From an uncultured Algibacter sp. (GTDB lineage Bacteria > Bacteroidota > Bacteroidia > Flavobacteriales > Flavobacteriaceae): a stretch of 64,000 nucleotides of DNA. Numbering within the stretch: the first letter of the stretch is position 1; each line of letters begins with the position of its first letter. Shown one piece after another: positions 1 through 64,000 of the stretch. Made by a program: the position numbers and the translations under genes. Location: the NCBI RefSeq assembly GCF_947487575.1, contig NZ_CANKXG010000010.1:62001-126000 (forward strand). Reading direction: 5' to 3'. The notes under the pieces are model-generated. The model made no database searches, was not told the origin of the DNA, and saw nothing but the letters and a program-made list of their open reading frames with translations.

Positions 1-426
1 ACAGCTTTAGAAAACTATTTAAATTTTGCGAATGCAAAAACATCTTTATCAGCTAAAGAAAAAGAAGTTGTAAACTTAGCTGTAAGTGAGGTAAACAACT
101 GTATTTATTGTCTATCTGCACATACTGCCATTGGAAAAATGAATGGTTTTTCTGAAGAACAAATTTTGGAGTTAAGAGCAGGAGAAGCTTCTTTTGATAA
201 CGAATTAGATGCTTTAGCAAGGTTAGCTAGAAACATCACAGAAAACAGAGGAAGAACAGATGCAGATGTGTTAGAAAACTTCTTCAAGGCTGGATATACA
301 AAAGGAAATTTAATAGATACCATTTCTTTAGTAGGCGATAAAACCATTTCAAATTACGTACACAGTACAACACAAGTCCCAGTAGATTTTCCAGTAGTAC
401 AGCCATTAGCTGAAGTTGCAGTATAA
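1..426 (+). CDS. Carboxymuconolactone decarboxylase / AhpD-like protein, 5' truncated by window edge
   Basis: The frame is open from base 1, so the true start lies upstream of the window; the ORF track begins only at an internal Met (139). The visible 141 residues contain CIYCLSAH (fragment residues 34-41), the CxxCxxxH signature of the AhpD/CMD fold, whose two cysteines act as a thiol-disulfide redox pair in peroxidase-linked members. The region following it (helical, rich in Glu and Ala) fits the alpha-helical CMD domain. The family covers alkylhydroperoxidases and decarboxylases; the CxxC favours the peroxidase-like redox type, but the substrate cannot be read from sequence. A cupredoxin-like protein and ferritin follow on the same strand, which would suit an oxidative-stress or metal-handling neighbourhood (inference). 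Confidence 0.85.
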   Translation, partial: TALENYLNFANAKTSLSAKEKEVVNLAVSEVNNCIYCLSAHTAIGKMNGFSEEQILELRAGEASFDNELDALARLARNITENRGRTDADVLENFFKAGYTKGNLIDTISLVGDKTISNYVHSTTQVPVDFPVVQPLAEVAV

Positions 427-487
427 TATTAATAAACACAAATAAATAATCAATAATCAGAGCAAAAGCTCAAAATAATTTAAAACA

Positions 488-868
488 ATGAAAAAAGTAA
501 TAGTAATTTTAGTAGTAGTATTAGCATTTGCATTCAACTCAAATGCACAGGATGCCATGGCATCGGTAAAAACAATTTCTTTAGAGCAAACTAAAGGAGA
601 GTTTGTTCAAAAAGCATTAACTGTCAGTGAAGGTACTTATGTATTTGAAGTAGCAAATAATCATGCAGCAGAAAAAGTTGGTTTAGTTTTAGTAAAAAAA
701 GGAGATGATGCCAGCAATCCAGAAAACCATATTAAAACAGCTTACGTAACCCAAGTTGTTAAAGATGGAGAAACACAAAAAACAAATGCAACAACTTTAG
801 CAAAAGGAGAATATGTGTATTTCTGCCCATTAAATCCAACACCACAATATACCCTTACAGTACAGTAG
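488..868 (+). CDS. Small secreted cupredoxin-like protein
   Basis: This 126-residue protein has a clear Sec signal peptide (MKKVIVILVVVLAFAFNSNAQ, residues 1-21), so it is periplasmic. The remainder has alternating beta-like segments and ends in EYVYFCPLNPTPQYTLTV, which resembles the Cys-loop end of cupredoxins. The classical type-1 copper set (His, Cys, His, Met) is incomplete: a His is present in NNHAAEK and one Cys in YFCPL, but the usual His and Met after the Cys are absent. It may therefore keep the fold without a standard blue-copper site. It lies 61 bp after the AhpD-like gene and is followed by a strong hairpin terminator, so the two could share a transcript. Function unassigned. Confidence 0.6.
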   Translation: MKKVIVILVVVLAFAFNSNAQDAMASVKTISLEQTKGEFVQKALTVSEGTYVFEVANNHAAEKVGLVLVKKGDDASNPENHIKTAYVTQVVKDGETQKTNATTLAKGEYVYFCPLNPTPQYTLTVQ

Positions 869-902
869 TTTATAGTAAGGATTATCTAATAAATCATTAA
901 AG

Positions 903-932
903 GCTATTCTAATATTAGAATAGCTTTTTTTA
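903..932 (+). terminator. Rho-independent terminator after the cupredoxin-like gene
   Basis: A perfect 11-bp inverted repeat (GCTATTCTAAT / ATTAGAATAGC) is followed directly by seven T residues. It closes the AhpD-like/cupredoxin unit and separates it from ferritin. Confidence 0.8.
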
Positions 933-989
933 TGGATATAATTAAGAATAGAACAGGTAAATTTTTAACTTTACATAAAACTAAATATT

Positions 990-1508
990 ATGTTATCAAA
1001 AAATATTCAAGAGGCGCTAAATAATCAAATAAGAGTTGAAGCAGAATCATCTCAAATCTACTTAGCTATGGCATGTTGGGCTGAGGTAAAAGGTTTGGAA
1101 GGTGTGGCAAATTTCATGTATGCACAAAGCGATGAAGAACGCGAACACATGTTGAAACTTGTTAAGTTTGTTAACGAGCGAGGTGGACATGCAAAAATCT
1201 CACAATTGAAAGCCCCAAATGTAACTTTTAACTCTTTTAAAGAAATGTTTGAAAAGCTTTTTGATCATGAGGTATTTGTATCTCAGAGTATTAATGAGTT
1301 AGTTCATATATCTCTTCAGGAAAAAGATTATGCAACACATAACTTTTTACAATGGTATGTTGCTGAACAAATAGAAGAAGAGGCTGTAGCGCGTACCATT
1401 TTAGATAAAATAAATATGATAGGTGATGACAAAGGTGGTTTGTACTTATTCGATAGAGATATTGAAAATTTAACAGTAACTACGGCAGCAATTAATACTC
1501 CTGAGTAA
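990..1508 (+). CDS. ftnA: Ferritin (non-haem iron storage)
   Basis: Bacterial ferritin of 172 residues, the usual length. The ferroxidase centre is intact and falls at the same numbering as in E. coli FtnA: E17, E50, H53 (in EEREHM), E94, Q127, and E129/E130 in EQIEEE. It oxidises Fe(II) and stores the mineral in a 24-subunit cytoplasmic shell. A near-consensus promoter box TAACTTTA lies at 967-974. It is monocistronic by context: a terminator precedes it and the next small gene starts 75 bp downstream. The short acidic tail after residue 160 has no special motif. The presence of a DtxR-type regulator and FeoAB in the same window suggests iron-responsive control, but I see no clear operator here. 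Confidence 0.95.
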   Translation: MLSKNIQEALNNQIRVEAESSQIYLAMACWAEVKGLEGVANFMYAQSDEEREHMLKLVKFVNERGGHAKISQLKAPNVTFNSFKEMFEKLFDHEVFVSQSINELVHISLQEKDYATHNFLQWYVAEQIEEEAVARTILDKINMIGDDKGGLYLFDRDIENLTVTTAAINTPE

Positions 1509-1583
1509 TTTTAACAATTAAGCTTATTTAGATTTAATAAAAATAACTTATTTTTACCAAAGGTTTGAATATTTCATTCTACT

Positions 1584-1745
1584 ATGGGTAAAAAGAAGAA
1601 AAAAAATAGAATTAATAAATTACGAAAGTTAGGGATAGAGCTCCCTGAAAAAGTAAAAACGAGTTGCTGTAAAAAATTTAAAAAGGGTGAGAATAAGCGT
1701 TGTAAAAAGTGCCCTTGTTTTGATTTGATTAAGAAAGTGGCTTAA
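1584..1745 (+). CDS. 53-aa Lys/Cys-rich small protein (missed by ORF track)
   Basis: An ATG-started ORF of 53 residues, too short for the supplied track. The N-terminus is strongly basic (MGKKKKKNRINKLRK), and the C-terminal half holds five cysteines in a C-C-x(10)-C-x2-C-x-C arrangement (TSCCKK ... RCKKCPCFD). Such spacing suggests a small metal-binding knuckle; the basic head could bind nucleic acid or ribosome (inference). It sits between ferritin and tex, and a long hairpin terminator follows 22 bp after its stop. Codon use is ordinary for the window. I do not recognise a characterised family. Confidence 0.65.
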   Translation: MGKKKKKNRINKLRKLGIELPEKVKTSCCKKFKKGENKRCKKCPCFDLIKKVA

Positions 1746-1767
1746 GCTTTATTAAAAATAAAAATCC

Positions 1768-1806
1768 AAACCTGTCAGGTTTTCAAAACCTGACAGGTTT
1801 TTTTGG
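1768..1806 (+). terminator. Long perfect hairpin terminator, CCTGTCAGG type
   Basis: A 16-bp arm AAACCTGTCAGGTTTT is mirrored perfectly after one base and is followed by a T-run. It ends the ferritin/53-aa gene region. The same core appears in decayed form at 50381-50409, so it may be a dispersed repeat used as a terminator. Confidence 0.8.
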
Positions 1807-1861
1807 TTAAAAAACCTTCAAAATTAATTAGTTTTGAATAAAATTTAGAGCTTCAATCAAC

Positions 1862-3979
1862 ATGATAAAGTATATAATTCAACATACAAAACTCCCTGAA
1901 CAATCTGTAAAAAACACAATTGAATTATTGAATGAAGACTGTACTATTCCTTTTATTTCGCGTTATAGAAAAGAGCGTACAGGGAATTTAGATGAGGTTC
2001 AAATAGCTGATATTGTAAAGTATAAAGAACAGTTTGAAGCTTTAGAAAAGCGAAAAAAAGCCATTTTAAAAGCTTTAGAAGAACAAGATGTTTTAACTTC
2101 AGAATTAAAACAAAAAATTGAGTCGACTCAAGATGTAACAGCCCTTGAAGATATCTACTTACCCTATAAAAAAAGCAGAAAAACTAAAGCTGAAAAAGCG
2201 AGACAAAACGGTTTAGAACCTTTGGCGAAAATTATCATGTCTCAAAATGCAAACGATTTAGAATCTATTGCGTTTAAATATGTAAAAGGAGACGTGCTCT
2301 CTTTTGAAGATGCTTTAGAAGGCGCAAGGCATATTATTGCAGAATGGATAAACGAACGTACCGATATTCGAAATAATATCCGTCGACAATTGGAGCGTTT
2401 TGCGATGATTTCTACAAAAGTGATAAAAACAAAAGCTGAAGAAGAGAACGCGCAAAAATTTAGAGATTATTTTGATTGGGAAGAAAACCTGAGCAGAATA
2501 CCATCACACCGTTTGTTAGCTATTTTAAGAGCTGAAAAAGAAGGGTTTATTCGTGTAAAAATTGAAATTGATAATGATAGAGCGCTAGATAATATTGAAA
2601 GACGTATCATAAAAAGTAATAACGCTTGCGCGGAACAAATTGAAATTGCTACTAAAGATGCTTACAAACGCTTATTGTTGCCATCGTTAAGCAATGAAGC
2701 ATTACAAATAGCAAAAGATAAAGCTGATGAATCTGCCATAAGTGTATTCGCTAAAAACTTAAAGCAATTATTATTAGGTTCGCCTTTGGGTGAAAAACGC
2801 GTTTTAGCTATAGACCCCGGATTTAGAACAGGTTGTAAAGTAGTTTGTTTAGATGCTCAAGGGCAATTAAAATATAACGAAACTATTTATCCACATCCGC
2901 CAAAAAGTGATAGTATCGGCGCAATGAAAAAAATAAGTTCACTTTGTGATGCCTATAAAATTGAAGCTATCGCCATTGGAAACGGAACCGCATCCAGAGA
3001 AACCGAAGCTTTAATTAGAAAAGTACATTTTAAAAATGATGTACAGGTTTTTGTGGTAAGTGAAGCGGGTGCTAGTATTTATTCGGCATCTAAAATAGCT
3101 AGAGAAGAATTTCCAGATTATGATGTTACAGTTCGTGGCTCGGTATCTATTGGTCGCCGATTACAAGACCCGTTGGCTGAACTCGTAAAAATTGATGCTA
3201 AGTCTATAGGTGTTGGACAATATCAGCATGATGTCGACCAAACTAAACTTCAAAAACAATTGGATGTTGTGGTTGAAAATTGCGTAAATGCTGTTGGCGT
3301 AAATATTAATACGGCAAGTAAATCGCTTTTGAGTTATGTATCTGGTATTGGTCCCAAACTTGCAGAAAATATTTTTAATTATAGAAATGAAAATGGTGTT
3401 TTTAAAAGTAGAAGCGACATAAAAAAAGTACCCCGTTTAGGCGGAAAAGCTTTTGAACAAGGTGCCGCTTTTTTAAGAATTAAAGATGCTAAAAACCCGT
3501 TGGATGATTCTGCGGTTCACCCAGAAAGTTACTCGATTGTAACTAAAATGGCAAAAGACTTAGGGAAATCAGTAGAAGATTTAATTGGAAATAAAGACCT
3601 ACTTCAAAAATTAAACTTGAAAACGTATTGTACGGATTCGGTAGGTTTATTAACCCTAGAAGACATTATTAAAGAACTAGAAAAACCAGGTTTAGATATT
3701 CGTGAGCAAGCCAAAGTATTTACTTTCAATCAAAATATAAAAACGATTAATGATTTGCGAGAAGGACAATTACTTCCAGGAATCGTCAATAATATTACCA
3801 ATTTTGGTTGTTTTGTAGATGTAGGTATTAAAGAAAGTGGATTAATTCATGTCTCTAACCTATCAGACAGTTTTGTAAAAGATGTGAACGAACACGTGCA
3901 TTTACATCAGCAAATTATAGTAAAAGTTTTGGAGGTTGATATTCCGCGAAAGCGTATTCAGTTAAAATTGCATAAATAA
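1862..3979 (+). CDS. tex: Tex family RNA-binding transcription accessory protein
   Basis: The 705-residue protein matches Tex in length and order: an N-terminal helical Tex-like domain (about 1-190) with the SRYRKERTG segment, a YqgF-like RNase H fold domain (about 320-420, starting RVLAIDPGFRTG), a helix-hairpin-helix region (LLSYVSGIGPKLAENIF, about 490-510), and a C-terminal S1 RNA-binding domain (LLPGIVNNITNFGCFVDVG onward). Tex binds nucleic acid and associates with transcription in the cytoplasm. Start is ATG, transcribed alone from between a terminator and a convergent phosphatase gene. The sequence appears complete with no sign of damage. Confidence 0.95.
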   Translation: MIKYIIQHTKLPEQSVKNTIELLNEDCTIPFISRYRKERTGNLDEVQIADIVKYKEQFEALEKRKKAILKALEEQDVLTSELKQKIESTQDVTALEDIYLPYKKSRKTKAEKARQNGLEPLAKIIMSQNANDLESIAFKYVKGDVLSFEDALEGARHIIAEWINERTDIRNNIRRQLERFAMISTKVIKTKAEEENAQKFRDYFDWEENLSRIPSHRLLAILRAEKEGFIRVKIEIDNDRALDNIERRIIKSNNACAEQIEIATKDAYKRLLLPSLSNEALQIAKDKADESAISVFAKNLKQLLLGSPLGEKRVLAIDPGFRTGCKVVCLDAQGQLKYNETIYPHPPKSDSIGAMKKISSLCDAYKIEAIAIGNGTASRETEALIRKVHFKNDVQVFVVSEAGASIYSASKIAREEFPDYDVTVRGSVSIGRRLQDPLAELVKIDAKSIGVGQYQHDVDQTKLQKQLDVVVENCVNAVGVNINTASKSLLSYVSGIGPKLAENIFNYRNENGVFKSRSDIKKVPRLGGKAFEQGAAFLRIKDAKNPLDDSAVHPESYSIVTKMAKDLGKSVEDLIGNKDLLQKLNLKTYCTDSVGLLTLEDIIKELEKPGLDIREQAKVFTFNQNIKTINDLREGQLLPGIVNNITNFGCFVDVGIKESGLIHVSNLSDSFVKDVNEHVHLHQQIIVKVLEVDIPRKRIQLKLHK

Positions 3980-3987
3980 AGTGATTT

Positions 3988-4010
3988 TTCATTCCTACGA
4001 AGGCAGTAAT
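3988..4010. repeat. Decayed copy of a short palindromic intergenic repeat
   Basis: The segment TTTCATTCCTACGAAGGCAG resembles the common bacterial intergenic motif TCATTCCTGCGAAGGCAGGAAT, but its right arm is decayed (GCAGTAATG). It lies between the convergent tex and phosphatase genes. The assignment rests on recall of that motif and not on a second copy in this window. Confidence 0.3.
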
Positions 4011-4034
4011 GTATTATAAGCATTGGATTTAATT

Positions 4035-4859
4035 TTATAATATGAAGTTGTTATAATAAACGCCCTTCTCATTCATAAACGTGCCATCCTTTTTATTTAA
4101 ATCTAATGGTTCGCCATTAAAATCTGTTGCAAGTAAACCGAGTTCGGTGTATATACAAGCTGTAGCTGCATAATCCCAAATACTACCGCCACCTAATTCT
4201 TTTTTTGGAAATTTCAAAAAACATGCAGGTCCGTTTTCTAAAACTGAAATGGCACACATTACAGCTCCTTTTCCAGATATTTCTTTAATGTTTTTTAATC
4301 CTAAATTAGCTTGATGTCTGTTAAGTATCTTTTGTATTTCGGTAGACTTTGGTGTGTCTTTTAGTTTTTTATCGGTTAGGTAAGTTAGGTAGTCATTAGT
4401 GTTTTTAATGTTCCAAGGATTGTTGTTTTTATAAGCACCGTTGCTCTTTATTGCATGATATAATGTTTGGGTGCTTGGGTTAAACACAACACCAATTAAA
4501 GGCGTTCCGTCTTTAGCAGTTAAGGCAATAGATACAGAAAACCCGGGTTGTTTGTTAATAAAAGCTAATGTGCCATCTAAAGGGTCTATACACCAAAAGG
4601 CATCTTTTTCAAATCTGCTTTTATCATCTTCTGTTTCTTCGGATAATAAACCAATATCAAAAGTTTTGCATGTTGGTTTTAAATGTGATAAAATAATAGT
4701 TTCACATGCTCTATCTACTTTGGTTACTACTTGAGAGGCATAAGTAGAACCACCTTCTTTTTGCTCAACTACAACATCGGTATTCATGTGTTTTTGAATA
4801 ATATTTCCAGCAGAAAGCGCTGCCTCAATGGCTATGTTTGTTAAATGTTGTAAGTCCAC
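4035..4859 (-). CDS. Inositol monophosphatase / CysQ-like phosphatase
   Basis: A 274-residue member of the Mg-dependent, Li-sensitive phosphatase superfamily. Metal-binding motifs are visible in order: LLSEET (71-76), DPLDGT (92-97) and GGSIWDYAAT (about 225-234). Members hydrolyse inositol phosphates, PAP (CysQ) or fructose bisphosphate; DPLDGT followed by LAFI is closer to the nucleotidase/CysQ side, but I would not fix the substrate. The start is GTG and overlaps the stop of the upstream kinase-like gene by one base (TAGTG), so the two are translationally coupled and probably act on related small molecules. No terminator is obvious downstream. Confidence 0.85.
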   Translation of the reverse strand: MDLQHLTNIAIEAALSAGNIIQKHMNTDVVVEQKEGGSTYASQVVTKVDRACETIILSHLKPTCKTFDIGLLSEETEDDKSRFEKDAFWCIDPLDGTLAFINKQPGFSVSIALTAKDGTPLIGVVFNPSTQTLYHAIKSNGAYKNNNPWNIKNTNDYLTYLTDKKLKDTPKSTEIQKILNRHQANLGLKNIKEISGKGAVMCAISVLENGPACFLKFPKKELGGGSIWDYAATACIYTELGLLATDFNGEPLDLNKKDGTFMNEKGVYYNNFIL

Positions 4860-5809
4860 TATTGTAGATTTTTAATGACTTCAGTTGTTATACGTTCGCT
4901 ATAACTGTTAATTTTCCAATGGCCGGGGCTCCAGCCTTTTAAAAACCGATGAAAATCTGCCCAAGCTACATGGTATAATGGTCGCCAGTCATTTTCAAGG
5001 GCTTCATTTATTGCACCAAGCGCTTTGTGTAAATGCGAAAAATAGGTATCTAATATTTGAGATTCTAAGCGTTCGCAATCACTTTCATTGAGGCAACTTC
5101 CAATAAAATAGACCACATCTTTCATTCCACAACCGCCACCTACATATTGAAAATCTACACCAGCTACTTCTCCGTTTTCAGAAAAACAAAAGTTTGCCAA
5201 TTTTGCATCGCCATGCACAAATGTTTTAAAGTTGCAGTTATTCAGTTTTTTATCAATTGCAGCCGCAGCGTTTTTTAAGGTTTTATCTTCTAAAACATCT
5301 AGTTCTTGCGGTCTGGTTTCTAAATGCCAATAGGTGCCAACGTCCCATAGTCCGTTAGGTGTTTTTCCCAAAAAACTTGCATGAAATTGTGCCAACCATT
5401 CTAAGCAACTGTCTATATCTTCCCATTCCACGTTTTGCTTTCGTAATGGAAAACCTGCTTTATCTAAATCTTCAAGAACTATTAATGTTTCATCATGTTT
5501 GTTTTCAATAGCAAAACATTTTGGTAAGCGTGCCATACCGTGTTTGCTATATTGCCTATACCAATTGGTTTCTACCTCATAAGATTTTAGTTTTCTTTGG
5601 TGCCCAATATCTGTATGCCATCCTCTTGGGTGATTATGACTTTTAGGTAATTGCACATGTTTTACAACTACACTTTCTAAATCGGAATTTTCTAATGCAA
5701 CTCGAATAATTTTACCATAACCACTCCATAATTCTTGAATGATTTCTTTTTCAACTAAGGAAGATGCGCCAGTGTTCTGTAAAATAACAGATTTAAAATA
5801 ATCGTTCAT
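4859..5809 (-). CDS. APH/choline-kinase-like phosphotransferase
   Basis: A 316-residue protein kinase-fold small-molecule phosphotransferase. The catalytic loop [11 protein letters not shown] (HGDxxxxN, about 197-207) and the metal-binding DFQY (about 217-220) are intact; [10 protein letters not shown] in the N-lobe/hinge region also fits. Such enzymes phosphorylate aminoglycosides, choline, ecdysteroid-like or other alcohols; the [16 protein letters not shown] segment is like the ecdysteroid-kinase/DUF1679 group. It overlaps the phosphatase gene by one base, which pairs a kinase with a phosphatase in one unit. A TATATTTG box on the minus strand (5817-5824) lies just before the start and gives a very short leader. 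Confidence 0.75.
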
Positions 5810-5816
5810 AAGGTGC

Positions 5817-5824
5817 CAAATATA
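5817..5824 (-). promoter_or_regulatory. -7 promoter box for kinase-like/phosphatase pair
   Basis: TATATTTG on the minus strand fits the Bacteroidota consensus TAnnTTTG and lies 8 bases before the ATG. The -33 element is not convincing. Confidence 0.5.
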
Positions 5825-5939
5825 GAAAATATCAATTCAAGTGTAGTTCCTTTGGTAAGTCATTTCGGGCTACTTAATAGCTTTAATAACCTATATTTTT
5901 TATTTATCAGCGTTAATATTTAAGACTTTTGATAAATAA

Positions 5940-5970
5940 AAAAGCACCCAATTTCTTAAGTGCTTTTAGA
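5940..5970 (-). terminator. Terminator after TerB-like gene
   Basis: AAAAGCAC / GTGCTTTT arms enclose a 12-base loop; read on the minus strand the stem is followed by TTTTTTATTTATC. It is placed 25 bp after the stop of the TerB-like gene. Confidence 0.75.
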
Positions 5971-5994
5971 ATTATATAAATTTAAAATAGTTTC

Positions 5995-6426
5995 TTATCT
6001 ATTCATATTCTTTATTTCATCCATAAAAGTGTCCAAATCCACACCGTTATTAACTAGTGTTAAGGCTTTGTCAATTATATATTTTACGTTTACTGCATGA
6101 AAACCAAGTCCAACTCCAATTTTCTTTAAAAGTAACATTTCAGGGTCACCCTTAATCGTGTCAACATGAATCATACGCACTAAATCATATAAACGTTCTA
6201 AACGGTTATCATAAGAAACAGGTGGATTTATTGGTTGGGAATTAAAATTCTTTAAAATAGCCTTATAATCTCCTTCACTAATCTCCAATCTTTGTGCTAA
6301 ACGGTCTAAAAACGTTTGCTCTTCTGGAGTAATAACTCCATCAGCCATAGCTACTCTTACTATCGCTGCAAAATGACTTTCATTTCGCCTTTTAAAACCA
6401 CTATCAAATAAATCTGAAAACGACAT
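5995..6426 (-). CDS. TerB-like (TerB_N/DjlA-type) helical protein
   Basis: A 143-residue soluble protein with the TerB-like helical core: AAIVRVAMADGVITPEEQTFLDRLAQRLEI (residues about 20-50), in which the acidic ADGxxxxEE motif is the hallmark of the family. Despite the tellurite name, most members of this size are not resistance proteins and are annotated by domain only. It has its own box TAGGTTTG (minus strand, 6450-6457) and its own terminator, so it is monocistronic. No signal peptide or membrane segment is visible. The role is unknown. Confidence 0.75.
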   Translation of the reverse strand: MSFSDLFDSGFKRRNESHFAAIVRVAMADGVITPEEQTFLDRLAQRLEISEGDYKAILKNFNSQPINPPVSYDNRLERLYDLVRMIHVDTIKGDPEMLLLKKIGVGLGFHAVNVKYIIDKALTLVNNGVDLDTFMDEIKNMNR

Positions 6427-6449
6427 ATATTTTTCTTTTTTTAGTGCTA

Positions 6450-6457
6450 CAAACCTA
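6450..6457 (-). promoter_or_regulatory. -7 promoter box for TerB-like gene
   Basis: TAGGTTTG on the minus strand fits TAnnTTTG and is 24 bases before the start codon. Confidence 0.45.
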
Positions 6458-6501
6458 CATATTTTTTTTAAGATTTTAAGCTGAAAGTTTTAATTTTTTG
6501 A

Positions 6502-6599
6502 GCGTTACCCAAGGGTCAGGCTTTCGGCAGTCGCTTTTTTGTGTTGCATAGGTGCAACAACACAAAAAGAGCTTCAACAAATGCCTCAATCCTTAACGC
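6502..6599 (+). repeat. GCGTTACCC palindromic repeat, copy A
   Basis: A 98-bp element begins GCGTTACCCAAGGGTCAGGC and ends CCTCAATCCTTAACGC, so its outer ends are inverted (GCGTTA / TAACGC). The centre forms a hairpin (CTTTTTTGTGTTGCA, loop TAGG, TGCAACAACACAAAAAG). Copies B, C and D share the ends and order of blocks. It has no coding potential and fills the gap between the TerB-like and monooxygenase genes. The 60-aa ORF listed across it is a shadow. Confidence 0.8.
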
Positions 6600-6642
6600 A
6601 AGTGCAGCATTCAAAATTAAACACTAAGGTTTTATTTAAAGT

Positions 6643-6939
6643 TCAACCCATTCTAGTCATTTCATTTAAAGTAAATTCTTCAACAGCGCCATCAGTAGCT
6701 TTCACGTATTCAGCTAAATGAGTATTTTCCATATGTTGCTGCCATAAGGCTCTACTTTCCCAGTTTTCATAAAATAGAAATAAATTTTTGTTGGCATTAT
6801 CTTGGTGTAAATCATAATTAACACAGCCTTTTTCAGCTTTTGTAATGTCAATAAGTTTTAATAATTCACTTTTCACTAAATCTCTATGTTCATCTTTAGC
6901 CAAAATTTTAGCTACGATTGTTAATGGTTTATTTGTCAT
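6643..6939 (-). CDS. Antibiotic biosynthesis monooxygenase (ABM/YgiN-like) domain protein
   Basis: A 98-residue single-domain dimeric ferredoxin-like protein. LTIVAKILAKDEHRDLVKSEL at the N-terminus and the central KGCVNYDLHQDNANKNLFLFYENWESRALWQQHM are typical of the ABM family, which includes the quinol monooxygenase YgiN and several cofactor-less oxygenases. Length is typical for the family. It is preceded by TAGTTTTG (minus strand, 6959-6966). Family assignment is secure; the substrate is not predictable. Confidence 0.85.
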   Translation of the reverse strand: MTNKPLTIVAKILAKDEHRDLVKSELLKLIDITKAEKGCVNYDLHQDNANKNLFLFYENWESRALWQQHMENTHLAEYVKATDGAVEEFTLNEMTRMG

Positions 6940-6958
6940 AATTTTAAATTCAGTTTTA

Positions 6959-6966
6959 CAAAACTA
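6959..6966 (-). promoter_or_regulatory. -7 promoter box for ABM gene
   Basis: TAGTTTTG on the minus strand, about 20 bases before the ATG, fits TAnnTTTG. Confidence 0.45.
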
Positions 6967-7023
6967 ATTTAGAGAAACATTTATGAATTCTTAACTAAAC
7001 AATAAAAGAATAATCCGAAACCT

Positions 7024-7031
7024 TATATTTG
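7024..7031 (+). promoter_or_regulatory. -7 promoter box for mfd
   Basis: TATATTTG, 20 bases before the GTG start of mfd. No matching -33 TTG was found. Confidence 0.5.
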
Positions 7032-7051
7032 CATTCGTAAAACAGAATTAG

Positions 7052-10000
7052 GTGAGTAAAACGAGTATCTCTCAAACCTATTTACAGGCTTTGCAAACGC
7101 AAAATCTGCAAAATACTATTGCACAAACTGAAGCAAAAACACATGTAAAAGGCCTTGTAGGCTCTTCGTTTTCCTTTGTAATTTCTACCTTGTTTAAAGC
7201 AGCTGAAAAGCCTTTTTTACTAGTTTTTAACGATAAAGAAGAAGCTGCACATTATCTTAATGATTTAGAACAATTGTTAAATGATAAAGATGTGTTATTC
7301 TATCCAGGAAGTTACAGAAGACCTTACGAAATAGAAGAAACCGATAATGCAAACGTATTATTACGTGCCGAGGTTTTAAACCGCATAAACTCTCAAAAAA
7401 AGCCAGCAATTATTGTTACATATCCGGATGCCCTTTTTGAGCAAGTAGTTACCAGAAAAGAGCTAGAACGTCACACACTAAAAGTTGGTGTCAATGATAA
7501 GGTTTCGATTGATTTCGTAAACGAAGTTTTGTTCGAATACCAATTCAAACGAGTAGATTTTGTAACCGAACCTGGTGAGTTTTCAGTGCGTGGAGGTATA
7601 GTAGATGTGTTTTCATTTTCGCATGACCAACCTTACCGAATTGAGTTTTTTGGCGATGAGGTAGATAGCATCAGAACGTTCGATGTGGAAACACAACTAT
7701 CTATCGAGCAGATTAAAAAAATCAATATTATCCCCAATGTTGCCAATAAATTATTACAAGAAAGCCGACAAAGTTTCTTAAAATATATTGCCCAAAAAAC
7801 GGTAGTGTGTTTAAAAAATGCTGATTTACTATTTTCAAGAATTGATGATTTTTATAATAAAGCCGAATACGCTTTCAAAGCACTTTCAGAAGATATAAAA
7901 CATGCCGAGCCGCATGAGTTGTTTTGTGATGCAACATTGTTAAAAAAGCAATTACTCGACTTTTCAATTGTCGAGTTTGGAACACAAAGTGTCTTTTGTC
8001 ATTCAGAGCAAAGCGAAGAATCTCAAACAATAACATTCAATACAACCCCTCAACCCGCATTCAACAAACAATTCAACCTGTTAATTGAAGATTTAAATGG
8101 CAACCATAATAAAGGTTATACCAATTATATTTCCTGTGTAAGCGAACAACAAGCCAAACGATTTCACGATATTTTTGATGACTCAAATTTAGAAGTAGCA
8201 CCATATAACACGATTATTTTATCCTTACATCAAGGGTTTATAGACCACGATAGTAAAATAGTGTGCTATACCGACCATCAAATCTTTGAGCGTTATCATA
8301 AGTTTCATCTTAAAAATGGTTATGCTAAAAAGCAAGCCATTACCTTAAAAGAGTTGACCAATTTAGATATTGGTGACTATGTAACGCATATCGACCATGG
8401 CATTGGGCGTTTTGGTGGACTTCAGAAAATAGACGTAGAAGGTAAAAAACAAGAAGCCATAAAATTGGTTTACGGAGAGCGGGATGTACTGTATTTAAGT
8501 ATTCATTCGCTTCATAAAATTACTAAGTTTAATGGAAAAGATGGCAAGCCACCAAAAGTTTATAAACTTGGAAGTAAAGCATGGAAAACGCTTAAAGAGA
8601 AAACAAAATCTCGTGTTAAGCATGTTGCTTTCAATCTTATAAAACTCTATGCTAAACGTAAAACCGAAAAAGGCTATCAGTACAATCCAGATAGTTACAT
8701 GCAACACGAGTTGGAAGCCTCATTTATTTACGAGGACACACCCGATCAAAGTACAGCAACTGCAGATATTAAAGTAGACATGGAAAGCGAACGCCCTATG
8801 GATAGACTTATTTGTGGCGATGTAGGTTTCGGTAAAACCGAAGTAGCTATTCGTGCGGCATTCAAGGCTGTAGATAATGGAAAACAAGTAGCAGTCTTAG
8901 TTCCAACCACTATTTTGGCATATCAACATTCCAGAACATTTAAGGAACGTTTAAAAGATTTCCCGGTAACTGTAGATTATGTTAACCGATTTAGAACAGC
9001 CAAAGAAAAACGTGAAACTTTAGAGGGTTTAGAACAAGGTAAGGTCGATATCATAATTGGTACACATCAACTCGTCAATAAAAAGGTAAAGTTTAAAGAT
9101 TTAGGATTGCTGATTGTTGATGAAGAGCAAAAATTCGGCGTAGCAGTAAAAGAAAAACTCAAGACTATAAAAGATAATGTAGATGTATTAACCTTAACCG
9201 CAACTCCAATCCCAAGGACATTACAGTTTAGTTTAATGGCAGCGCGAGATTTATCGGTAATAACCACGCCTCCGCCAAACCGATACCCTATTGAAAGTAA
9301 CGTTATTCGTTTTAGCGAAGAAACTATTCGTGATGCTGTGAGTTACGAGATTCAACGTGGCGGTCAAATATTCTTCATACATAATCGTATTGAGAATATT
9401 AAGGAAGTAGCAGGCATGCTCCAGCGTTTAGTGCCTGATGCTAAAATCGGCATTGGTCATGGGCAAATGGAAGGAAAAAAACTAGAACAGCTTATGCTTC
9501 AGTTTATGGATGGCGCTTTTGATGTTTTGGTAAGTACAACCATTGTAGAAAGCGGATTGGATGTGCCAAATGCAAACACCATTTTTATAAATAATGCCAA
9601 TAATTTTGGCTTGAGCGATTTACATCAAATGCGTGGTCGCGTTGGGAGAAGCAATAAGAAAGCTTTCTGCTATTTTATTACGCCAGAATACTCAGCAATG
9701 ACTGATGATGCTAGAAAACGTATTACAGCTTTAGAACAATTTACAGAACTAGGTAGTGGTTTTAATATTGCGATGAAGGATTTAGAGATCCGCGGCGCAG
9801 GGGATTTATTAGGAGGAGAACAAAGTGGATTTATTAATGAAATAGGTTTCGATACCTATCAAAAAATTTTAAATGAAGCGATTGAAGAACTCAAGGAAAA
9901 TGAGTTTAAGGATTTGTATAATGAAGATGAAGCCAACAAAGTGTATGTTAAAGATGTGACCATTGATTCTGATTTTGAACTCTTATTCCCAGATAGTTAC

Positions 10001-10411
10001 GTAAATAATATAGCAGAACGATTAAGTTTATATACACAATTAAACAGCTTGAAAACCGAAGAAGAATTATATACTTTTGAAACAGAACTAATTGACCGTT
10101 TTGGAGAATTACCAAAACAAGTGACCGATTTGTTAAATAGTGTCCAAATAAAGTGGTTAGCCACTAAAATTGGTTTTGAAAAAATCATAATGAAACAAGG
10201 AAAGCTAATCGGTTATTTTATTAACGACCAGCAAAGTAGTTTTTACCAGAGCCCAAGTTTTACTAAAGTGCTGCAATTTGTACAAAAAAATTCAAGTATT
10301 TGTAAGATGAAGGAAAAACAAACTCGAAATGGTTTACGTTTAATGCTAACATTTGAAAACATAAAAACTGTAAAACAAGCTTTAGCGGTATTAAAACCTA
10401 TTGTGGCTTGA
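7052..10411 (+). CDS. mfd: Transcription-repair coupling factor Mfd
   Basis: The 1119-residue protein releases RNA polymerase stalled at lesions and recruits UvrA. Domains in order: a UvrB-homology module (about 1-300), an RNA polymerase-interaction domain (about 440-510, DYVTHIDHGIGRF), a RecG-like translocase with Walker A GDVGFGKTEV (about 588) and DEEQKFG (about 690), the MRGRVGRS motif, and a C-terminal TRCF domain. The start is GTG. One oddity: CHSEQSEESQ at residues 316-325 is encoded by a short palindromic intergenic-type repeat (GTCATTCAGAGCAAAGCGAAG) inserted in frame, in the variable linker after the UvrB-like module. All helicase motifs are intact, so the enzyme is expected to work. 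Confidence 0.97.
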   Translation: MSKTSISQTYLQALQTQNLQNTIAQTEAKTHVKGLVGSSFSFVISTLFKAAEKPFLLVFNDKEEAAHYLNDLEQLLNDKDVLFYPGSYRRPYEIEETDNANVLLRAEVLNRINSQKKPAIIVTYPDALFEQVVTRKELERHTLKVGVNDKVSIDFVNEVLFEYQFKRVDFVTEPGEFSVRGGIVDVFSFSHDQPYRIEFFGDEVDSIRTFDVETQLSIEQIKKINIIPNVANKLLQESRQSFLKYIAQKTVVCLKNADLLFSRIDDFYNKAEYAFKALSEDIKHAEPHELFCDATLLKKQLLDFSIVEFGTQSVFCHSEQSEESQTITFNTTPQPAFNKQFNLLIEDLNGNHNKGYTNYISCVSEQQAKRFHDIFDDSNLEVAPYNTIILSLHQGFIDHDSKIVCYTDHQIFERYHKFHLKNGYAKKQAITLKELTNLDIGDYVTHIDHGIGRFGGLQKIDVEGKKQEAIKLVYGERDVLYLSIHSLHKITKFNGKDGKPPKVYKLGSKAWKTLKEKTKSRVKHVAFNLIKLYAKRKTEKGYQYNPDSYMQHELEASFIYEDTPDQSTATADIKVDMESERPMDRLICGDVGFGKTEVAIRAAFKAVDNGKQVAVLVPTTILAYQHSRTFKERLKDFPVTVDYVNRFRTAKEKRETLEGLEQGKVDIIIGTHQLVNKKVKFKDLGLLIVDEEQKFGVAVKEKLKTIKDNVDVLTLTATPIPRTLQFSLMAARDLSVITTPPPNRYPIESNVIRFSEETIRDAVSYEIQRGGQIFFIHNRIENIKEVAGMLQRLVPDAKIGIGHGQMEGKKLEQLMLQFMDGAFDVLVSTTIVESGLDVPNANTIFINNANNFGLSDLHQMRGRVGRSNKKAFCYFITPEYSAMTDDARKRITALEQFTELGSGFNIAMKDLEIRGAGDLLGGEQSGFINEIGFDTYQKILNEAIEELKENEFKDLYNEDEANKVYVKDVTIDSDFELLFPDSYVNNIAERLSLYTQLNSLKTEEELYTFETELIDRFGELPKQVTDLLNSVQIKWLATKIGFEKIIMKQGKLIGYFINDQQSSFYQSPSFTKVLQFVQKNSSICKMKEKQTRNGLRLMLTFENIKTVKQALAVLKPIVA
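7997..8023 (+). repeat. Short repeat inserted in frame in mfd
   Basis: The 27 bases around GTCATTCAGAGCAAAGCGAA match the style of intergenic repeats of the type GTCATTCTGAGCGAAGTCGAAGAATCT and encode CHSEQSEES without breaking the mfd frame. Confidence 0.6.
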
Positions 10412-10445
10412 TTATTGATTTTTAATTAAAGAATAAATTAAATAA

Positions 10446-11774
10446 ATGAAACGCTTATTTTTCACTGTACTTTTGCTTCCTAGTTTGCTTTTAGCACAAC
10501 ATACAATAAAAGGCACTTTTTCTCCAGCGAAAGAGTACAATTTTGCATTATTATATAAAGTGAATCCTACCATGTCGGACTATGTTACAAATGCTGAAAT
10601 TGGAGAGGATGGGAGTTTCGAATTTAAATTAGATTCAACCAATACAAAGGGCACGTATCGTTTAGTATACGCTGTGCCCCAAGAAGATTATAATTTTGAT
10701 ATTATTTATAACGGCAAAGAAGATATTGAACTAGTATTTAATTCGGAAACGGGTGTAGAATTTAAAAAATCTAATGAAAATAAATTATTGGCATCTTATA
10801 CCAATAGTATGTCTATGGTAACCCAAAGTATTGGTAATTATTTTAGTCAAGAAAGTAAAGATACCATGGCTTTGAAAGCTATTTTTAAAACACAGAAAGA
10901 AACACAAGAAAGTTTTGAGAAATTAGCTAAAAACACAAGAGCACTAGCTTTTATAAAAGCCAATAAGCCCTATATTCCAAAAAAGATTGTAGATGTAAAT
11001 ACCTATATCAATTATTTAAAAAAGCATTATTTTGATTATGTTGATTTTAATGATTCTATACTTCAAAGTTCTAATTTTTTAGAGGAGCGTATGCTTAATT
11101 ATGTTTTTGGAATGTCTTCAGGTTCTAAGGATGAATTAGAAAATTATAAAGAAAACATTGATGTGGTTTATAGCCAGATGAAAATGGCTCCAGAAGAGGT
11201 TCAGCGTATTTTATTATTCGATTTATGGCAACAGATGGCCGATTTAAAACATGAGTCTGTGTCAAATTATATTGCCGAGAATTACTTAATGGATGTGGCA
11301 GTTAATCTTAACGACCAAGAACTTTTACAGTCATTAATATTGTATCAAAACCTTTCAAAAGGGACTGTTGCCCCCGATTTTGATGTTGAAATAAAAGAAA
11401 AAGACAAAGTAATAACAAAGAAGTTAACCGAATTAAAAGGTGCTGAAAATTATGTTATTGTTTTTTGGAGTAGCACATGTTCACATTGTTTGGATGAGGT
11501 ACCGCAGTTACAAAAGTTTGTAAATTCTTTAGAAGAAAACAAAGTACAAGTTGTAGCTATTGGTTTAGAAGATGAACCATATGGCTGGAAAAATTTAACC
11601 TATGACTACCCAGAATTTATTCATGTTTATGGGGAGGGAAAATGGGATAATGAAATAGGAGATGCATACGGTGTTACTTCTACACCAACCTATTTTGTGT
11701 TAGACAAAGACAAGAAAATCGTTGTAAAACCTTTGGACTTTGATGTGTTGAAGGAGTACTTTGAAACGAAATAA
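10446..11774 (+). CDS. TlpA-like thioredoxin-fold lipid-free periplasmic protein
   Basis: A 442-residue protein with a signal peptide (MKRLFFTVLLLPSLLLAQ). The N-terminal half (about 20-110) is a beta-rich DUF4369-like segment (IKGTFSPAKEYNFALLYKV), followed by a helical middle, then a thioredoxin/AhpC-TSA domain with the redox pair C345-S-H-C348 (FWSSTCSHCLDEVPQ) and a cis-Pro region TSTPTYFVLD. It is thus a periplasmic thiol-disulfide oxidoreductase, probably reducing in type, as for TlpA/ResA. It starts 34 bp after mfd on the same strand and may be read through from it. The partner protein is not evident locally. Confidence 0.85.
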   Translation: MKRLFFTVLLLPSLLLAQHTIKGTFSPAKEYNFALLYKVNPTMSDYVTNAEIGEDGSFEFKLDSTNTKGTYRLVYAVPQEDYNFDIIYNGKEDIELVFNSETGVEFKKSNENKLLASYTNSMSMVTQSIGNYFSQESKDTMALKAIFKTQKETQESFEKLAKNTRALAFIKANKPYIPKKIVDVNTYINYLKKHYFDYVDFNDSILQSSNFLEERMLNYVFGMSSGSKDELENYKENIDVVYSQMKMAPEEVQRILLFDLWQQMADLKHESVSNYIAENYLMDVAVNLNDQELLQSLILYQNLSKGTVAPDFDVEIKEKDKVITKKLTELKGAENYVIVFWSSTCSHCLDEVPQLQKFVNSLEENKVQVVAIGLEDEPYGWKNLTYDYPEFIHVYGEGKWDNEIGDAYGVTSTPTYFVLDKDKKIVVKPLDFDVLKEYFETK

Positions 11775-11781
11775 TATGCCA

Positions 11782-12141
11782 TTAGAAGTGATAAAAAGCA
11801 TTTTCTAAATGCTCGATATTAAAACCTTTACCTTCTTTTACAATAGCTATAATATCAAAGCGCACTTCAACATTTAAATCGTTTACTGTTACATATTCAT
11901 CAACAGCTTTAACTAAGCGTTGAATCTGTTTTGGTTTTACAAAATCTTGTGGGTCTCCAAAATCGGTAGTCGAGCGTGTTTTTACTTCAACAATAGCAAG
12001 AATATCTCCTTTTTGAGCTATAATATCAACTTCTGCTTTTTCGAAACGGTAGTTTCGTTCTACAATTTCATAGTTGTTTTTCAGAAGAAAATCTACTGCT
12101 AATTGTTCACCTTTTTTACCTAGCTCGTTGTGTTGTGCCAT
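11782..12141 (-). CDS. YraN/UPF0102 family endonuclease-like protein
   Basis: A 119-residue protein matching the UPF0102 (YraN) family in length. The PD-(D/E)XK-like fold core is visible: GKKGEQLAVDFLLKNNYEIVERNYR, then AEVDIIAQKGDILAIVEVKTRS, where the D and EVK motif correspond to the nuclease-type active site, and a final VRFDIIAI. The biological role in most bacteria is unknown; a link with Holliday-junction processing has been suggested from the fold. It converges with the TlpA-like gene with a 7-bp gap. The small plus-strand ORFs over it are shadows. Confidence 0.9.
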   Translation of the reverse strand: MAQHNELGKKGEQLAVDFLLKNNYEIVERNYRFEKAEVDIIAQKGDILAIVEVKTRSTTDFGDPQDFVKPKQIQRLVKAVDEYVTVNDLNVEVRFDIIAIVKEGKGFNIEHLENAFYHF

Positions 12142-12163
12142 TTTACAATATTATGATTTTTTG

Positions 12164-12176
12164 TCCTTCAGAAGGA
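12164..12176 (-). terminator. Possible short hairpin after the lipoprotein gene
   Basis: TCCTTC A GAAGGA, read on the minus strand, is followed by ACAAAAAATC rather than a clean T-run, so termination is uncertain. It sits between the unrecognised lipoprotein and yraN. Confidence 0.3.
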
Positions 12177-12203
12177 GGGACGGCATTGTTGATTGTATTA
12201 ACG

Positions 12204-13418
12204 TTATTCGATATGCGTTACTTCTAGTCCATAAAAAGAGTTTCCTTTTTCAACTATGCGATTGAAATGTGGGATTGAATAATCCCAGATATGGATTATT
12301 GGTGTTTCAATCTTTATTTCAGTAAGTTCTTCTCGATTTAGTTCACTTAAGATTTTATTGAATTTTATTTTTGATTTTTCTTCTCTTACTTCTTGATATA
12401 CTGAATTGATTATGGCGTTCATTTCTAAGAAACTAAAATAATTAGATTCTAAATCATAAAGGTTTAAAAGGGTGTTATTATCTTCAATCCAAGGTTTGAT
12501 AAGGTTTTTCAAATGATTAGTTTCAACAATCGTATCATTAAAATAAATGGTATTATTTTTTAATAGGATTAATTTTATGTTTGGTTTTTCATTGTTTAAA
12601 TCTGAATAATATAATAGAGGCGGTGGAGGTGGTGTCTGATATTTATTAGCTGAAGTATTACTGTGATAATTGTCATTTTCTCTAAATGGAGGAAGTCTTT
12701 TTGTTAACTTTTCATATTTGTAATACAAACCAAGTGAATCATTATATTTCAACAGGATATTATTAATAAGACATATTTTTAGTTGATTGATTTTCTTATG
12801 TTCGAAAAATATGTCTTCAATGTATTTCATTGGAGTTGACTTATCTGCAAATAAATAGGTTGAATAGAAGGGGATTAATTCATGCCTTTCAGAAGCTCTT
12901 TCGTTATTTATGAATGCAGGTAAATCGTTTATTTCAGCATATTTATCATTCAACTGTAAACTGAATTTATTATTGTCCGTACGTTTTCCAAATAATATAT
13001 AATACCTTGAATCTTTATAATTTAGATTATCGAATTTAAAGTAATCTGAATTTAGTTTAGGTACCTCAATTTCGGTTATAGGTTTGTCATATAACCAGTT
13101 ATATATACTATCATTATTATCTCTTACATAAAACGAATTGTGTAATAAAAGAGTGTCTTTAATGATATTAGTTTTGATAGCCCAGTTATTGAATAAAAAC
13201 TGATTGTTTTCAATTTTTAAAGAAAACTTATGTGAATGATTAAAACTCCAATAATTAAATTTAATAGAATTATTTTCAATATGAAAATGGGATGGAGTTT
13301 CTTGTTCATTGTTATTTGATTGGAATATATCAAGTGACCATTTGCCGTTATATTTTTCTTTGTTGTCACAAGAAATAAGACAGAAAATTAAAATAAAAAA
13401 GAGAAGAATACTTTTCAT
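12204..13418 (-). CDS. Unrecognised lipoprotein
   Basis: A 404-residue protein with a lipoprotein signal (LILIFCLISCDNKE, Cys at about 17), so it is probably anchored in the outer or inner membrane facing the periplasm. The first part (KYNGKWSLDIFQSN, then alternating short beta strands) resembles the lipocalin-like beta domains of Bacteroidota lipoproteins, but I recognise no defined family. A run of prolines (QTPPPPPLLYY) splits the protein at about residue 265. Codon use is strikingly AT-rich, with many Asn, Ile and Lys codons, suggesting a fast-evolving or acquired gene. It lies alone between yraN and the metal permease genes. Confidence 0.65.
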   Translation of the reverse strand: MKSILLFFILIFCLISCDNKEKYNGKWSLDIFQSNNNEQETPSHFHIENNSIKFNYWSFNHSHKFSLKIENNQFLFNNWAIKTNIIKDTLLLHNSFYVRDNNDSIYNWLYDKPITEIEVPKLNSDYFKFDNLNYKDSRYYILFGKRTDNNKFSLQLNDKYAEINDLPAFINNERASERHELIPFYSTYLFADKSTPMKYIEDIFFEHKKINQLKICLINNILLKYNDSLGLYYKYEKLTKRLPPFRENDNYHSNTSANKYQTPPPPPLLYYSDLNNEKPNIKLILLKNNTIYFNDTIVETNHLKNLIKPWIEDNNTLLNLYDLESNYFSFLEMNAIINSVYQEVREEKSKIKFNKILSELNREELTEIKIETPIIHIWDYSIPHFNRIVEKGNSFYGLEVTHIE

Positions 13419-13462
13419 AATGGCTAGTGTTTAAGATTATAGCCACAATAAAGATACTAAAG

Positions 13463-14623
13463 TTACCCCCTAAACAAAAAGAAATCGTCTTTCATGTGTT
13501 CAATTTTACCGTCTTCATTGGTAATAATATAATCAATAGCTTGAGACGTGAAATCTTCACCTTTTTCAGTTAATGATACAATGTTTTTATTAAATTGAAT
13601 CATATTGTTTTTTAAAGCTAAATCTAAAACGGTTTTTGAACGTACTTTTTGCCAATTAATGTGTTCGTTGAGGTGGTTTACATGACGTTCACGTTCTTCG
13701 GTATGGTTTTTTAAATGAAGCAAAAACGTTAATAGTGAGACTTCTGTACGTTGTTGTTTTTCACGATACATAACAGCAATAACGCCTTTATTTGGCGCAA
13801 ATAAATACACGCTTAAGAACAATAATCCTAACATAGTTGTGATTGATCCAGCAATGGAAGCATCCAACCAATGAGCTAACCAATACCCAGAAATAGCACT
13901 AAATATTCCAAAACTTATGGAATATATAAGCATGCGTTTTAAATCATTAGTTAATAAATAGGCTGTTGCAGCAGGTGCAATCATTAAGGCGACTACCAAA
14001 ATAGCACCAACAGCATCAAAAGCACCCACGGTGGTTATGGATGACACAGACATTAGTCCGTAATGAATAACTGTAGGCGAAAATCCTAAAGATGCAGCTA
14101 AACCAGCATCAAAGGTGCTTACTTTTAATTCTTTAAAGAATGCTATTAATAAACCTACGGTAATAATTAAAATACTTCCAATAATCCATAATGATTTTGG
14201 TCCTACATCAATGCCCGAAATGATAAGTCTATCAAAAGGTGCAAACGCTAATTCGCCTAATAAAACAGCATCAACATCTAAATGAACATCATTAGCATTT
14301 TTGGCTATCATAATCACTCCAATACTAAATAGAATTGGGAACACCAGTCCAATGGCGGTATCTTCTTTTACTAAGCCTGTTTTTTGAATATATTCTACTA
14401 AAACAACTGTAATAATTCCTGTAATTGCAGCCAAAAAAATAAGTAAAGGAGAATTTAAATCCTGAGTGATAAAAAAGCCAATAACAATACCGGGTAAAAT
14501 AGAATGGCTAATGGCATCACTAATCATCGCCATTTTTCTGAGCACCAAAAACGTCCCCGGAATAGCACAAGCTATAGCAACCAAACTCGCAATAAGCTGT
14601 ATTTCTATTTGTGCATTACTCAT
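13463..14623 (-). CDS. Metal ABC transporter permease with C-terminal winged-helix-like tail (second permease)
   Basis: An integral inner-membrane permease of the ZnuB/MntB/TroCD (ABC-3) family. About eight hydrophobic segments occur between residues 5 and 280 (MSNAQ numbering), with the family motif LRKMAMISDAISHSILPGIVIGF near the N-terminus. The last 90 or so residues are soluble and look like a winged-helix/DtxR-like tail (VLDLALKNNMIQFNKNIVSLTEKGEDF), as in some two-domain permeases. The ORF track starts 17 codons earlier, but ATG at 14623 (MSNAQIEIQ) overlaps the stop of the upstream permease as ATGAGTAA, so this is the better start (386 aa). It works with the other permease and the ATPase to import divalent metal. 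Confidence 0.85.
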   Translation of the reverse strand: MSNAQIEIQLIASLVAIACAIPGTFLVLRKMAMISDAISHSILPGIVIGFFITQDLNSPLLIFLAAITGIITVVLVEYIQKTGLVKEDTAIGLVFPILFSIGVIMIAKNANDVHLDVDAVLLGELAFAPFDRLIISGIDVGPKSLWIIGSILIITVGLLIAFFKELKVSTFDAGLAASLGFSPTVIHYGLMSVSSITTVGAFDAVGAILVVALMIAPAATAYLLTNDLKRMLIYSISFGIFSAISGYWLAHWLDASIAGSITTMLGLLFLSVYLFAPNKGVIAVMYREKQQRTEVSLLTFLLHLKNHTEERERHVNHLNEHINWQKVRSKTVLDLALKNNMIQFNKNIVSLTEKGEDFTSQAIDYIITNEDGKIEHMKDDFFLFRG

Positions 14624-15650
14624 TGTTTTCGTTTTGTTGGTTGTACAAATTGGATGCGGTTTTAAAGCCTTCATCAGTTAAACTCCACATGGCACCATCT
14701 AGTTTTACATAATTTTTTTGAACTAATTTTTGCAAAGTTGTTTTTGTATAACCTTGAAAATTATTTAAGATTTTAATGGCATGAGGATGTGATATGTTTT
14801 CGTGAGTTTCTGCAATATGAAACATAAACGAAAGTGTTTTTTGCAGTTTTAAATCACGGCGGTTTTTTATAAAACGGATTTGTTTAAACAATAAACCGCG
14901 ACTTGGGGAAAAAATAAAAGAAAAAATAACAAAAACACCTGCAACAATAACAATGACTGGCCCTGTAGATAAATTATTTTGACTGGCACTTATTGCTGTG
15001 CCAAAAACGCCTGAAAATGCCCCAAAAATAGCTGCTAAAAAGACCATAACAGATAAGCTATTTGTCCATTGTCTTGCCGCTGCTGCCGGTGCTAATAACA
15101 TGGCACTCATTAAAACTACGCCTACAGTTTGTAAACCTAAAACAATGGCTAATACAATAAATGATGTGATTAAAATATCAATAAACTTGGTATTGAAACC
15201 TAGTGTTTTGGTATAATCTGCATCAAAAAGCAGAATTTTAAATTCTTTCCAAAATAAAAGCAATACAAATAAACAAGCTCCTGTTACGATGGCCATCATC
15301 CAAACATCACTTTCTACTAATGTTGCTGCTTGTCCGAATAAATATTTATCCAATCCTGCTTGATTAGCATTGGGTTGTTTTTGAATGAATGTGAGTAATA
15401 ACATACCAAATCCAAAAAATAAGGATAGAATTAAACCTAAAGCGGTATCTGATTTTAAATGGGTTTTTTTAATGATACCTCTAATCCAAAAGGTGCCTAT
15501 GAGTCCGCTAACCAACGCACCTAATAACAATACATTACTGTTTTTTGCTCCAGTAATTAAAAAGGCAATAGCTATTCCGGGTAATGCTGCATGAGAAATG
15601 GCATCACCCAAAAGGCTTTGTTTTCTTAATACAGCGAAACTACCTAGCAT
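14616..15650 (-). CDS. Metal ABC transporter permease (first permease); start codon unclear
   Basis: An ABC-3 family permease. From its first Met it begins within the family motif (MLGSFAVLRKQSLLGDAISHAALPG), so the first membrane helix is missing. The same frame upstream encodes a convincing helix (TDYTLRTITLGTAILGAVTG) back to base 15761, but with no ATG, GTG or TTG. Translation may therefore begin at a rare codon (for example ATC at 15743) just after the preceding gene's stop, or the sequence differs here. The C-terminal tail again looks winged-helix-like (LQKLVQKNYVKLDGAMWSLTDEGFKT). Overlap with the second permease is ATGAGTAA. Confidence 0.8.
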   Translation of the reverse strand: MLGSFAVLRKQSLLGDAISHAALPGIAIAFLITGAKNSNVLLLGALVSGLIGTFWIRGIIKKTHLKSDTALGLILSLFFGFGMLLLTFIQKQPNANQAGLDKYLFGQAATLVESDVWMMAIVTGACLFVLLLFWKEFKILLFDADYTKTLGFNTKFIDILITSFIVLAIVLGLQTVGVVLMSAMLLAPAAAARQWTNSLSVMVFLAAIFGAFSGVFGTAISASQNNLSTGPVIVIVAGVFVIFSFIFSPSRGLLFKQIRFIKNRRDLKLQKTLSFMFHIAETHENISHPHAIKILNNFQGYTKTTLQKLVQKNYVKLDGAMWSLTDEGFKTASNLYNQQNENNE

Positions 15651-15747
15651 ACCCGTTACTGCACCTAGTATGGCAGTTCCTAAAGTAATGGTTCTTAGGG
15701 TGTAGTCTGTAAAAACTAGTTTTATGTATTCTGATATATCGATATTA

Positions 15748-16287
15748 TTAAAGTTTATTAATTATCTCATCGGTTGTTTTAACTTCTACCTTGCCTTTTG
15801 TGGGAATCATATTTTTCCAAACCCAATTATAGTGGTCAATTACTTCTTTAGCTTTTAAAGAAGGTCTTTCGCCTGTTGTGTGTCCATCTTTTACAACTGT
15901 AATGTTGTAGTCTTTAGTTAATGCTGATTGTACTGTAGATTCAACACAGAAATCTGTTGCACAACCCGTAATTATTAATTCCGATACTTGTAATTTATTT
16001 AGTTTTGATTGCAGTTTTGATTTGTAAAAAACATCATTAGCATATTTATCAATTAGAATATCGTTTTGTTTTACCATTAAATCATTTAAGTTTTCCCATT
16101 CAATAGATTCTTTTTCAAATTCTCCAGTTCCAGTTCCATCATGTTGAATATAGATTACAGGTAAGTTTTTAGCGCGAAATACGGCAGCAATTTTATTTAT
16201 TCTTTGGATTATACCATTTGTGTCATATCTCGGAGTCTTAGATGTAAAAGACCCTTTTTGCATATCGATTACCAAAAGTGCTTTCAT
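15748..16287 (-). CDS. Isochorismatase-like cysteine hydrolase
   Basis: A 179-residue cysteine hydrolase. The triad is visible: Asp in LLVIDMQ (near residue 7), Lys in [13 protein letters not shown] (about 99-111), and the nucleophile Cys in [15 protein letters not shown] (about 132). The cis-peptide region TGCATD is typical. The family includes isochorismatases, nicotinamidases and N-carbamoyl amidases; it lacks the aryl carrier domain of siderophore enzymes. Its ATG overlaps the stop of the ABC ATPase gene (ATGA), so it is translated with the metal transporter. A link between this enzyme and metal uptake is inferred only from that position. Confidence 0.8.
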
Positions 16288-17063
16288 TCCTGTATACTTA
16301 CTTTATAGTTAATACCATAAGTCTTTGTTAAGTTATCATCATTAAAAATATCTTTAACAGGGCCAGTAGCAATCTTTTTCACGTTTAGAAAGGTTACCCA
16401 ATCAAAATATTCTGGAACGGTTTGTAAATCGTGGTGTACTACGATTACTGTTTTTCCTGCTTTGCGCAACTCTTTTAAAATATTGATTATGGCGATTTCG
16501 GTTGTGGCATCTACACCTTGAAAAGGCTCATCCATAAAATAAATAGAAGCGTTTTGAACCAAAGCTCTAGCTAAGAAAATGCGTTGTTGTTGTCCGCCTG
16601 AGAGCTGACTTATTTGTCGGTTTTTAAAGGGTAACATGCCAACTTTTTCAAGTGCTTCAAGAGCTGCTTTTTTTTCTTTTTGCCCAGGGCGTTTTATCCA
16701 GCCTAAACTTCCGTAAGTGCCCATTTTTACAACGTCTAAGGCTGTAGTTGGGAAATCCCAATCTACACTTCCTTTTTGTGGTACGTATGCTACTATTTGG
16801 CGCTGTTTTTCGTAGGGTTTGCCAAAAATTTCTACGCTTCCGGCAATAGGATTTAAAATACCTAAAATAGATTTGATTAATGTTGATTTACCTGCGCCAT
16901 TAGGTCCTACAATAGCCATAAGGACGCCTTCTGGAATTTCTAAATCGATATCCCAGAGTACGGGTTTATAGTTATAGGCTACAGTTAAATCGTCTACTTT
17001 TACGGCAATAGCACCTATGGAGTCAGGTGTCTCTTTTTGTTTATTATTTGTGTTTTTTGCCAT
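16284..17063 (-). CDS. Metal ABC transporter ATP-binding protein
   Basis: A 259-residue ABC ATPase of the Mn/Zn/Fe (ABC-3) type. Walker A is GPNGAGKS (53-60), the signature is LSGGQQQR (about 154), Walker B is IYFMDEPF (about 177-184), and the H-loop is VVHHDL. It powers import through the two permeases. Its neighbours are the hydrolase downstream (4-bp overlap) and the substrate-binding lipoprotein upstream, from which it is parted by 382 bp of noncoding, repeat-bearing sequence; the ATPase therefore may have its own promoter. The plus-strand ORF 17037-17312 is a shadow. Confidence 0.92.
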
Positions 17064-17445
17064 ATTGACTTTTATTTTATTTGTTCATTTTGCGTTGATA
17101 CAAAACGAACCAAAAAATCATATCAATCTGATGAAATTGCTAAAGCACCATTCGCTTTCGAAACTTCATGCTTGATGCTGCGCATCGCAGTTTTGTTTCT
17201 TCGCTCATTATTTCTGCAGATTGATGATTCCGATTGTATCGGAATTTGGGTGTTGACTTTCTATTTATTTCTTTGTTTAATCAAATTTACTTTTAATTTT
17301 CTTAACTCTTAATTATCAAATTCATTCCAGGTTCGTTGAACGAGAACTTACTATAGCTGATAATCTAGCCCTGATAGAAGCGGCATCCTTTTTTGTTTTT
17401 CTCAAAAAAGATACAGCGGATAGCAGGAAATAGCTTCAAATAATT
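17064..17445. other. 382-bp noncoding gap that splits the metal ABC operon
   Basis: No gene is visible. It contains three hairpin-forming stretches: CTGCG-CAT-CGCAG (17178-17190), ATTCCGAT-TGT-ATCGGAAT (17227-17245) and a repeat ending in GATAGCAGGAAATAGC (17366-17435). The gap lies between the ABC ATPase gene and the substrate-binding protein gene, which in most genomes are adjacent. Confidence 0.7.
17366..17435 (-). repeat. GATAGAAGCGGCATCC repeat, copy E
   Basis: The order is TAGCCCTGATAGAAGCGGCA, a T-run, CAAAAAAGATACAGCGG, then ATAGCAGGAAATAGC; the outer parts are loosely inverted. The block GATAGAAGC-GCATCCTTTTT is shared with copy D (44980-45088), so the two repeat types are related. 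It begins 10 bp after the stop of the substrate-binding protein gene. Confidence 0.6.
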
Positions 17446-18351
17446 TTACTTTAAAGCATTTACAATGGTATTCACATTGTATTCGAACATACCTATGTAT
17501 GTGCCTTCGATAGTTCCTGCATTTCCAAGCGCATCAGAATATAATGAGCCACCTATGATGACGTTGTGGCCTTTTGAATTTACAGCCGCCTGCAACGCTT
17601 CTATGGTACGTTTTGGTACTGAACTTTCTATAAAAATAGCTTTTACTTTCTTTTCTATGATAAAAGCAGATAGTTTTTGAACATCTTGAACGCCTGCTTC
17701 GGTTGCTGTTGAAAGGCCTTGCAGACCAACAACTTCAAAATTGAATGCTTTTCCGAAATAGTTAAAGGCATCGTGTGCTGTTACTAATATGCGTTGTTCT
17801 TTTGGGAGTGTTTCTATGGTTGCTGTTAATTTTGTTTTTAAGCTTTCTAGTTGTTTTGTATAGGCTGCTCCATTGGCTTCGAAAACGGCTTTGTGTTCTG
17901 GAATGGCTTCTGAAAGTTTTTTGGTTACAAACTGTGTGGCTTGCATCCAATAATCAATATTGAACCAAATATGTGGATCGTAATTTGATGCGAAATAGTC
18001 AGAGCCTATTAGTGTGTTTTTGTCTAAAGCATCTCCAATGGCAATGGTTTTTATGTTTTTCATTTTTTCGAAAACTTCAACCAATTTGCCTTCTAGATGT
18101 AGACCATTATAAAAAATAATATCTGCGCTTGATAGCTTGGTTACATCGCCTTCGCTAGCTTTATATAAATGCGGGTCTACACCACTTCCCATTAACCCTT
18201 GTAAATTGATGTGTTCGCTACCAATGTTTTTTACCAAATCGGTTATCATTGAGGTTGTGGTAACTATGTTAAGTTTTCCGTTGGTTTGTTTTTCGTTTTT
18301 GCAACTAAAAATTGCTATTGCAATAGTAAATATTAGTATTATCTTTTTCAT
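17446..18351 (-). CDS. Metal ABC transporter substrate-binding lipoprotein (TroA/ZnuA/MntA family)
   Basis: A 301-residue periplasmic-facing lipoprotein (lipobox in IAIAIFSCKN, Cys 17). It has the cluster A-I fold of TroA-like proteins and the four metal ligands by motif: H61 (VDPHLYK), H127 (YDPHIWF), a His in TAHDAFNYFGK (about 192) and an Asp in GGSLYSDALG (about 275). Three His plus Asp fits Mn/Zn/Fe(II) binding. It lacks the long His-rich loop of many ZnuA proteins, which argues mildly for Mn or Fe. It lies 29 bp after the TonB receptor gene, so the two are likely co-transcribed and form an outer-to-inner membrane route. Confidence 0.92.
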   Translation of the reverse strand: MKKIILIFTIAIAIFSCKNEKQTNGKLNIVTTTSMITDLVKNIGSEHINLQGLMGSGVDPHLYKASEGDVTKLSSADIIFYNGLHLEGKLVEVFEKMKNIKTIAIGDALDKNTLIGSDYFASNYDPHIWFNIDYWMQATQFVTKKLSEAIPEHKAVFEANGAAYTKQLESLKTKLTATIETLPKEQRILVTAHDAFNYFGKAFNFEVVGLQGLSTATEAGVQDVQKLSAFIIEKKVKAIFIESSVPKRTIEALQAAVNSKGHNVIIGGSLYSDALGNAGTIEGTYIGMFEYNVNTIVNALK

Positions 18352-18380
18352 GTTTAATTAATTACTCATAAAGGTTAAAT

Positions 18381-20645
18381 TTAGTTTAAAGTATATCTTA
18401 AACCAAAAAATAATCGTCTTCCTTGGTTTGGTGCGTAAACATACGATGGGTCGAATGTTAAAGCATAAGGGTTATTTGCTGTTGCCACAACATCTCCATT
18501 AGTATCAAATTGTACATTTTTATCAAATGGGTCATTAGAGCGAGCAATTATAAATGGGTTTCCTTCATTTGGCGTCCAATTTAGTACATTTTTTACGCCA
18601 CCATAAAATTCTAAATTTGCTTTGGTAGCGTAAGTTAATTGTATGTTTTGAATACTCCATGTTGGTGAATACTCGCTACGAGGATCTAAATTACCAAGTG
18701 TTGGCAGTCGCATTGGACCATAAATATTTCCTGTGTAATCTAACGTTAAGTTGGTAGGGAAATGTTTGTATGAAAGTGACCAAACACCTGTAAAACGTTC
18801 GGTTAATATTTGTCTGGTTTTTACACCGTTTTCTTCTTGAGATACATCTTGAAAAGTGACGCCTATTGATGCTTTTAATCCGCTATTAATTATAGCGTCA
18901 ATATTTAAGCTTAGTCCTTTGGTTATTGAATTTCCATCTAAATTACTATAAATAATCTGATTAGGATTAGTGTCGTAATCTGGTATAATGGCATTTGTAA
19001 AATAGGTATACCAGGCAGAAGCATCAAAAGTAAAGATCTGTCCGCCTTTAGTATAAAATTTCTTTAAATAATTAAGATTGATATTATAGGATTGCTCAGG
19101 GTTTAATTCGCCTTTGATGATTACATCTCTAGACCCCGTAAGGGCAGCATGCTCTTCAGTAAATAAATTAACAACTCTAAATCCTGTACCTGCATTTAGT
19201 CTTATAATGTCATGCTCTGTAGGTTTGTATCTGTAAGCAATTCTGGGCGTAAAGATAGACCCATGCCTATTGTCGTAATCATATCGAGCTCCTAAAAGCA
19301 CATGGTTTTTATCTGATAGTTTTATTTCATCTTGAATAAAAAGAGAAGGGATGGTAATCTCATCTGGATTAATAGTGGCAGTTGTATTATCATTATAATA
19401 ATTGTAGCGTGCAGCCAAGCCTAGAAGTAAATCGTGTTTTTTTAAGGATTTATCCCATATAAGTTGCCCAAAACCTATGCGTTGTTGCGCTAAGTAAGGA
19501 ATGTTTCCATAAACTGAGTTCTGATCATGATCTGAATATGAAAATTGAAAATTAATTTTTTCTGAAATTGGTAATTGGTAATTTCCAATCAACTCATAAC
19601 GCGATGTATAGATGCTTTCTCCATACACTTCATCTCCTCCTCTAAAGGTTTTGTTCCATTGCATTTCTCCGCCCCATCTATCTTCATAAAAAAAACGACC
19701 AGCCATTGAAAATAATCGATTATTTTTACGTTTAAAGTTCCATTTTTGGAATACAGAAATACGATCTTGTAAGGTTACATCTGTAAAATTATCATTGTTA
19801 TTGTCAATAGCATTTGAGTATTTGTAATAATTTGCACCAACTAAAACATCTGCTTTTTTACCAACCCGAGATTTAAAACCTAAATCGAAATTAGATTCTC
19901 CCCAACCACTTATAAAATTATCTGAGAAAAATATTGGAGCGTTTTCTGGTAATTTGGTAATAATATTGATTAATCCTCCTACGGCTTCACTGCCATAAAG
20001 CGATGAGGCAGGGCCTTTAACAACTTCTACTTGTTCAATTAAAGAATTTGGTATTCCCGATAAACCATAAACTGTAGATAAACCACTAACTATTGGCATT
20101 CCGTCTATTAATACCAATGTATAAGGGCCTTCAAGACCATTAATATGAATGTCTCCTGTATTGCAAACATTACAGTTTAGTTGAGGTCTTACTCCATTAA
20201 CATTTTGTAAGGCTTCAAAAATATTTGGAGTTGGGTTCTTTTTGAAAAAAGCAGGAGAGTATACTTCTACAGGAACAGGGCTTTCAAGTCTAGAGACAGC
20301 TTTTAGAGTTCCTGTAATAATAACTTCTTCGAGTAATTCTGATTCGGATAAATCAAAATTAATCATCAAATCTTTAGAACTTATTTTAATAGTTTTCTTT
20401 TGAGTTTGATACCCAGTAAAGGAAGCTATAATTGTATAAGTTCCTGGTTTTATATTTGTAATTTTAAATTTACCATTGTTATTAGATACTGCTCCTTTAT
20501 TCTCCCCTTTTACATAAATGTTTACAAAAGGTAAAACATCATTGTTTGAAGTTATTATTCCCGTTATGTTTTGGGCACCTGAAGAGAAACTTGTTAAGCT
20601 AATAAATAATAATATAAAATACTTCACTTGTTTTATTTTTTGCAA
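18381..20645 (-). CDS. TonB-dependent outer-membrane receptor, likely metal or metal-complex uptake
   Basis: A 754-residue receptor with a signal peptide (about 1-24), a carboxypeptidase-regulatory-like domain (ITGIITSNNDVLPFVNIYVKG, about 27-110), a plug (about 115-235) and a beta barrel ending in a Phe/aromatic-rich strand (RRLFFGLRYTLN). The plug carries an unusual Cys motif, QLNCNVCNTGDIHING, followed by the usual VEVVKGPASSLYGSEAVGG. Expression appears linked to the DtxR-family regulator: TATATTTG on the minus strand (20643-20650) directly abuts a 34-bp palindrome. It heads the unit that continues with the ABC substrate-binding protein. The ligand is not readable; metal or metallophore is inferred from context. 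Confidence 0.9.
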   Translation of the reverse strand: MQKIKQVKYFILLFISLTSFSSGAQNITGIITSNNDVLPFVNIYVKGENKGAVSNNNGKFKITNIKPGTYTIIASFTGYQTQKKTIKISSKDLMINFDLSESELLEEVIITGTLKAVSRLESPVPVEVYSPAFFKKNPTPNIFEALQNVNGVRPQLNCNVCNTGDIHINGLEGPYTLVLIDGMPIVSGLSTVYGLSGIPNSLIEQVEVVKGPASSLYGSEAVGGLINIITKLPENAPIFFSDNFISGWGESNFDLGFKSRVGKKADVLVGANYYKYSNAIDNNNDNFTDVTLQDRISVFQKWNFKRKNNRLFSMAGRFFYEDRWGGEMQWNKTFRGGDEVYGESIYTSRYELIGNYQLPISEKINFQFSYSDHDQNSVYGNIPYLAQQRIGFGQLIWDKSLKKHDLLLGLAARYNYYNDNTTATINPDEITIPSLFIQDEIKLSDKNHVLLGARYDYDNRHGSIFTPRIAYRYKPTEHDIIRLNAGTGFRVVNLFTEEHAALTGSRDVIIKGELNPEQSYNINLNYLKKFYTKGGQIFTFDASAWYTYFTNAIIPDYDTNPNQIIYSNLDGNSITKGLSLNIDAIINSGLKASIGVTFQDVSQEENGVKTRQILTERFTGVWSLSYKHFPTNLTLDYTGNIYGPMRLPTLGNLDPRSEYSPTWSIQNIQLTYATKANLEFYGGVKNVLNWTPNEGNPFIIARSNDPFDKNVQFDTNGDVVATANNPYALTFDPSYVYAPNQGRRLFFGLRYTLN

Positions 20646-20650
20646 ATATA
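20643..20650 (-). promoter_or_regulatory. -7 promoter box of the TonB receptor unit
   Basis: TATATTTG on the minus strand, abutting the DtxR-type palindrome, which therefore covers the -33 region of this promoter. Confidence 0.65.
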
Positions 20651-20683
20651 AATATATTTTTAGATTAATCTAAAAATATATTT
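20650..20683. promoter_or_regulatory. DtxR/MntR-family operator, 34-bp perfect palindrome
   Basis: The arms AAATATATTTTTAGATT / AATCTAAAAATATATTT mirror exactly around 20666/20667. The core TTTAGATTAATCTAAA has the T(T)AG...CTAA form of DtxR-family sites. It lies between the divergent TonB receptor and DtxR-family genes and covers the -33 region of both promoters, so one bound dimer pair could repress both. Confidence 0.75.
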
Positions 20684-20700
20684 TAATCTTATAATTATTC

Positions 20701-20708
20701 TATATTTG
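20701..20708 (+). promoter_or_regulatory. -7 promoter box of the DtxR-family gene
   Basis: TATATTTG, 22 bases before the ATG and 17 bases after the palindrome. Confidence 0.6.
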
Positions 20709-20716
20709 TATTATAT

Positions 20717-20728
20717 CTAAATTTTTAG
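20717..20728 (+). promoter_or_regulatory. Second, weaker DtxR-like site next to the start codon
   Basis: CTAAATTTTTAG is a 12-bp inverted repeat with one mismatched pair, one base before the ATG of the regulator. Its position after the -7 box would suit autoregulation. Confidence 0.35.
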
Positions 20729-20729
20729 G

Positions 20730-21386
20730 ATGATAACGCTCACAGAAGAAAACTATATAAAGGCTATTTACCATTTAGGAAAGTATGGTGTTGATAATGT
20801 AAGCACAAATTCTATTGCCAAAGAAATGGAAACTAAGGCGTCTTCTGTAACCGATATGGTTAAGAAATTATCAGATAAAGGATATGCAAATTATAAAAAA
20901 TATCAAGGTGTTACTTTAACTGAAGAGGGTAAAGAAATTGCGATAAATATTGTTAGAAAACATAGACTTTGGGAAGTGTTTTTAGTTGAAAAACTAAATT
21001 TCTCATGGGACGAAGTACATGAAGTAGCAGAACAGCTAGAGCATATAAAATCTAAAAAATTAATTAGTCAATTAGATGCTTTTTTAGAATTTCCTACACA
21101 TGATCCCCATGGAGATCCTATACCAGATAAAACAGGAAAAATAAATAAAATTGACAAAATTTTACTTTCTGAGACTATAATAGGAGATCAATGTATTTGT
21201 GTTGGTGTTCAAGATTCTTCATCAGATTTTTTAAAGTATTTAGATAAGAACAAGATAGCATTAGGAACAGAATTAGTGGTTTCTCACCGTGAACCTTTTG
21301 ATAATTCTATTACTATTAAAATAAAAAATAAAGAGCTAATTATATCTAATATGATTGCTAATAACTTGTTTGTGAAGGTGTCATAA
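20730..21386 (+). CDS. DtxR/MntR-family metal-dependent repressor
   Basis: A 218-residue regulator with an N-terminal winged helix (about 1-62: NSIAKEMETKASSVTDMVKKL as the recognition region), a metal/dimerisation domain (about 63-140) and a C-terminal FeoA-like SH3 domain (about 150-218). Metal ligands resemble MntR more than DtxR: H78 (RKHRLWE), E101, E104 and H105 (AEQLEHI), where DtxR has a Cys in place of E101; the N-terminal ligand position is N8 (MntR has Asp, DtxR Met). It is divergent from the TonB/ABC unit across a long palindrome and probably represses that unit, itself and feoAB when metal is plentiful. Confidence 0.9.
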   Translation: MITLTEENYIKAIYHLGKYGVDNVSTNSIAKEMETKASSVTDMVKKLSDKGYANYKKYQGVTLTEEGKEIAINIVRKHRLWEVFLVEKLNFSWDEVHEVAEQLEHIKSKKLISQLDAFLEFPTHDPHGDPIPDKTGKINKIDKILLSETIIGDQCICVGVQDSSSDFLKYLDKNKIALGTELVVSHREPFDNSITIKIKNKELIISNMIANNLFVKVS

Positions 21387-21542
21387 ATGAATTAGTAACA
21401 GTATCAACTCTAATTCTTTTTTAAACCAATAATCAAAGTTATATGTTTTTATGGGTGTTTAGTTACTTATTTAAGTTTTCAAAGGGATATCTTAATTACT
21501 TAAATCTACAGGTGAAAAAGTAATACTGTTTCTTAATAGAGT

Positions 21543-21680
21543 TTAGTGGCACCCGCATCCATCGTCGCCACCGCAAACCTTTTTAGGTTTTGATTTTTTC
21601 CAAAAGAATTTTTTAATCAAAAAAGACATGGCTAAAACCATTGCAGTAAAAACTAATATGTTTTGTACGATGTCGTTCAT
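21543..21680 (-). CDS. FeoB-associated Cys-rich membrane peptide (missed by ORF track)
   Basis: A 45-residue protein: one N-terminal membrane helix (IVQNILVFTAMVLAMSFLIKK), a basic stretch (KKSKPKKV) and a Cys-rich tail (CGGDDGCGCH). This layout matches the small FeoB-associated Cys-rich membrane proteins found after feoB in many Bacteroidota. It lies 27 bp after feoB on the same strand. The tail may handle Fe(II) on the cytoplasmic side (inference). A short ORF on the track (21613-21834) overlaps it in another frame and is a shadow. Confidence 0.85.
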   Translation of the reverse strand: MNDIVQNILVFTAMVLAMSFLIKKFFWKKSKPKKVCGGDDGCGCH

Positions 21681-21707
21681 AATTAAATAGTCGAATTTGT
21701 TTCAATA

Positions 21708-23807
21708 TCATTTCAAAAACTGAAAGGCTATTAAAGCCACAATATACGCAAAGGCTGTCATAATCACTAATTGTAAGATAGGCCATTTCCAACTGTTGGT
21801 TTCTTTTTTTACAATTGCCAAAGTACTCATACATTGCATAGCAAAGGCATAGAATAATAGTAAAGATATGCCAGAGGCTATGGTAAATAATGGCCCACCT
21901 AAAACTGGGTTTACTTCTCCAGCCATTCTGTTTTTTATGGTATCTTCATCATCGCTACCAACACTATATATGGTTGCTAAAGTACCCACGAAAACCTCGC
22001 GGGCAGCAAAGCTACTTATTAATGCAATACCGATTTTCCAGTCGTATCCTAGAGGCCTTATAGTTGGTTCTATGGCATGACCTGCAATACCAATAAACGA
22101 ATGTTCTAGTTTGTGTGATGCTATTTTTTGCTGTAATATTTCAGTAGGTAAGTTTTCAGAAGCAAATTCTTTTTTTACAATTTCTTCAGCATTATTAAAT
22201 TGTTCCCCAGGGCCATAAGATGCTAAAAACCAAAGAATAATGGAAATAGCTAAAATAATTTTACCAGCACCAAAAATAAATGCTTTTGTTTTTTCAATAA
22301 CTGTTAAAGCCACATTTTTAAATAGTGGTAATTTATAATTAGGCATTTCAATAACAAAAAACGTTTTGCTTCTTATTTTTAAAATTCGATTTAAAATATA
22401 TGCCGATATAATGGCGGTTCCAAACCCAATAAGATAAAGTAGCATTAAGGTTAACGCTTGGTAGCTTAATCCAATAAATCTACCTTCAGGTATCACTAAA
22501 GCAATTATAATAAGATATACTGGCAATCGAGCAGAACATGTTGTAAACGGTGTTACCAAAATGGTAATTAAACGCTCTTTCCAGCTTTCAATGTTACGAG
22601 TTGCCATAATAGCTGGAATAGCGCAAGCAGTTCCAGAAATAAGCGGCACAACACTTTTACCACTAAGGCCAAAACGTCGCATGATTCGATCCATTAAAAA
22701 CACAACCCGACTCATATAACCGCTTTCTTCAAGCACAGCAATAAATAAGAATAGAAAAGCAATTTGTGGTATAAAAATAATAATACCACCCAAACCAGGT
22801 ATAATACCTTCAGCCAGTAAACTCGTAAAGGCACCATGCGGTAATTGGTTTTTTGTCCATTCGCTTAATGAAGCAAACAAGCCATCAATAAAATCCATAG
22901 GCACGCTCGACCAGTCGTAAATAGCTTGAAATATTGTGAGTAAAATGATGCCAAAAATAACGTAACCCCAAACTTTATGGGTTAAAATTCTATCTAATTT
23001 AATACGTAAATCTTTAGCTTGACTTAAGTCAATAGATTGCCCTTGATCTAATGCAGCATTAATGAATTGATAGCGTTTTATAGTTTCTTTTTGCTGCAAA
23101 CGTTTTAAGTCGGCTTTACTTTTTGTTTTAAAATTGGCAACAGGGTCAATTTCATTTCTATCGGTTTTTCCAAAATTTACATCTTGGGTAATAACAAGCC
23201 AAAGTTTGTAAAGGAGTTGATTTGGAAATGCATTTTTTAAGTTTTCAAAGTAATTAACATCAATTTGTGTGGTATCTATGCAGGGTTCAATAGAAACGTC
23301 TTTATAATTTGAGATAAGCTGTTTCAATTTATCAATACCTTGATTTTTTCGTGTACTAATAAGGGCAATTTTAGTATTTAGCTTTTCTTCCAAATAATCA
23401 ATATCTAAAGAAATACCCTTATAGCTCATACGATCAGCCATATTAATAACTAATAGGGTTGGTATTTCTAAATCTTTTATTTGAGTAAAAAGTAAAAGAT
23501 TTCGTTTTAAATTTTCAACATCGGTAACTACAACGGCAATATCTGGGAAATCTTTATCATTTTTATTAAGCAAAAGCTCAATAACAACATTCTCATCAAG
23601 CGAAGACGCATTTAAACTATAGGTCCCTGGTAAATCAATAATATGGGCTTTTACGCCACGAGGGAGTTTACAAATACCCTGTTTTTTTTCAACCGTAATA
23701 CCAGGATAATTACCAACCTTTTGGTTTAAGCCCGTTAAAGCATTAAAAACCGAGGTTTTTCCAGTGTTTGGGTTACCAATTAGCGCTACATTTATTTGTT
23801 TACTCAT
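21708..23807 (-). CDS. feoB: Ferrous iron transporter FeoB
   Basis: A 699-residue inner-membrane Fe(II) transporter. The N-terminal G domain (about 1-170) has G1 GNPNTGKTS, G3 DLPGTYSL and G4 NMAD (in VINMADR). A GDI-like helical region and linker precede two Gate repeats and the membrane core (about 280-699), with the conserved Cys-containing CAIPAIMATR and CSARLPVY segments. Length is at the short end of the family but all parts are present. Its ATG overlaps the end of feoA by 8 bp (ATGAGTAA), so the two are translationally coupled. Confidence 0.96.
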   Translation of the reverse strand: MSKQINVALIGNPNTGKTSVFNALTGLNQKVGNYPGITVEKKQGICKLPRGVKAHIIDLPGTYSLNASSLDENVVIELLLNKNDKDFPDIAVVVTDVENLKRNLLLFTQIKDLEIPTLLVINMADRMSYKGISLDIDYLEEKLNTKIALISTRKNQGIDKLKQLISNYKDVSIEPCIDTTQIDVNYFENLKNAFPNQLLYKLWLVITQDVNFGKTDRNEIDPVANFKTKSKADLKRLQQKETIKRYQFINAALDQGQSIDLSQAKDLRIKLDRILTHKVWGYVIFGIILLTIFQAIYDWSSVPMDFIDGLFASLSEWTKNQLPHGAFTSLLAEGIIPGLGGIIIFIPQIAFLFLFIAVLEESGYMSRVVFLMDRIMRRFGLSGKSVVPLISGTACAIPAIMATRNIESWKERLITILVTPFTTCSARLPVYLIIIALVIPEGRFIGLSYQALTLMLLYLIGFGTAIISAYILNRILKIRSKTFFVIEMPNYKLPLFKNVALTVIEKTKAFIFGAGKIILAISIILWFLASYGPGEQFNNAEEIVKKEFASENLPTEILQQKIASHKLEHSFIGIAGHAIEPTIRPLGYDWKIGIALISSFAAREVFVGTLATIYSVGSDDEDTIKNRMAGEVNPVLGGPLFTIASGISLLLFYAFAMQCMSTLAIVKKETNSWKWPILQLVIMTAFAYIVALIAFQFLK

Positions 23808-24036
23808 GCGCTATTTTTTCAATTAAAATATGAGAAGCTGTTTCTTTTCTAATAGCTAAATGCGAACCGTTTATGTTTAAGTACATAGGGTCTTGAAATG
23901 GAGCAACTTGAACTAACTGCACAGAATTACCAGGTAAACAACCCATTTCTAGTAATTTTAATGGAATATGTATAGATGAAACATCAGTAATAATGGCTCG
24001 TTCACCGCGTTTTAAGTGTGCTAAAGTATCTTGCAA
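23800..24036 (-). CDS. feoA: FeoA, SH3-like partner of FeoB
   Basis: A 78-residue single-domain FeoA, typical length. The SH3-like beta barrel is seen in LKRGERAIITDVSSIHIPLKLLEMGCLPGNSVQLVQ and the end strand HLAIRKETASHILIEKI. It assists FeoB in the cytoplasm. It is the first gene of feoA-feoB-Cys-rich peptide. Upstream are a TATTTTTG box (minus strand, 24063-24070) and a putative DtxR-type site between box and start codon, giving a plausible iron- or Mn-responsive switch. Confidence 0.93.
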   Translation of the reverse strand: MQDTLAHLKRGERAIITDVSSIHIPLKLLEMGCLPGNSVQLVQVAPFQDPMYLNINGSHLAIRKETASHILIEKIAHE

Positions 24037-24041
24037 GCTTA

Positions 24042-24057
24042 TTTAGATTGATTTTAA
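24042..24057 (-). promoter_or_regulatory. Putative DtxR-type operator before feoA
   Basis: TTTAGATTGATTTTAA matches the core of the 20650-20683 palindrome at 13 of 16 positions, with one perfect half-site. It lies between the feoA -7 box and the start codon, so binding would block elongation or initiation. Confidence 0.5.
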
Positions 24058-24062
24058 AGAAG

Positions 24063-24070
24063 CAAAAATA
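24063..24070 (-). promoter_or_regulatory. -7 promoter box for feoAB
   Basis: TATTTTTG on the minus strand, 26 bases before the feoA start codon. Confidence 0.5.
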
Positions 24071-24260
24071 GTGTAAAAGTTTAAAAGGGAAAAGCTAAAA
24101 AGTTTTTAATATATAAATAATTCTTTGAGCTTTACTCCAGAGTCGGACATTTCTATGTAATCCCAAACACAGCCACCTTTCAATTTAGTGACATTTTAAC
24201 ATACAAATAGCTTATTTAAGTATTGTGGGGTTAATATAGTATATAAACTTACCAAATCTG

Positions 24261-24294
24261 TTGTTTTTCATGGATTATAAGCGGCTTAAATTTG
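24261..24294 (+). promoter_or_regulatory. Promoter of the 35-aa gene
   Basis: TTG (24261-24263) and TAAATTTG (24287-24294) form a Bacteroidota-type promoter with a 23-base spacer; the ATG follows after 38 bases. Confidence 0.55.
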
Positions 24295-24332
24295 CATCAG
24301 AATAATTATTAAAACCCCAAAAAAATAATATT

Positions 24333-24440
24333 ATGAAAACAAGTAATAGAATAGTAGTAGAAAGTAAAGTTGGAACGAAAACTAAAAAATTTAGCAACGC
24401 AAGTTCTTTAGTTTGGAATTCAAAAAGACGTTTCAAATAA
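24333..24440 (+). CDS. 35-aa basic small protein with own promoter and terminator (missed by ORF track)
   Basis: ATG-started ORF encoding a 35-residue basic protein (MKTSNRIVVESKVGTKTKKF, then NASSLVWNSKRRFK). It is bracketed by a consensus promoter (24261-24294) and a terminator (24464-24490), which makes a transcript of about 190 bases. It has no signal peptide or membrane segment. It could be a small protein, or the transcript could be a small RNA. I do not recognise the sequence. It stands alone in a 460-bp gap between feoA and the SCO gene. Confidence 0.55.
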   Translation: MKTSNRIVVESKVGTKTKKFSNASSLVWNSKRRFK

Positions 24441-24463
24441 TTATAAACATTATGAAAAAAAGA

Positions 24464-24490
24464 GGTTGTCTGAAAAGACAGCCTTTTTTA
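24464..24490 (+). terminator. Terminator of the 35-aa gene
   Basis: GGTTGTCT GAAA AGACAGCC (one G-T pair, stable GAAA loop) followed by TTTTTT. Confidence 0.8.
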
Positions 24491-24497
24491 TGCAAAC

Positions 24498-25172
24498 TTA
24501 ATGTTCATATTCTTTTTTCAAAATCAAAATATCATCGAGTAAACGGCCTATGTCTTCAGAATCTGTACCATCATAAAACCCCCTTATTTGTCGTTTTTTA
24601 TCAATTAGCATAAAATTTTCGGTATGTACCATATCAAAAGGACCACCATCACCGTTATCTTTTACAGCTAAATAACTTTTACGTGCTAGTTTGTAAATGG
24701 TCTTTTTATCACCAGTTACTAAGTTCCATTTTTTATCATTTACTCCTTTTTTAATGGCATACCGTTTTAATTGAGCTACAGTATCAATTTCAGGAGTAAC
24801 AGAATGCGAGAGCAACATTACGTCATTATCATTTAAAATTTCTTTCTGAATTTCAGCCATATTAGTTGTCATAATTGGACAAATTGTTCTGCATGTGGTA
24901 AAAAAGAAGTCGGCAATATAAATTTTACCCTTATAATCGTTTTGTGTAATGGTTTTTCCGTTTTGATTTGTTAAACTAAAATCTGCTATTTTATGATATT
25001 TTTTGTGATGCTGAATAGTACTATCAACAAGTTCTGTGCTTACCATTGTAGGTTGATAAATAGGCAATGGTTGATAAACGTTTAAGGTTTTATAAATAAT
25101 AGCAATTATGATGACAGAGATAACACCAAATACAATGGCAAATACTTTGTAATCTTTAAAAAAAGACAGCAT
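24498..25172 (-). CDS. SCO1/SenC family copper/redox protein
   Basis: A 224-residue membrane-anchored thioredoxin-fold protein. An N-terminal helix (YKVFAIVFGVISVIIIAIIYK) anchors it facing the periplasm. The CxxxC pair is in FFTTCRTICPIM (about residues 92-100) and the distal metal His is in DMVHTENFMLID (about 185). SCO proteins deliver copper to, or maintain thiols of, the CuA site of cytochrome oxidase. No oxidase genes are in the window, so partner genes must lie elsewhere. Confidence 0.92.
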   Translation of the reverse strand: MLSFFKDYKVFAIVFGVISVIIIAIIYKTLNVYQPLPIYQPTMVSTELVDSTIQHHKKYHKIADFSLTNQNGKTITQNDYKGKIYIADFFFTTCRTICPIMTTNMAEIQKEILNDNDVMLLSHSVTPEIDTVAQLKRYAIKKGVNDKKWNLVTGDKKTIYKLARKSYLAVKDNGDGGPFDMVHTENFMLIDKKRQIRGFYDGTDSEDIGRLLDDILILKKEYEH

Positions 25173-25305
25173 TTTTTCGAATTTTTACTTAAAACTTATA
25201 CAAAAATACGATGATTTTTAGTGTCAATACATTTATACCAAACATAAATTATTGTTAAATCGAACTCCATTAGACGAATGACTTTTTAAACTTGGTTTAA
25301 AAGCT

Positions 25306-25313
25306 TACTTTTG
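25306..25313 (+). promoter_or_regulatory. -7 promoter box for rseP
   Basis: TACTTTTG, 22 bases before the ATG of rseP; no -33 TTG at standard spacing. Confidence 0.4.
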
Positions 25314-25335
25314 TGCGATTATAAAAAAATTGTAG

Positions 25336-26667
25336 ATGTCAGTATTTTTAATAAAAGGAGCTCAATTGCTTTTGAGTCTTTCCATATTAGTTGTTTTACA
25401 TGAGTTAGGACACTTTATACCTGCTAAGATTTTTAAAACTAGAGTAGAGAAGTTTTATTTGTTTTTTGATGTAAAATTTTCATTATTTAAAAAGAAAATT
25501 GGCGAAACAGTTTATGGTATTGGTTGGTTACCTCTTGGTGGCTATGTAAAAATTTCTGGAATGATAGATGAGAGTATGGATACCCAGCAAATGGCTCAAG
25601 AGCCACAGCCTTGGGAGTTCCGTTCTAAACCTGCATGGCAACGATTAATTATTATGTTAGGTGGAGTTACAGTTAATTTTATTTTAGCCATAGTTTTATT
25701 TATAATAATGTTAGCGGTTTGGGGAAATAACTATACTACAAAAGATGGAGCAAAGTATGGCTATGGAGTTACTAAAACATTGGAAAATTATGGTTTTCAA
25801 CAAGGCGATAAAATAATCTCTATAAATGATGAACCTCTTGAAGAGATTACTATTCCTATAAACAAGTATTTAATGTTTCGTGATGTTGATAACGTTAAAG
25901 TAGAACATCTAAATGGCACTATTGAAGAAATTAAACTTCCTGAAGATATAGGTACTCAATTATTTGAGGCTGGAGATTTACCTGCACTAGAACCACGTTC
26001 TCCTTTTCAACTAGATTCAATAGTAGAAGGTTCTCCTGCCGCAAATGCAGGATTACTACCAAAAGATAAAATTGTTGCAATAAATGGAGAGCCAATCACT
26101 TATTTTTCAGACTTTACTTATGGTGTAAAAAATAATGTTAAAAAAGACATAGCTTTGCAAGTAGAACGTAATAATGAAAAACTAAATTTAGTAATAACAC
26201 CTGATGAAGATAAGTTGATAGGTATAGTTACCACAAAAACAGATTCAACTTATATAAAATATTATGAGAAAGAGTATACTTTTTCTGAAAGTATATCAGG
26301 AGGTCTTAGTCAAGCATTTTGGGAAATTAAAGATTATTTAGCTCAGTTTAAATATATATTTACTAAAAAAGGAGCATCACAAATTGGAGGATTTGCTGCT
26401 ATAGGTAATATGTTTCCGCCTGTATGGAATTGGCAAGCATTTTGGTATTTAACAGCATTTTTATCCATCATGTTAGGAGTTTTAAATTTATTACCAATAC
26501 CAGCATTAGATGGAGGTCATGTAATGTTTTTATTATATGAAATGGTGTCTGGAAGAAAGCCAGGAGATAAATTTATGGAGTATGCTCAAATGGTAGGTTT
26601 CTTTATCTTAATAGCTTTAGTTTTGTTTGCAAACGGGAATGATATTTATAAAGCTATTTTTGAATAA
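25336..26667 (+). CDS. rseP: RIP metalloprotease RseP (site-2 protease)
   Basis: A 443-residue intramembrane zinc protease. The zinc motif HELGH is at residues 22-26 in the first membrane helix and the third ligand is in NLLPIPALDGGH (about 384-395). Two PDZ regions lie between (about 125-300; RSPFQLDSIVEGSPAANAGLLPKDKI is typical of the second). It cleaves membrane-bound anti-sigma factors or peptides during envelope stress. It is monocistronic and ends 72 bp before tRNA-Asn. Complete. Confidence 0.95.
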   Translation: MSVFLIKGAQLLLSLSILVVLHELGHFIPAKIFKTRVEKFYLFFDVKFSLFKKKIGETVYGIGWLPLGGYVKISGMIDESMDTQQMAQEPQPWEFRSKPAWQRLIIMLGGVTVNFILAIVLFIIMLAVWGNNYTTKDGAKYGYGVTKTLENYGFQQGDKIISINDEPLEEITIPINKYLMFRDVDNVKVEHLNGTIEEIKLPEDIGTQLFEAGDLPALEPRSPFQLDSIVEGSPAANAGLLPKDKIVAINGEPITYFSDFTYGVKNNVKKDIALQVERNNEKLNLVITPDEDKLIGIVTTKTDSTYIKYYEKEYTFSESISGGLSQAFWEIKDYLAQFKYIFTKKGASQIGGFAAIGNMFPPVWNWQAFWYLTAFLSIMLGVLNLLPIPALDGGHVMFLLYEMVSGRKPGDKFMEYAQMVGFFILIALVLFANGNDIYKAIFE

Positions 26668-26684
26668 TTTTTTTTGTAATTATA

Positions 26685-26715
26685 TTGTTAGTAATTAAAA
26701 ATTAATATATATTTG
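26685..26715 (+). promoter_or_regulatory. Promoter of tRNA-Asn
   Basis: TTG (26685-26687), a 20-base spacer and TATATTTG (26708-26715), 24 bases before the mature tRNA. Confidence 0.7.
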
Positions 26716-26739
26716 CGCTCGCAAAAGCGAAAAACACAC

Positions 26740-26813
26740 TCCTTCTTAGCTCAGTTGGTTAGAGCATCTGACTGTTAATCAGAGGGTCCTTGGTTCGAGC
26801 CCAAGAGAAGGAG
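26740..26813 (+). tRNA. tRNA-Asn (anticodon GTT)
   Basis: A 74-base cloverleaf: acceptor TCCTTCT pairs with AGAAGGA, D arm GCTC/GAGC, anticodon stem TCTGA/TCAGA with loop CTGTTAA (anticodon GTT), T arm CTTGG-TTCGAGC-CCAAG, discriminator G. CCA is not encoded, so it must be added enzymatically. Confidence 0.96.
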
Positions 26814-26820
26814 CAAAAAA

Positions 26821-26848
26821 AGTCCAACATAAATGTTGGACTTTTTTA
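26821..26848 (+). terminator. Terminator after tRNA-Asn
   Basis: AGTCCAACAT / ATGTTGGACT perfect arms around AA, followed by TTTTTATTTTG. It may also serve the convergent ArsC-like gene on the minus strand, as an A-run precedes it. Confidence 0.85.
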
Positions 26849-26863
26849 TTTTGTTTCCAAATA

Positions 26864-27217
26864 CTAAGAATTAATAAAACTTTTTGCAGCTTCAATAGTT
26901 TTTTTAGAATTCCCTACAAAAATCTGATTATCAACAATAATAACAGGTCTGCTTAAAAACGTGTAGTGTTCAAGAATGTAATGTTTATAATCACGTTCAG
27001 TTAAATCTTGATTTTTTAAGTCCATTTCTTTGTAAAGTTTAGCACGTTTACTAAACAATGCTTCATAACTCCCTGATAAAGCTTCCATATCTTCAACTTG
27101 TTTAACTGTAATAGGTTCAGATTTAATATCCTGTAAAATAAATTCAGAAGATAAATGCAGTTCGTTTAAAATTCTAGTGCAGGTATTGCAGGTCTTTAAA
27201 TAATATACTTTTTTCAT
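26864..27217 (-). CDS. ArsC/Spx-family thioredoxin-fold protein
   Basis: A 117-residue protein of the ArsC/Spx/YffB family. The N-terminal Cys motif is LKTCNTCTRIL (C10, C13), which replaces the usual CxxCxK; the central TERDYKHYILEHYTFLSRPVIIVDN contains the RP motif of the family near residue 92. True arsenate reductases use an Arg triad that cannot be confirmed here, so arsenate reduction is not claimed. No other arsenic genes are nearby. Monocistronic and convergent with tRNA-Asn. Confidence 0.8.
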   Translation of the reverse strand: MKKVYYLKTCNTCTRILNELHLSSEFILQDIKSEPITVKQVEDMEALSGSYEALFSKRAKLYKEMDLKNQDLTERDYKHYILEHYTFLSRPVIIVDNQIFVGNSKKTIEAAKSFINS

Positions 27218-27274
27218 GGATTTGATTATTTATAAAAACAAATTAAAACTATATTTATCGAAAAAATAAATAAA

Positions 27275-27739
27275 ATGGATTTTACATTTCAGGTTTTAAA
27301 AAATACAAGAGCAATTTTTAATGAAATTATTGAAAACAATACGTTAGAAGATTTAAATAAAATCCCAGAAGGATTCAATAATAACATCATTTGGAATATT
27401 GGTCATACTGTAGTTTCAGAGCAATTATTGGCTTATAAATTGTCTGGTTTAGAATCAACACTTTCTGATGATTTGATTAATAAATACAGAAAAGATTCAA
27501 AACCTGAAGGCGATTTAACTCAAGATGATGTTAATGAAATAAAAGAGTTGTTATTTTCAACCATTGAAAAAACAAAACTTGATTACAATAATGAGGTGTT
27601 TAAAACATATAATAGCTATACAGTATCAACAACAGGAAATACCTTAAATAATATTGATGAGGCTTTGCAATTTATAGTAATTCATGAAGGTTTACATTAC
27701 GGCTATATTTTAGCGCTTTTAAAGACTGTTAAAAACTAA
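27275..27739 (+). CDS. DinB-like four-helix protein
   Basis: A 154-residue DinB/DUF664-type four-helix bundle. The potential metal ligand histidines are spaced as expected: IIWNIGHTVVSEQ (first) and FIVIHEGLHYGYI (second and third). Members of this superfamily include thiol-dependent S-transferases and many of unknown role. Its last 21 bases overlap the end of the convergent lipoprotein gene. Function beyond fold unassigned. Confidence 0.8.
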   Translation: MDFTFQVLKNTRAIFNEIIENNTLEDLNKIPEGFNNNIIWNIGHTVVSEQLLAYKLSGLESTLSDDLINKYRKDSKPEGDLTQDDVNEIKELLFSTIEKTKLDYNNEVFKTYNSYTVSTTGNTLNNIDEALQFIVIHEGLHYGYILALLKTVKN

Positions 27740-28438
27740 ATTAGACTTAGTGTTTTCAAAAGGAATAACAAACTCAATAATGCCAGTTGAGTAAGGGGCA
27801 ATTTCAAAAGTATTGTAAAGCAGCACTATGCCATCTTCACTATATCCAATATTTGCTGGAAGTTTGAATTGTTTATAATCCTGCAATAAACTTTTGCCCT
27901 TTGTAGCTTCTTTAAAAAATGGTTTGGTAAGTGTTTTAAAAGCTTCAATGTCTTTAAAAAGTTTGTTGTTTTTAATGCGTTGTCCGGTTTTAGAATTAAA
28001 GTTTAAAAAAGTAATATTTAAATTACCATGAGCACCGCCAGTATTTGTGAATGCTGTTATGGCAACACTTATAAGTTCTGAAGATTGATACATAACTTCG
28101 CCGTCAATTTGAGCCTCCCACTGATGTGAAGATTCTGGAAAATCACTTTTAAACGTTTTATATTCATTATTAAAAGAATCAATACTTTCTTCTATTGAAG
28201 TTGAGGTTGTTCCATCTTGATTTCCAATTTGTAAGGCCGCAATAACTATATTTTGAATTTCAGAATTTATCTGATTTGATACTATTTCTTGTGCATCAAA
28301 TTGAGGAATGTTTACTTCTACAATGGAATTACCTTTTGTAGTAATATTTGTATCTATAAAAATAGTTTTCTGTTCTTCTTTACAACTAAAAAAAACTAAA
28401 AGACAACAAAATGGTATAAGATATTTATAGCAGCGCAT
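27719..28438 (-). CDS. DUF3298/DUF4163-type lipoprotein
   Basis: A 239-residue lipoprotein (lipobox in CCLLVFFSCKEE). After the signal, VEVNIPQFDAQEIVSNQINSEIQ fits the DUF4163 start and the later GGAHGNLNITFLNFNSKTG with FEIAPYSTGIIEFVIP matches DUF3298, the pair also seen in PdaC-like and RsiV-like extracytoplasmic proteins. Those regions bind ligands such as peptidoglycan or lysozyme in some members; the role here is open. Overlaps the DinB-like gene tail to tail by 21 bp. Confidence 0.7.
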   Translation of the reverse strand: MRCYKYLIPFCCLLVFFSCKEEQKTIFIDTNITTKGNSIVEVNIPQFDAQEIVSNQINSEIQNIVIAALQIGNQDGTTSTSIEESIDSFNNEYKTFKSDFPESSHQWEAQIDGEVMYQSSELISVAITAFTNTGGAHGNLNITFLNFNSKTGQRIKNNKLFKDIEAFKTLTKPFFKEATKGKSLLQDYKQFKLPANIGYSEDGIVLLYNTFEIAPYSTGIIEFVIPFENTKSNLVFNSL

Positions 28439-28477
28439 ATGTTAAATATAAATTCATATTAAAGATAATTAATGCAT

Positions 28478-28507
28478 TTGGATACACCGAATTAAAACTT
28501 ATTTTTG
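28478..28507 (+). promoter_or_regulatory. Promoter of the cystathionine gamma-synthase gene
   Basis: TTG (28478-28480), a 19-base spacer and TATTTTTG (28500-28507). It leaves a leader of under 20 bases, so there is no room for a SAM riboswitch. Confidence 0.6.
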
Positions 28508-28514
28508 TGTAAAT

Positions 28515-29663
28515 ATGAATAAAATGAAATTTAATACAAAAACAATTCACGGAGGCCAAGAACATGATAAGGCTTATGGAGCAGTTATGCCTCCAATATA
28601 TCAAACAACTACATATACTCAAACTACACCTGGAGGGCATAAAGGGTATGAATACTCAAGAACTCATAACCCCACTAGAAATGCTCTAGAAAACGCTTTT
28701 GCAAGTATTGAAAACGGTAAGTATGGCTTGGCATTTGGTTCTGGACTAGCTGCTATTGATGCCGTAATTAAAATCCTAAAGCCTGGTGATGAAGTAATTT
28801 CTACTAATGATTTGTATGGGGGTTCATTTAGGCTGTTTACTAAAATATTTCAAGATTTCGGAATTAAATTTCATTTTATAGGCATGCAAAATGCTTCAAA
28901 TATAGAAGATTACGTTAATCAAAACACGAAACTTATTTGGGTTGAAACACCTACAAACCCTATGATGAATATTATAGATATTAAGGCCGTGTCAAAAATA
29001 GCAAAAGCGCATAAGGTCTTATTGGCTGTAGATAATACATTTGCCACGCCATATTTACAACAGCCACTTAATTTAGGAGCCGATATTGTTATGCATTCTG
29101 CAACTAAATATCTAGGCGGACATAGTGATGTGGTTATGGGAGCTTTAATAGTTAAAGATAAAGACTTGGCAGATAGGTTATATTTTGTTCAAAATGCTAG
29201 TGGTGCAATTTGTGGTCCTCAAGATAGCTTTTTAGTATTAAGAGGAATTAAAACATTACATGTTAGAATGCAACGCCACTGTGAAAACGGTAAAGCAGTA
29301 GCAGAATATTTAGCAAGTCATCCAAAAATTGAAAAGGTGTATTGGCCTGGGTTTAAAAATCATCCAAATCATGAAATAGCCAAAAGTCAAATGAGTGATT
29401 TTGGTGGTATGATATCTTTTACCACTAAAGGAAATAATTATGAAGAAGCTATAAAGATTGTTGAAAAACTTAAAGTATTTACTTTGGCAGAATCGTTAGG
29501 TGGTGTAGAATCGCTTTCTGGACATCCTGCAAGCATGACACATGCAAGTATACCAAAAGAAGAACGAGAAAAAACTGGAGTGGTAGATTCTTTAATTAGG
29601 CTTAGTGTAGGTATTGAGGATATAGATGATTTGATTGCTGATTTAAAGCAAGCTATAGGGTAA
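28515..29663 (+). CDS. metB: Cystathionine gamma-synthase-type trans-sulfuration enzyme
   Basis: A 382-residue PLP enzyme of the Cys/Met metabolism family. The PLP lysine is in MHSATKYLGGHSDV, the Tyr pair is in YEYSRTHNPTRNALE, and GSGLAAIDAV precedes the cofactor site. It makes cystathionine from activated homoserine and cysteine, or cleaves it; gamma-synthase and gamma-lyase are not reliably split by eye, so the symbol is provisional. ATG at 28524 (MKFNTKTIHGG) is an alternative start. Monocistronic. Confidence 0.85.
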   Translation: MNKMKFNTKTIHGGQEHDKAYGAVMPPIYQTTTYTQTTPGGHKGYEYSRTHNPTRNALENAFASIENGKYGLAFGSGLAAIDAVIKILKPGDEVISTNDLYGGSFRLFTKIFQDFGIKFHFIGMQNASNIEDYVNQNTKLIWVETPTNPMMNIIDIKAVSKIAKAHKVLLAVDNTFATPYLQQPLNLGADIVMHSATKYLGGHSDVVMGALIVKDKDLADRLYFVQNASGAICGPQDSFLVLRGIKTLHVRMQRHCENGKAVAEYLASHPKIEKVYWPGFKNHPNHEIAKSQMSDFGGMISFTTKGNNYEEAIKIVEKLKVFTLAESLGGVESLSGHPASMTHASIPKEEREKTGVVDSLIRLSVGIEDIDDLIADLKQAIG

Positions 29664-29668
29664 TTTTA

Positions 29669-30472
29669 TTAATCTAGATAATATATATATCCAATGTTTA
29701 ACCAAACGAGCCAATCATCATTTTTATTAGAGTCTAACTGATGGTTTAATCCATCTATACGGTCGTTAAAATAGTATTGCCATCTTAAATCTAACATTAA
29801 ATCAGATAACTTAGTTAGTTTATACCTAACACCAACACTAGAAACTACAGACCATGCACTTCCTGGTGAAGCATCAACCGAACCAGGATCCCAAGCAGAA
29901 TGAAAGTTACTAGGGTCTGTAATATCACCAATAGCAGTAGGGTCTAGATTAGCGTAAGTAGTACTTACTCCGGGAGTAAAAGACGTGTAATGAACACCCA
30001 AACTCACAAAAGGAGCAAAGCTATAGGCAAATCCTTGAAAATCGCGAATGCTTAAAGGAAAAAACTCTAGTTGAGTACCAATATCAAGATTTTCTGCAAC
30101 ACCTTTATGGGCTCTTAATTTGTCGGCATCAGATGATGTACGGTCAGGAGCAACCCATTTTCCAAGATGTTCTAAATTTGTTTTATTATAAGAGAGTTCG
30201 TTTCTTAATTTAAAATGGTCATTAAAATAAGTATCCGTAGTATAGCAATTACAATCTGCTCTATATGAAAAATTTAAATAGTGAACAATCCCTATTCCAA
30301 AGCCAGAATTGCCAAAATTTGTTTTTGAATCCTCACGAACACCAAAATCAGATCTAAATTGTACTGGACCAGCAATAACACCTATTTCATGAGAAAAGCC
30401 CAGTTGCGCATTGGCTGTTTGAATTAAAAGAAACAAGCAAAAAGCTGAAGCTAAATGTTTCAAGTTAAGCAT
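29669..30472 (-). CDS. Outer-membrane beta-barrel protein, THC0290_0291-like
   Basis: A 267-residue protein with a Sec signal peptide ending ANA/Q. It has amphipathic strands throughout and the aromatic C-terminus (WLNIGYIYYLD) expected of an outer-membrane barrel. The Cys-rich loop RADCNCYTTDTYFND and HEIGVIAGPVQFRSDFG are features I associate with the THC0290_0291 / DUF6089 group of Flavobacteriia, of unknown function. Promoter box TATATTTG on the minus strand (30507-30514). Convergent with metB with 5 bp between stops. Confidence 0.7.
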   Translation of the reverse strand: MLNLKHLASAFCLFLLIQTANAQLGFSHEIGVIAGPVQFRSDFGVREDSKTNFGNSGFGIGIVHYLNFSYRADCNCYTTDTYFNDHFKLRNELSYNKTNLEHLGKWVAPDRTSSDADKLRAHKGVAENLDIGTQLEFFPLSIRDFQGFAYSFAPFVSLGVHYTSFTPGVSTTYANLDPTAIGDITDPSNFHSAWDPGSVDASPGSAWSVVSSVGVRYKLTKLSDLMLDLRWQYYFNDRIDGLNHQLDSNKNDDWLVWLNIGYIYYLD

Positions 30473-30618
30473 AAAAGGTTTATTTTTTTGAGGGCATTAT
30501 TAAAAGCAAATATATAAAAACTAGTAAAACAAACAAACATTAATAAATTGCAGGAAAACCCTGTTAAAATTTTTATTACGAAATTCAAAAAAAAATACAC
30601 ATTTTTTTGAATATAACG

Positions 30619-30626
30619 TATATTTG
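30619..30626 (+). promoter_or_regulatory. -7 promoter box for glutamate dehydrogenase
   Basis: TATATTTG, 48 bases before the ATG. The -33 element is not clear. Confidence 0.5.
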
Positions 30627-30674
30627 AACCTATAAATTACTTATTTAATAAATAAAGTTGCAATAATTGTAAAT

Positions 30675-32018
30675 ATGAAACAAACCATTGAAGCGTTTTT
30701 AGACCTTGTAAAAGAGAGAAATGGGCATGAACCAGAGTTTTTACAAGCCGTAGAGGAAGTAGCAGAAACTGTGATTCCTTATATTGTCAAACATGATATC
30801 TATTATGGTAAAAACATTCTACTTAGAATGGTTGAGCCAGAACGATTAATTTCTTTTAGAGTCTCATGGGTAGATGATGATGGAGAAATACAAGTCAATA
30901 GGGGTTATAGGGTTCAAATGAATTCAGCAATTGGCCCATATAAAGGTGGTTTGCGTTTTCATCCTACAGTAAATGCCAGTATTTTAAAATTTTTAGCCTT
31001 TGAGCAGGTATTTAAAAATTCTCTAACTACACTGCCAATGGGTGGAGGAAAAGGAGGAAGTGATTTTAATCCAAAAGGTAAATCGGATAATGAAATTATG
31101 CGTTTTTGCCATGCTTTTATGAGTGAATTGTTTAGGTACATAGGCCCAAATACTGATGTTCCAGCAGGAGATATAGGTGTTGGTACTAGAGAAATTGGTT
31201 TCTTATTTGGGATGTATAAAAAACTAAGAAATGAGTTTACAGGAGTTTTAACAGGAAAAGGTATGTCTTGGGGAGGTTCGTTAATTAGACCAGAAGCTAC
31301 TGGGTACGGTAACGTATACTTTGCTCAAAAAATGCTTGAAACTAAAAATGATACCATCGAAGGCAAAGATGTTGTTATTTCTGGTTCTGGTAATGTAGCA
31401 CAATATGCTGCAGAAAAAGTGATCCAATTAGGAGGAAAGGTTTTAACGCTTTCAGATTCATCAGGTTATATTTATGATGCTGACGGAATAAATGAAGAAA
31501 AGTTAGCTTTCGTTATGGAACTTAAAAATGTTAAACGAGGCAGAATAAATGAGTATTTAAAAAAGTATACACATGCAAAATACGTAAAAGGAAAAACTCC
31601 TTGGGAAGTTAAGTGTGATGTTGCTTTACCGTGTGCTACTCAAAATGAACTAAATGAGGAGGACGCAAAAGCACTTTTAGATAATGGTTGTATTTGTGTA
31701 AGTGAAGGGGCTAATATGCCTTCTACTAAAGAAGCTATTGCTGCTTTCCACAAAGCTAAAATACTGTTTGCTCCAGGAAAAGCTTCTAATGCTGGTGGTG
31801 TAGCTACATCTGGTTTAGAAATGACTCAAAACTCATTAAGGTTTAAATGGTCAAGAGAAGAAGTTGATAATAAGCTTAAAGATATTATGTCAGATATTCA
31901 TAAATCTTGTTTAGAATATGGTAAGGATGATGATGGATATATTGATTATGTTAGAGGGGCAAACATTGCTGGGTTTGTAAAAGTTGCCGATGCCATGTTA
32001 GCGCAAGGCATTGTTTAA
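30675..32018 (+). CDS. gdhA: NADP-type glutamate dehydrogenase
   Basis: A 447-residue hexameric glutamate dehydrogenase of the short, assimilatory class. The substrate site is GPYKGGLRFHPTVN and PMGGGKGGSDFNPKGKS with the catalytic Lys; the Asp is in PAGDIGVGTREIG; the nucleotide-binding GSGNVAQYAAEK follows. It aminates 2-oxoglutarate with ammonium. NADP preference is inferred from class and length (about 447). Followed by a terminator. Confidence 0.95.
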   Translation: MKQTIEAFLDLVKERNGHEPEFLQAVEEVAETVIPYIVKHDIYYGKNILLRMVEPERLISFRVSWVDDDGEIQVNRGYRVQMNSAIGPYKGGLRFHPTVNASILKFLAFEQVFKNSLTTLPMGGGKGGSDFNPKGKSDNEIMRFCHAFMSELFRYIGPNTDVPAGDIGVGTREIGFLFGMYKKLRNEFTGVLTGKGMSWGGSLIRPEATGYGNVYFAQKMLETKNDTIEGKDVVISGSGNVAQYAAEKVIQLGGKVLTLSDSSGYIYDADGINEEKLAFVMELKNVKRGRINEYLKKYTHAKYVKGKTPWEVKCDVALPCATQNELNEEDAKALLDNGCICVSEGANMPSTKEAIAAFHKAKILFAPGKASNAGGVATSGLEMTQNSLRFKWSREEVDNKLKDIMSDIHKSCLEYGKDDDGYIDYVRGANIAGFVKVADAMLAQGIV

Positions 32019-32037
32019 ATAATTTTTTAAATTTTAT

Positions 32038-32071
32038 AAAAAAGCTTCCTGATTTGTTAGGAGGCTTTTTT
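32038..32071 (+). terminator. Terminator after gdhA
   Basis: AAAAGCTTCCTGA / TTAGGAGGCTTTT stem with two G-T pairs around TTTG, then TTTTTTG. Confidence 0.75.
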
Positions 32072-32114
32072 GTTTAAAATATATTATTTTCAAGTAAAAC
32101 TCGTTAGTTATAAA

Positions 32115-32122
32115 TATATTTG
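32115..32122 (+). promoter_or_regulatory. -7 promoter box of porZ-recO-TonB unit
   Basis: TATATTTG, 18 bases before ATG 32141. The ORF-track TTG start at 32120 lies inside this box, which argues against that start. Confidence 0.6.
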
Positions 32123-32140
32123 AATATTCAAAAAGTAACT

Positions 32141-34492
32141 ATGTATAGAAGAGTAATAGCAATTTTAATTTTTCTATTTCCATTATTCCAGTTTTCACAA
32201 GATTTTTCAGCGCTTTGGAAAGGTCATTTTTCATACAATGAAATTAAAGATGTAACTCAAGGAAATAATATTATTTATGCAGCTGCAGATAATGCTATTT
32301 TTAGTTTAGACACCCAAACTAATGAAATGCAGGAGATAACTACTGTTAATGGTTTGTCTGGGGAAAGTATTTCAACTATTTATTATAGTAATAATTATGA
32401 GTTATTGGTAGTTGGATATGAAAATGGACTTATTGAAGTAATATTTGATAATGATTCAGAAATATTATCTGTTGTTGATATTATTGATAAGCCCACAATT
32501 TCGCCATCTGTTAAGAAAATTAACCATATTAATGCATATCAAAATCTTATTTATATATCAACAAATTATGGTATTTCGGTTTATGATTTAGAAAGACTTG
32601 AATTTGGAGATACTTACTTTATTGGAAATGGAGGGAGCCAAATCCCTGTGACTCAAACTACAATTTTTGAAGACCATATTTTTGCATCTTGTTTAGAAGG
32701 GAATGGTATAAGAAAAGCACCAGTTTCTAGTCCTAATTTAATCGATTATCAAAATTGGGAAGTGGTTTGGGGAGGTAATTGGCTAGGTATAGAATCTAAT
32801 GGTGATAGGCTTTATACTACAAATACTAACCGAAAAATTCATGAAGTTATTGGAAGTTCAATAAGCGAATTATTTTCCTACCCAAGTTTACTGTTAGATT
32901 TAAGATCGGTTAATTCAAATTTAATTGTTACTACCAATAGTGAAGTCTATGTGTATGATTCAAATTTTAATATTATTTCTCAAGTACCTATTAATTCAGA
33001 TTTTGAAACACAATTCACTTCAGCTATAATAGATTCAGAAAACATTTATATAGGCACAAAAGATTTAGGGATATTAAAAACACCTATAAACAATATATTA
33101 ACTTTTGAAGAAATTCATCCAGACGGACCTCTTTCAAATAAGCCATTTTCTATTGAATCTGAACCTAATGGTTTGTGGGTTACCTTTGGAGAATACACTT
33201 TGTTTTATAATCCATATCCATTAAATAACCGAGGAATTAGTCACTTAAAAGATGATATTTGGATTAATAATCCATATGATGAAGTATTAGAAGCAAAATG
33301 TTTAAACGAAATTGCTATAAATCCATTTAATAATAGTCAAGTGTTTATAAGTTCTTTTTTTAGTGGTCTTTTGGAGGTTAATGAAGATTTCCCGGCCACA
33401 TTGTATAATGAAACAAATAGTGGTTTAGAATCGTTAGTTATAGCTAGTAATCCAAGTTATAAAGATTTAAGAGTAGGTGCTTCAATATTCGATCAAGATG
33501 GTTTATTGTGGACTGTCACAAGTAGAATTGATGAACCCTTAAAATCGTATAACCCAATTTCAAACCAATGGAATTCTTATAGTTTTACTGATATTATCGG
33601 TGATGGATTTGGAGGTGGAAACCTTGGTTTTTCTGATATTGCGATAGACAATTCTGGAGTTAAATATATAGGTTCATATGCACATGGGGTTATTGCTTTT
33701 GATGAAAATGGTAGTAATCCATTATTAAATAATGTAAGTGAAGAAGAGGAAAATATGCCTCATGAATATGTTACATCTCTTGCAGTAGATAATAGAAATC
33801 AACTCTGGATTGGTACTTTCAGTGGTTTAAGAGTTTTATACAATACATCAAGTTTTTTTACAGGGGAAGATTTAAGAGTAGATGAAATAATAATTGAAGA
33901 AGATGGTATTGCAAAAGAATTATTATTCCAGCAACTTATTACAGATATTGAGGTTGATGGTTCAAATAATAAGTGGATAGGAACATCGGATGCAGGTTTA
34001 TTTTATTTATCCTCAGACGGACAAAACACCATTTTTCATTTTACTAAAGATAACTCTCCCTTACCTTCAAATAGTATAAATGATGTATCAATAGATGGCG
34101 TAAATGGTGTGGTTTATATCGCTACAACTAATGGGCTTTTATCATTTAATTCAGGTAGCTCTGCTACTATAGAAGATTTATCTAGTGCCCATGCTTATCC
34201 CAATCCAATACGTCCAGGATTTAATATTGTTGAGGAAAAAGTAAAGATTAAAGATATATCCGAAAATGTAAATATAAAAATCACAGATATTGAAGGTAAC
34301 CTAGTTGCCGAAGCGCAATCTAGAATTAATCGAAGATATCAAGGCTATAATTTGGAGATTGATGGTGGGACAGCTTATTGGAATGGCAAAAATTTAGCAA
34401 ACAATGTGGTAGCATCAGGAGTTTATTTAATAATGCTTTCAGATTTGGATAGCTTCGAAACTAAAGTTTTAAAATTAATGGTAGTTAGATAA
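32141..34492 (+). CDS. porZ: PorZ-like type IX secretion protein with propeller repeats
   Basis: About 783 residues from ATG 32141 (MYRRVIAILIFLFPLFQFS, a signal peptide); the TTG start on the track falls in the promoter box. FSALWKGHFSYNEIKDVTQGNNIIYAAADNAIFSLD is typical of PorZ. The body is two beta-propellers of the two-component-regulator type (NQLWIGTFSGLRVLYN, NKWIGTSDAGLFYL), and the end is a T9SS-type C-terminal domain (AYPNPIRPGFN ... GVYLIMLSDL). PorZ works at the cell surface in attaching A-LPS-type anchors to secreted proteins. It is followed at once by recO (TAATG overlap). Confidence 0.85.
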   Translation: MYRRVIAILIFLFPLFQFSQDFSALWKGHFSYNEIKDVTQGNNIIYAAADNAIFSLDTQTNEMQEITTVNGLSGESISTIYYSNNYELLVVGYENGLIEVIFDNDSEILSVVDIIDKPTISPSVKKINHINAYQNLIYISTNYGISVYDLERLEFGDTYFIGNGGSQIPVTQTTIFEDHIFASCLEGNGIRKAPVSSPNLIDYQNWEVVWGGNWLGIESNGDRLYTTNTNRKIHEVIGSSISELFSYPSLLLDLRSVNSNLIVTTNSEVYVYDSNFNIISQVPINSDFETQFTSAIIDSENIYIGTKDLGILKTPINNILTFEEIHPDGPLSNKPFSIESEPNGLWVTFGEYTLFYNPYPLNNRGISHLKDDIWINNPYDEVLEAKCLNEIAINPFNNSQVFISSFFSGLLEVNEDFPATLYNETNSGLESLVIASNPSYKDLRVGASIFDQDGLLWTVTSRIDEPLKSYNPISNQWNSYSFTDIIGDGFGGGNLGFSDIAIDNSGVKYIGSYAHGVIAFDENGSNPLLNNVSEEEENMPHEYVTSLAVDNRNQLWIGTFSGLRVLYNTSSFFTGEDLRVDEIIIEEDGIAKELLFQQLITDIEVDGSNNKWIGTSDAGLFYLSSDGQNTIFHFTKDNSPLPSNSINDVSIDGVNGVVYIATTNGLLSFNSGSSATIEDLSSAHAYPNPIRPGFNIVEEKVKIKDISENVNIKITDIEGNLVAEAQSRINRRYQGYNLEIDGGTAYWNGKNLANNVVASGVYLIMLSDLDSFETKVLKLMVVR

Positions 34493-35211
34493 TGCTTATA
34501 ACTACAAACGCTATTGTTCTATCTAAATTAAAATATAGAGATAATGACTTAATTGTAAAATGTTACACTCAGGAAGTAGGTATAGTTAGTTTTTTATTGA
34601 GAGGTGTTTTAAAAAGCAAAAAAGGAAACTCGAAAATTGCCTATTTTCAGTTGTTATCGCAAATACAAATAGTCTTTACATATAAAAACACAAGGTCTTT
34701 ACAAAGCATTAAAGAAACAAAGTTAAATCACATATATTCCAGTTTACATTCCCATGTTTTAAAAAGTTCAATAGTTATGTTCTTATCTGAAGTATTGTCA
34801 AATACATTGCAAGAAGAAGAACAGAATGAAACACTTTATAGTTATTTAGAACATACCCTTTTATGGCTAGATTCGCAATCTGAATATGCCAACTTTCATC
34901 TACTGTTTCTGCTAAAATTAACTAAGTATTTGGGGTTTTATCCAGATACTAGTAACATAGATACTGCTTTTTTTAATTTATATGAAGGTAAGTTTGAATT
35001 AAGATCAAGCAATAAGTATGCTATTTCTGGAGAAAATTTAACACTTTTAAAACAGCTGTTAGGCATAACATTTGATGCTTTACCAAATATAAAAATTAAT
35101 GCAAAGCAAAGACAGTCTTTTTTAAGTATGATTTTGCTTTATTTTGAACTACATTTGGGGAGTTTTAAAACCCCTAAATCATTACAAGTATTTAATCAAG
35201 TTTTTAGCTAA
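34492..35211 (+). CDS. recO: DNA repair protein RecO
   Basis: A 239-residue RecO. The N-terminal OB fold is clear (TTNAIVLSKLKYRDNDLIVKCYTQEVG, ISFLLRG-like strands), then an alpha-helical domain. The Cys-zinc cluster of E. coli-like RecO is not present, as is common in Bacteroidota. It loads RecA via RecR in the RecFOR pathway. It shares one base with the porZ stop (TAATG) and is followed 3 bp later by a TonB receptor, so the three are one transcript. Confidence 0.9.
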   Translation: MLITTNAIVLSKLKYRDNDLIVKCYTQEVGIVSFLLRGVLKSKKGNSKIAYFQLLSQIQIVFTYKNTRSLQSIKETKLNHIYSSLHSHVLKSSIVMFLSEVLSNTLQEEEQNETLYSYLEHTLLWLDSQSEYANFHLLFLLKLTKYLGFYPDTSNIDTAFFNLYEGKFELRSSNKYAISGENLTLLKQLLGITFDALPNIKINAKQRQSFLSMILLYFELHLGSFKTPKSLQVFNQVFS

Positions 35212-35214
35212 AAC

Positions 35215-37626
35215 ATGAAGTCTTTTTATTTGTCATTCTTCTTTTTACTTGTATCTATCTGCTCTCAGGCACAAAATATAAAAGTGCTTAATAATATTAC
35301 AAAAGAACCCATTTTTGGTGTAGCTATTTACAATGTAGATAAGTCTAAAAGTGTTGTTACTAATTTTAGAGGAGAGGCCGAGTTGGATAAGTTTTCTGAT
35401 AACGAGCTTATTTATTTTAAACATTTATCACATGTTTTGAAATCTATAGCTAAAAACCAAATTGGGAAATCAAATAAAATATTTTTGGTTTCTAATACTC
35501 AAGGTTTAGAAGAAATTGTGATTTCAGCATCAAAATTTCAACAAAATAAAAAAGACATTCCACAAAAAATTATAAGTGTTGATGCCAAAAGCATTCAATT
35601 TAAAAACCCGCAAACTAGTGCTGATTTATTGGAAAGTACGGGACGAGTTTATATTCAAAAAAGCCAACTAGGGGGCGGTAGCCCACTGATAAGGGGTTTT
35701 TCAACAAATAGACTGTTGATTACTGTTGACGGAGTAAGAATGAATAATGCTATTTTTAGAGGCGGAAATATTCAAAATGTCATTTCGATTGATCCTTTTT
35801 CAATTCAAAATACAGAAGTCACTTTAGGTTCAGGATCCGTAATATACGGAAGTGATGCTATTGGTGGTGTTATGAGTTTCTATACTCAAAAACCTAAATT
35901 ATCCTATTCAGACTCCTTATTGTTTAGTGGTGCCGCAGTTGTAAGATATGCATCTGCAAGTAATGAAAGAACAGGGCATTTTGATTTTAATTTGGGTTAT
36001 AAAAAATGGGGGTTTATAACAAGTGCTAGTTATACTGATTTTGATGATTTAAGAATGGGAAGCCATGGTCCTGATGAATATTTAAGACCTGAATTTGCTC
36101 TAGAAACATCAACAGGTGATGTGATTCTTCAGAATAGCAACCCTCTAATTCAAAAATATTCTGGCTATAATCAGCTAAACTTAATGCAAAAAGCACATTA
36201 TGAACCTTATGAAGATTTAAGCTTTGATTTAGGCTTATACTATACCACAACATCTGATATTCCAAGATACGACCGTTTAATTCGTTATAGGAATGATGTG
36301 TTGCGTTCTGCTGAATGGAATTATGGACCGCAACAATGGTTTATGACTAATTTTCAGGTTACAAAATTGAGTAGTAAATCTAATTTATACAATAAAATAA
36401 AAGCCACTTTTGCGTTTCAAAATTTCAAAGAAAGCAGGATGGATAGAGATTTCCAATCTTCAGTAAGGAATATTCGTAAGGAATCTGTTGATGCCTATTC
36501 TTTTAATCTCGATTTAGAAAAGCGGTTTTCGACAAAAACACAATTTTTCTATGGTGCCGAATATGTTTACAATAAAGTAAGGTCTGAAGGTTTTGAGGAA
36601 GATATTTCAAATAACACCAAAATAGCGGCCATTTCAAGATACCCAAATGGTTCAAATTGGCAATCGGCTGCAGTATATACAAGCATTAAATATAAGCCTA
36701 ATACAAAGTTTGTGTTTCAATCTGGTTTGCGCTTTAATTATGTAGTTTCTAAGGCAGATTTTACAGAAAATAACGTTTATTTAAATTTACCTTTTGATTC
36801 CACAAAAAATGAATCTGAAGCATTAACAGGAACAGCTGGTATAAGTTGGTCACCAAATCCAATAATACAATGGAAACTAAATGCATCCTCAGCATTTAGA
36901 GCACCTAATATTGATGATGTTGGGAAGGTTTTCGATTCTGAACCAGGATCAGTAGTTGTGCCTAATGAAGACTTGAGGCCAGAATACGCTTATGGTGGTG
37001 AGCTAGGTTTAAAATTAAACTTTAATGACAAGTTAATTTTGGATATGAGCACCTATTACACCTATTTAGATAACGCATTAGTAAGGCGCCACTATAGTTT
37101 AAATGGTGAAACTGAAATTATTTATGATGGTGAATTAAGTAATGTACAGGCAATACAAAATGCATCAAGAGCATGGATTTACGGGTTCGAAGTAGGTTTG
37201 AAAATGCCAATTACTAAGCGATTGGATTTAACATCACAGTATTCCGTAATTGGGGGAAAAGAGGTTGAAGATGGTATTAAAGTGCCTATACGCCATGTAG
37301 CCCCAAATTTTGGAAACACGCATTTACTTTGGACTTTAAATGACTTAAAATTAGATTTTTTTGCTAATTATAATGGCGATTTATCTTTTTATCAATTGGC
37401 GCCTTCTGAAATTGAAAAGGATTATATCTACGCTTTAGATTCTAATGGGAACCCCTATAGTCCAACGTGGTACACGCTTAATTTTAGAGCGCAATACCAA
37501 ATTAATAATGCAATTTCTATAACAACCAGTTTAGAAAATATGACCGACCAGCGTTATAAAACCTATTCTTCAGGAATTGCATCCGCAGGAAGAAACCTTA
37601 TTTTATCATTAAAGTATAGTTTGTAA
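35215..37626 (+). CDS. TonB-dependent receptor downstream of recO
   Basis: An 803-residue outer-membrane receptor: signal peptide (about 1-19), a carboxypeptidase-like domain (IKVLNNITKEPIFGVAIYNVD, 21-100), plug with LEEIVISASKFQQ and VTLGSGSVIYGSDAIGGV, and a barrel ending LILSLKYSL. The plug has an FSTNRLLITVDGVRMNNAI segment typical of haem/cobalamin-type receptors such as HmuR; true ligand unknown. It lies 3 bp after recO; no substrate-binding partner is near. Ends at a strong bidirectional terminator. Confidence 0.88.
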   Translation: MKSFYLSFFFLLVSICSQAQNIKVLNNITKEPIFGVAIYNVDKSKSVVTNFRGEAELDKFSDNELIYFKHLSHVLKSIAKNQIGKSNKIFLVSNTQGLEEIVISASKFQQNKKDIPQKIISVDAKSIQFKNPQTSADLLESTGRVYIQKSQLGGGSPLIRGFSTNRLLITVDGVRMNNAIFRGGNIQNVISIDPFSIQNTEVTLGSGSVIYGSDAIGGVMSFYTQKPKLSYSDSLLFSGAAVVRYASASNERTGHFDFNLGYKKWGFITSASYTDFDDLRMGSHGPDEYLRPEFALETSTGDVILQNSNPLIQKYSGYNQLNLMQKAHYEPYEDLSFDLGLYYTTTSDIPRYDRLIRYRNDVLRSAEWNYGPQQWFMTNFQVTKLSSKSNLYNKIKATFAFQNFKESRMDRDFQSSVRNIRKESVDAYSFNLDLEKRFSTKTQFFYGAEYVYNKVRSEGFEEDISNNTKIAAISRYPNGSNWQSAAVYTSIKYKPNTKFVFQSGLRFNYVVSKADFTENNVYLNLPFDSTKNESEALTGTAGISWSPNPIIQWKLNASSAFRAPNIDDVGKVFDSEPGSVVVPNEDLRPEYAYGGELGLKLNFNDKLILDMSTYYTYLDNALVRRHYSLNGETEIIYDGELSNVQAIQNASRAWIYGFEVGLKMPITKRLDLTSQYSVIGGKEVEDGIKVPIRHVAPNFGNTHLLWTLNDLKLDFFANYNGDLSFYQLAPSEIEKDYIYALDSNGNPYSPTWYTLNFRAQYQINNAISITTSLENMTDQRYKTYSSGIASAGRNLILSLKYSL

Positions 37627-37630
37627 AAAG

Positions 37631-37661
37631 CAAAAGCTCTAGTTTTTAACTAGAGCTTTTG
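37631..37661. terminator. Bidirectional terminator between TonB receptor and T9SS cargo genes
   Basis: CAAAAGCTCTAGTT TTT AACTAGAGCTTTTG, a 14-bp perfect stem flanked by A- and T-rich runs, between two convergent genes. Confidence 0.85.
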
Positions 37662-37683
37662 TTTGAAATATAATTTCTTGTAA

Positions 37684-40005
37684 TTACTTTTTAAATGCTT
37701 TTTTTGTAATAGTTGTACCGTTTAATAGGGTAACTTTAGCTATATAAACACTGCTACTTAAATTTGATAATTTATAAGTTTCAGAAGTTTTATGACCTTC
37801 AAATTGATATAATTGTCTTCCTAACAAATCAAAAACGCTAACAGTTTTAATAACTCCTGAAGCTGTAAATCGGACAGCATCATCTTCTAATTCAACAATT
37901 TTTAAAGTGTTTGAATTGGCATCTATATCTTCAGTTGATAAAGCTGAAGAGTTAAAATGAATTTCGAAACGGTCGTTAAATTCTCCAACTTCAGATGTGA
38001 ACGTATAATCCGAATCAGATAGGTTATGTACTGTATTTAAAAGGTTGTCTTTTAAATACACATCATTTTCTGTTAAGAAAGCGCCTTGTAATTGCGCAAT
38101 TGATAATTTGTAAAGTGTAGCAACGTCTATATTAGTGCTATAACCAAGGCTGATGATTTCATCTTCAGCTAAACTTTCAGGTGCTTTACCTTGAACAGCA
38201 AATTTTTCATTGGAATCTTCAATAGATGAATATAAAGTCGCTGAAAAATCAGCTTTTAATAATCTTTGAGCATCATATGACATACCATCGTTTAAATCTG
38301 TAGCACCATCTACATATCCAACTAATATTTGGTTAAACACACCATTATCAGAGGTTAAATTAACCCATAATTTATTAGCAATATTACTTGAAGTCTTTTT
38401 AGACTTTGTGTTTTTAAAGAACTGATTATTGCTAGTACCGTCAGCCATTCTCATAGCATTGGTAAATGTTACATTGCCATTACCTAAACCAGCAATAAAA
38501 AAACTTTGTCCAGAAGGAATAAATTGATCTGGAGTTACTCCACTTGCTCCTGCTGCACCTCCTGTTCCTACAGTATAAGTTGCATAGTCATTTTGATTAA
38601 AATTTAAACCTTCATTTCCGGGATTAGCAGCGTCAGGTGGTGAAGCTTGTGACCAAAAATATGCAACACCATTAACCATACTAGAATTCGCTTGCTGAAA
38701 TGCAATAAAATCTATTGCAGAAGGGTATGGGTTTCCAATTAAATTCCAATACGTACCAGTATTCGCAATGTTGAAAGCAATGTTTGTTGTAATATCTCCA
38801 GTGTTAAATTGTCCTTCAAAATTTGCTATACCTATTCCAGGAATAAAAAATTGGGATTCTGCAACCGCATAGCCAACACCTGCATCCATGGTTCCATCCG
38901 AAATTTTCCAATCAGGAAGAGTATTGTCGTTAACATTATCCCCATTAGTATCAACAAAATTTGCAGCATCAAACCAAAAACGTCTGCCATAATCTACATC
39001 AGGGAAAACACTCCAGAGCGTTTCTCCAATAACGGGAGAACTCCAGTAAGTATAATAATACCAAGCAGCTTTAGAAGCTGTTTGTTTATTTACTCTCCCA
39101 ACTCCAACAAAAGTCCCACTATTATCATTTTGAACAAAATTACCTTGAGTTTCTACATAAAGTTCTCCATTAACAACAACATCCTTTTCAACTTCAACAA
39201 AAGCCCCATTATCAACAGTTAACCTATTTGTGGCATTTATTGTAAGAGAACAGGCCGAAAAACTACCTCCATCTGTTGATGTATTGTAATTATCATCAAT
39301 GACAGCATTTACATTGTTTGTTGGTATTCCATTATCCCATGCACCAGCAGTCCAAGTTGTTGTTGTTGGACATGATAAAACACCCCATATTTCAATATTA
39401 TCGACAGCTATATCTTCACCACCAGCATTAAGTCTAAATTCTATTTCAATGTCCAATAAAGACCCAGTTCCAGGAATGTTTTCAATAAATTGTGTAAAGG
39501 TACTAGTTATGGCAGTACCATCTCCTGTCCCATCAAAGTTGGTGTCAATTAATGGTTCTGTATTTGTCCCACCACTCCCTTCAATCCACAATAAATCTGT
39601 AAATGTGCCAGAGTTATCAATATCATAATTAATATGCACAAAGTCAGTATCATCCCAATGCTGATTAGTACCAAGATCATCTTCAGCTAAGTGTATCCTA
39701 AATTCAAGACTAGTATAACTATTAATATTTACATCATCTAAAAGTAAAGTTAATGGGAGAATCGCAGACGTAGGGGAAGTGTCTTGCGCTGCAAAGTAGT
39801 AAGAACCTTGCTGGTTAAAAAAATCTTCATTTAAAATATTTGAGCCATCCGTACGAAGAAAATAATCTTGTGATCCATCGGTAAACTCTGAATCATTAGT
39901 TGTATAGCCTCCTGCAGATTCAAAAGTTAATTCAGCAATTTTAGTCTGCCCATAACCAAAGTTAAAAGCCAATAGCACCACTATTAATAAAGTAATTTTT
40001 TTCAT
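37684..40005 (-). CDS. T9SS type A sorting-domain cargo protein
   Basis: A 773-residue secreted protein. It has a signal peptide (MKKITLLIVVLLAFNFGYGQ) and a C-terminal T9SS sorting domain (TVSVFDLLGRQLYQFEGHKTSETYKLSNLSSSVYIAKV then TKKAFKK). The middle holds beta-sandwich-like regions with many Asn/Asp/Gly/Thr repeats (DTNFDGTGDGT, NGDNVNDN), typical of large adhesive or fibrous surface proteins, with no catalytic motif I recognise. It is probably surface displayed or released. The T9SS protein PorZ lies on the other strand 3 kb away; that does not prove a functional tie. Confidence 0.85.
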   Translation of the reverse strand: MKKITLLIVVLLAFNFGYGQTKIAELTFESAGGYTTNDSEFTDGSQDYFLRTDGSNILNEDFFNQQGSYYFAAQDTSPTSAILPLTLLLDDVNINSYTSLEFRIHLAEDDLGTNQHWDDTDFVHINYDIDNSGTFTDLLWIEGSGGTNTEPLIDTNFDGTGDGTAITSTFTQFIENIPGTGSLLDIEIEFRLNAGGEDIAVDNIEIWGVLSCPTTTTWTAGAWDNGIPTNNVNAVIDDNYNTSTDGGSFSACSLTINATNRLTVDNGAFVEVEKDVVVNGELYVETQGNFVQNDNSGTFVGVGRVNKQTASKAAWYYYTYWSSPVIGETLWSVFPDVDYGRRFWFDAANFVDTNGDNVNDNTLPDWKISDGTMDAGVGYAVAESQFFIPGIGIANFEGQFNTGDITTNIAFNIANTGTYWNLIGNPYPSAIDFIAFQQANSSMVNGVAYFWSQASPPDAANPGNEGLNFNQNDYATYTVGTGGAAGASGVTPDQFIPSGQSFFIAGLGNGNVTFTNAMRMADGTSNNQFFKNTKSKKTSSNIANKLWVNLTSDNGVFNQILVGYVDGATDLNDGMSYDAQRLLKADFSATLYSSIEDSNEKFAVQGKAPESLAEDEIISLGYSTNIDVATLYKLSIAQLQGAFLTENDVYLKDNLLNTVHNLSDSDYTFTSEVGEFNDRFEIHFNSSALSTEDIDANSNTLKIVELEDDAVRFTASGVIKTVSVFDLLGRQLYQFEGHKTSETYKLSNLSSSVYIAKVTLLNGTTITKKAFKK

Positions 40006-40098
40006 AGTTATAAGTTTTAAAATCTATACTTAGACTGGGCTTTGTATAGTAGATTTGGTTTTTATATATTTTTATTCTAATTGTTAATTTAACATTGC

Positions 40099-40106
40099 TA
40101 TTTTTG
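40099..40106 (+). promoter_or_regulatory. -7 promoter box of recX
   Basis: TATTTTTG, 6 bases before ATG 40113. The TTG start on the track (40095) lies upstream of or within it. Confidence 0.5.
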
Positions 40107-40112
40107 GTGCAA

Positions 40113-40586
40113 ATGCAAACAAAAAAAACATATACGGTACAAGAAGCCACTAGAAAACTAGAGCATTATTGTGCGTATCAAGAACGTTGCCATCAAGAAG
40201 TGCGAAAAAAGTTAGAATCTTTACACATGATACCCGAAGCTATCGACGTGGTAATAGTCCACCTTTTGAAACATAACTTTCTTAACGAAGCACGTTATGC
40301 CAAAACATTTGTAAGCGGTAAGTTTAGAATTAAGGCTTGGGGCCGACGTCGATTAACTTTCGAATTAAAGAAAAAAGACATTGGCAAAGTTAATATAAAT
40401 CAAGCACTTAGCGACATAGAAAACACGGAATACATCGAGGTTTTCAATGCTTTAGCCGAAAAAAAAGCGAATTCTATTACAGGAAACGATAAGTATAAAA
40501 AAAGAAAGAAATTGATCGATTATCTGTTATATAGAGGCTGGGAAACGCACTTAGTATACGAAAAGGCCAAAGAGTTTTTCGGTTAA
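40113..40586 (+). CDS. recX: RecX, regulator of RecA
   Basis: About 157 residues from ATG 40113 (MQTKKTYTVQEATRKLEHYC). Three-helix repeats are recognisable: EATRKLEHYCAYQERCHQEVRKKLESL, LLKHNFLNEARYAKTFVSGKFRIKAWGRRRL and the third repeat up to YLLYRGWETHLVYEKAKEFF. RecX caps RecA filaments. The start at 40113 is preferred to the TTG at 40095 because the promoter box overlaps the latter. No neighbouring recA in the window. Confidence 0.9.
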   Translation: MQTKKTYTVQEATRKLEHYCAYQERCHQEVRKKLESLHMIPEAIDVVIVHLLKHNFLNEARYAKTFVSGKFRIKAWGRRRLTFELKKKDIGKVNINQALSDIENTEYIEVFNALAEKKANSITGNDKYKKRKKLIDYLLYRGWETHLVYEKAKEFFG

Positions 40587-40598
40587 ATCCATAAAAAA

Positions 40599-40630
40599 GC
40601 GGATTAGGTTTTAAACCTAATCCGTTTTTT
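40599..40630 (+). terminator. Terminator between recX and the outer-membrane protein gene
   Basis: CGGATTAGGTTT / AAACCTAATCCG, a perfect 12-bp stem with a T-run after it; convergent genes may share it. Confidence 0.85.
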
Positions 40631-40651
40631 TAGGTGTTTTAAAGTCTAGGT

Positions 40652-41167
40652 TTATAAGTTAAAAACAGCACCTAAATTAACAGTAAATTGATTGTGTAAT
40701 GTTTCAGGAGCATTTGAAGGTTCGGAGTATTTAGCAAAAGGAGCATTTAATTCGGTATAAAGACCAAAACCTTCCGAAAAGAAGTAACGTGCACCTAAAT
40801 GCCCACCAAAGTTTTTAAGTCCAAGACTTAAACCAGGATATACATCAAAATTTTCGTCAACATTAATTACGTTTCCTAGGTTAGCATTAAAACGGGCTCT
40901 AACATCAAAACGGTCACCAAAGCCTGCGTCTAAATCATCATTACCAGTATTTTTTAAAGCATCATTAACACCTAAAAGGTAAGTGGTAGATACACCTATC
41001 GAGATATTTTCGCCTATACCGTAATCATAACTTAAATTAATACCAGTACCATTTTTTTGCAAATTGGCACCTACTTGAAATTTGTTATCTTCTTTTCCTA
41101 TATATGCCTGAGCATTCACAGCCGAAAAGCTAAGTATAGTTAATAATAAAATTAAATTTTTCATCAT
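40652..41167 (-). CDS. Small outer-membrane beta-barrel protein (DUF6646-like)
   Basis: A 171-residue protein with a signal peptide (MMKNLILLLTILSFSAVNA). Strands such as NKFQVGANLQKNGTGINLSYDYGIGENISIGV and GGHLGARYFFSEGFGLYTELNAPFAKY suggest an 8-stranded porin-like barrel, ending in FTVNLGAVFNL with a C-terminal aromatic. It resembles DUF6646-type proteins of Flavobacteriia. No role is known. Own transcription unit, convergent with recX. Confidence 0.7.
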   Translation of the reverse strand: MMKNLILLLTILSFSAVNAQAYIGKEDNKFQVGANLQKNGTGINLSYDYGIGENISIGVSTTYLLGVNDALKNTGNDDLDAGFGDRFDVRARFNANLGNVINVDENFDVYPGLSLGLKNFGGHLGARYFFSEGFGLYTELNAPFAKYSEPSNAPETLHNQFTVNLGAVFNL

Positions 41168-41227
41168 TTGGAGTTTTAAATTTAAGAGGTCAAAGATATT
41201 ACAAGTTTTCTAATATCAAAGCTTTAT

Positions 41228-42088
41228 TTATAGATGTTTATGAGTTCTAGTAATGGCTTTTTCGTTTTTCCAATCAATCCATTTTTGCCCTTTAATGCGG
41301 CGCATTATATTATCAAAATTTCGCATAATAAACACATTGTAAACCGCTTTGCTAAAGTTTTTAGGGTTTCTAGCAATGGCACGCAAACTCATTGAAAACC
41401 CTGGTGTTATATAGCGCATGTAATGCCAGTAACCTTCTGGCATATACAACACTTCACCATGATTAAGCTCCGTTTTGTAACCTTTAGCCTTTTTAAGTAT
41501 GGGCCACTTTTCAAAATCTGGGTTATTGAAATCAATGTCTTCTCTTGTAATTAAAGAGTGCGGAATTTTATACAGGTAGTTATTCTGTTTTTGGTCAAAT
41601 AAAATACATTGTTTTTTGCCTTCAAAATGAAAATGAAAAATATTGGCCAAATCAATATCGTAATGCATAAACGTGTGAGAATCTTGTCCTCCAAAAAATA
41701 GCATGGGGATACCTTTCATAAGCCGCAAACCAAAATCAGGAAACATAAAATCGTTTTGCAAAGCAGGAATTTCTTTTAAGGCATTCCATAAAAAAATACG
41801 ATATTTAGTTGGCTCCCGTTTCAGTAAATCCACATAATCACTAAGTTTCATTTTAGCATGTGGCTCATTAAAACCATCCTTATAATCAACTGGTCTATCA
41901 TCGTATAATGGTACAGTTAAATTGCCACCAATGGTTTTCATGTACTCTAAATTCCACTTGGTGTAAGCTGGCCAATCTTCAATAAAACGCTCAATAACCA
42001 CAGGTTTTTGTGGCTTAAAATAGTGCTTTAAAAAGTCCGCTTTGGTAATCGTTTTTACGCGCGGAATATCTTGTAAGTTTAACGACAA
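41228..42088 (-). CDS. JmjC/cupin_8 2-oxoglutarate-dependent oxygenase-like protein
   Basis: A 286-residue protein of the cupin-8/JmjC fold. The iron triad is visible as H-x-D in FMHYDIDLANIFHF (His and Asp) and the distal His in MPEGYWHYMRY. A Lys in FEGKKQCILFD may bind 2-oxoglutarate. The start region IPRVKTITKADFLKHYFKPQKPVVI is typical of FIH-like hydroxylases. Protein or small-molecule hydroxylation is likely, target unknown. Monocistronic, or the end of a transcript from an upstream noncoding region with repeats. Confidence 0.82.
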   Translation of the reverse strand: MSLNLQDIPRVKTITKADFLKHYFKPQKPVVIERFIEDWPAYTKWNLEYMKTIGGNLTVPLYDDRPVDYKDGFNEPHAKMKLSDYVDLLKREPTKYRIFLWNALKEIPALQNDFMFPDFGLRLMKGIPMLFFGGQDSHTFMHYDIDLANIFHFHFEGKKQCILFDQKQNNYLYKIPHSLITREDIDFNNPDFEKWPILKKAKGYKTELNHGEVLYMPEGYWHYMRYITPGFSMSLRAIARNPKNFSKAVYNVFIMRNFDNIMRRIKGQKWIDWKNEKAITRTHKHL

Positions 42089-42151
42089 GGTGTAATTAGT
42101 TTAGTAGTGTAAAGTTAATAAAACGTAGTTAATTTAAAAATTGTGTTTTTG

Positions 42152-42463
42152 GCGTTACCCGAAAAGGGTCGGGCTTTATTCGTTGATTTTTATTGTAAAT
42201 TAAGGAACTCATGAATATAAATATTTCGGTAGTCGCTTTTTTGTGTTATATCGAATGAACTTTGAAATGATTGATAATAAATTTGAATTAAATTTTTTTT
42301 AGATAAAATAGAAAAGATAAACATAGCCTTAGTTACGGTTCTATTTTATATTGAAATATAAAGGAAATAGAAACTAATTTAATCGATTATTTCAAAGTTT
42401 ATTTGGTATTATATAGGTGCAACAACACAAAAAGAGCTTCAACAAAACCTCAATCCCTAACGC
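42152..42463 (+). repeat. GCGTTACCC palindromic repeat, copy B, with insertions
   Basis: Ends GCGTTACCC...CTCAATCCCTAACGC match copies A and C. Compared with copy A it has an extra 48 bases or so after GGGCTTT and a larger insertion inside the central hairpin (42247-42415). The flanking hairpin half-sites TTTTTTGTGT and GGTGCAACAACACAAAAAGAG are preserved. Confidence 0.75.
42247..42415. mobile_element. Nested palindromic (MITE-like) insertion in copy B
   Basis: About 169 bp with terminal inverted repeats: TATATCGAATGAACTTTGAA at the left and, reversed, TATATAATACCAAATAAACT at the right, sharing AACTTTGAAATAATCGATT-like cores. The sequence TATA is repeated at both edges and could be a target duplication. 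No ORF is inside; there is a TAnnTTTG-free AT-rich centre. Comparison with copy A shows an uninterrupted site at the same place. Confidence 0.5.
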
Positions 42464-42502
42464 GGGTTCAATGACATTAGGTTAAGACAAATTATTCTCT
42501 TT

Positions 42503-42580
42503 TGTCACATTGAGCGCAGTCGAAATGCTATTGAAAAGAAGATTCTATTAGGTCTTCGACTACGCTCAGACTAACATTAT
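42503..42580. repeat. Inverted pair of TGAGCGCAGTCGAA repeats
   Basis: TGAGCGCAGTCGAA (42511-42524) and TTCGACTACGCTCA (42555-42568) are inverted with 13 of 14 bases matching and a 30-base loop. Single copies of the same core are at 45040-45057 and in bioF (48041-48055). Confidence 0.65.
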
Positions 42581-42641
42581 ATTCTTAACTTAATGACATT
42601 AATCGCGGTAGTCGCAAAGGCATTTTTTTAAAAAAAATGAA

Positions 42642-43736
42642 TTATTTAAGTGCTTTAGCCTTTGCCTTTGCCGCTTCATTACGTTCAATAGTATGCTCTG
42701 GGCGTGTCCATTTTGGTTTTTCGCCTAAAGCCCCATATTGCGAATCTTGGGCTTCAACCGTTTGTGGTTGTACCTTTTTAGTAAATGGCTTTTGTGTATT
42801 TAATCCTAATAACTCAAACATTTTCATGTCTTCATTTACATCAGGATTTGGTGTAGTTAATAATTTATCGCCAGCAAAAATAGAGTTAGCACCTGCAAAA
42901 AAGCACATAGCTTGTCCTTCTCTACTCATTTGCGTACGTCCTGCACTAAGTCTTACTTGAGTTTCTGGTAAAACAATACGCGTAGTAGCAACCATACGAA
43001 CCATATCCCAAATAGAAACAGGTTTTTGGTCTTCAAGTGGTGTGCCTTCAACAGCTACTAACGCATTAATAGGTGTAGACTCTGGTTGCGGGTTTAAAGT
43101 CGATAAAGCCACTAACATGCCAGCTCTATCTTCTATATTTTCTCCCATTCCAATAATACCGCCAGAACAAACGGTTACATTGGTTTTACGAACATTATCA
43201 ATAGTATCTAACCGATCTTGATAACCACGGGTAGAAATAACTTCTTTATAATACTCTTCTGAAGAATCTAAATTATGATTGTAGGCATATAAACCAGCTT
43301 CAGCTAAACGCTGCGCTTGGTTTTCAGTAACCATCCCCAGAGTACAACAAACTTCCATATCTAGCTTGTTTATGCCTCTTACCATTTCTAAAACTTGGTC
43401 AAACTCTGGTCCGTCTTTTACATTTCTCCAAGCAGCACCCATGCAAACACGTGAACTTCCGCTTTCTTTAGCTCTTAGAGCTTGGGCTTTAACTTGATTT
43501 ACTGTCATTAAATCATTGCCTTCAACACCAGTATGGTAACGAGCTGCTTGCGGACAGTATCCACAATCTTCAGAACAACCACCAGTTTTTATAGAAAGTA
43601 AAGTTGAAACTTGTACCACATTTGGGTCATGGCTTTTTCTATGTATTGTAGCTGCCTCGTAAAGCAACTCCATAAATGGTTTGTTATAAATGTCTAGTAT
43701 TTCTTCTTTGGTCCAGTTGTGTCTAGTCTCGCTCAT
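42642..43736 (-). CDS. bioB: Biotin synthase
   Basis: A 364-residue radical-SAM enzyme. The SAM cluster cysteines are in GGCSEDCGYCPQ; the second 2Fe-2S cluster site follows the TIM-barrel pattern (GAAWRNVKDGPEFD, CSGGIIGMGE, INALVAVEGTPL). It inserts sulfur into dethiobiotin, the last step of the pathway. The C-terminus has a low-complexity Lys/Ala tail (AAKAKAKALK). It is the last gene of the biotin operon, 50 bp after the ketoacyl-synthase-like gene. Confidence 0.96.
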   Translation of the reverse strand: MSETRHNWTKEEILDIYNKPFMELLYEAATIHRKSHDPNVVQVSTLLSIKTGGCSEDCGYCPQAARYHTGVEGNDLMTVNQVKAQALRAKESGSSRVCMGAAWRNVKDGPEFDQVLEMVRGINKLDMEVCCTLGMVTENQAQRLAEAGLYAYNHNLDSSEEYYKEVISTRGYQDRLDTIDNVRKTNVTVCSGGIIGMGENIEDRAGMLVALSTLNPQPESTPINALVAVEGTPLEDQKPVSIWDMVRMVATTRIVLPETQVRLSAGRTQMSREGQAMCFFAGANSIFAGDKLLTTPNPDVNEDMKMFELLGLNTQKPFTKKVQPQTVEAQDSQYGALGEKPKWTRPEHTIERNEAAKAKAKALK

Positions 43737-43786
43737 AAATCTTCTAGTGATTTGAAATCAAAAATAGTAATTAAAAGATGAAATTT

Positions 43787-44944
43787 TTAATTTTTGCTTA
43801 ATAATATAGAAACCGCATTACCTCCAAATCCTACGGCATTTATTAGAATATTTTCAATTTTATTAGGTGTCTTTTGATTTTCTAAATATGGAATACCAAT
43901 AAATTCTTGGTGTTGTAACATTAAAACAGCAAGCTCAATACTTAATGCACCCGATGCTCCAAAAGTATGACCTATCTTCCATTTGTTAGATGTTAGCGCT
44001 GGAGTGTTATCTTTAAAGATTGTTTCAATAGCTTTAAATTCAGATTTATCTCCTTTTATCGTACCTGGAGCGTGCATAACAATCACGTCAAGGTCATCAG
44101 GATTTAAATTTCCTAATGCCATTTTCATTGATTTTTGAAAACATTTAGCATCACTTGAAATTGAAATGTTGTGTTTTAATATTTCAGTTGCATATCCAAT
44201 TCCTTTTATAATGGCTAATGCATTTTCCTTTTTACCAGCTTCTAAACAAGTAACTGATGCACCTTCGCCTAAAACCATAGTGTTTTTTGTTTTGTTGAGG
44301 TCTAAAGCGCGACAGGGAAAATCTTCAGTTTCTTTTGAGTAGATTTTTAGAGCTTGCATTTGTGCAATGGTAAAAGGTGTTAACGGTGCTTCGCTACCGC
44401 CAACTAGAAATTTATTACACATACCAGAATTTATCCAAGCAATACCGTTTAACATACTGTGTAATGCCGTAGAACAAGTTATAGAATGGCTAATTTCTGG
44501 ACCATTGGTTTGCAAATCGTGCGCTACCCAAGATGATATATTTCCTAATGTGGTGGTTGGAGAACTTAAAGTTTCCGATTTTTTATTTTCTAAAAAGGAT
44601 TCGTGATATTTTTCAAAAAGAGAGGTTGCTCCTCGTGAGGAACCTATATTAATTCCGAAATTATCCGAAGCACTCCAGTTAGCTTGTTTTATAGCTTTTC
44701 TAGATGTATAAATGGTAAATAAAACGGTATTATCTAATGATTTGTATTTATTGTCTGATTGACGTAAACCCTCAATGTCTTGCTTTGCTTCTTCAGTTAT
44801 TTCAGAAACAAATACGTTTTTACCTGCGATTTCTTTTTCGGTAATACCATGTTCATTGTTTTTGTAACTTTTCCATGCTTCATCTAAAGATTTTCCTAGG
44901 GAAGAAATAGATGAAACTGCTGTAATTGAAATTGGTTTTTGCAA
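43787..44944 (-). CDS. Beta-ketoacyl synthase-like protein within the biotin operon
   Basis: A 385-residue thiolase-fold KAS of the FabB/FabF kind, slightly shorter than FabF. The catalytic Cys is C157 in SITCSTALHSM; the two His are in VIVMHAPGTIKGDKSE and WKIGHTFGASGALSIE; the fold ends NAVGFGGNAVSILL. It is between bioA and bioB on one strand, and no bioC or bioH homologue is visible in the cluster. A role in making the pimeloyl (C7 dicarboxyl) chain is inferred from position and family. The 145-bp gap to bioA holds repeat copy D. Confidence 0.85.
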   Translation of the reverse strand: MQKPISITAVSSISSLGKSLDEAWKSYKNNEHGITEKEIAGKNVFVSEITEEAKQDIEGLRQSDNKYKSLDNTVLFTIYTSRKAIKQANWSASDNFGINIGSSRGATSLFEKYHESFLENKKSETLSSPTTTLGNISSWVAHDLQTNGPEISHSITCSTALHSMLNGIAWINSGMCNKFLVGGSEAPLTPFTIAQMQALKIYSKETEDFPCRALDLNKTKNTMVLGEGASVTCLEAGKKENALAIIKGIGYATEILKHNISISSDAKCFQKSMKMALGNLNPDDLDVIVMHAPGTIKGDKSEFKAIETIFKDNTPALTSNKWKIGHTFGASGALSIELAVLMLQHQEFIGIPYLENQKTPNKIENILINAVGFGGNAVSILLSKN

Positions 44945-44979
44945 GGTTTTTTTAAACTTTTGACAAAAGTACTACTTAT

Positions 44980-45088
44980 GCGTTAGGGATAGAAGCAGCA
45001 TCCTTTTTAATTTTCAAAAAAATTAAAAAAATATAGCCTTTCGACTGTGCTCAAGACAAGCTACTAGAACGACTGTTGTGGGTAACGC
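44980..45088 (-). repeat. GCGTTACCC palindromic repeat, copy D
   Basis: A 109-bp element in the minus orientation: ends GCGTTAGGG / GGGTAACGC. It contains the GATAGAAGCAGCATCCTTTTT block shared with copy E and a TTCGACTGTGCTCAAG core. It begins one base after the bioA stop and fills most of the gap to the KAS gene. Confidence 0.75.
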
Positions 45089-45089
45089 T

Positions 45090-46355
45090 CTAAATAATTT
45101 CTAAAGCATCTTCTATAACTTGATAGACTTTTTCTAGCTGTTTTTTAGTAATAACATAAGGGGCTTGAATGTAAATGGTGTTTCCTAGAGGGCGCAGAAA
45201 CACACCATTATCCATAAAAAATTTAAAGAGCTTATCGCGAAGATTGCCATAGCGTGCCATTTCTACATTTAAATCTAGCGCAAAAATAATTCCTGTTTGG
45301 CGTATGAATTTCACTTTTGGATGGTTTTTAATGCGATTTCCAAAGGCTTGATGCGAGGCAGTAATTGCTATTATATTATCTTGAATGTTTTTGGTTTGCA
45401 ATAATTCGATGCTCGCCAAAGCCGCTGTACATGCTAGCGGATTTGCAGAATAAGTATGCCCATGAAACAAACCTTTGCTAATCTCATCGCTATAAAAAGC
45501 ATCGTAAATTTCTTGTGTACATGTTGTTAACGCCATTGGCAATAAACCACCAGTTAATGCTTTACTAAGGCAAATAACATCTGGTTTGGAGTCCATGTGA
45601 AGCGATGCGAAATACTTGCCTGTTTTTCCAAAACCCGTCATAACCTCGTCTGCCACGGTAATAATATTATTTTCTTTACAGAATTTTAGAATTTTATTTA
45701 AGCCTTGGGCATCATGCATGCTCATAGCCGCCGCACCTTGAACTAAGGGTTCGTAAACAAATCCAGCGATTTTATTGTTTGAAAGAATATCTTTTAAAAG
45801 GGATAGTATGTCTTGATGATTTTCTCCATTAGGAACAGGAATACGTTTTACATCTAAAAAGAAATCTTCAAACGGACCGTTGTAAACTGAAAGCCCTGAG
45901 ACGCTCATGGCACCAAAAGTATCGCCATGGAATCCATCTTCAAAAGCGATTAGTGTGTTTCGTTTTTCGCCATTGTTAAAATGGTATTGCAAGGCCATTT
46001 TTATGCCAATTTCAACAGAGGTAGAACCGTTATCGCTGAAGAATATTTTATTTTGATTTTCAGGCAATATTTCAATGAGTGCTTCGGATAGCTTTACAGC
46101 AGGTTCGTGTGTGAAACCGCTAAAAACAACTTGGTCTAGCTTTTGCATCTGACCAAAAACACGATTGGTTATGTATTTGTTACAATGCCCGTACATACAG
46201 GTGTACCAAGAGGCAATGGCATCAATATATTCGTTGCCATTTTCATCGGTTAAAACACAGCCTTTTGCTTTAGTTATGGCTAAAGCTTCTGGGTGCAATT
46301 TATGCTGTGTTAGTGGATGCCAAAGGTGTTTTTTATCGCGTTCTTGTAAACTCAT
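45090..46355 (-). CDS. bioA: Adenosylmethionine-8-amino-7-oxononanoate aminotransferase
   Basis: A 421-residue class III PLP aminotransferase of BioA type. HLWHPLTQHKLHPEAL at the N-terminus carries the WHP/T signature; the PLP Lys is in CLSKALTGGLLPM (about 263); HGHTYSANPLACTAA and DEVMTGFGKTG fit. It converts 7-keto-8-aminopelargonate to 7,8-diaminopelargonate using SAM. Its ATG overlaps the bioD stop by 4 bases (ATGA). Repeat copy D begins straight after the stop. Confidence 0.96.
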   Translation of the reverse strand: MSLQERDKKHLWHPLTQHKLHPEALAITKAKGCVLTDENGNEYIDAIASWYTCMYGHCNKYITNRVFGQMQKLDQVVFSGFTHEPAVKLSEALIEILPENQNKIFFSDNGSTSVEIGIKMALQYHFNNGEKRNTLIAFEDGFHGDTFGAMSVSGLSVYNGPFEDFFLDVKRIPVPNGENHQDILSLLKDILSNNKIAGFVYEPLVQGAAAMSMHDAQGLNKILKFCKENNIITVADEVMTGFGKTGKYFASLHMDSKPDVICLSKALTGGLLPMALTTCTQEIYDAFYSDEISKGLFHGHTYSANPLACTAALASIELLQTKNIQDNIIAITASHQAFGNRIKNHPKVKFIRQTGIIFALDLNVEMARYGNLRDKLFKFFMDNGVFLRPLGNTIYIQAPYVITKKQLEKVYQVIEDALEII

Positions 46356-46960
46356 AATTTGTCTTTAAACAATTCAGCATATTCTTTAATAACATTTTTA
46401 TCAAAATAAGGTTCTTCGTCAATCCTTCCTATAACAGGGATTTGAGTCATTTTTTTGATAATATCCTCCGTTGTTTTATGTTCATTTCCGCTAAAAATAA
46501 TAGACACATCAAACCCTTTTTCTTTTAGAGTTTTTATTGTTAAAAGTGTGTGATTGATGCTTCCTAAATAATGTCTTGATACGACAATGACGTTGTATTC
46601 TGGTTTGATTAAATCGAAAACCGTGTCTTTATCATTTAAAGGCACTAATAAACCTCCAGCGCCCTCAATAACTAAATGATTTTTGGTTTTCGGTGGTTTG
46701 ATAGTTTTAATATCGATTTTTATGCCATCAATATCTGCTGCACCATGAGGACTCATTGGTGTTTCTAGAGCATAAGCATTTTTGTGAAATTTCGATTTAG
46801 TATTTGAAACCAGTTGTCGTACTTTTTTTGTATCACAATTATCCAATTCTCCTGCTTGTATGGGTTTCCAATAATCGGCTTCTAAGGCTTCAGTTACAAT
46901 TGCTGAAGCTACGGTTTTACCAACATCGGTTGAAATTCCTGTGATGAAATATGTGCTCAT
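46352..46960 (-). CDS. bioD: Dethiobiotin synthase
   Basis: About 202 residues from ATG 46960 (MSTYFITGISTDVGKTV); the track adds 8 residues, but 46960 overlaps the stop of the DUF2007 gene as ATGA. The P-loop is GISTDVGKT, followed by the EGAGGLLVPL substrate loop. It closes the ureido ring of dethiobiotin from 7,8-diaminopelargonate, CO2 and ATP. Length and motifs normal. Confidence 0.94.
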   Translation of the reverse strand: MSTYFITGISTDVGKTVASAIVTEALEADYWKPIQAGELDNCDTKKVRQLVSNTKSKFHKNAYALETPMSPHGAADIDGIKIDIKTIKPPKTKNHLVIEGAGGLLVPLNDKDTVFDLIKPEYNVIVVSRHYLGSINHTLLTIKTLKEKGFDVSIIFSGNEHKTTEDIIKKMTQIPVIGRIDEEPYFDKNVIKEYAELFKDKL

Positions 46961-47370
46961 TTTAAATCGAATTCGGTTTTGCAATCTTCACATATATATT
47001 TATGTCTTGTATAAAATGGAAGTGCAGAAAATAATACACCAAAAATAAACGCAAAAAACGATTTGGCATCCTTAATTGTTGAAAATAATGCAACATGATG
47101 TCCTTTGCAATTTGGACAATTTATAGTATTACCTTCGTCATCAATTGAATATTTATGTATTGAGTCTAGAATATGCTGCGCTTTTAAAGCATCGGTTGAT
47201 AGTACCTTAAGTTTAACACCACCAATAGCGTTACTTACCAATGGGTCGGTGTCTATTGTCAAATTATCACTTAGAAACACTTGAATACCTTCAGCCTCTA
47301 AACGTCCTTTTATAATTTGCGCTTCTGTGGAGTATTGAAATCTAGCAATGGTTTTAAATGTGTTGCTCAT
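46957..47370 (-). CDS. DUF2007-type protein with zinc-ribbon-like tail, inside biotin operon
   Basis: A 137-residue protein. The N-terminal part (FKTIARFQYSTEAQIIKGRLEAEGIQVFLSDN) fits DUF2007, a small domain of putative signal-transducing proteins. The C-terminal part has CPNCKGHH and a second YICEDCKTEFD, so two CxxC pairs form a ribbon, separated by a hydrophobic segment (SFFAFIFGVLFSALPFY), perhaps a membrane helix. Its start overlaps the bioF stop and its end overlaps the bioD start, each by ATGA, so it is fully embedded in the operon. A function in biotin metabolism is not established. Confidence 0.7.
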   Translation of the reverse strand: MSNTFKTIARFQYSTEAQIIKGRLEAEGIQVFLSDNLTIDTDPLVSNAIGGVKLKVLSTDALKAQHILDSIHKYSIDDEGNTINCPNCKGHHVALFSTIKDAKSFFAFIFGVLFSALPFYTRHKYICEDCKTEFDLK

Positions 47371-48521
47371 ATATTTATTAAAGTGGCCAGTTGTTGTAAT
47401 ACATTAGATATATTATTTTCTGAATTAAAACTATGTAAACAAAAACGTAAACGCTCTTGTCCTTCAGGAACTGTAGGAGAAAGTATGGGTTTAACATCAA
47501 AACCACTATTCTGAAGTTTTTCTGAAATAGATTTCACTTTATCATTCCCAGAAATAATACAACAATGAATAGCTGAATGCGACTCAATAAAAATATTTTC
47601 AAGTTTATTTTTTTTTATTTCAGATTTAAAGTGGTAAATATTTGTGTGTAGCTTGGTATTGTTTTTATTATCCTGTAATGCATTATAAGCAGTATGTATG
47701 GTTGCTAAACTATGTGGCGGTAATGCTGTAGTATAAATAAAACTACGTGAAAAATTAACGAGATATTGTTTTAGTTTTTTGCTTCCTAAAATAGCAGCAC
47801 CGTGGCATCCCATGGCTTTTCCGAAAGTGATGATGCGTGCAAAAACTTCTTTTTCAAGTTTTAAATCTTGAATTATACCTGTGCCCCGTTCTCCAAAAAC
47901 ACCAATGGCATGTGCTTCATCTACCACTAAATGCGCCTTATGTTTATTGTTTATCTGCGATAGTTTTTTTAAATCGGGAGAATCGCCGTCCATAGAGAAA
48001 ACAGATTCTGTTACAATGTAAATGATTGTTTCTTTTGGACTTCGACTGCGCTCAGTCTGACATTTTTTTTCTAAATCATCTAAATCATTATGCTTAAACT
48101 TATAAGCTTTGGCATTACTCATTGAAATGCCATCGCGAATGGAAGCATGAATATATTCGTCATACAAGATGACATCTCCACGTTGAGGTACACTAGAGAA
48201 AAAACCAATGTTGGCATCGTAACCCGAATTGAATATTAATGCACTTTCGCTATTATGAAAATTAACAAGAATGTCTTCAATTATATTATAAAGTCTATGA
48301 TTTCCAGAAAGCAACCGAGAACCTGTTGCGCCATTATTAGTAATATCATGGCCTTTTAAAAATTTGTGTGTATTATTAAAAATAGTTTTAGATTTTGAAA
48401 AACCTAAGTAATCATTTGATGAAAAATCTACCAAACTACTTTGTATTCCAAGTTGGCGTAAGGCATTATTCGCTTTGCGCTCTTCTAATTTTTTTTGTAA
48501 TTTTTTTGGAAAGGTTTTCAT
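47367..48521 (-). CDS. bioF: 8-amino-7-oxononanoate synthase
   Basis: A 384-residue PLP enzyme (alpha-oxoamine synthase). Motifs: TNNGATGSRLLSGNHRLYN, VVDEAHAIGVFGERG, and the PLP Lys in TFGKAMGCHGA. It condenses pimeloyl thioester with alanine, the first step of ring assembly. Residues 154-164 (CQTERSRSPKE) are encoded by a copy of the intergenic TTCGACTGCGCTCAG repeat, in frame, in a surface loop between the DDLEKK and TIIYIVTESVFSMDGD elements; active-site motifs are intact. It heads the biotin operon; a TATATTTG box (minus strand, 48529-48536) precedes it. Confidence 0.94.
   Translation of the reverse strand: MKTFPKKLQKKLEERKANNALRQLGIQSSLVDFSSNDYLGFSKSKTIFNNTHKFLKGHDITNNGATGSRLLSGNHRLYNIIEDILVNFHNSESALIFNSGYDANIGFFSSVPQRGDVILYDEYIHASIRDGISMSNAKAYKFKHNDLDDLEKKCQTERSRSPKETIIYIVTESVFSMDGDSPDLKKLSQINNKHKAHLVVDEAHAIGVFGERGTGIIQDLKLEKEVFARIITFGKAMGCHGAAILGSKKLKQYLVNFSRSFIYTTALPPHSLATIHTAYNALQDNKNNTKLHTNIYHFKSEIKKNKLENIFIESHSAIHCCIISGNDKVKSISEKLQNSGFDVKPILSPTVPEGQERLRFCLHSFNSENNISNVLQQLATLINI
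48030..48062 (-). repeat. TTCGACTGCGCTCAG repeat inserted in frame in bioF
   Basis: The core at 48041-48055 matches copies at 42511-42568 and 45040-45057. In bioF it adds about 11 codons (CQTERSRSPKE) with no frameshift. Confidence 0.65.
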
Positions 48522-48528
48522 CTAAAAA

Positions 48529-48536
48529 CAAATATA
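48529..48536 (-). promoter_or_regulatory. -7 promoter box of the biotin operon
   Basis: TATATTTG on the minus strand, 7 bases before bioF. No BirA- or BioR-type operator was recognised by eye. Confidence 0.5.
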
Positions 48537-48585
48537 AATAATGCTTTTGGTATTATGTGATTAAAATATTTTTAAATAAGAATTA

Positions 48586-48613
48586 TTGTTTTTCGATAAT
48601 TTTTGTATATTTG
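48586..48613 (+). promoter_or_regulatory. Promoter of the DUF2975 unit
   Basis: TTG (48586-48588), 17-base spacer, TATATTTG (48606-48613), then 21 bases to ATG 48635. The track start (GTG 48557) lies upstream of this promoter. Confidence 0.6.
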
Positions 48614-48634
48614 TTATCGTTAAACAATAATAAA

Positions 48635-49162
48635 ATGAAAAAATTAGCTTATTTTACATCGTTAATATTATTCTACTGCGTTGCATTTCTTCTGCTTTTT
48701 GTAATGGTTTTTTCAATACTATCCTATTTAGAATATAAATATGGAATACAAATTCCTTTTGTTGAGATTATTGAGAATCGTGCGAAAGTGCATGTTCCCT
48801 TATTAGGTTTACGCATAAATGTTCCATTTAATTATGCCGTTCTTATCATGTGGACAGCGATGTCGTACTACATCATTTATTTTTATGCATTTAAAAATTT
48901 TCTAAAAGTATTTATTGAAAAAAAGGTATTTGAAACGAAGCCATTAAAACGATTACGCTTCTTCATGATATTAAATTTGGTGCCTTTAATTTATATTATA
49001 GTATTTACAGCTTCATTTTTATTACGAGGTGTGAGTATTCGTCTAGAAGATGATTATTTTATTGTGTTAGCACATTTAGTAATAGCATTTTTAATATATC
49101 TCTACTTAGATGTTTTGAAAAAAGGAAGGCATGTTCAAGAAGAGAATGATTTAACTATATAA
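48635..49162 (+). CDS. DUF2975 membrane protein, first copy
   Basis: About 175 residues from ATG 48635 (MKKLAYFTSLILFYC); the track's GTG start precedes the promoter. Four membrane helices are visible (about 6-30, 62-82, 115-135, 142-160), with a loop of about 30 residues between the first two, as in DUF2975 proteins. The C-terminus is HVQEENDLTI. It is followed by a second DUF2975 gene and a small XRE regulator with identical 2-bp gaps (stop TAA, TT, ATG), so all three are translated together. Confidence 0.8.
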   Translation: MKKLAYFTSLILFYCVAFLLLFVMVFSILSYLEYKYGIQIPFVEIIENRAKVHVPLLGLRINVPFNYAVLIMWTAMSYYIIYFYAFKNFLKVFIEKKVFETKPLKRLRFFMILNLVPLIYIIVFTASFLLRGVSIRLEDDYFIVLAHLVIAFLIYLYLDVLKKGRHVQEENDLTI

Positions 49163-49164
49163 TT

Positions 49165-49671
49165 ATGAAAATCAAACTAAATATGTTTAGAATCATGCTA
49201 ATTATATTCATTACAATATATACTTTGGCATTGCTTTTTTTTGTGCTTATAACGTTCACAGGAGCGCATACAGTTCCTAAAGAATTATTTAGAGTTTCTA
49301 TTTTAGGAGATTCAATAAAAGGTAGTTTTTATTGTTATTTTGGTGTTACAACCGCTATAGATATACTTCTAATATATACACTTACTCAGTTATTGAAAGT
49401 TGGCGATTATTTCAAAAATAGACTTTTCTTTTCATCAAGAATTCTATCTCTTTTAAAAACCACAGGAAAGTATTTTGTTATTATTTCAATTGTAGGTTTA
49501 CTTGCTTCTCTTTTTTATCATTATTCTTTTTCTGAACATATTATTGAAAGTATGCTTTTGCCATTTTTTTACCATTTTATGATTTTGATTATTGGTTTAG
49601 GGCTTTTGGTTATTGAAGAAATTCAAAAACGAGCAGTATTGATTAAACAAGAAAACGACCTAACCATTTAA
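49165..49671 (+). CDS. DUF2975 membrane protein, second copy
   Basis: A 168-residue protein with four predicted helices (about 8-32, 55-75, 100-120, 130-152) and the same general plan as its neighbour, but with low identity in the helices. The C-terminus KQENDLTI matches the first copy's EENDLTI. DUF2975 proteins sit beside YozG-like regulators in other bacteria (for example yoaS/yozG of B. subtilis, from memory). A sensor that controls the regulator is a reasonable idea, not shown. Confidence 0.78.
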   Translation: MKIKLNMFRIMLIIFITIYTLALLFFVLITFTGAHTVPKELFRVSILGDSIKGSFYCYFGVTTAIDILLIYTLTQLLKVGDYFKNRLFFSSRILSLLKTTGKYFVIISIVGLLASLFYHYSFSEHIIESMLLPFFYHFMILIIGLGLLVIEEIQKRAVLIKQENDLTI

Positions 49672-49673
49672 TT

Positions 49674-49880
49674 ATGCCAATAATTGTAAACTTAGATATT
49701 ATGCTTGCCAGAAGGCAAATGAAAAGCAAAGAGTTGGCTGAAATTATTGGTATTACAACCGCTAATATGTCTATCCTAAAATCTGGTAAAGCAAAGGCTG
49801 TTCGTTTCTCAACTTTAGAAGCTATTTGTAAAGCTTTAGATTGCCAACCAGCAGATATTTTAGAATATGTTGAAGATTAG
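49674..49880 (+). CDS. YozG-like XRE family transcriptional regulator
   Basis: A 68-residue single-domain Cro/CI-type helix-turn-helix protein. MPIIVNLDIMLARRQMKSKELAEIIGITTANMSILKSGKAKAVRFSTLEAICKALDCQPADILEY covers all five helices; recognition helix at TTANMSILKSG. YozG-like proteins of this size are typically linked to DUF2975 genes, as here. The likely target is its own operon promoter. Confidence 0.88.
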   Translation: MPIIVNLDIMLARRQMKSKELAEIIGITTANMSILKSGKAKAVRFSTLEAICKALDCQPADILEYVED

Positions 49881-49934
49881 TTTTAATAATTAAGCTGTAT
49901 TTTTGAAAGTGATTTTAACTTTATATTATTTGCT

Positions 49935-50372
49935 ATGAAAAAGTGTGTTTTGGTTTTAGTACTTCTTGTCTCTTTTATTGGGTTTTCGCAAGATAATCAC
50001 ATTGTAAAAACGGAAGATGGAAGACGTGTTTTGCTTAAAGCTGATTTTACTTGGGAATATATTGATGCTGAAAACCCTTCTTTAACTAGCGTTTCTAAAG
50101 TAAAAGACAACACTAGCTGTAATTTAGCAGAAGGTTTTGAAGAGCCTAAATTAGATAAAAAGATACAAGCACAATTAAAGAAAGGAAGAGCCACAATAAG
50201 CCATGTTAAAAAGAAAGTTGCTAAAGCCCATAATTGTGATGTAAAGGATATTATTTTATTATCAGTATCTGAACAAAAATCTAAAGCTACATACAAATTT
50301 TGTGCTAACGGGAAAGAAGTTGCCTATAAACGTATTGGTAATACTATTATAAAAAAGGAGAAGTTTTTTTAA
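49935..50372 (+). CDS. Small secreted protein, DUF3157-like
   Basis: A 145-residue protein with a signal peptide (MKKCVLVLVLLVSFIGFSQ). The stretch VKTEDGRRVLLKADFTWEYI recurs in DUF3157-type exported proteins of Bacteroidota and Vibrio. The rest is basic, with two later cysteines (HNCDVK, FCANGKE) that could form a disulfide. No role known. It is 54 bp after the XRE gene and may be in the same transcript. Confidence 0.6.
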   Translation: MKKCVLVLVLLVSFIGFSQDNHIVKTEDGRRVLLKADFTWEYIDAENPSLTSVSKVKDNTSCNLAEGFEEPKLDKKIQAQLKKGRATISHVKKKVAKAHNCDVKDIILLSVSEQKSKATYKFCANGKEVAYKRIGNTIIKKEKFF

Positions 50373-50380
50373 GTTAAATA

Positions 50381-50409
50381 TCTGTTAGGTTTCAAAAACT
50401 GATAGGTTA
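50381..50409. repeat. Decayed copy of the CCTGTCAGG hairpin
   Basis: TCTGTTAGGTTTCAAAAACT-GATAGGTTA resembles the perfect hairpin at 1768-1800 with several substitutions. It sits between the DUF3157-like gene and umuC. Confidence 0.4.
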
Positions 50410-50439
50410 GAGAAACACAAAATCTGTATCTTTACTCTC

Positions 50440-51696
50440 ATGTACGCCCTAGTAGATTGTAATAACTTTTATGCGTCTTGCGAACGCACATTTAATCCAA
50501 CTTTACGCAACAAACCCGTTGCTATTTTAAGTAATAACGATGGTTGCGTTATTTCTAGAAGTGACGAAGCCAAAGCAATAGGCTTACCTATGGGCGCACC
50601 TATTTTTAAGTGGGACGGCTTTTGCAAACTAAATGGTATAGAAGTATTATCTTCAAACTACCCATTGTATGGTGATATGAGTCATCGCGTTATGACGATT
50701 CTAGAGCAATACACGCCAGATGTTGAGGTATATAGTATAGATGAAGCTTTTCTAGAATTTAAAGGCTTCGAAAATCATGATTTTGAAGACTATGGCAATC
50801 AAATGCGACAGCGCATTTTAAAATGGACAGGTATTCCAACTAGCGTAGGTATTGCGCCAACAAAAGCATTAAGTAAAGTCGCCAATAAAATTGCTCGAAA
50901 ATTTCCAGAGGCAACAAAAGGCGTGTATGTAATTGACTCAGAAGAAAAACGTATTAAAGCCTTAAAATGGATAAAAGTAGAAGATGTTTGGGGCATAGGC
51001 AGAGGCTTACAAAAACGATTAAAAGCCAAAGGTTGTAAAAAAGCTTATGATTTTACACAACTTCCGGACCATTGGGTACGCAAAAACTTTACAATCACAG
51101 GTTGGAAACTCAAAAAAGATTTGGAAGGCATTTCAAAAATAAAACTAGACGAAGTAGAAGCAAAACGTGCCATAGCTACCACAAGAAGTTTCGAGTACAC
51201 CTATTCTGATCTCGATAATATAAAAGAACGCATTTCCACTTTTGCCACAAGTTGTGCCGAAAAGTTACGCAAACAGGGTTCTAGTTGCCACATGATATAT
51301 GTAACGTTGCAAAGCGACAGACATAAAAAAGATTTAGAGCAGCATCGTGCAAGTCGGGTAGTCAGTTTGCCATATCCCACAGATTCCAACCTAATTATTA
51401 GCCAGCAAGCTGTTAACGCCGTAAAAAGCATTTTCAAAGCCGGTATAAAGTACAAGCGTGCAGGCGTCATTGTTATGGGCTTGGTGCCAACCAATAACCA
51501 CCAGTTACAAATGTTCGACACAGAAAACCCCAAACACAAACCCCTAATGCATGCCATAGACGGTCTAAATTCCAAATACGCCAACAACAAAGTAAAATTG
51601 GCTAGTCAAGATTTAAAGCGCACCTGGAAAATGCGTCAAGAACGTTTGTCTCCACGTTACACAACTAATATTAAAGATATTATAGTCGTTAAATAA
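50440..51696 (+). CDS. umuC: DNA polymerase V subunit UmuC (Y-family)
   Basis: A 418-residue Y-family translesion polymerase. Catalytic motifs: MYALVDCNNFYASCERTF (Asp in DCNNF) and YSIDEAFLEF (Asp-Glu), then helix-hairpin-helix VWGIGRGLQKRLKAKG, little finger, and a C-terminal DUF4113 tail (MHAIDGLNSKYANNKVKLASQ). It copies across lesions with UmuD'. It is placed upstream of umuD here with a 168-bp gap, the reverse of the E. coli order. No LexA-type box is clear upstream. Confidence 0.95.
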   Translation: MYALVDCNNFYASCERTFNPTLRNKPVAILSNNDGCVISRSDEAKAIGLPMGAPIFKWDGFCKLNGIEVLSSNYPLYGDMSHRVMTILEQYTPDVEVYSIDEAFLEFKGFENHDFEDYGNQMRQRILKWTGIPTSVGIAPTKALSKVANKIARKFPEATKGVYVIDSEEKRIKALKWIKVEDVWGIGRGLQKRLKAKGCKKAYDFTQLPDHWVRKNFTITGWKLKKDLEGISKIKLDEVEAKRAIATTRSFEYTYSDLDNIKERISTFATSCAEKLRKQGSSCHMIYVTLQSDRHKKDLEQHRASRVVSLPYPTDSNLIISQQAVNAVKSIFKAGIKYKRAGVIVMGLVPTNNHQLQMFDTENPKHKPLMHAIDGLNSKYANNKVKLASQDLKRTWKMRQERLSPRYTTNIKDIIVVK

Positions 51697-51748
51697 AGCA
51701 AGAATCTCAAAAATTTGAATTAAATTTAGGAACAGAAATTTTATTTGG

Positions 51749-51836
51749 GCGTTACCACAAGGGTCGGGCTTTCGCTACTCAATCTTTTTGCAAAAAGGCA
51801 AAAAGGATTTCAAACAAACCGCTCAATCCCTAACGC
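51749..51836 (+). repeat. GCGTTACCC palindromic repeat, copy C
   Basis: An 88-bp element, the most compact copy: GCGTTACCACAAGGGTCGGG at the left and CTCAATCCCTAACGC at the right, with a small inner hairpin CTTTTTGCAAAAAG. It occupies the gap between umuC and umuD. Confidence 0.8.
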
Positions 51837-51864
51837 GCTAAACCGCCAATAAATTACATAACCC

Positions 51865-52305
51865 ATGATATTACACAAATCTAACAGCTTAACTTTTTTT
51901 ACTCCAAAACCTACAAATACTCTAGATGCTCTTTTTTTCGATACAGGAATTTCTGCAGGATTTCCATCACCAGCCGAAGATTTTAAGGAGCAACGCCTTT
52001 CTCTAGATAAAGAACTTGTAAAAAATAAAGAAGCCACTTTTTATGCACGAGTTAGCGGACAATCCATGATAGGCGCAGGACTTGATGATAACGATTTGTT
52101 AGTAATTGATAGAAGTTTAGAACCTTCTCATAATAAAATAGCGGTTTGTTTTTTAGATGGAGAATTTACCGTTAAACGCTTAAAAGTCGATAACGAAGGC
52201 ATTTGGTTAAAACCAGAAAATCCTAATTATCCTATTATTAGAATTACAGAAGCAAATGATTTTGTTATTTGGGGTATAGTTACTAATGTAATTAAAAAGG
52301 TATAG
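51865..52305 (+). CDS. umuD: UmuD-like autoproteolytic subunit
   Basis: A 146-residue S24 peptidase. The self-cleavage site is Ala31-Gly32 (SAGFPSPAED), and the Ser/Lys dyad is S67 (SGQSMIG) and K104 (FTVKRL). Distances between site, Ser and Lys (35 and 37) are the same as in E. coli UmuD (24/25, S60, K97). It is converted to UmuD' and joins UmuC. Gap of 168 bp from umuC with repeat copy C; 9 bp before the GNAT gene. Confidence 0.95.
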   Translation: MILHKSNSLTFFTPKPTNTLDALFFDTGISAGFPSPAEDFKEQRLSLDKELVKNKEATFYARVSGQSMIGAGLDDNDLLVIDRSLEPSHNKIAVCFLDGEFTVKRLKVDNEGIWLKPENPNYPIIRITEANDFVIWGIVTNVIKKV

Positions 52306-52314
52306 CCATTTATT

Positions 52315-52854
52315 GTGGAAATTATTTATAAACAAGTAGTTTCGGATGAAGAGTTATATCAAATTCTAGAACTTCAACATAAAAATATTCCAGCATCAAT
52401 TTCTAAGACAGAAAAGCAAAAAGAAGGTTTTGTAACTGTTCAACATGATTTTGAAACATTAAAAATCATGAATAATGCTTGTGCCCACAGTATTGCAAAA
52501 CATAATAATCGTGTTGTTGGGTACGCTCTAAGTATGGTTAAAGAGTTTAAAGACACAATTCCTGTTTTGCAACCTATGTTTGAAGAGATAGAAACTATTA
52601 TAGAACCTATAACTAGTTATGTAACCATGGGTCAAATATGCATAGAGAAATCATATAGAAAGCAAGGTGTTTTTAGAGGGTTATATTCATATATGCAGTT
52701 AAAACTTAATACCGTGTTTGATGCTGTAGTAACCGAAGTAGATACTAAAAATATAAGGTCTTTAAATGCACATTATGCGGTAGGGTTTAAATGGTTAAAA
52801 AGCTATTCATTAAACCATCAAAATTGGGAACTTATTATTTGGAATTGGAAATAA
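52315..52854 (+). CDS. GNAT-family acetyltransferase
   Basis: A 179-residue GNAT protein. The acetyl-CoA loop is ICIEKSYRKQGVFRGLYSYMQ (Q/RxxGxG/A-like RKQGVFRG), followed by AVVTEVDTKNIRSLNAHYAVGF, the typical final alpha/beta part. Start GTG. It lies 9 bp after umuD, so it may be expressed in the SOS-like unit; there is no functional reason to tie it. Substrate unknown. Confidence 0.82.
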   Translation: MEIIYKQVVSDEELYQILELQHKNIPASISKTEKQKEGFVTVQHDFETLKIMNNACAHSIAKHNNRVVGYALSMVKEFKDTIPVLQPMFEEIETIIEPITSYVTMGQICIEKSYRKQGVFRGLYSYMQLKLNTVFDAVVTEVDTKNIRSLNAHYAVGFKWLKSYSLNHQNWELIIWNWK

Positions 52855-52856
52855 AA

Positions 52857-52880
52857 AAGCCAAACAATTATGTTTGACTT
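52857..52880. terminator. Hairpin between the GNAT gene and atpC
   Basis: AAGCCAAACA ATTA TGTTTGACTT stem with one mismatch between convergent genes, with flanking A- and T-runs. Confidence 0.65.
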
Positions 52881-52906
52881 TTAATATTTTTTAAATAAAA
52901 GATAGC

Positions 52907-53185
52907 TTAATCAGCTAAAACAATTACTTTATTATCTTTCATTTCAAGAGTTCCAGAATTAATCTTTAATAGAGTAGTTCCTTTGTCGCCTTTTGTGAAC
53001 TTATCTTGAACTTCTTCATCTATTTCAATATTCCCAGAAATTTTCACAACACCTTCTTTTAATATAGAAACAATTGGTGCATGATTATTTAGCATTTCAA
53101 AATCCCCATTTACGCCAGGGACATAAATACTAGTTACTTCTCCGCTAAATAAGGTGGCTTCAGGTGATACAATTTCTAAATACAT
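52907..53185 (-). CDS. atpC: F1Fo ATP synthase epsilon subunit
   Basis: A 92-residue epsilon subunit that consists of the N-terminal beta sandwich only (MYLEIVSPEATLFSGEVTSIYVPGVNGDFEMLNNHAPIVSILK); the C-terminal helical hairpin present in longer forms is absent. It belongs to the central stalk. 84 bp after atpD on the same strand. Short epsilon subunits are usual in Bacteroidota. Confidence 0.93.
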   Translation of the reverse strand: MYLEIVSPEATLFSGEVTSIYVPGVNGDFEMLNNHAPIVSILKEGVVKISGNIEIDEEVQDKFTKGDKGTTLLKINSGTLEMKDNKVIVLAD

Positions 53186-53269
53186 ATCTCTTTTAGTTAT
53201 TTGTTTTTAGTTATTGGTTATTGGTATATTTATTTTCTGGTAACCATCAACTAATAACCGGTAACAATT

Positions 53270-54781
<1,512 letters not shown>

Positions 54782-54838
54782 TTATGTGTTTAATATTATG
54801 CGATTTAAATATATGAAAACAGTTTTAGTTTTCGCGTG

Positions 54839-54846
54839 CAAATATA
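54839..54846 (-). promoter_or_regulatory. -7 promoter box of atpDC
   Basis: TATATTTG on the minus strand, 60 bases before the atpD ATG. Confidence 0.5.
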
Positions 54847-54897
54847 TGAGTTTTAATTTAAAATAAAAGTTGTTTTATAGAGTTTTTTGGAATAAAA

Positions 54898-54923
54898 AAA
54901 CACCTTCAAATTGAAGGTGTTTT
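54898..54923 (-). terminator. Terminator after the SGNH lipoprotein gene
   Basis: ACACCTTCAA A TTGAAGGTGT perfect stem with A-run/T-run flanks, upstream of atpD and after the lipoprotein gene stop on the minus strand. Confidence 0.75.
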
Positions 54924-54946
54924 TACAGTGTTATTTTAATTCTATT

Positions 54947-56611
54947 TTATGGTAATAGAGGGGAGAAGTTTGTTGGTAAATCAGCAGCAACAGGAGTTTT
55001 TCCAGAAGCTATAAAGTTTGAACCAAAAGCGTCATCAATTGCAACTAAGAATTCTGTAGCCATTAGGCCATATCCTCTTGCTGTTAGATGAATTCCATCT
55101 AAACTAACTAATCCACCAAAAACTAAATCTGTAGTCATTATGAATTCATCATAAGGATAGCCAGATACTGAAGCTTGTTCTAAAACAGCTCTTAAATCTG
55201 CTAAAGCTACATTGGGATTTGCGTCTGTAACTGTCTTAATTGTGTTGTTATAAGCTGTAGTTGCGTTTGCAATAGCAGTTTGTTCTTGAGGTGTAAGTAC
55301 CCACTTGTCTTCTAAAGGCAATGTTATTCCTTCAACTGAAAATTGACCTGCAACAGTAGGAGGCAACAATGCAGCTAGTGCTGTGGCTACACCTTCATTT
55401 ACATTACCAATAATAGAGCTACTTGGTAAAACCAATAAATCATTTTGAGTCGCGGGTCTTGCTTGTCCGTAAGTAGTTCCTAAAAATCCAGCAACAGTTG
55501 GAGCAGCTGCAGGAGGCAATCCAAACTGTCCAATAAATGCAGCGAAAGCTGGATCTGGTGCTAGAGCACCTGCTATTGCTGCAGATAAATCAACTAAGTC
55601 TTCGTCTTTAATTATAACAGGATTAGTTTCTGTAGTAGAAAATATAATAATCCGCGATGGATCTGCTACTGCAAATATTTGGTTTATTGCACCATATATT
55701 TGGTTTAATGTAGGTATTTGAGCTACAAGATCGGGTCCAGTATCTTCATCATTAGGGTCTAATGGATTGTAAGGTACAGTCGTAAAGTGTGATAGACTAG
55801 TAATATCAGGGACATTAGTGACAACACCTTTAGCACCATTAAGAGTTAAAGCAGTAACCATAGATGAAAATGCTCCAGCAAATACATTAGGGTCTGTAAT
55901 ATCATTAGTATGATAGGTTGATGGGTCAATATTTCCTGTTCGGTCAATACCCGTACCACCAGACGTAGCATATTGTAGAATGTCATTACCACCAACTTCA
56001 CTTAATGTAAAAAACGTTGGGTTTTGAGTTAAAGCATCGTTTAAAACTGTTGATGTTCCCCCTGATGCTATTCGTGTATAATAAGGATTAAATGCTGCGT
56101 ACCCAGGTGTTACTAAGTGAAAACTTTTTGCTCCTGGAATTCCAAAATTATTAAAATCACTTCCAATATTGTTACCTGCTTCAGTTGTAATAGGGGGCAC
56201 TGGTAAATCTTGGCTTGCTAAAAATGCGTTTAGAGGAACTGGTCCTGCACCTCCAAAAACTAATCTGTAACCGAAAGGTGTTGGTGATCCACCTGCTAAA
56301 ATTCCACCAGTATTTTCATCTAATAATGGTTGAGTAAAAGTTCCTCCACCTGCAAAAGCAAATTGTTCTGATAGTAATTTAGGAAAAGAGTGCTCTTGTC
56401 CAGCTCTAAATAAACCTCCATCTGTAAATCCAGCAGTAAACGATGCACCTATGGCAAGATAAGTAGAAAAATCTGCAGAACCAGCAGTTAGATCGGGTAG
56501 CTCAGCGGTTCCAGTATTCACTTTATTCCTTAATTCATCTAATTCTTGGTTCTCACAAGCCATAAAACTAAATGAGAGTACTAATAATATATATTTTAAT
56601 TTTTTCATCAC
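54947..56611 (-). CDS. SGNH/GDSL-like lipoprotein paired with TonB receptor
   Basis: A 554-residue lipoprotein (signal ending FSFMACEN, Cys 19). SGNH blocks are visible: AIGASFTAGFTDGG (block I with Ser), SEVGGNDIL (block III with Asn) and SLDGIHLTARGYG (block V with Asp/His). It is a probable surface-exposed hydrolase or ligand binder. It follows the TonB receptor by 6 bp, the pairing expected of an outer-membrane import unit like SusCD, although the lipoprotein is not SusD-like. Confidence 0.85.
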   Translation of the reverse strand: MMKKLKYILLVLSFSFMACENQELDELRNKVNTGTAELPDLTAGSADFSTYLAIGASFTAGFTDGGLFRAGQEHSFPKLLSEQFAFAGGGTFTQPLLDENTGGILAGGSPTPFGYRLVFGGAGPVPLNAFLASQDLPVPPITTEAGNNIGSDFNNFGIPGAKSFHLVTPGYAAFNPYYTRIASGGTSTVLNDALTQNPTFFTLSEVGGNDILQYATSGGTGIDRTGNIDPSTYHTNDITDPNVFAGAFSSMVTALTLNGAKGVVTNVPDITSLSHFTTVPYNPLDPNDEDTGPDLVAQIPTLNQIYGAINQIFAVADPSRIIIFSTTETNPVIIKDEDLVDLSAAIAGALAPDPAFAAFIGQFGLPPAAAPTVAGFLGTTYGQARPATQNDLLVLPSSSIIGNVNEGVATALAALLPPTVAGQFSVEGITLPLEDKWVLTPQEQTAIANATTAYNNTIKTVTDANPNVALADLRAVLEQASVSGYPYDEFIMTTDLVFGGLVSLDGIHLTARGYGLMATEFLVAIDDAFGSNFIASGKTPVAADLPTNFSPLLP

Positions 56612-56617
56612 TTATTT

Positions 56618-59443
56618 TTATAGGTTGTTAATTGTTAAAGATAAATAGTACTGCGATCCGATAAAGCCGGTTCCAAAAGCAGTGAAATACTCATCGCCTA
56701 AAAGATTTGTAGCTCCGGCTTTAAATGTTGTTTTAAGACTTGGAATTCTGAAATTGACCTGTGCGTCCAATACATGAAATGCAGGGACTTCACCATCACC
56801 AAAAGAAGCCTCCCAGAAATAGTTGTCACTCCAACGCCATGCCAGATTAAAACCGAAGTTTTTAAATAATTCAGTTTTACCAAAGGATGTTTTAAATTTA
56901 TGTTCTGGTGTATTAAAATTAGTTCTAAAATCAGGATTTCCAGCTACGTCAAAATCTAATCTAGCCCAAGTATAATTAGCGCTTAAATCAAAACCGTTAA
57001 ATACTTTGGTTGATACTTCAATGGCTGCGCCATACGACTTAACAGTTTCCTCAGTATTTGTATATGTTTGGTAAACGACAATGTCACGATTGTTCAAAGC
57101 TGCTAAAATTTGTTGTGTATCTCCATTTAGTCCTGCAACAGATGCTGGATTATTTGGGTCGTAACCAGTTAAATTAAAGTTAGAAACATCTCCATAAAGC
57201 GGTGCAACTACTGATTCATTAGCAAGGAAATCATTGTAAATACTATAGTAAGCAGATGCGTCAATGATAAAATCACTTACTTTTCCTCTATACCCAAATT
57301 CAAAAGAACTCACTTGTTCTGGATTTGCATAGCTTGAGTTAGCAATAAAATTACTACCATCAGATGCAGAATCATGTGTACCCAATCCATTAGCTATTGA
57401 AGCAAATAAAGAATTTGTATAAGCCGCAGCTCCTGTTTGAGATTTGCTTGATGGTTGACCAAGGTTGTTTTGTGCAAACTGGCTAATGTTATAGTCTCTA
57501 GAATAGCGATCTCCAATATCTGTTGCGCCGCCAATTAAAGTCCCTAAGGCAGTTTGCAAGCCTATATATAGCGACTGTGTGTCAGGATTTCTAAAACCAG
57601 TTTGGAACGATGCTCTAAAGTTATGATTTTCGTTAACTGTTAAGCCAGCTGAAATTCTTGGAGAAAAGAACCCATCAAACAATTCAGATTTGTCATATCT
57701 AAGCGATCCTGTTAATTTAAGTTTTAAATTTTCATTTAATTCTATTGAGCGTTGTAGTTGAGTATAAATACCTAATTCAGAATAGGTTATTGGTCCGTTA
57801 GCATCGGCATAAATAGTTCCGAAAGAGTTCAATCTATAAGTACGAAATGATCCTCCTACTTGAATTTCTGCAAAATCAAAAGTGTCACCAAAATTATAAT
57901 TGGCATCTGCATGATAAATTTTAGAATTGTCTTTAAATGCTGATCCAGTTAAGAAATCAGTATCTGATGTAACTTGGTCAAAAAGTTGTTGAAATCGATC
58001 TGATCCTAACTCAGGCCTTCCATCTTCAGCAGCAATTCTAGCTGCTACATGCGCTTGGTCATCTGTTGAGCCATCTAATACTTCACCAGCGTACGTTTCG
58101 ATATAATCACCAAACCAATCAGGATGAGATTTCCATGCTTGTAATAAGTTTGGGCCCGCAACATCCATTACATAAGTGTCTCCTGCTTTATCTGAAGTGA
58201 TATAACCTCTAACGAAAAAATTATTATTTTTAACTTCTATTTTATGTTGCTGTAATGAAAATCCATCTATTCTATAACGTTGTGCACCTTGATAGATGGT
58301 AGAACCTGTACCTACTTTACCAATATATTGAATTTCGAAGTCATTTTCCCAAGGGCGGAAATATAAACCCAAGTCTGCTTTAATGTTTTCAGCACTGTAA
58401 TCGGTTAAATCTTCTTCTCTATAGCCAGTTCTACTTACATTTACATCTGGAATTATGCCTTTAATTCTATCAGGTGCTGCATCTCTAATATTGGTAGTTA
58501 CATTATCTCCATAAACATTAACTCCATCATAATTTATGTTAGATCCACGAGTGCCACCAGGTGTATCTTTATCATCATAGTTTGTCGCATACCAATCAGT
58601 TCCTCTTAAATATCCAAAATTGACTTTAGCCGCAAACTTATCAGAAAACTTGTATGAAGCACTTATACCCATATCTGTATAAGTGTTATTTCCAGCAGCC
58701 TCTTGAGATGTTATGCCTTGCTTTATATATGTTCTAATGCCTTGATGGTTAAATGGATTTTTACTTGTCATAAACAATATGCCATTAAATGCATTAGCTC
58801 CATAAAGTGCAGAAGATGCACCTGGTAAAAGTTCTACGCTTTGTACATCAGTTTCTACCATGCCGAGTAAGTTTCCTAGCGGAAAGTTAAGAGCTGGTGC
58901 AGAGTTATCCATACCATCGACTAACTGCATGAAACGGGTATTTGCAAATGTGGCAAAACCTCTGGTATTAATAGATTTAAAAGTTAAGCTATTAGTGTTT
59001 ATATCAACACCTTTTAGATTCTCTAAACCACCATAAAAATCTGCTGAAGCTGTGTTTTTTATTTCTTTAAGGCCAAAGCGCTCGACAGTAACTGGCGATT
59101 CAAAAATACGTTCTGGTGTTCTTGATGCCGAAATAACAACTTCGTCAAGTGAGGTGCCTTCGATAAGAATAAAATCAATTTTTTGATTGTTAGTTGTAAT
59201 AGTTTCAGAAATAGTTTCAAACCCAACACTACTTGCTTGAAGTGAAAAAGGAGGGTTTAAATTTGTTGTCAATGAAAAATTACCGTCAAAATCTGTTACA
59301 GTTCCTGTTGATGTACCAACAATAATAATATTAGCACCAGGAATAGGTTGACTATTATCATCGACGACTGAACCAGTAATTGTTGTTTGTGAAAAAGATA
59401 ACCCACAAAACAAGAGCATTAAAAAGGGGAGAATTGTCTTCAT
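56618..59443 (-). CDS. TonB-dependent receptor with SGNH lipoprotein partner
   Basis: A 941-residue outer-membrane receptor: signal peptide (about 1-18), carboxypeptidase-like domain (TTITGSVVDDNSQPIPGANIIIVG, 20-105), a plug with LDEVVISASRTPERIFESPVTVERF and VELLPGASSALYGANAFNGI, and a large barrel ending SQYYLSLTINNL. The SALYGANAFNG plug wording is shared with flavobacterial receptors for lipid-like or unknown ligands. Co-transcribed with an SGNH lipoprotein. Ligand unknown; Asn-rich loops suggest extracellular ligand contact. Confidence 0.88.
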   Translation of the reverse strand: MKTILPFLMLLFCGLSFSQTTITGSVVDDNSQPIPGANIIIVGTSTGTVTDFDGNFSLTTNLNPPFSLQASSVGFETISETITTNNQKIDFILIEGTSLDEVVISASRTPERIFESPVTVERFGLKEIKNTASADFYGGLENLKGVDINTNSLTFKSINTRGFATFANTRFMQLVDGMDNSAPALNFPLGNLLGMVETDVQSVELLPGASSALYGANAFNGILFMTSKNPFNHQGIRTYIKQGITSQEAAGNNTYTDMGISASYKFSDKFAAKVNFGYLRGTDWYATNYDDKDTPGGTRGSNINYDGVNVYGDNVTTNIRDAAPDRIKGIIPDVNVSRTGYREEDLTDYSAENIKADLGLYFRPWENDFEIQYIGKVGTGSTIYQGAQRYRIDGFSLQQHKIEVKNNNFFVRGYITSDKAGDTYVMDVAGPNLLQAWKSHPDWFGDYIETYAGEVLDGSTDDQAHVAARIAAEDGRPELGSDRFQQLFDQVTSDTDFLTGSAFKDNSKIYHADANYNFGDTFDFAEIQVGGSFRTYRLNSFGTIYADANGPITYSELGIYTQLQRSIELNENLKLKLTGSLRYDKSELFDGFFSPRISAGLTVNENHNFRASFQTGFRNPDTQSLYIGLQTALGTLIGGATDIGDRYSRDYNISQFAQNNLGQPSSKSQTGAAAYTNSLFASIANGLGTHDSASDGSNFIANSSYANPEQVSSFEFGYRGKVSDFIIDASAYYSIYNDFLANESVVAPLYGDVSNFNLTGYDPNNPASVAGLNGDTQQILAALNNRDIVVYQTYTNTEETVKSYGAAIEVSTKVFNGFDLSANYTWARLDFDVAGNPDFRTNFNTPEHKFKTSFGKTELFKNFGFNLAWRWSDNYFWEASFGDGEVPAFHVLDAQVNFRIPSLKTTFKAGATNLLGDEYFTAFGTGFIGSQYYLSLTINNL

Positions 59444-59600
59444 TTAGTATAATTAGTTTAAGTTTAATAACAAGATAGTATAAAAATATAATACCATCCT
59501 AGTGGACTAAAATAAAAAAAATTATGCACGCATAATATATTTTAACAAAAAATATCGTGTTTTATTGATAATTAATCAAAATATAAGGGTTAAAAATAAG

Positions 59601-59632
59601 AATAGCCATGTTTAATATTAAACATGGCTATT
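59601..59632 (-). terminator. Terminator after glmS
   Basis: AATAGCCATGTTTAAT / ATTAAACATGGCTATT, a perfect 32-bp palindrome 28 bp past the glmS stop on the minus strand. Confidence 0.8.
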
Positions 59633-59659
59633 TTAAATTGAAGTTGTGAAATTATTTTT

Positions 59660-61513
59660 TTACTCTACAGTAACAGATTTTGCTAAATTTCTTGGTTGAT
59701 CCACATTTTTATCTAGCATTACCGCTATATGATAAGATAATAGTTGTAATGGAATTGTTGTAAGTAGTGGCGAAAGCGATTCTAAAGTCTCAGGTACTTC
59801 AATAACGTGGTCGGCTAATTCTTTTACTTGAACATCACCTTCAGTTACAATACCAATTATTTTACCTTTTCTAGATTTAATTTCTTGAATGTTACTCACT
59901 ACTTTTTCATAGTGACCTTTTTTAGTTGCAATCACAACTATAGGCATATTTTCATCAATTAATGCTATTGGGCCATGTTTCATTTCTGCAGCTGGATACC
60001 CTTCAGCATGTATGTATGAAATTTCTTTTAATTTTAGTGCGCCTTCAAGAGCTACTGGAAAATTGAATCCTCGCCCTAAGTATAAAAAGTTATTTGCGTT
60101 TTTGTAAACATCAGAAATAGTCTGAATATTTGCATCAGACTCTAATGCTTTTTCTACCTTTTTCGGAATCATTTCTAATTCTAATAAATGCTGACGGAAA
60201 TCTGAACTACTAATAGTTCCTTTTGCTCTTGCTAATCTCAAAGCCATAAGAGTCAAAACTGTAATTTGCGTTGTAAAAGCTTTTGTAGAAGCAACTCCAA
60301 TTTCTGGACCTGCATGTGTATAAGCTCCTGCATCAGATTCTCTAGCAATAGATGAACCTACTACATTACAAACTCCAAATACAAAGGCTCCTTTTGATTT
60401 TGCTAATTTAATAGCGGCCAAAGTATCGGCTGTTTCTCCAGATTGAGAAATAGCAATGAGTACATCATTTTCTGTTATAACTGGGTTACGGTATCTAAAT
60501 TCTGAAGCATACTCAACTTCAACGGGTATTCTTGCTAAATCTTCGAAAATATATTCTGCTACTAATCCTGCATGCCATGATGTACCGCAAGCCACTATAA
60601 TAATACGATTAGCATTAAGAAATTTTTTCATGTTATCTTCAACACCAGCCATTTTTATAATAGCTTCATTTCTCAATAATCTACCTCTATATGTATCTGT
60701 TATGGCTTTAGGTTGCTCATGAATTTCTTTAAGCATGAAATGATCATAACCTCCTTTTTCAATTTGTTCCAAATTTAATTGAAGTTCTTGAACGTAAGTG
60801 TCTACTAAAGAATCATCTTTTATTTTTCTAACCTTTATGCCTTTATGAAATCTAATAACAGCCATCTCTTCATCTTCTAGATATACAGCATTTTTTGTGT
60901 ATTCTAGAAAAGGAGAAGCATCACTAGCAATAAAAAATTCATCTTCATTTTCGCCAATACCAATTGCTAAAGGACTTCCTAAACGTGCTACAACAATTTC
61001 TTCAGGTTTATTTTTATCAAAAACAGCAATGGCATAGGCTCCTATAACTTGATTAAGAGCAATTTGAACTGCTTTACCAAGTTTTACTTTCTCTTGTTTC
61101 TTAACGTCTTCAATTAAATTGATTAAAACTTCAGTATCAGTATCTGATTTAAAAGTATAACCTCTTGAAATAAGTTCTTGTTTTAGAGAATCGTAGTTTT
61201 CTATAATGCCATTATGGATAATTACTAATTCACCAGAGTTTGAAAGGTGAGGATGCGAGTTTATATCGTTAGGAACCCCATGAGTCGCCCAACGTGTATG
61301 ACCAATACCAACATTTCCGTTTTTAGAAATTTCTTTATTAGAACGGTCTTCTAAATCAGCAACTTTTCCTTTGGTTTTAGAAACTTTTAGGTCGGTGCCA
61401 TCAAATAGGGCAATTCCTGCACTATCATAACCTCTATACTCTAGCCGTTTAAGGCCTTCAATAACAATTGGGTAAGCTTCTCTGTGTCCAATATATCCAA
61501 CAATTCCGCACAT
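59660..61513 (-). CDS. glmS: Glutamine-fructose-6-phosphate aminotransferase
   Basis: A 617-residue enzyme that makes glucosamine-6-phosphate for peptidoglycan and lipid A. The N-terminal glutaminase has the Cys nucleophile (MCGIVGYIGH), RWATHGVPND and GNVGIGHTRW; the C-terminal isomerase has two SIS domains (ACGTSWHAGL, SQSGETADTLAA) and ends in VTVE. Normal length. No glmS ribozyme is seen upstream. Confidence 0.97.
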   Translation of the reverse strand: MCGIVGYIGHREAYPIVIEGLKRLEYRGYDSAGIALFDGTDLKVSKTKGKVADLEDRSNKEISKNGNVGIGHTRWATHGVPNDINSHPHLSNSGELVIIHNGIIENYDSLKQELISRGYTFKSDTDTEVLINLIEDVKKQEKVKLGKAVQIALNQVIGAYAIAVFDKNKPEEIVVARLGSPLAIGIGENEDEFFIASDASPFLEYTKNAVYLEDEEMAVIRFHKGIKVRKIKDDSLVDTYVQELQLNLEQIEKGGYDHFMLKEIHEQPKAITDTYRGRLLRNEAIIKMAGVEDNMKKFLNANRIIIVACGTSWHAGLVAEYIFEDLARIPVEVEYASEFRYRNPVITENDVLIAISQSGETADTLAAIKLAKSKGAFVFGVCNVVGSSIARESDAGAYTHAGPEIGVASTKAFTTQITVLTLMALRLARAKGTISSSDFRQHLLELEMIPKKVEKALESDANIQTISDVYKNANNFLYLGRGFNFPVALEGALKLKEISYIHAEGYPAAEMKHGPIALIDENMPIVVIATKKGHYEKVVSNIQEIKSRKGKIIGIVTEGDVQVKELADHVIEVPETLESLSPLLTTIPLQLLSYHIAVMLDKNVDQPRNLAKSVTVE

Positions 61514-61646
61514 AATTTTTAAATTTGATTTTGGGGTTATTTTTATTTAGGGCAAATATGAAAAATAAATAGTAATGACAGATAATTACTATACGAACTA
61601 TTATATTTTCACGATTAAATTCACTTTGCTAAGTATGATAACCTAA

Positions 61647-63398
61647 TTATTCCTCTTTAGTTTCAGTTTCGGTATAGAATATTTTTAATGTTAACCTTTT
61701 ATTTTCACCATTAACATCAAGGGCGTCAATAGCCTCATTACTTCCATAAAGAATAGTGCCTCTTGGAGATATTACAGATGCAGATGGAACAGCAGTTACA
61801 TCATCATTACTATTTAAAATACCAGAATTATTTATATAATTAACATTATTAGATAATACTAGGCCAATTTTATAGTTGGTAGAATCATTTTGAATAATAT
61901 TATTTAAGTGTTCTGTAATCCTAATTTTGTATTTAGCTTCTGTTGGAGATATACTATCTCTTTGTTCTAAACTAAAAATTTTAGAAAAAATGGGGTCATT
62001 GTTTTCAGTACCGTCAAATTGATAATCAATAGTTGGTAAGTTGTTTTTTATATCATAGGCATAAATACGATCGTATTTATGATATGCATCACCGTTCTTC
62101 TCATCAACAGTATTTATAACCTTAGATTCATCTTCATAAATAGTTAAATGGGCTTCATTAATAAGCCTTTTTAAAACATAATTTCCTTCATCATCATAAA
62201 TAAAGTTTCCTTCTTTATTGGTTTTTCTATACGTTTTTTTGAAATAATCAACGGCCGAAATTTCTGAAATGTTACCAGCATTATCTGTATATTCTACTAA
62301 TCCATTAAACAAATCTACCACAGCCATAGAACCAGATAGACCCTTAAGATAAAGTGTTTCATCCCCATTATCTTTATCCCCATCTGCTAACGGCGCACTA
62401 AATTCATTTTTAAAGGTATTAAGCTTGTTTCCAGTAAAATCCATAACATATTTTTCAGATTCTTCTCCATTTTTATAGTAAATAGTAATATTAGCTTCTG
62501 ATGATTCAAGATTTATTAAAAACATATTACCACCATTTTCAATGGCTTCGGCTTTAAAATATAAGCCTCTAAAATAGGCTCTAAAGTCATTTACACTACT
62601 TAATTCTGGTTCACCTCCTTTTTCTATAATGGTTTGTTGCCAAAACCTTATTTTATCCTCATCTTCAGTAATTTCACTATCAAATTTAATTCTTAAGGCT
62701 GGAGCAGCGTATGTTACTATAGTATCAGTTCCACTTATTTCTAATAATTTTTTAAATACAGTTCTTGGTTTAAAGTCACTATTTTCATAAATCATTTCTC
62801 CTAAATGATTATCAAAGTCTATTTCTTCCGAACCGTTTAATGCATAATTGTGAGAGGGGTTGTCAAGACCCTCAGATTTAGAGTAATAATTTTGAGTACT
62901 TCTTCCTTCAAAATCTTTTAAAAAATAATTGTTTTTATAAATTGTTAGCTTAAAGGGTGTGCCTATATCACCGTAGACTGAATCTAAGTTGTATTTTGAT
63001 GCATTTGGATCCAAGTCGTCAGGGCCAGTTACTGTACTAAAATAAGGGATATTAATAACTACAGAATCAATAACTGGATCAACACCAAAATTTGGATTTA
63101 AAGAGGATGAGTTTGGTGTTATTTGTGTAACTATACTCGCAGTACTTTTTCCGAATTCTAAATCGTTAAAAACACCTAAAAGATTAGAAGCTAAATTATT
63201 AACTTGTACTGCACTTAACTTTTTATTATATGCCGAAATGGGCAAGGTGTCTATACCAGTCGAAAAATGAGCGTTTTCTTCACCTAAAACATCACTTTCT
63301 ATAACACTAAAATCTTTATCACAAGCAATAAAGGATGATAAAAATAGGGTAATAATTATAGGGAATTTAAGGGCTTTAAATTTGTTTTTCATATACAA
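61647..63398 (-). CDS. DUF4270 family lipoprotein
   Basis: A 583-residue lipoprotein (LFLSSFIACDKD). The sequence after it (FSVIESDVLGEENAHFSTG) and the repeated VDPVIDSVVINIPYF-type patches match DUF4270 proteins, which in Flavobacteria lie between glgA-like and glmS genes, as here. Role unknown. Several short low-complexity acidic stretches (EDEDK, DDEGNY) occur. Confidence 0.82.
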   Translation of the reverse strand: MYMKNKFKALKFPIIITLFLSSFIACDKDFSVIESDVLGEENAHFSTGIDTLPISAYNKKLSAVQVNNLASNLLGVFNDLEFGKSTASIVTQITPNSSSLNPNFGVDPVIDSVVINIPYFSTVTGPDDLDPNASKYNLDSVYGDIGTPFKLTIYKNNYFLKDFEGRSTQNYYSKSEGLDNPSHNYALNGSEEIDFDNHLGEMIYENSDFKPRTVFKKLLEISGTDTIVTYAAPALRIKFDSEITEDEDKIRFWQQTIIEKGGEPELSSVNDFRAYFRGLYFKAEAIENGGNMFLINLESSEANITIYYKNGEESEKYVMDFTGNKLNTFKNEFSAPLADGDKDNGDETLYLKGLSGSMAVVDLFNGLVEYTDNAGNISEISAVDYFKKTYRKTNKEGNFIYDDEGNYVLKRLINEAHLTIYEDESKVINTVDEKNGDAYHKYDRIYAYDIKNNLPTIDYQFDGTENNDPIFSKIFSLEQRDSISPTEAKYKIRITEHLNNIIQNDSTNYKIGLVLSNNVNYINNSGILNSNDDVTAVPSASVISPRGTILYGSNEAIDALDVNGENKRLTLKIFYTETETKEE

Positions 63399-63417
63399 TT
63401 TAATGAATTACATGGGT

Positions 63418-64000
63418 TTAACTTAAAACAGTTTCGTTGAAAAATGTTGTGTAAGCTTCACCGAATTCATCTTTACTTTTGTGTTCTAAAATAGGTTTAT
63501 CAGCAGCTTTTAAATATGAATCTAATTCTTCTGGAATGTTTTCAGATCCTACAATTAAAGCGTCAGAATAATCAATGGCAACTTTCATTAAATTATTATA
63601 AGTTGGCTCATCCAAAGTTTTAATAGCATCATCTTCAATATTATCAAACTTAATTTTGTTAACCATGTCTTTATTTAACGTTCCATCAAAACTTTGATTG
63701 TATATAGAGGTTACTATTTTGCTCTCGTTAAATAAAGGCTCGTCTTTATAATATTCTTTTAGATAGAGAGGTAGCAATGATGCTAACCATCCATGAACAT
63801 GAATAATATCTGGAGCCCAGTTTAATTTTTTCACAGTTTCAATAACACCCTTTGCAAAGAAAATAGCGCGTTCATCATTATCAGAAAACAACTTACCGTC
63901 TTCATCTGTTAATGTTGCTTTTCTTTTAAAGTATTCGTCATTGTCGATAAAATAAACTTGAATACGCTCTTTTGGTATGGATGCTACTTTAATAATAAGC
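63418..64000 (-). CDS. Glycogen/starch synthase-like protein (GT5 N-terminal domain), 5' part beyond window
   Basis: The frame is open to the window edge, so its start is outside; the TTG on the track is internal. The visible 194 residues include NWAPDIIHVHGWLASLLPLY (the GT5 N-domain signature, in which His contacts ADP-glucose sugar) and the DYSDALIVGSENI segment. It stops soon after the N-domain (NETVLS), so the C-terminal GT-B domain of full glycogen synthase is missing. Short proteins of this kind are usual in Bacteroidota near panC. Enzyme activity uncertain. Confidence 0.82.
   Translation of the reverse strand, partial: LIIKVASIPKERIQVYFIDNDEYFKRKATLTDEDGKLFSDNDERAIFFAKGVIETVKKLNWAPDIIHVHGWLASLLPLYLKEYYKDEPLFNESKIVTSIYNQSFDGTLNKDMVNKIKFDNIEDDAIKTLDEPTYNNLMKVAIDYSDALIVGSENIPEELDSYLKAADKPILEHKSKDEFGEAYTTFFNETVLS

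Follow-up and report, generated by a model that had tools for sequence, protein, structure and literature searches.

Between a gene for a TonB-dependent receptor on the minus strand and a DtxR-family gene on the plus strand, an uncultured Algibacter sp. carries a perfect palindrome of 34 bp. This arrangement raises the question of whether the palindrome is an operator and, if so, of which regulator, for how many dimers and for which genes. We analyzed the locus in a stretch of 64,000 nucleotides, hereafter the window, and in related genomes. The answer that we prefer, with a probability of about 0.82, is that the palindrome serves as operator for the MntR-type repressor encoded next to it, which would read the core and would not use the arms as a second reading site. 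The features of the locus are as follows.

13463-14674, minus strand: ABC-3 permease 2, with a C-terminal extension lacking a Pfam assignment
14616-15650, minus strand: ABC-3 permease 1, with a C-terminal extension lacking a Pfam assignment
16284-17063, minus strand: ABC ATPase, nearest to Mn/Fe transporter ATPases
17446-18351, minus strand: ZnuA/MntA-type metal-binding lipoprotein of an ABC transporter
18381-20627, minus strand: TonB-dependent receptor whose N-terminal domain is CarboxypepD_reg-like; probable start codon GTG at 20627
20643-20650, minus strand: -7 box TATATTTG of the receptor promoter
20650-20683, no strand: 34-bp perfect palindrome AAATATATTTTTAGATTAATCTAAAAATATATTT (putative extended operator)
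20659-20674, no strand: 16-bp putative operator core TTTAGATTAATCTAAA, kept among loci
20701-20708, plus strand: -7 box TATATTTG of the dtxR promoter
20730-21386, plus strand: DtxR/MntR-family regulator of 218 amino acids with Fe_dep_repress, Fe_dep_repr_C and FeoA/SH3-like domains

The regulator contains the N-terminal winged helix and the metal-binding and dimerisation domain (PF01325, 4e-17; PF02742, 7e-33) and is of the long form, with a C-terminal FeoA/SH3-like domain (PF04023, 4e-11). The TTG start assigned mechanically to the receptor gene (20645) falls within that gene's own -7 box, and the likely start is the GTG at 20627, from which the protein reads MKYFILLF..., a signal peptide; relatives have an ATG at the same place. 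The extensions of the two ABC-3 permeases (13463-15650) are about 90-110 amino acids long and appear winged-helix-like by eye. An isochorismatase/nicotinamidase-like gene (15748-16287) is flanked by the ABC ATPase gene and the permease genes, a position at which only one of the 80 loci fetched for comparison (L034) has such a gene.

Conservation and position of the core

The preliminary description of this DNA had reported a 34-bp perfect palindrome shared as an operator by the receptor and the DtxR-family gene. The palindrome is exact at 20650-20683. Its expected number per window is 2.6e-5 from the window composition versus 0.011 from the local composition, and among 60 windows simulated with an order-3 Markov model one held a palindrome of at least 34 bp. 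Length alone is only moderate evidence of function in AT-rich DNA, and conservation was therefore tested. A GTDB genome scan yielded 80 orthologue loci with regulators 60-92% identical, and every locus named to genus belongs to the Flavobacteriaceae. All 80 contain TTTAG-N6-CTAAA (most often TTTAGAYTAGTCTAAA), displaced copies included. In 71 loci the core precedes dtxR, and these 71 together with the Algibacter genome and a sister make up a 73-locus set throughout which TTTAG and CTAAA are invariant. In the other nine loci (Winogradskyella-type and Flavobacterium) the core lies 2-3 kb from dtxR; seven of these displaced cores stand at the promoter of a relocated receptor, the other two being those of L093 and L099.

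We also searched 400 genomes of the family with a pattern of the extended site, blind to gene content. Of the 27 matches, 24 adjoin dtxR and two adjoin the receptor in the absence of dtxR. One match with GCC/GGC (L191) was dropped as it is terminator-like, lying between converging genes next to a T-run. We regard this conservation as decisive in judging the palindrome functional. A chance palindrome of AT-rich DNA with no function could appeal to the one simulated window in 60, but the core kept in 80 of 80 loci and a blind search that lands beside the same genes leave this explanation a negligible probability. A second perfect palindrome, of 32 bp (AATAGCCATGTTTAATATTAAACATGGCTATT, 59601-59632), is probably a terminator hairpin.

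The two TATATTTG boxes, at 20701-20708 on the plus strand and 20643-20650 on the minus strand, bear out the claim that the palindrome covers the -33 regions of two divergent promoters. The receptor -7 box has its TA edge 16-17 nt from the operator centre in 57 of the 73 loci, and the dtxR -7 box lies 32-36 nt from this centre in 65 of 73, whereas control windows gave no receptor-type and three dtxR-type boxes. In the promoter of the TonB-receptor/metal-ABC operon the core thus falls between the -33 and -7 boxes, and in the window it is about 33 nt upstream of the dtxR -7 box. The space between -33 and -7 is the usual position of a repressor. Since the core sits there, the main predicted effect is repression of the receptor operon; the effect on dtxR would be less clear.

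A single site and its regulator

When the Algibacter genome was searched with a profile of the operator, the window site scored E=1.2e-4 and the next best 0.18, so that no second operator was found in this genome below E 0.17. Because the genome has no other strong site, the regulator is local to one uptake locus and not global. The same search of 60 relatives returned mostly one strong site per genome. The suggestion that the core defines a searchable regulon motif did not hold: ten other exact copies of TTTAGANNNNTCTAAA exist in the genome, all within genes, as are all the one-mismatch copies of TTTAGATTAATCTAAA, and a search for TTTAGN6CTAAA gave 52 sites versus 27 for the reversed control, with the nine newly read ones within genes. 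The preliminary description took a lack of other copies near metal genes as telling against its proposal; in this genome such copies are indeed lacking, but a single-locus operator is not thereby refuted. Elsewhere in the order, copies of the operator do occur at ZIP and Nramp transporter genes. In L208, one of the two blind-search matches without dtxR, a divergent gene for a ZIP-family metal transporter takes the place of dtxR and shares the operator with the TonB receptor, and in L236, from another family of the order, the operator precedes an Nramp (MntH-like) transporter. A point against the assignment to DtxR is L187 (G163), where receptor and perfect 34-bp operator are retained with no adjacent dtxR. 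Sites are also found near uvrB/Hsp20 (L224, L239 and L245).

It is very improbable that the same regulator acts through related sites on feoAB and other iron genes. The feoA promoter does carry a conserved, related-looking site (TTTAAAATCAATCTAAATAAG), but the spacer of this site is 5 bp long, its sequence is the same throughout the ten genomes of the genus, seven of which have a different DtxR and DtxR operator, and a search with the operator profile does not return it at E<=10. Identical feoA sites under different DtxR proteins led us to reject feoAB as a target of this regulator, and feoAB would therefore answer to another one, for which Fur, with three family members in the genome, is a candidate. 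The motif at the feoA promoter, TTTARA-N5-TCTAAAT (24037-24056, minus strand; the same in all ten), has further copies in the genome at C12:30276/30349, C15:13126 and C10:40774, which lie upstream of a porin-like gene (twice), upstream of sdhC, and in the interval from hemA to an AraC-type gene close to hemH. It looks like the iron/haem regulon of another regulator, perhaps Fur. As a point against our preferred reading, a Fur-family protein could also bind near the palindrome.

Within the genus, a strong operator (E<=1e-3) is present in three of the three genomes with this DtxR and in none of the seven with another DtxR, 34-36% identical, which has TTTAAGCTTACTTAAA upstream of its gene. In these seven genomes (L008-L014) the other DtxR precedes an outer-membrane protein (PF13557) in place of the TonB receptor, and beside feoB it has under it the same metal ABC importer, with the same substrate-binding protein. 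Because genomes with the other DtxR lack the operator and have TTTAAGCTTACTTAAA and the PF13557 protein with the same ABC transporter, the regulator, operator and outer-membrane component were thus exchanged as a set, whereas the ABC importer stayed. Position, conservation and this co-occurrence with the regulator at the genus level support the view that the receptor and the DtxR-family gene have one operator in common.

The closest solved relatives of the regulator include MtsR-, SloR- and ScaR-type regulators. We matched its ligand residues by eye to reference ligands (PMC4805248). The presumed primary ligands N8, E101, E104 and H105 and the presumed ancillary ligands H78, E82 and H97 are invariant in 82 sequences. 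In the Mn-specific MntR the primary site is formed by Asp8, Glu99, Glu102 and His103 (PMC4805248); here N8 replaces the Asp, and E101, E104 and H105 are present. The Fe-type DtxR site (Met10, Cys102, Glu105, His106) differs in that N8 and E101 stand in for Met and Cys. E101 is therefore MntR-like, but the Asn at position 8 (82/82) is neither MntR-like (Asp) nor DtxR-like (Met), so that the metal cannot be read off the ligands. Mn or Mn/Fe is favoured as the effector, and the ZIP (L208) and Nramp/MntH-like (L236) transporters found with the site would point to Mn/Fe. Porphyromonas gingivalis PgMntR is likewise a Bacteroidota metal regulator of the DtxR family with FeoA domains and a link to Mn transport (PMC4805248), but its FeoA domains number two and its primary site is Asp/Cys, where the present regulator has one domain and Asn/Glu. 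In Stenotrophomonas maltophilia the Mn regulator MntR governs a TonB-dependent receptor encoded next to its own locus (PMC13217887); that module belongs to another phylum, has other partner genes and sites, and includes no ABC importer.

One dimer and co-varying arms

The length of the palindrome had been taken to suggest room for two dimers. In the IdeR/DtxR family a 19-bp box binds two dimers, and its half-site, two CCTAA repeats with a 4-bp spacer, binds one, as described for Saccharopolyspora erythraea IdeR (PMC10317159). The core reads TTAGA-TTAA-TCTAA, that is, two NCTAA repeats with a 4-bp spacer, whereas the full box has four CCTAA repeats (TTAGGTTAGSCTAACCTAA) and the second, offset pair is absent here. 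In layout the core matches a one-dimer half-site. The two share the TTAGR-N4-YCTAA layout and an even-length palindrome over one dimer; they differ in TCTAA for CCTAA, in the offset pair and in the regulator, here a Bacteroidota protein of MntR/SloR type. The Streptococcus mutans SloR element is similar in its 6-6-6 layout (here TTTTAG-N6-CTAAAA), its AT-richness, its overlap with the -35/-33 region and its place at an Mn/Fe uptake promoter (PMC12096823); its half-sites differ, and SloR uses several adjacent elements where one is present here.

Two adjacent dimers on the whole 34 bp, with arm symmetry selected for binding, are unlikely in our view. Two-dimer DtxR/IdeR boxes (PMC10317159), the cooperative binding of SloR to several adjacent elements (PMC12096823) and the conserved outer AAA/TTT positions would agree with such a site. 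These outer positions, however, coincide with the receptor -7 and dtxR -33 regions, symmetric arms are missing altogether from about half of the loci, and there is no offset repeat pair. Moreover the arm triplets (TAT, ATA, CTT, CTA, CAT, CAA, AAT, ACT) vary freely between close relatives, and the varying arms stay self-complementary under near-identical regulators, which base-specific reading does not predict. The proposal of two dimers is thus not supported: the core fits a one-dimer half-site without an offset pair, and the arms are variable.

The arms co-vary. Over arm positions 9-17, 15 of the 73 loci are perfect, with seven different arm sequences (shuffle mean 2.4), and in an independent set, the 27 extended operators with unbroken arms from the 400 family genomes, the outer triplets match in 18, in nine kinds (shuffle mean 4.6), or in 17 of 26, in eight kinds, if the off-locus match is left out. 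When the left arm is interrupted they match in only one of 27 operators. Contiguous and interrupted arms differ with a Fisher p of 1.4e-6 (8e-7 with one operator per genus), a test that takes in the off-locus match and two collections that share some species. Counted from the centre, the excess of symmetry has faded by about position 15. When changes were placed on a tree, a pair was kept through a double change on 11 branches, compared with 1 to 7.5 in slid controls, which is a moderate excess. The close pair L070 and L071, with dtxR 92% identical, differs by a compensated arm change, and L067 has exactly the sequence that would result if, in its nearest relative L065, the right arm and the inverted spacer were copied onto the left side, so that one copying event explains eight differences. 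Inverted and forward spacers stand at 8:6 in perfect versus 10:26 in imperfect operators (p 0.10), which is suggestive only and was not retained as proof of template switching.

This co-variation fits the correction of quasipalindromes by template switching, favoured because the arms are arbitrary yet matching, and only when contiguous. In known cases short inverted-repeat arms become identical and the spacer can be inverted (PMC8604942, PMC8794818); these come from phage, bacterial and yeast genes and RNA genes, and here the flanks of a regulator's operator are concerned. A contiguous inverted repeat would turn symmetric most likely by occasional copying of one arm onto the other during replication. 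We consider it somewhat more probable than an even chance that the operator flanks evolve by repeated arm-to-arm copying, which would produce long perfect palindromes of arbitrary sequence without selection. Selection for a cruciform or hairpin extruded by negative supercoiling between the divergent promoters seems improbable. As a single strand the palindrome can form a perfect 15-bp stem (-10 kcal/mol, z -4.9) and the co-variation preserves pairing, but contiguous arms are missing in about half of the conserved operators, and pairing alone would not call for the invariant sequence of the core.

Proposed mechanism and implications

Most likely, then, the palindrome is the single operator through which an Mn/Fe-responsive repressor of MntR type would control outer- and inner-membrane metal uptake and itself. 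With sufficient Mn(II) and/or Fe(II), a metal-loaded dimer would sit on the 16-bp core (half-sites TTTAG/CTAAA) and block RNA polymerase at the receptor promoter, which would turn off the TonB receptor and the downstream ABC importer. The same binding would cover the -33/upstream region of dtxR and may adjust the regulator's own level.

In the literature searched we found no paper describing such an operator in Flavobacteriaceae. The analysis provides a defined, testable one for a metal-uptake locus of this family, with its outer-membrane receptor and ABC importer, and separates it from the feoAB site. As an operator it is a known kind of element, and the co-evolution of its arms is the more interesting part. 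If arm-to-arm copying is indeed at work, the length of a palindrome would be no guide to the number of repressor dimers bound, and these loci would offer a natural case of palindromic operators perfected by a mutational process, which bears on the prediction of operators from sequence.
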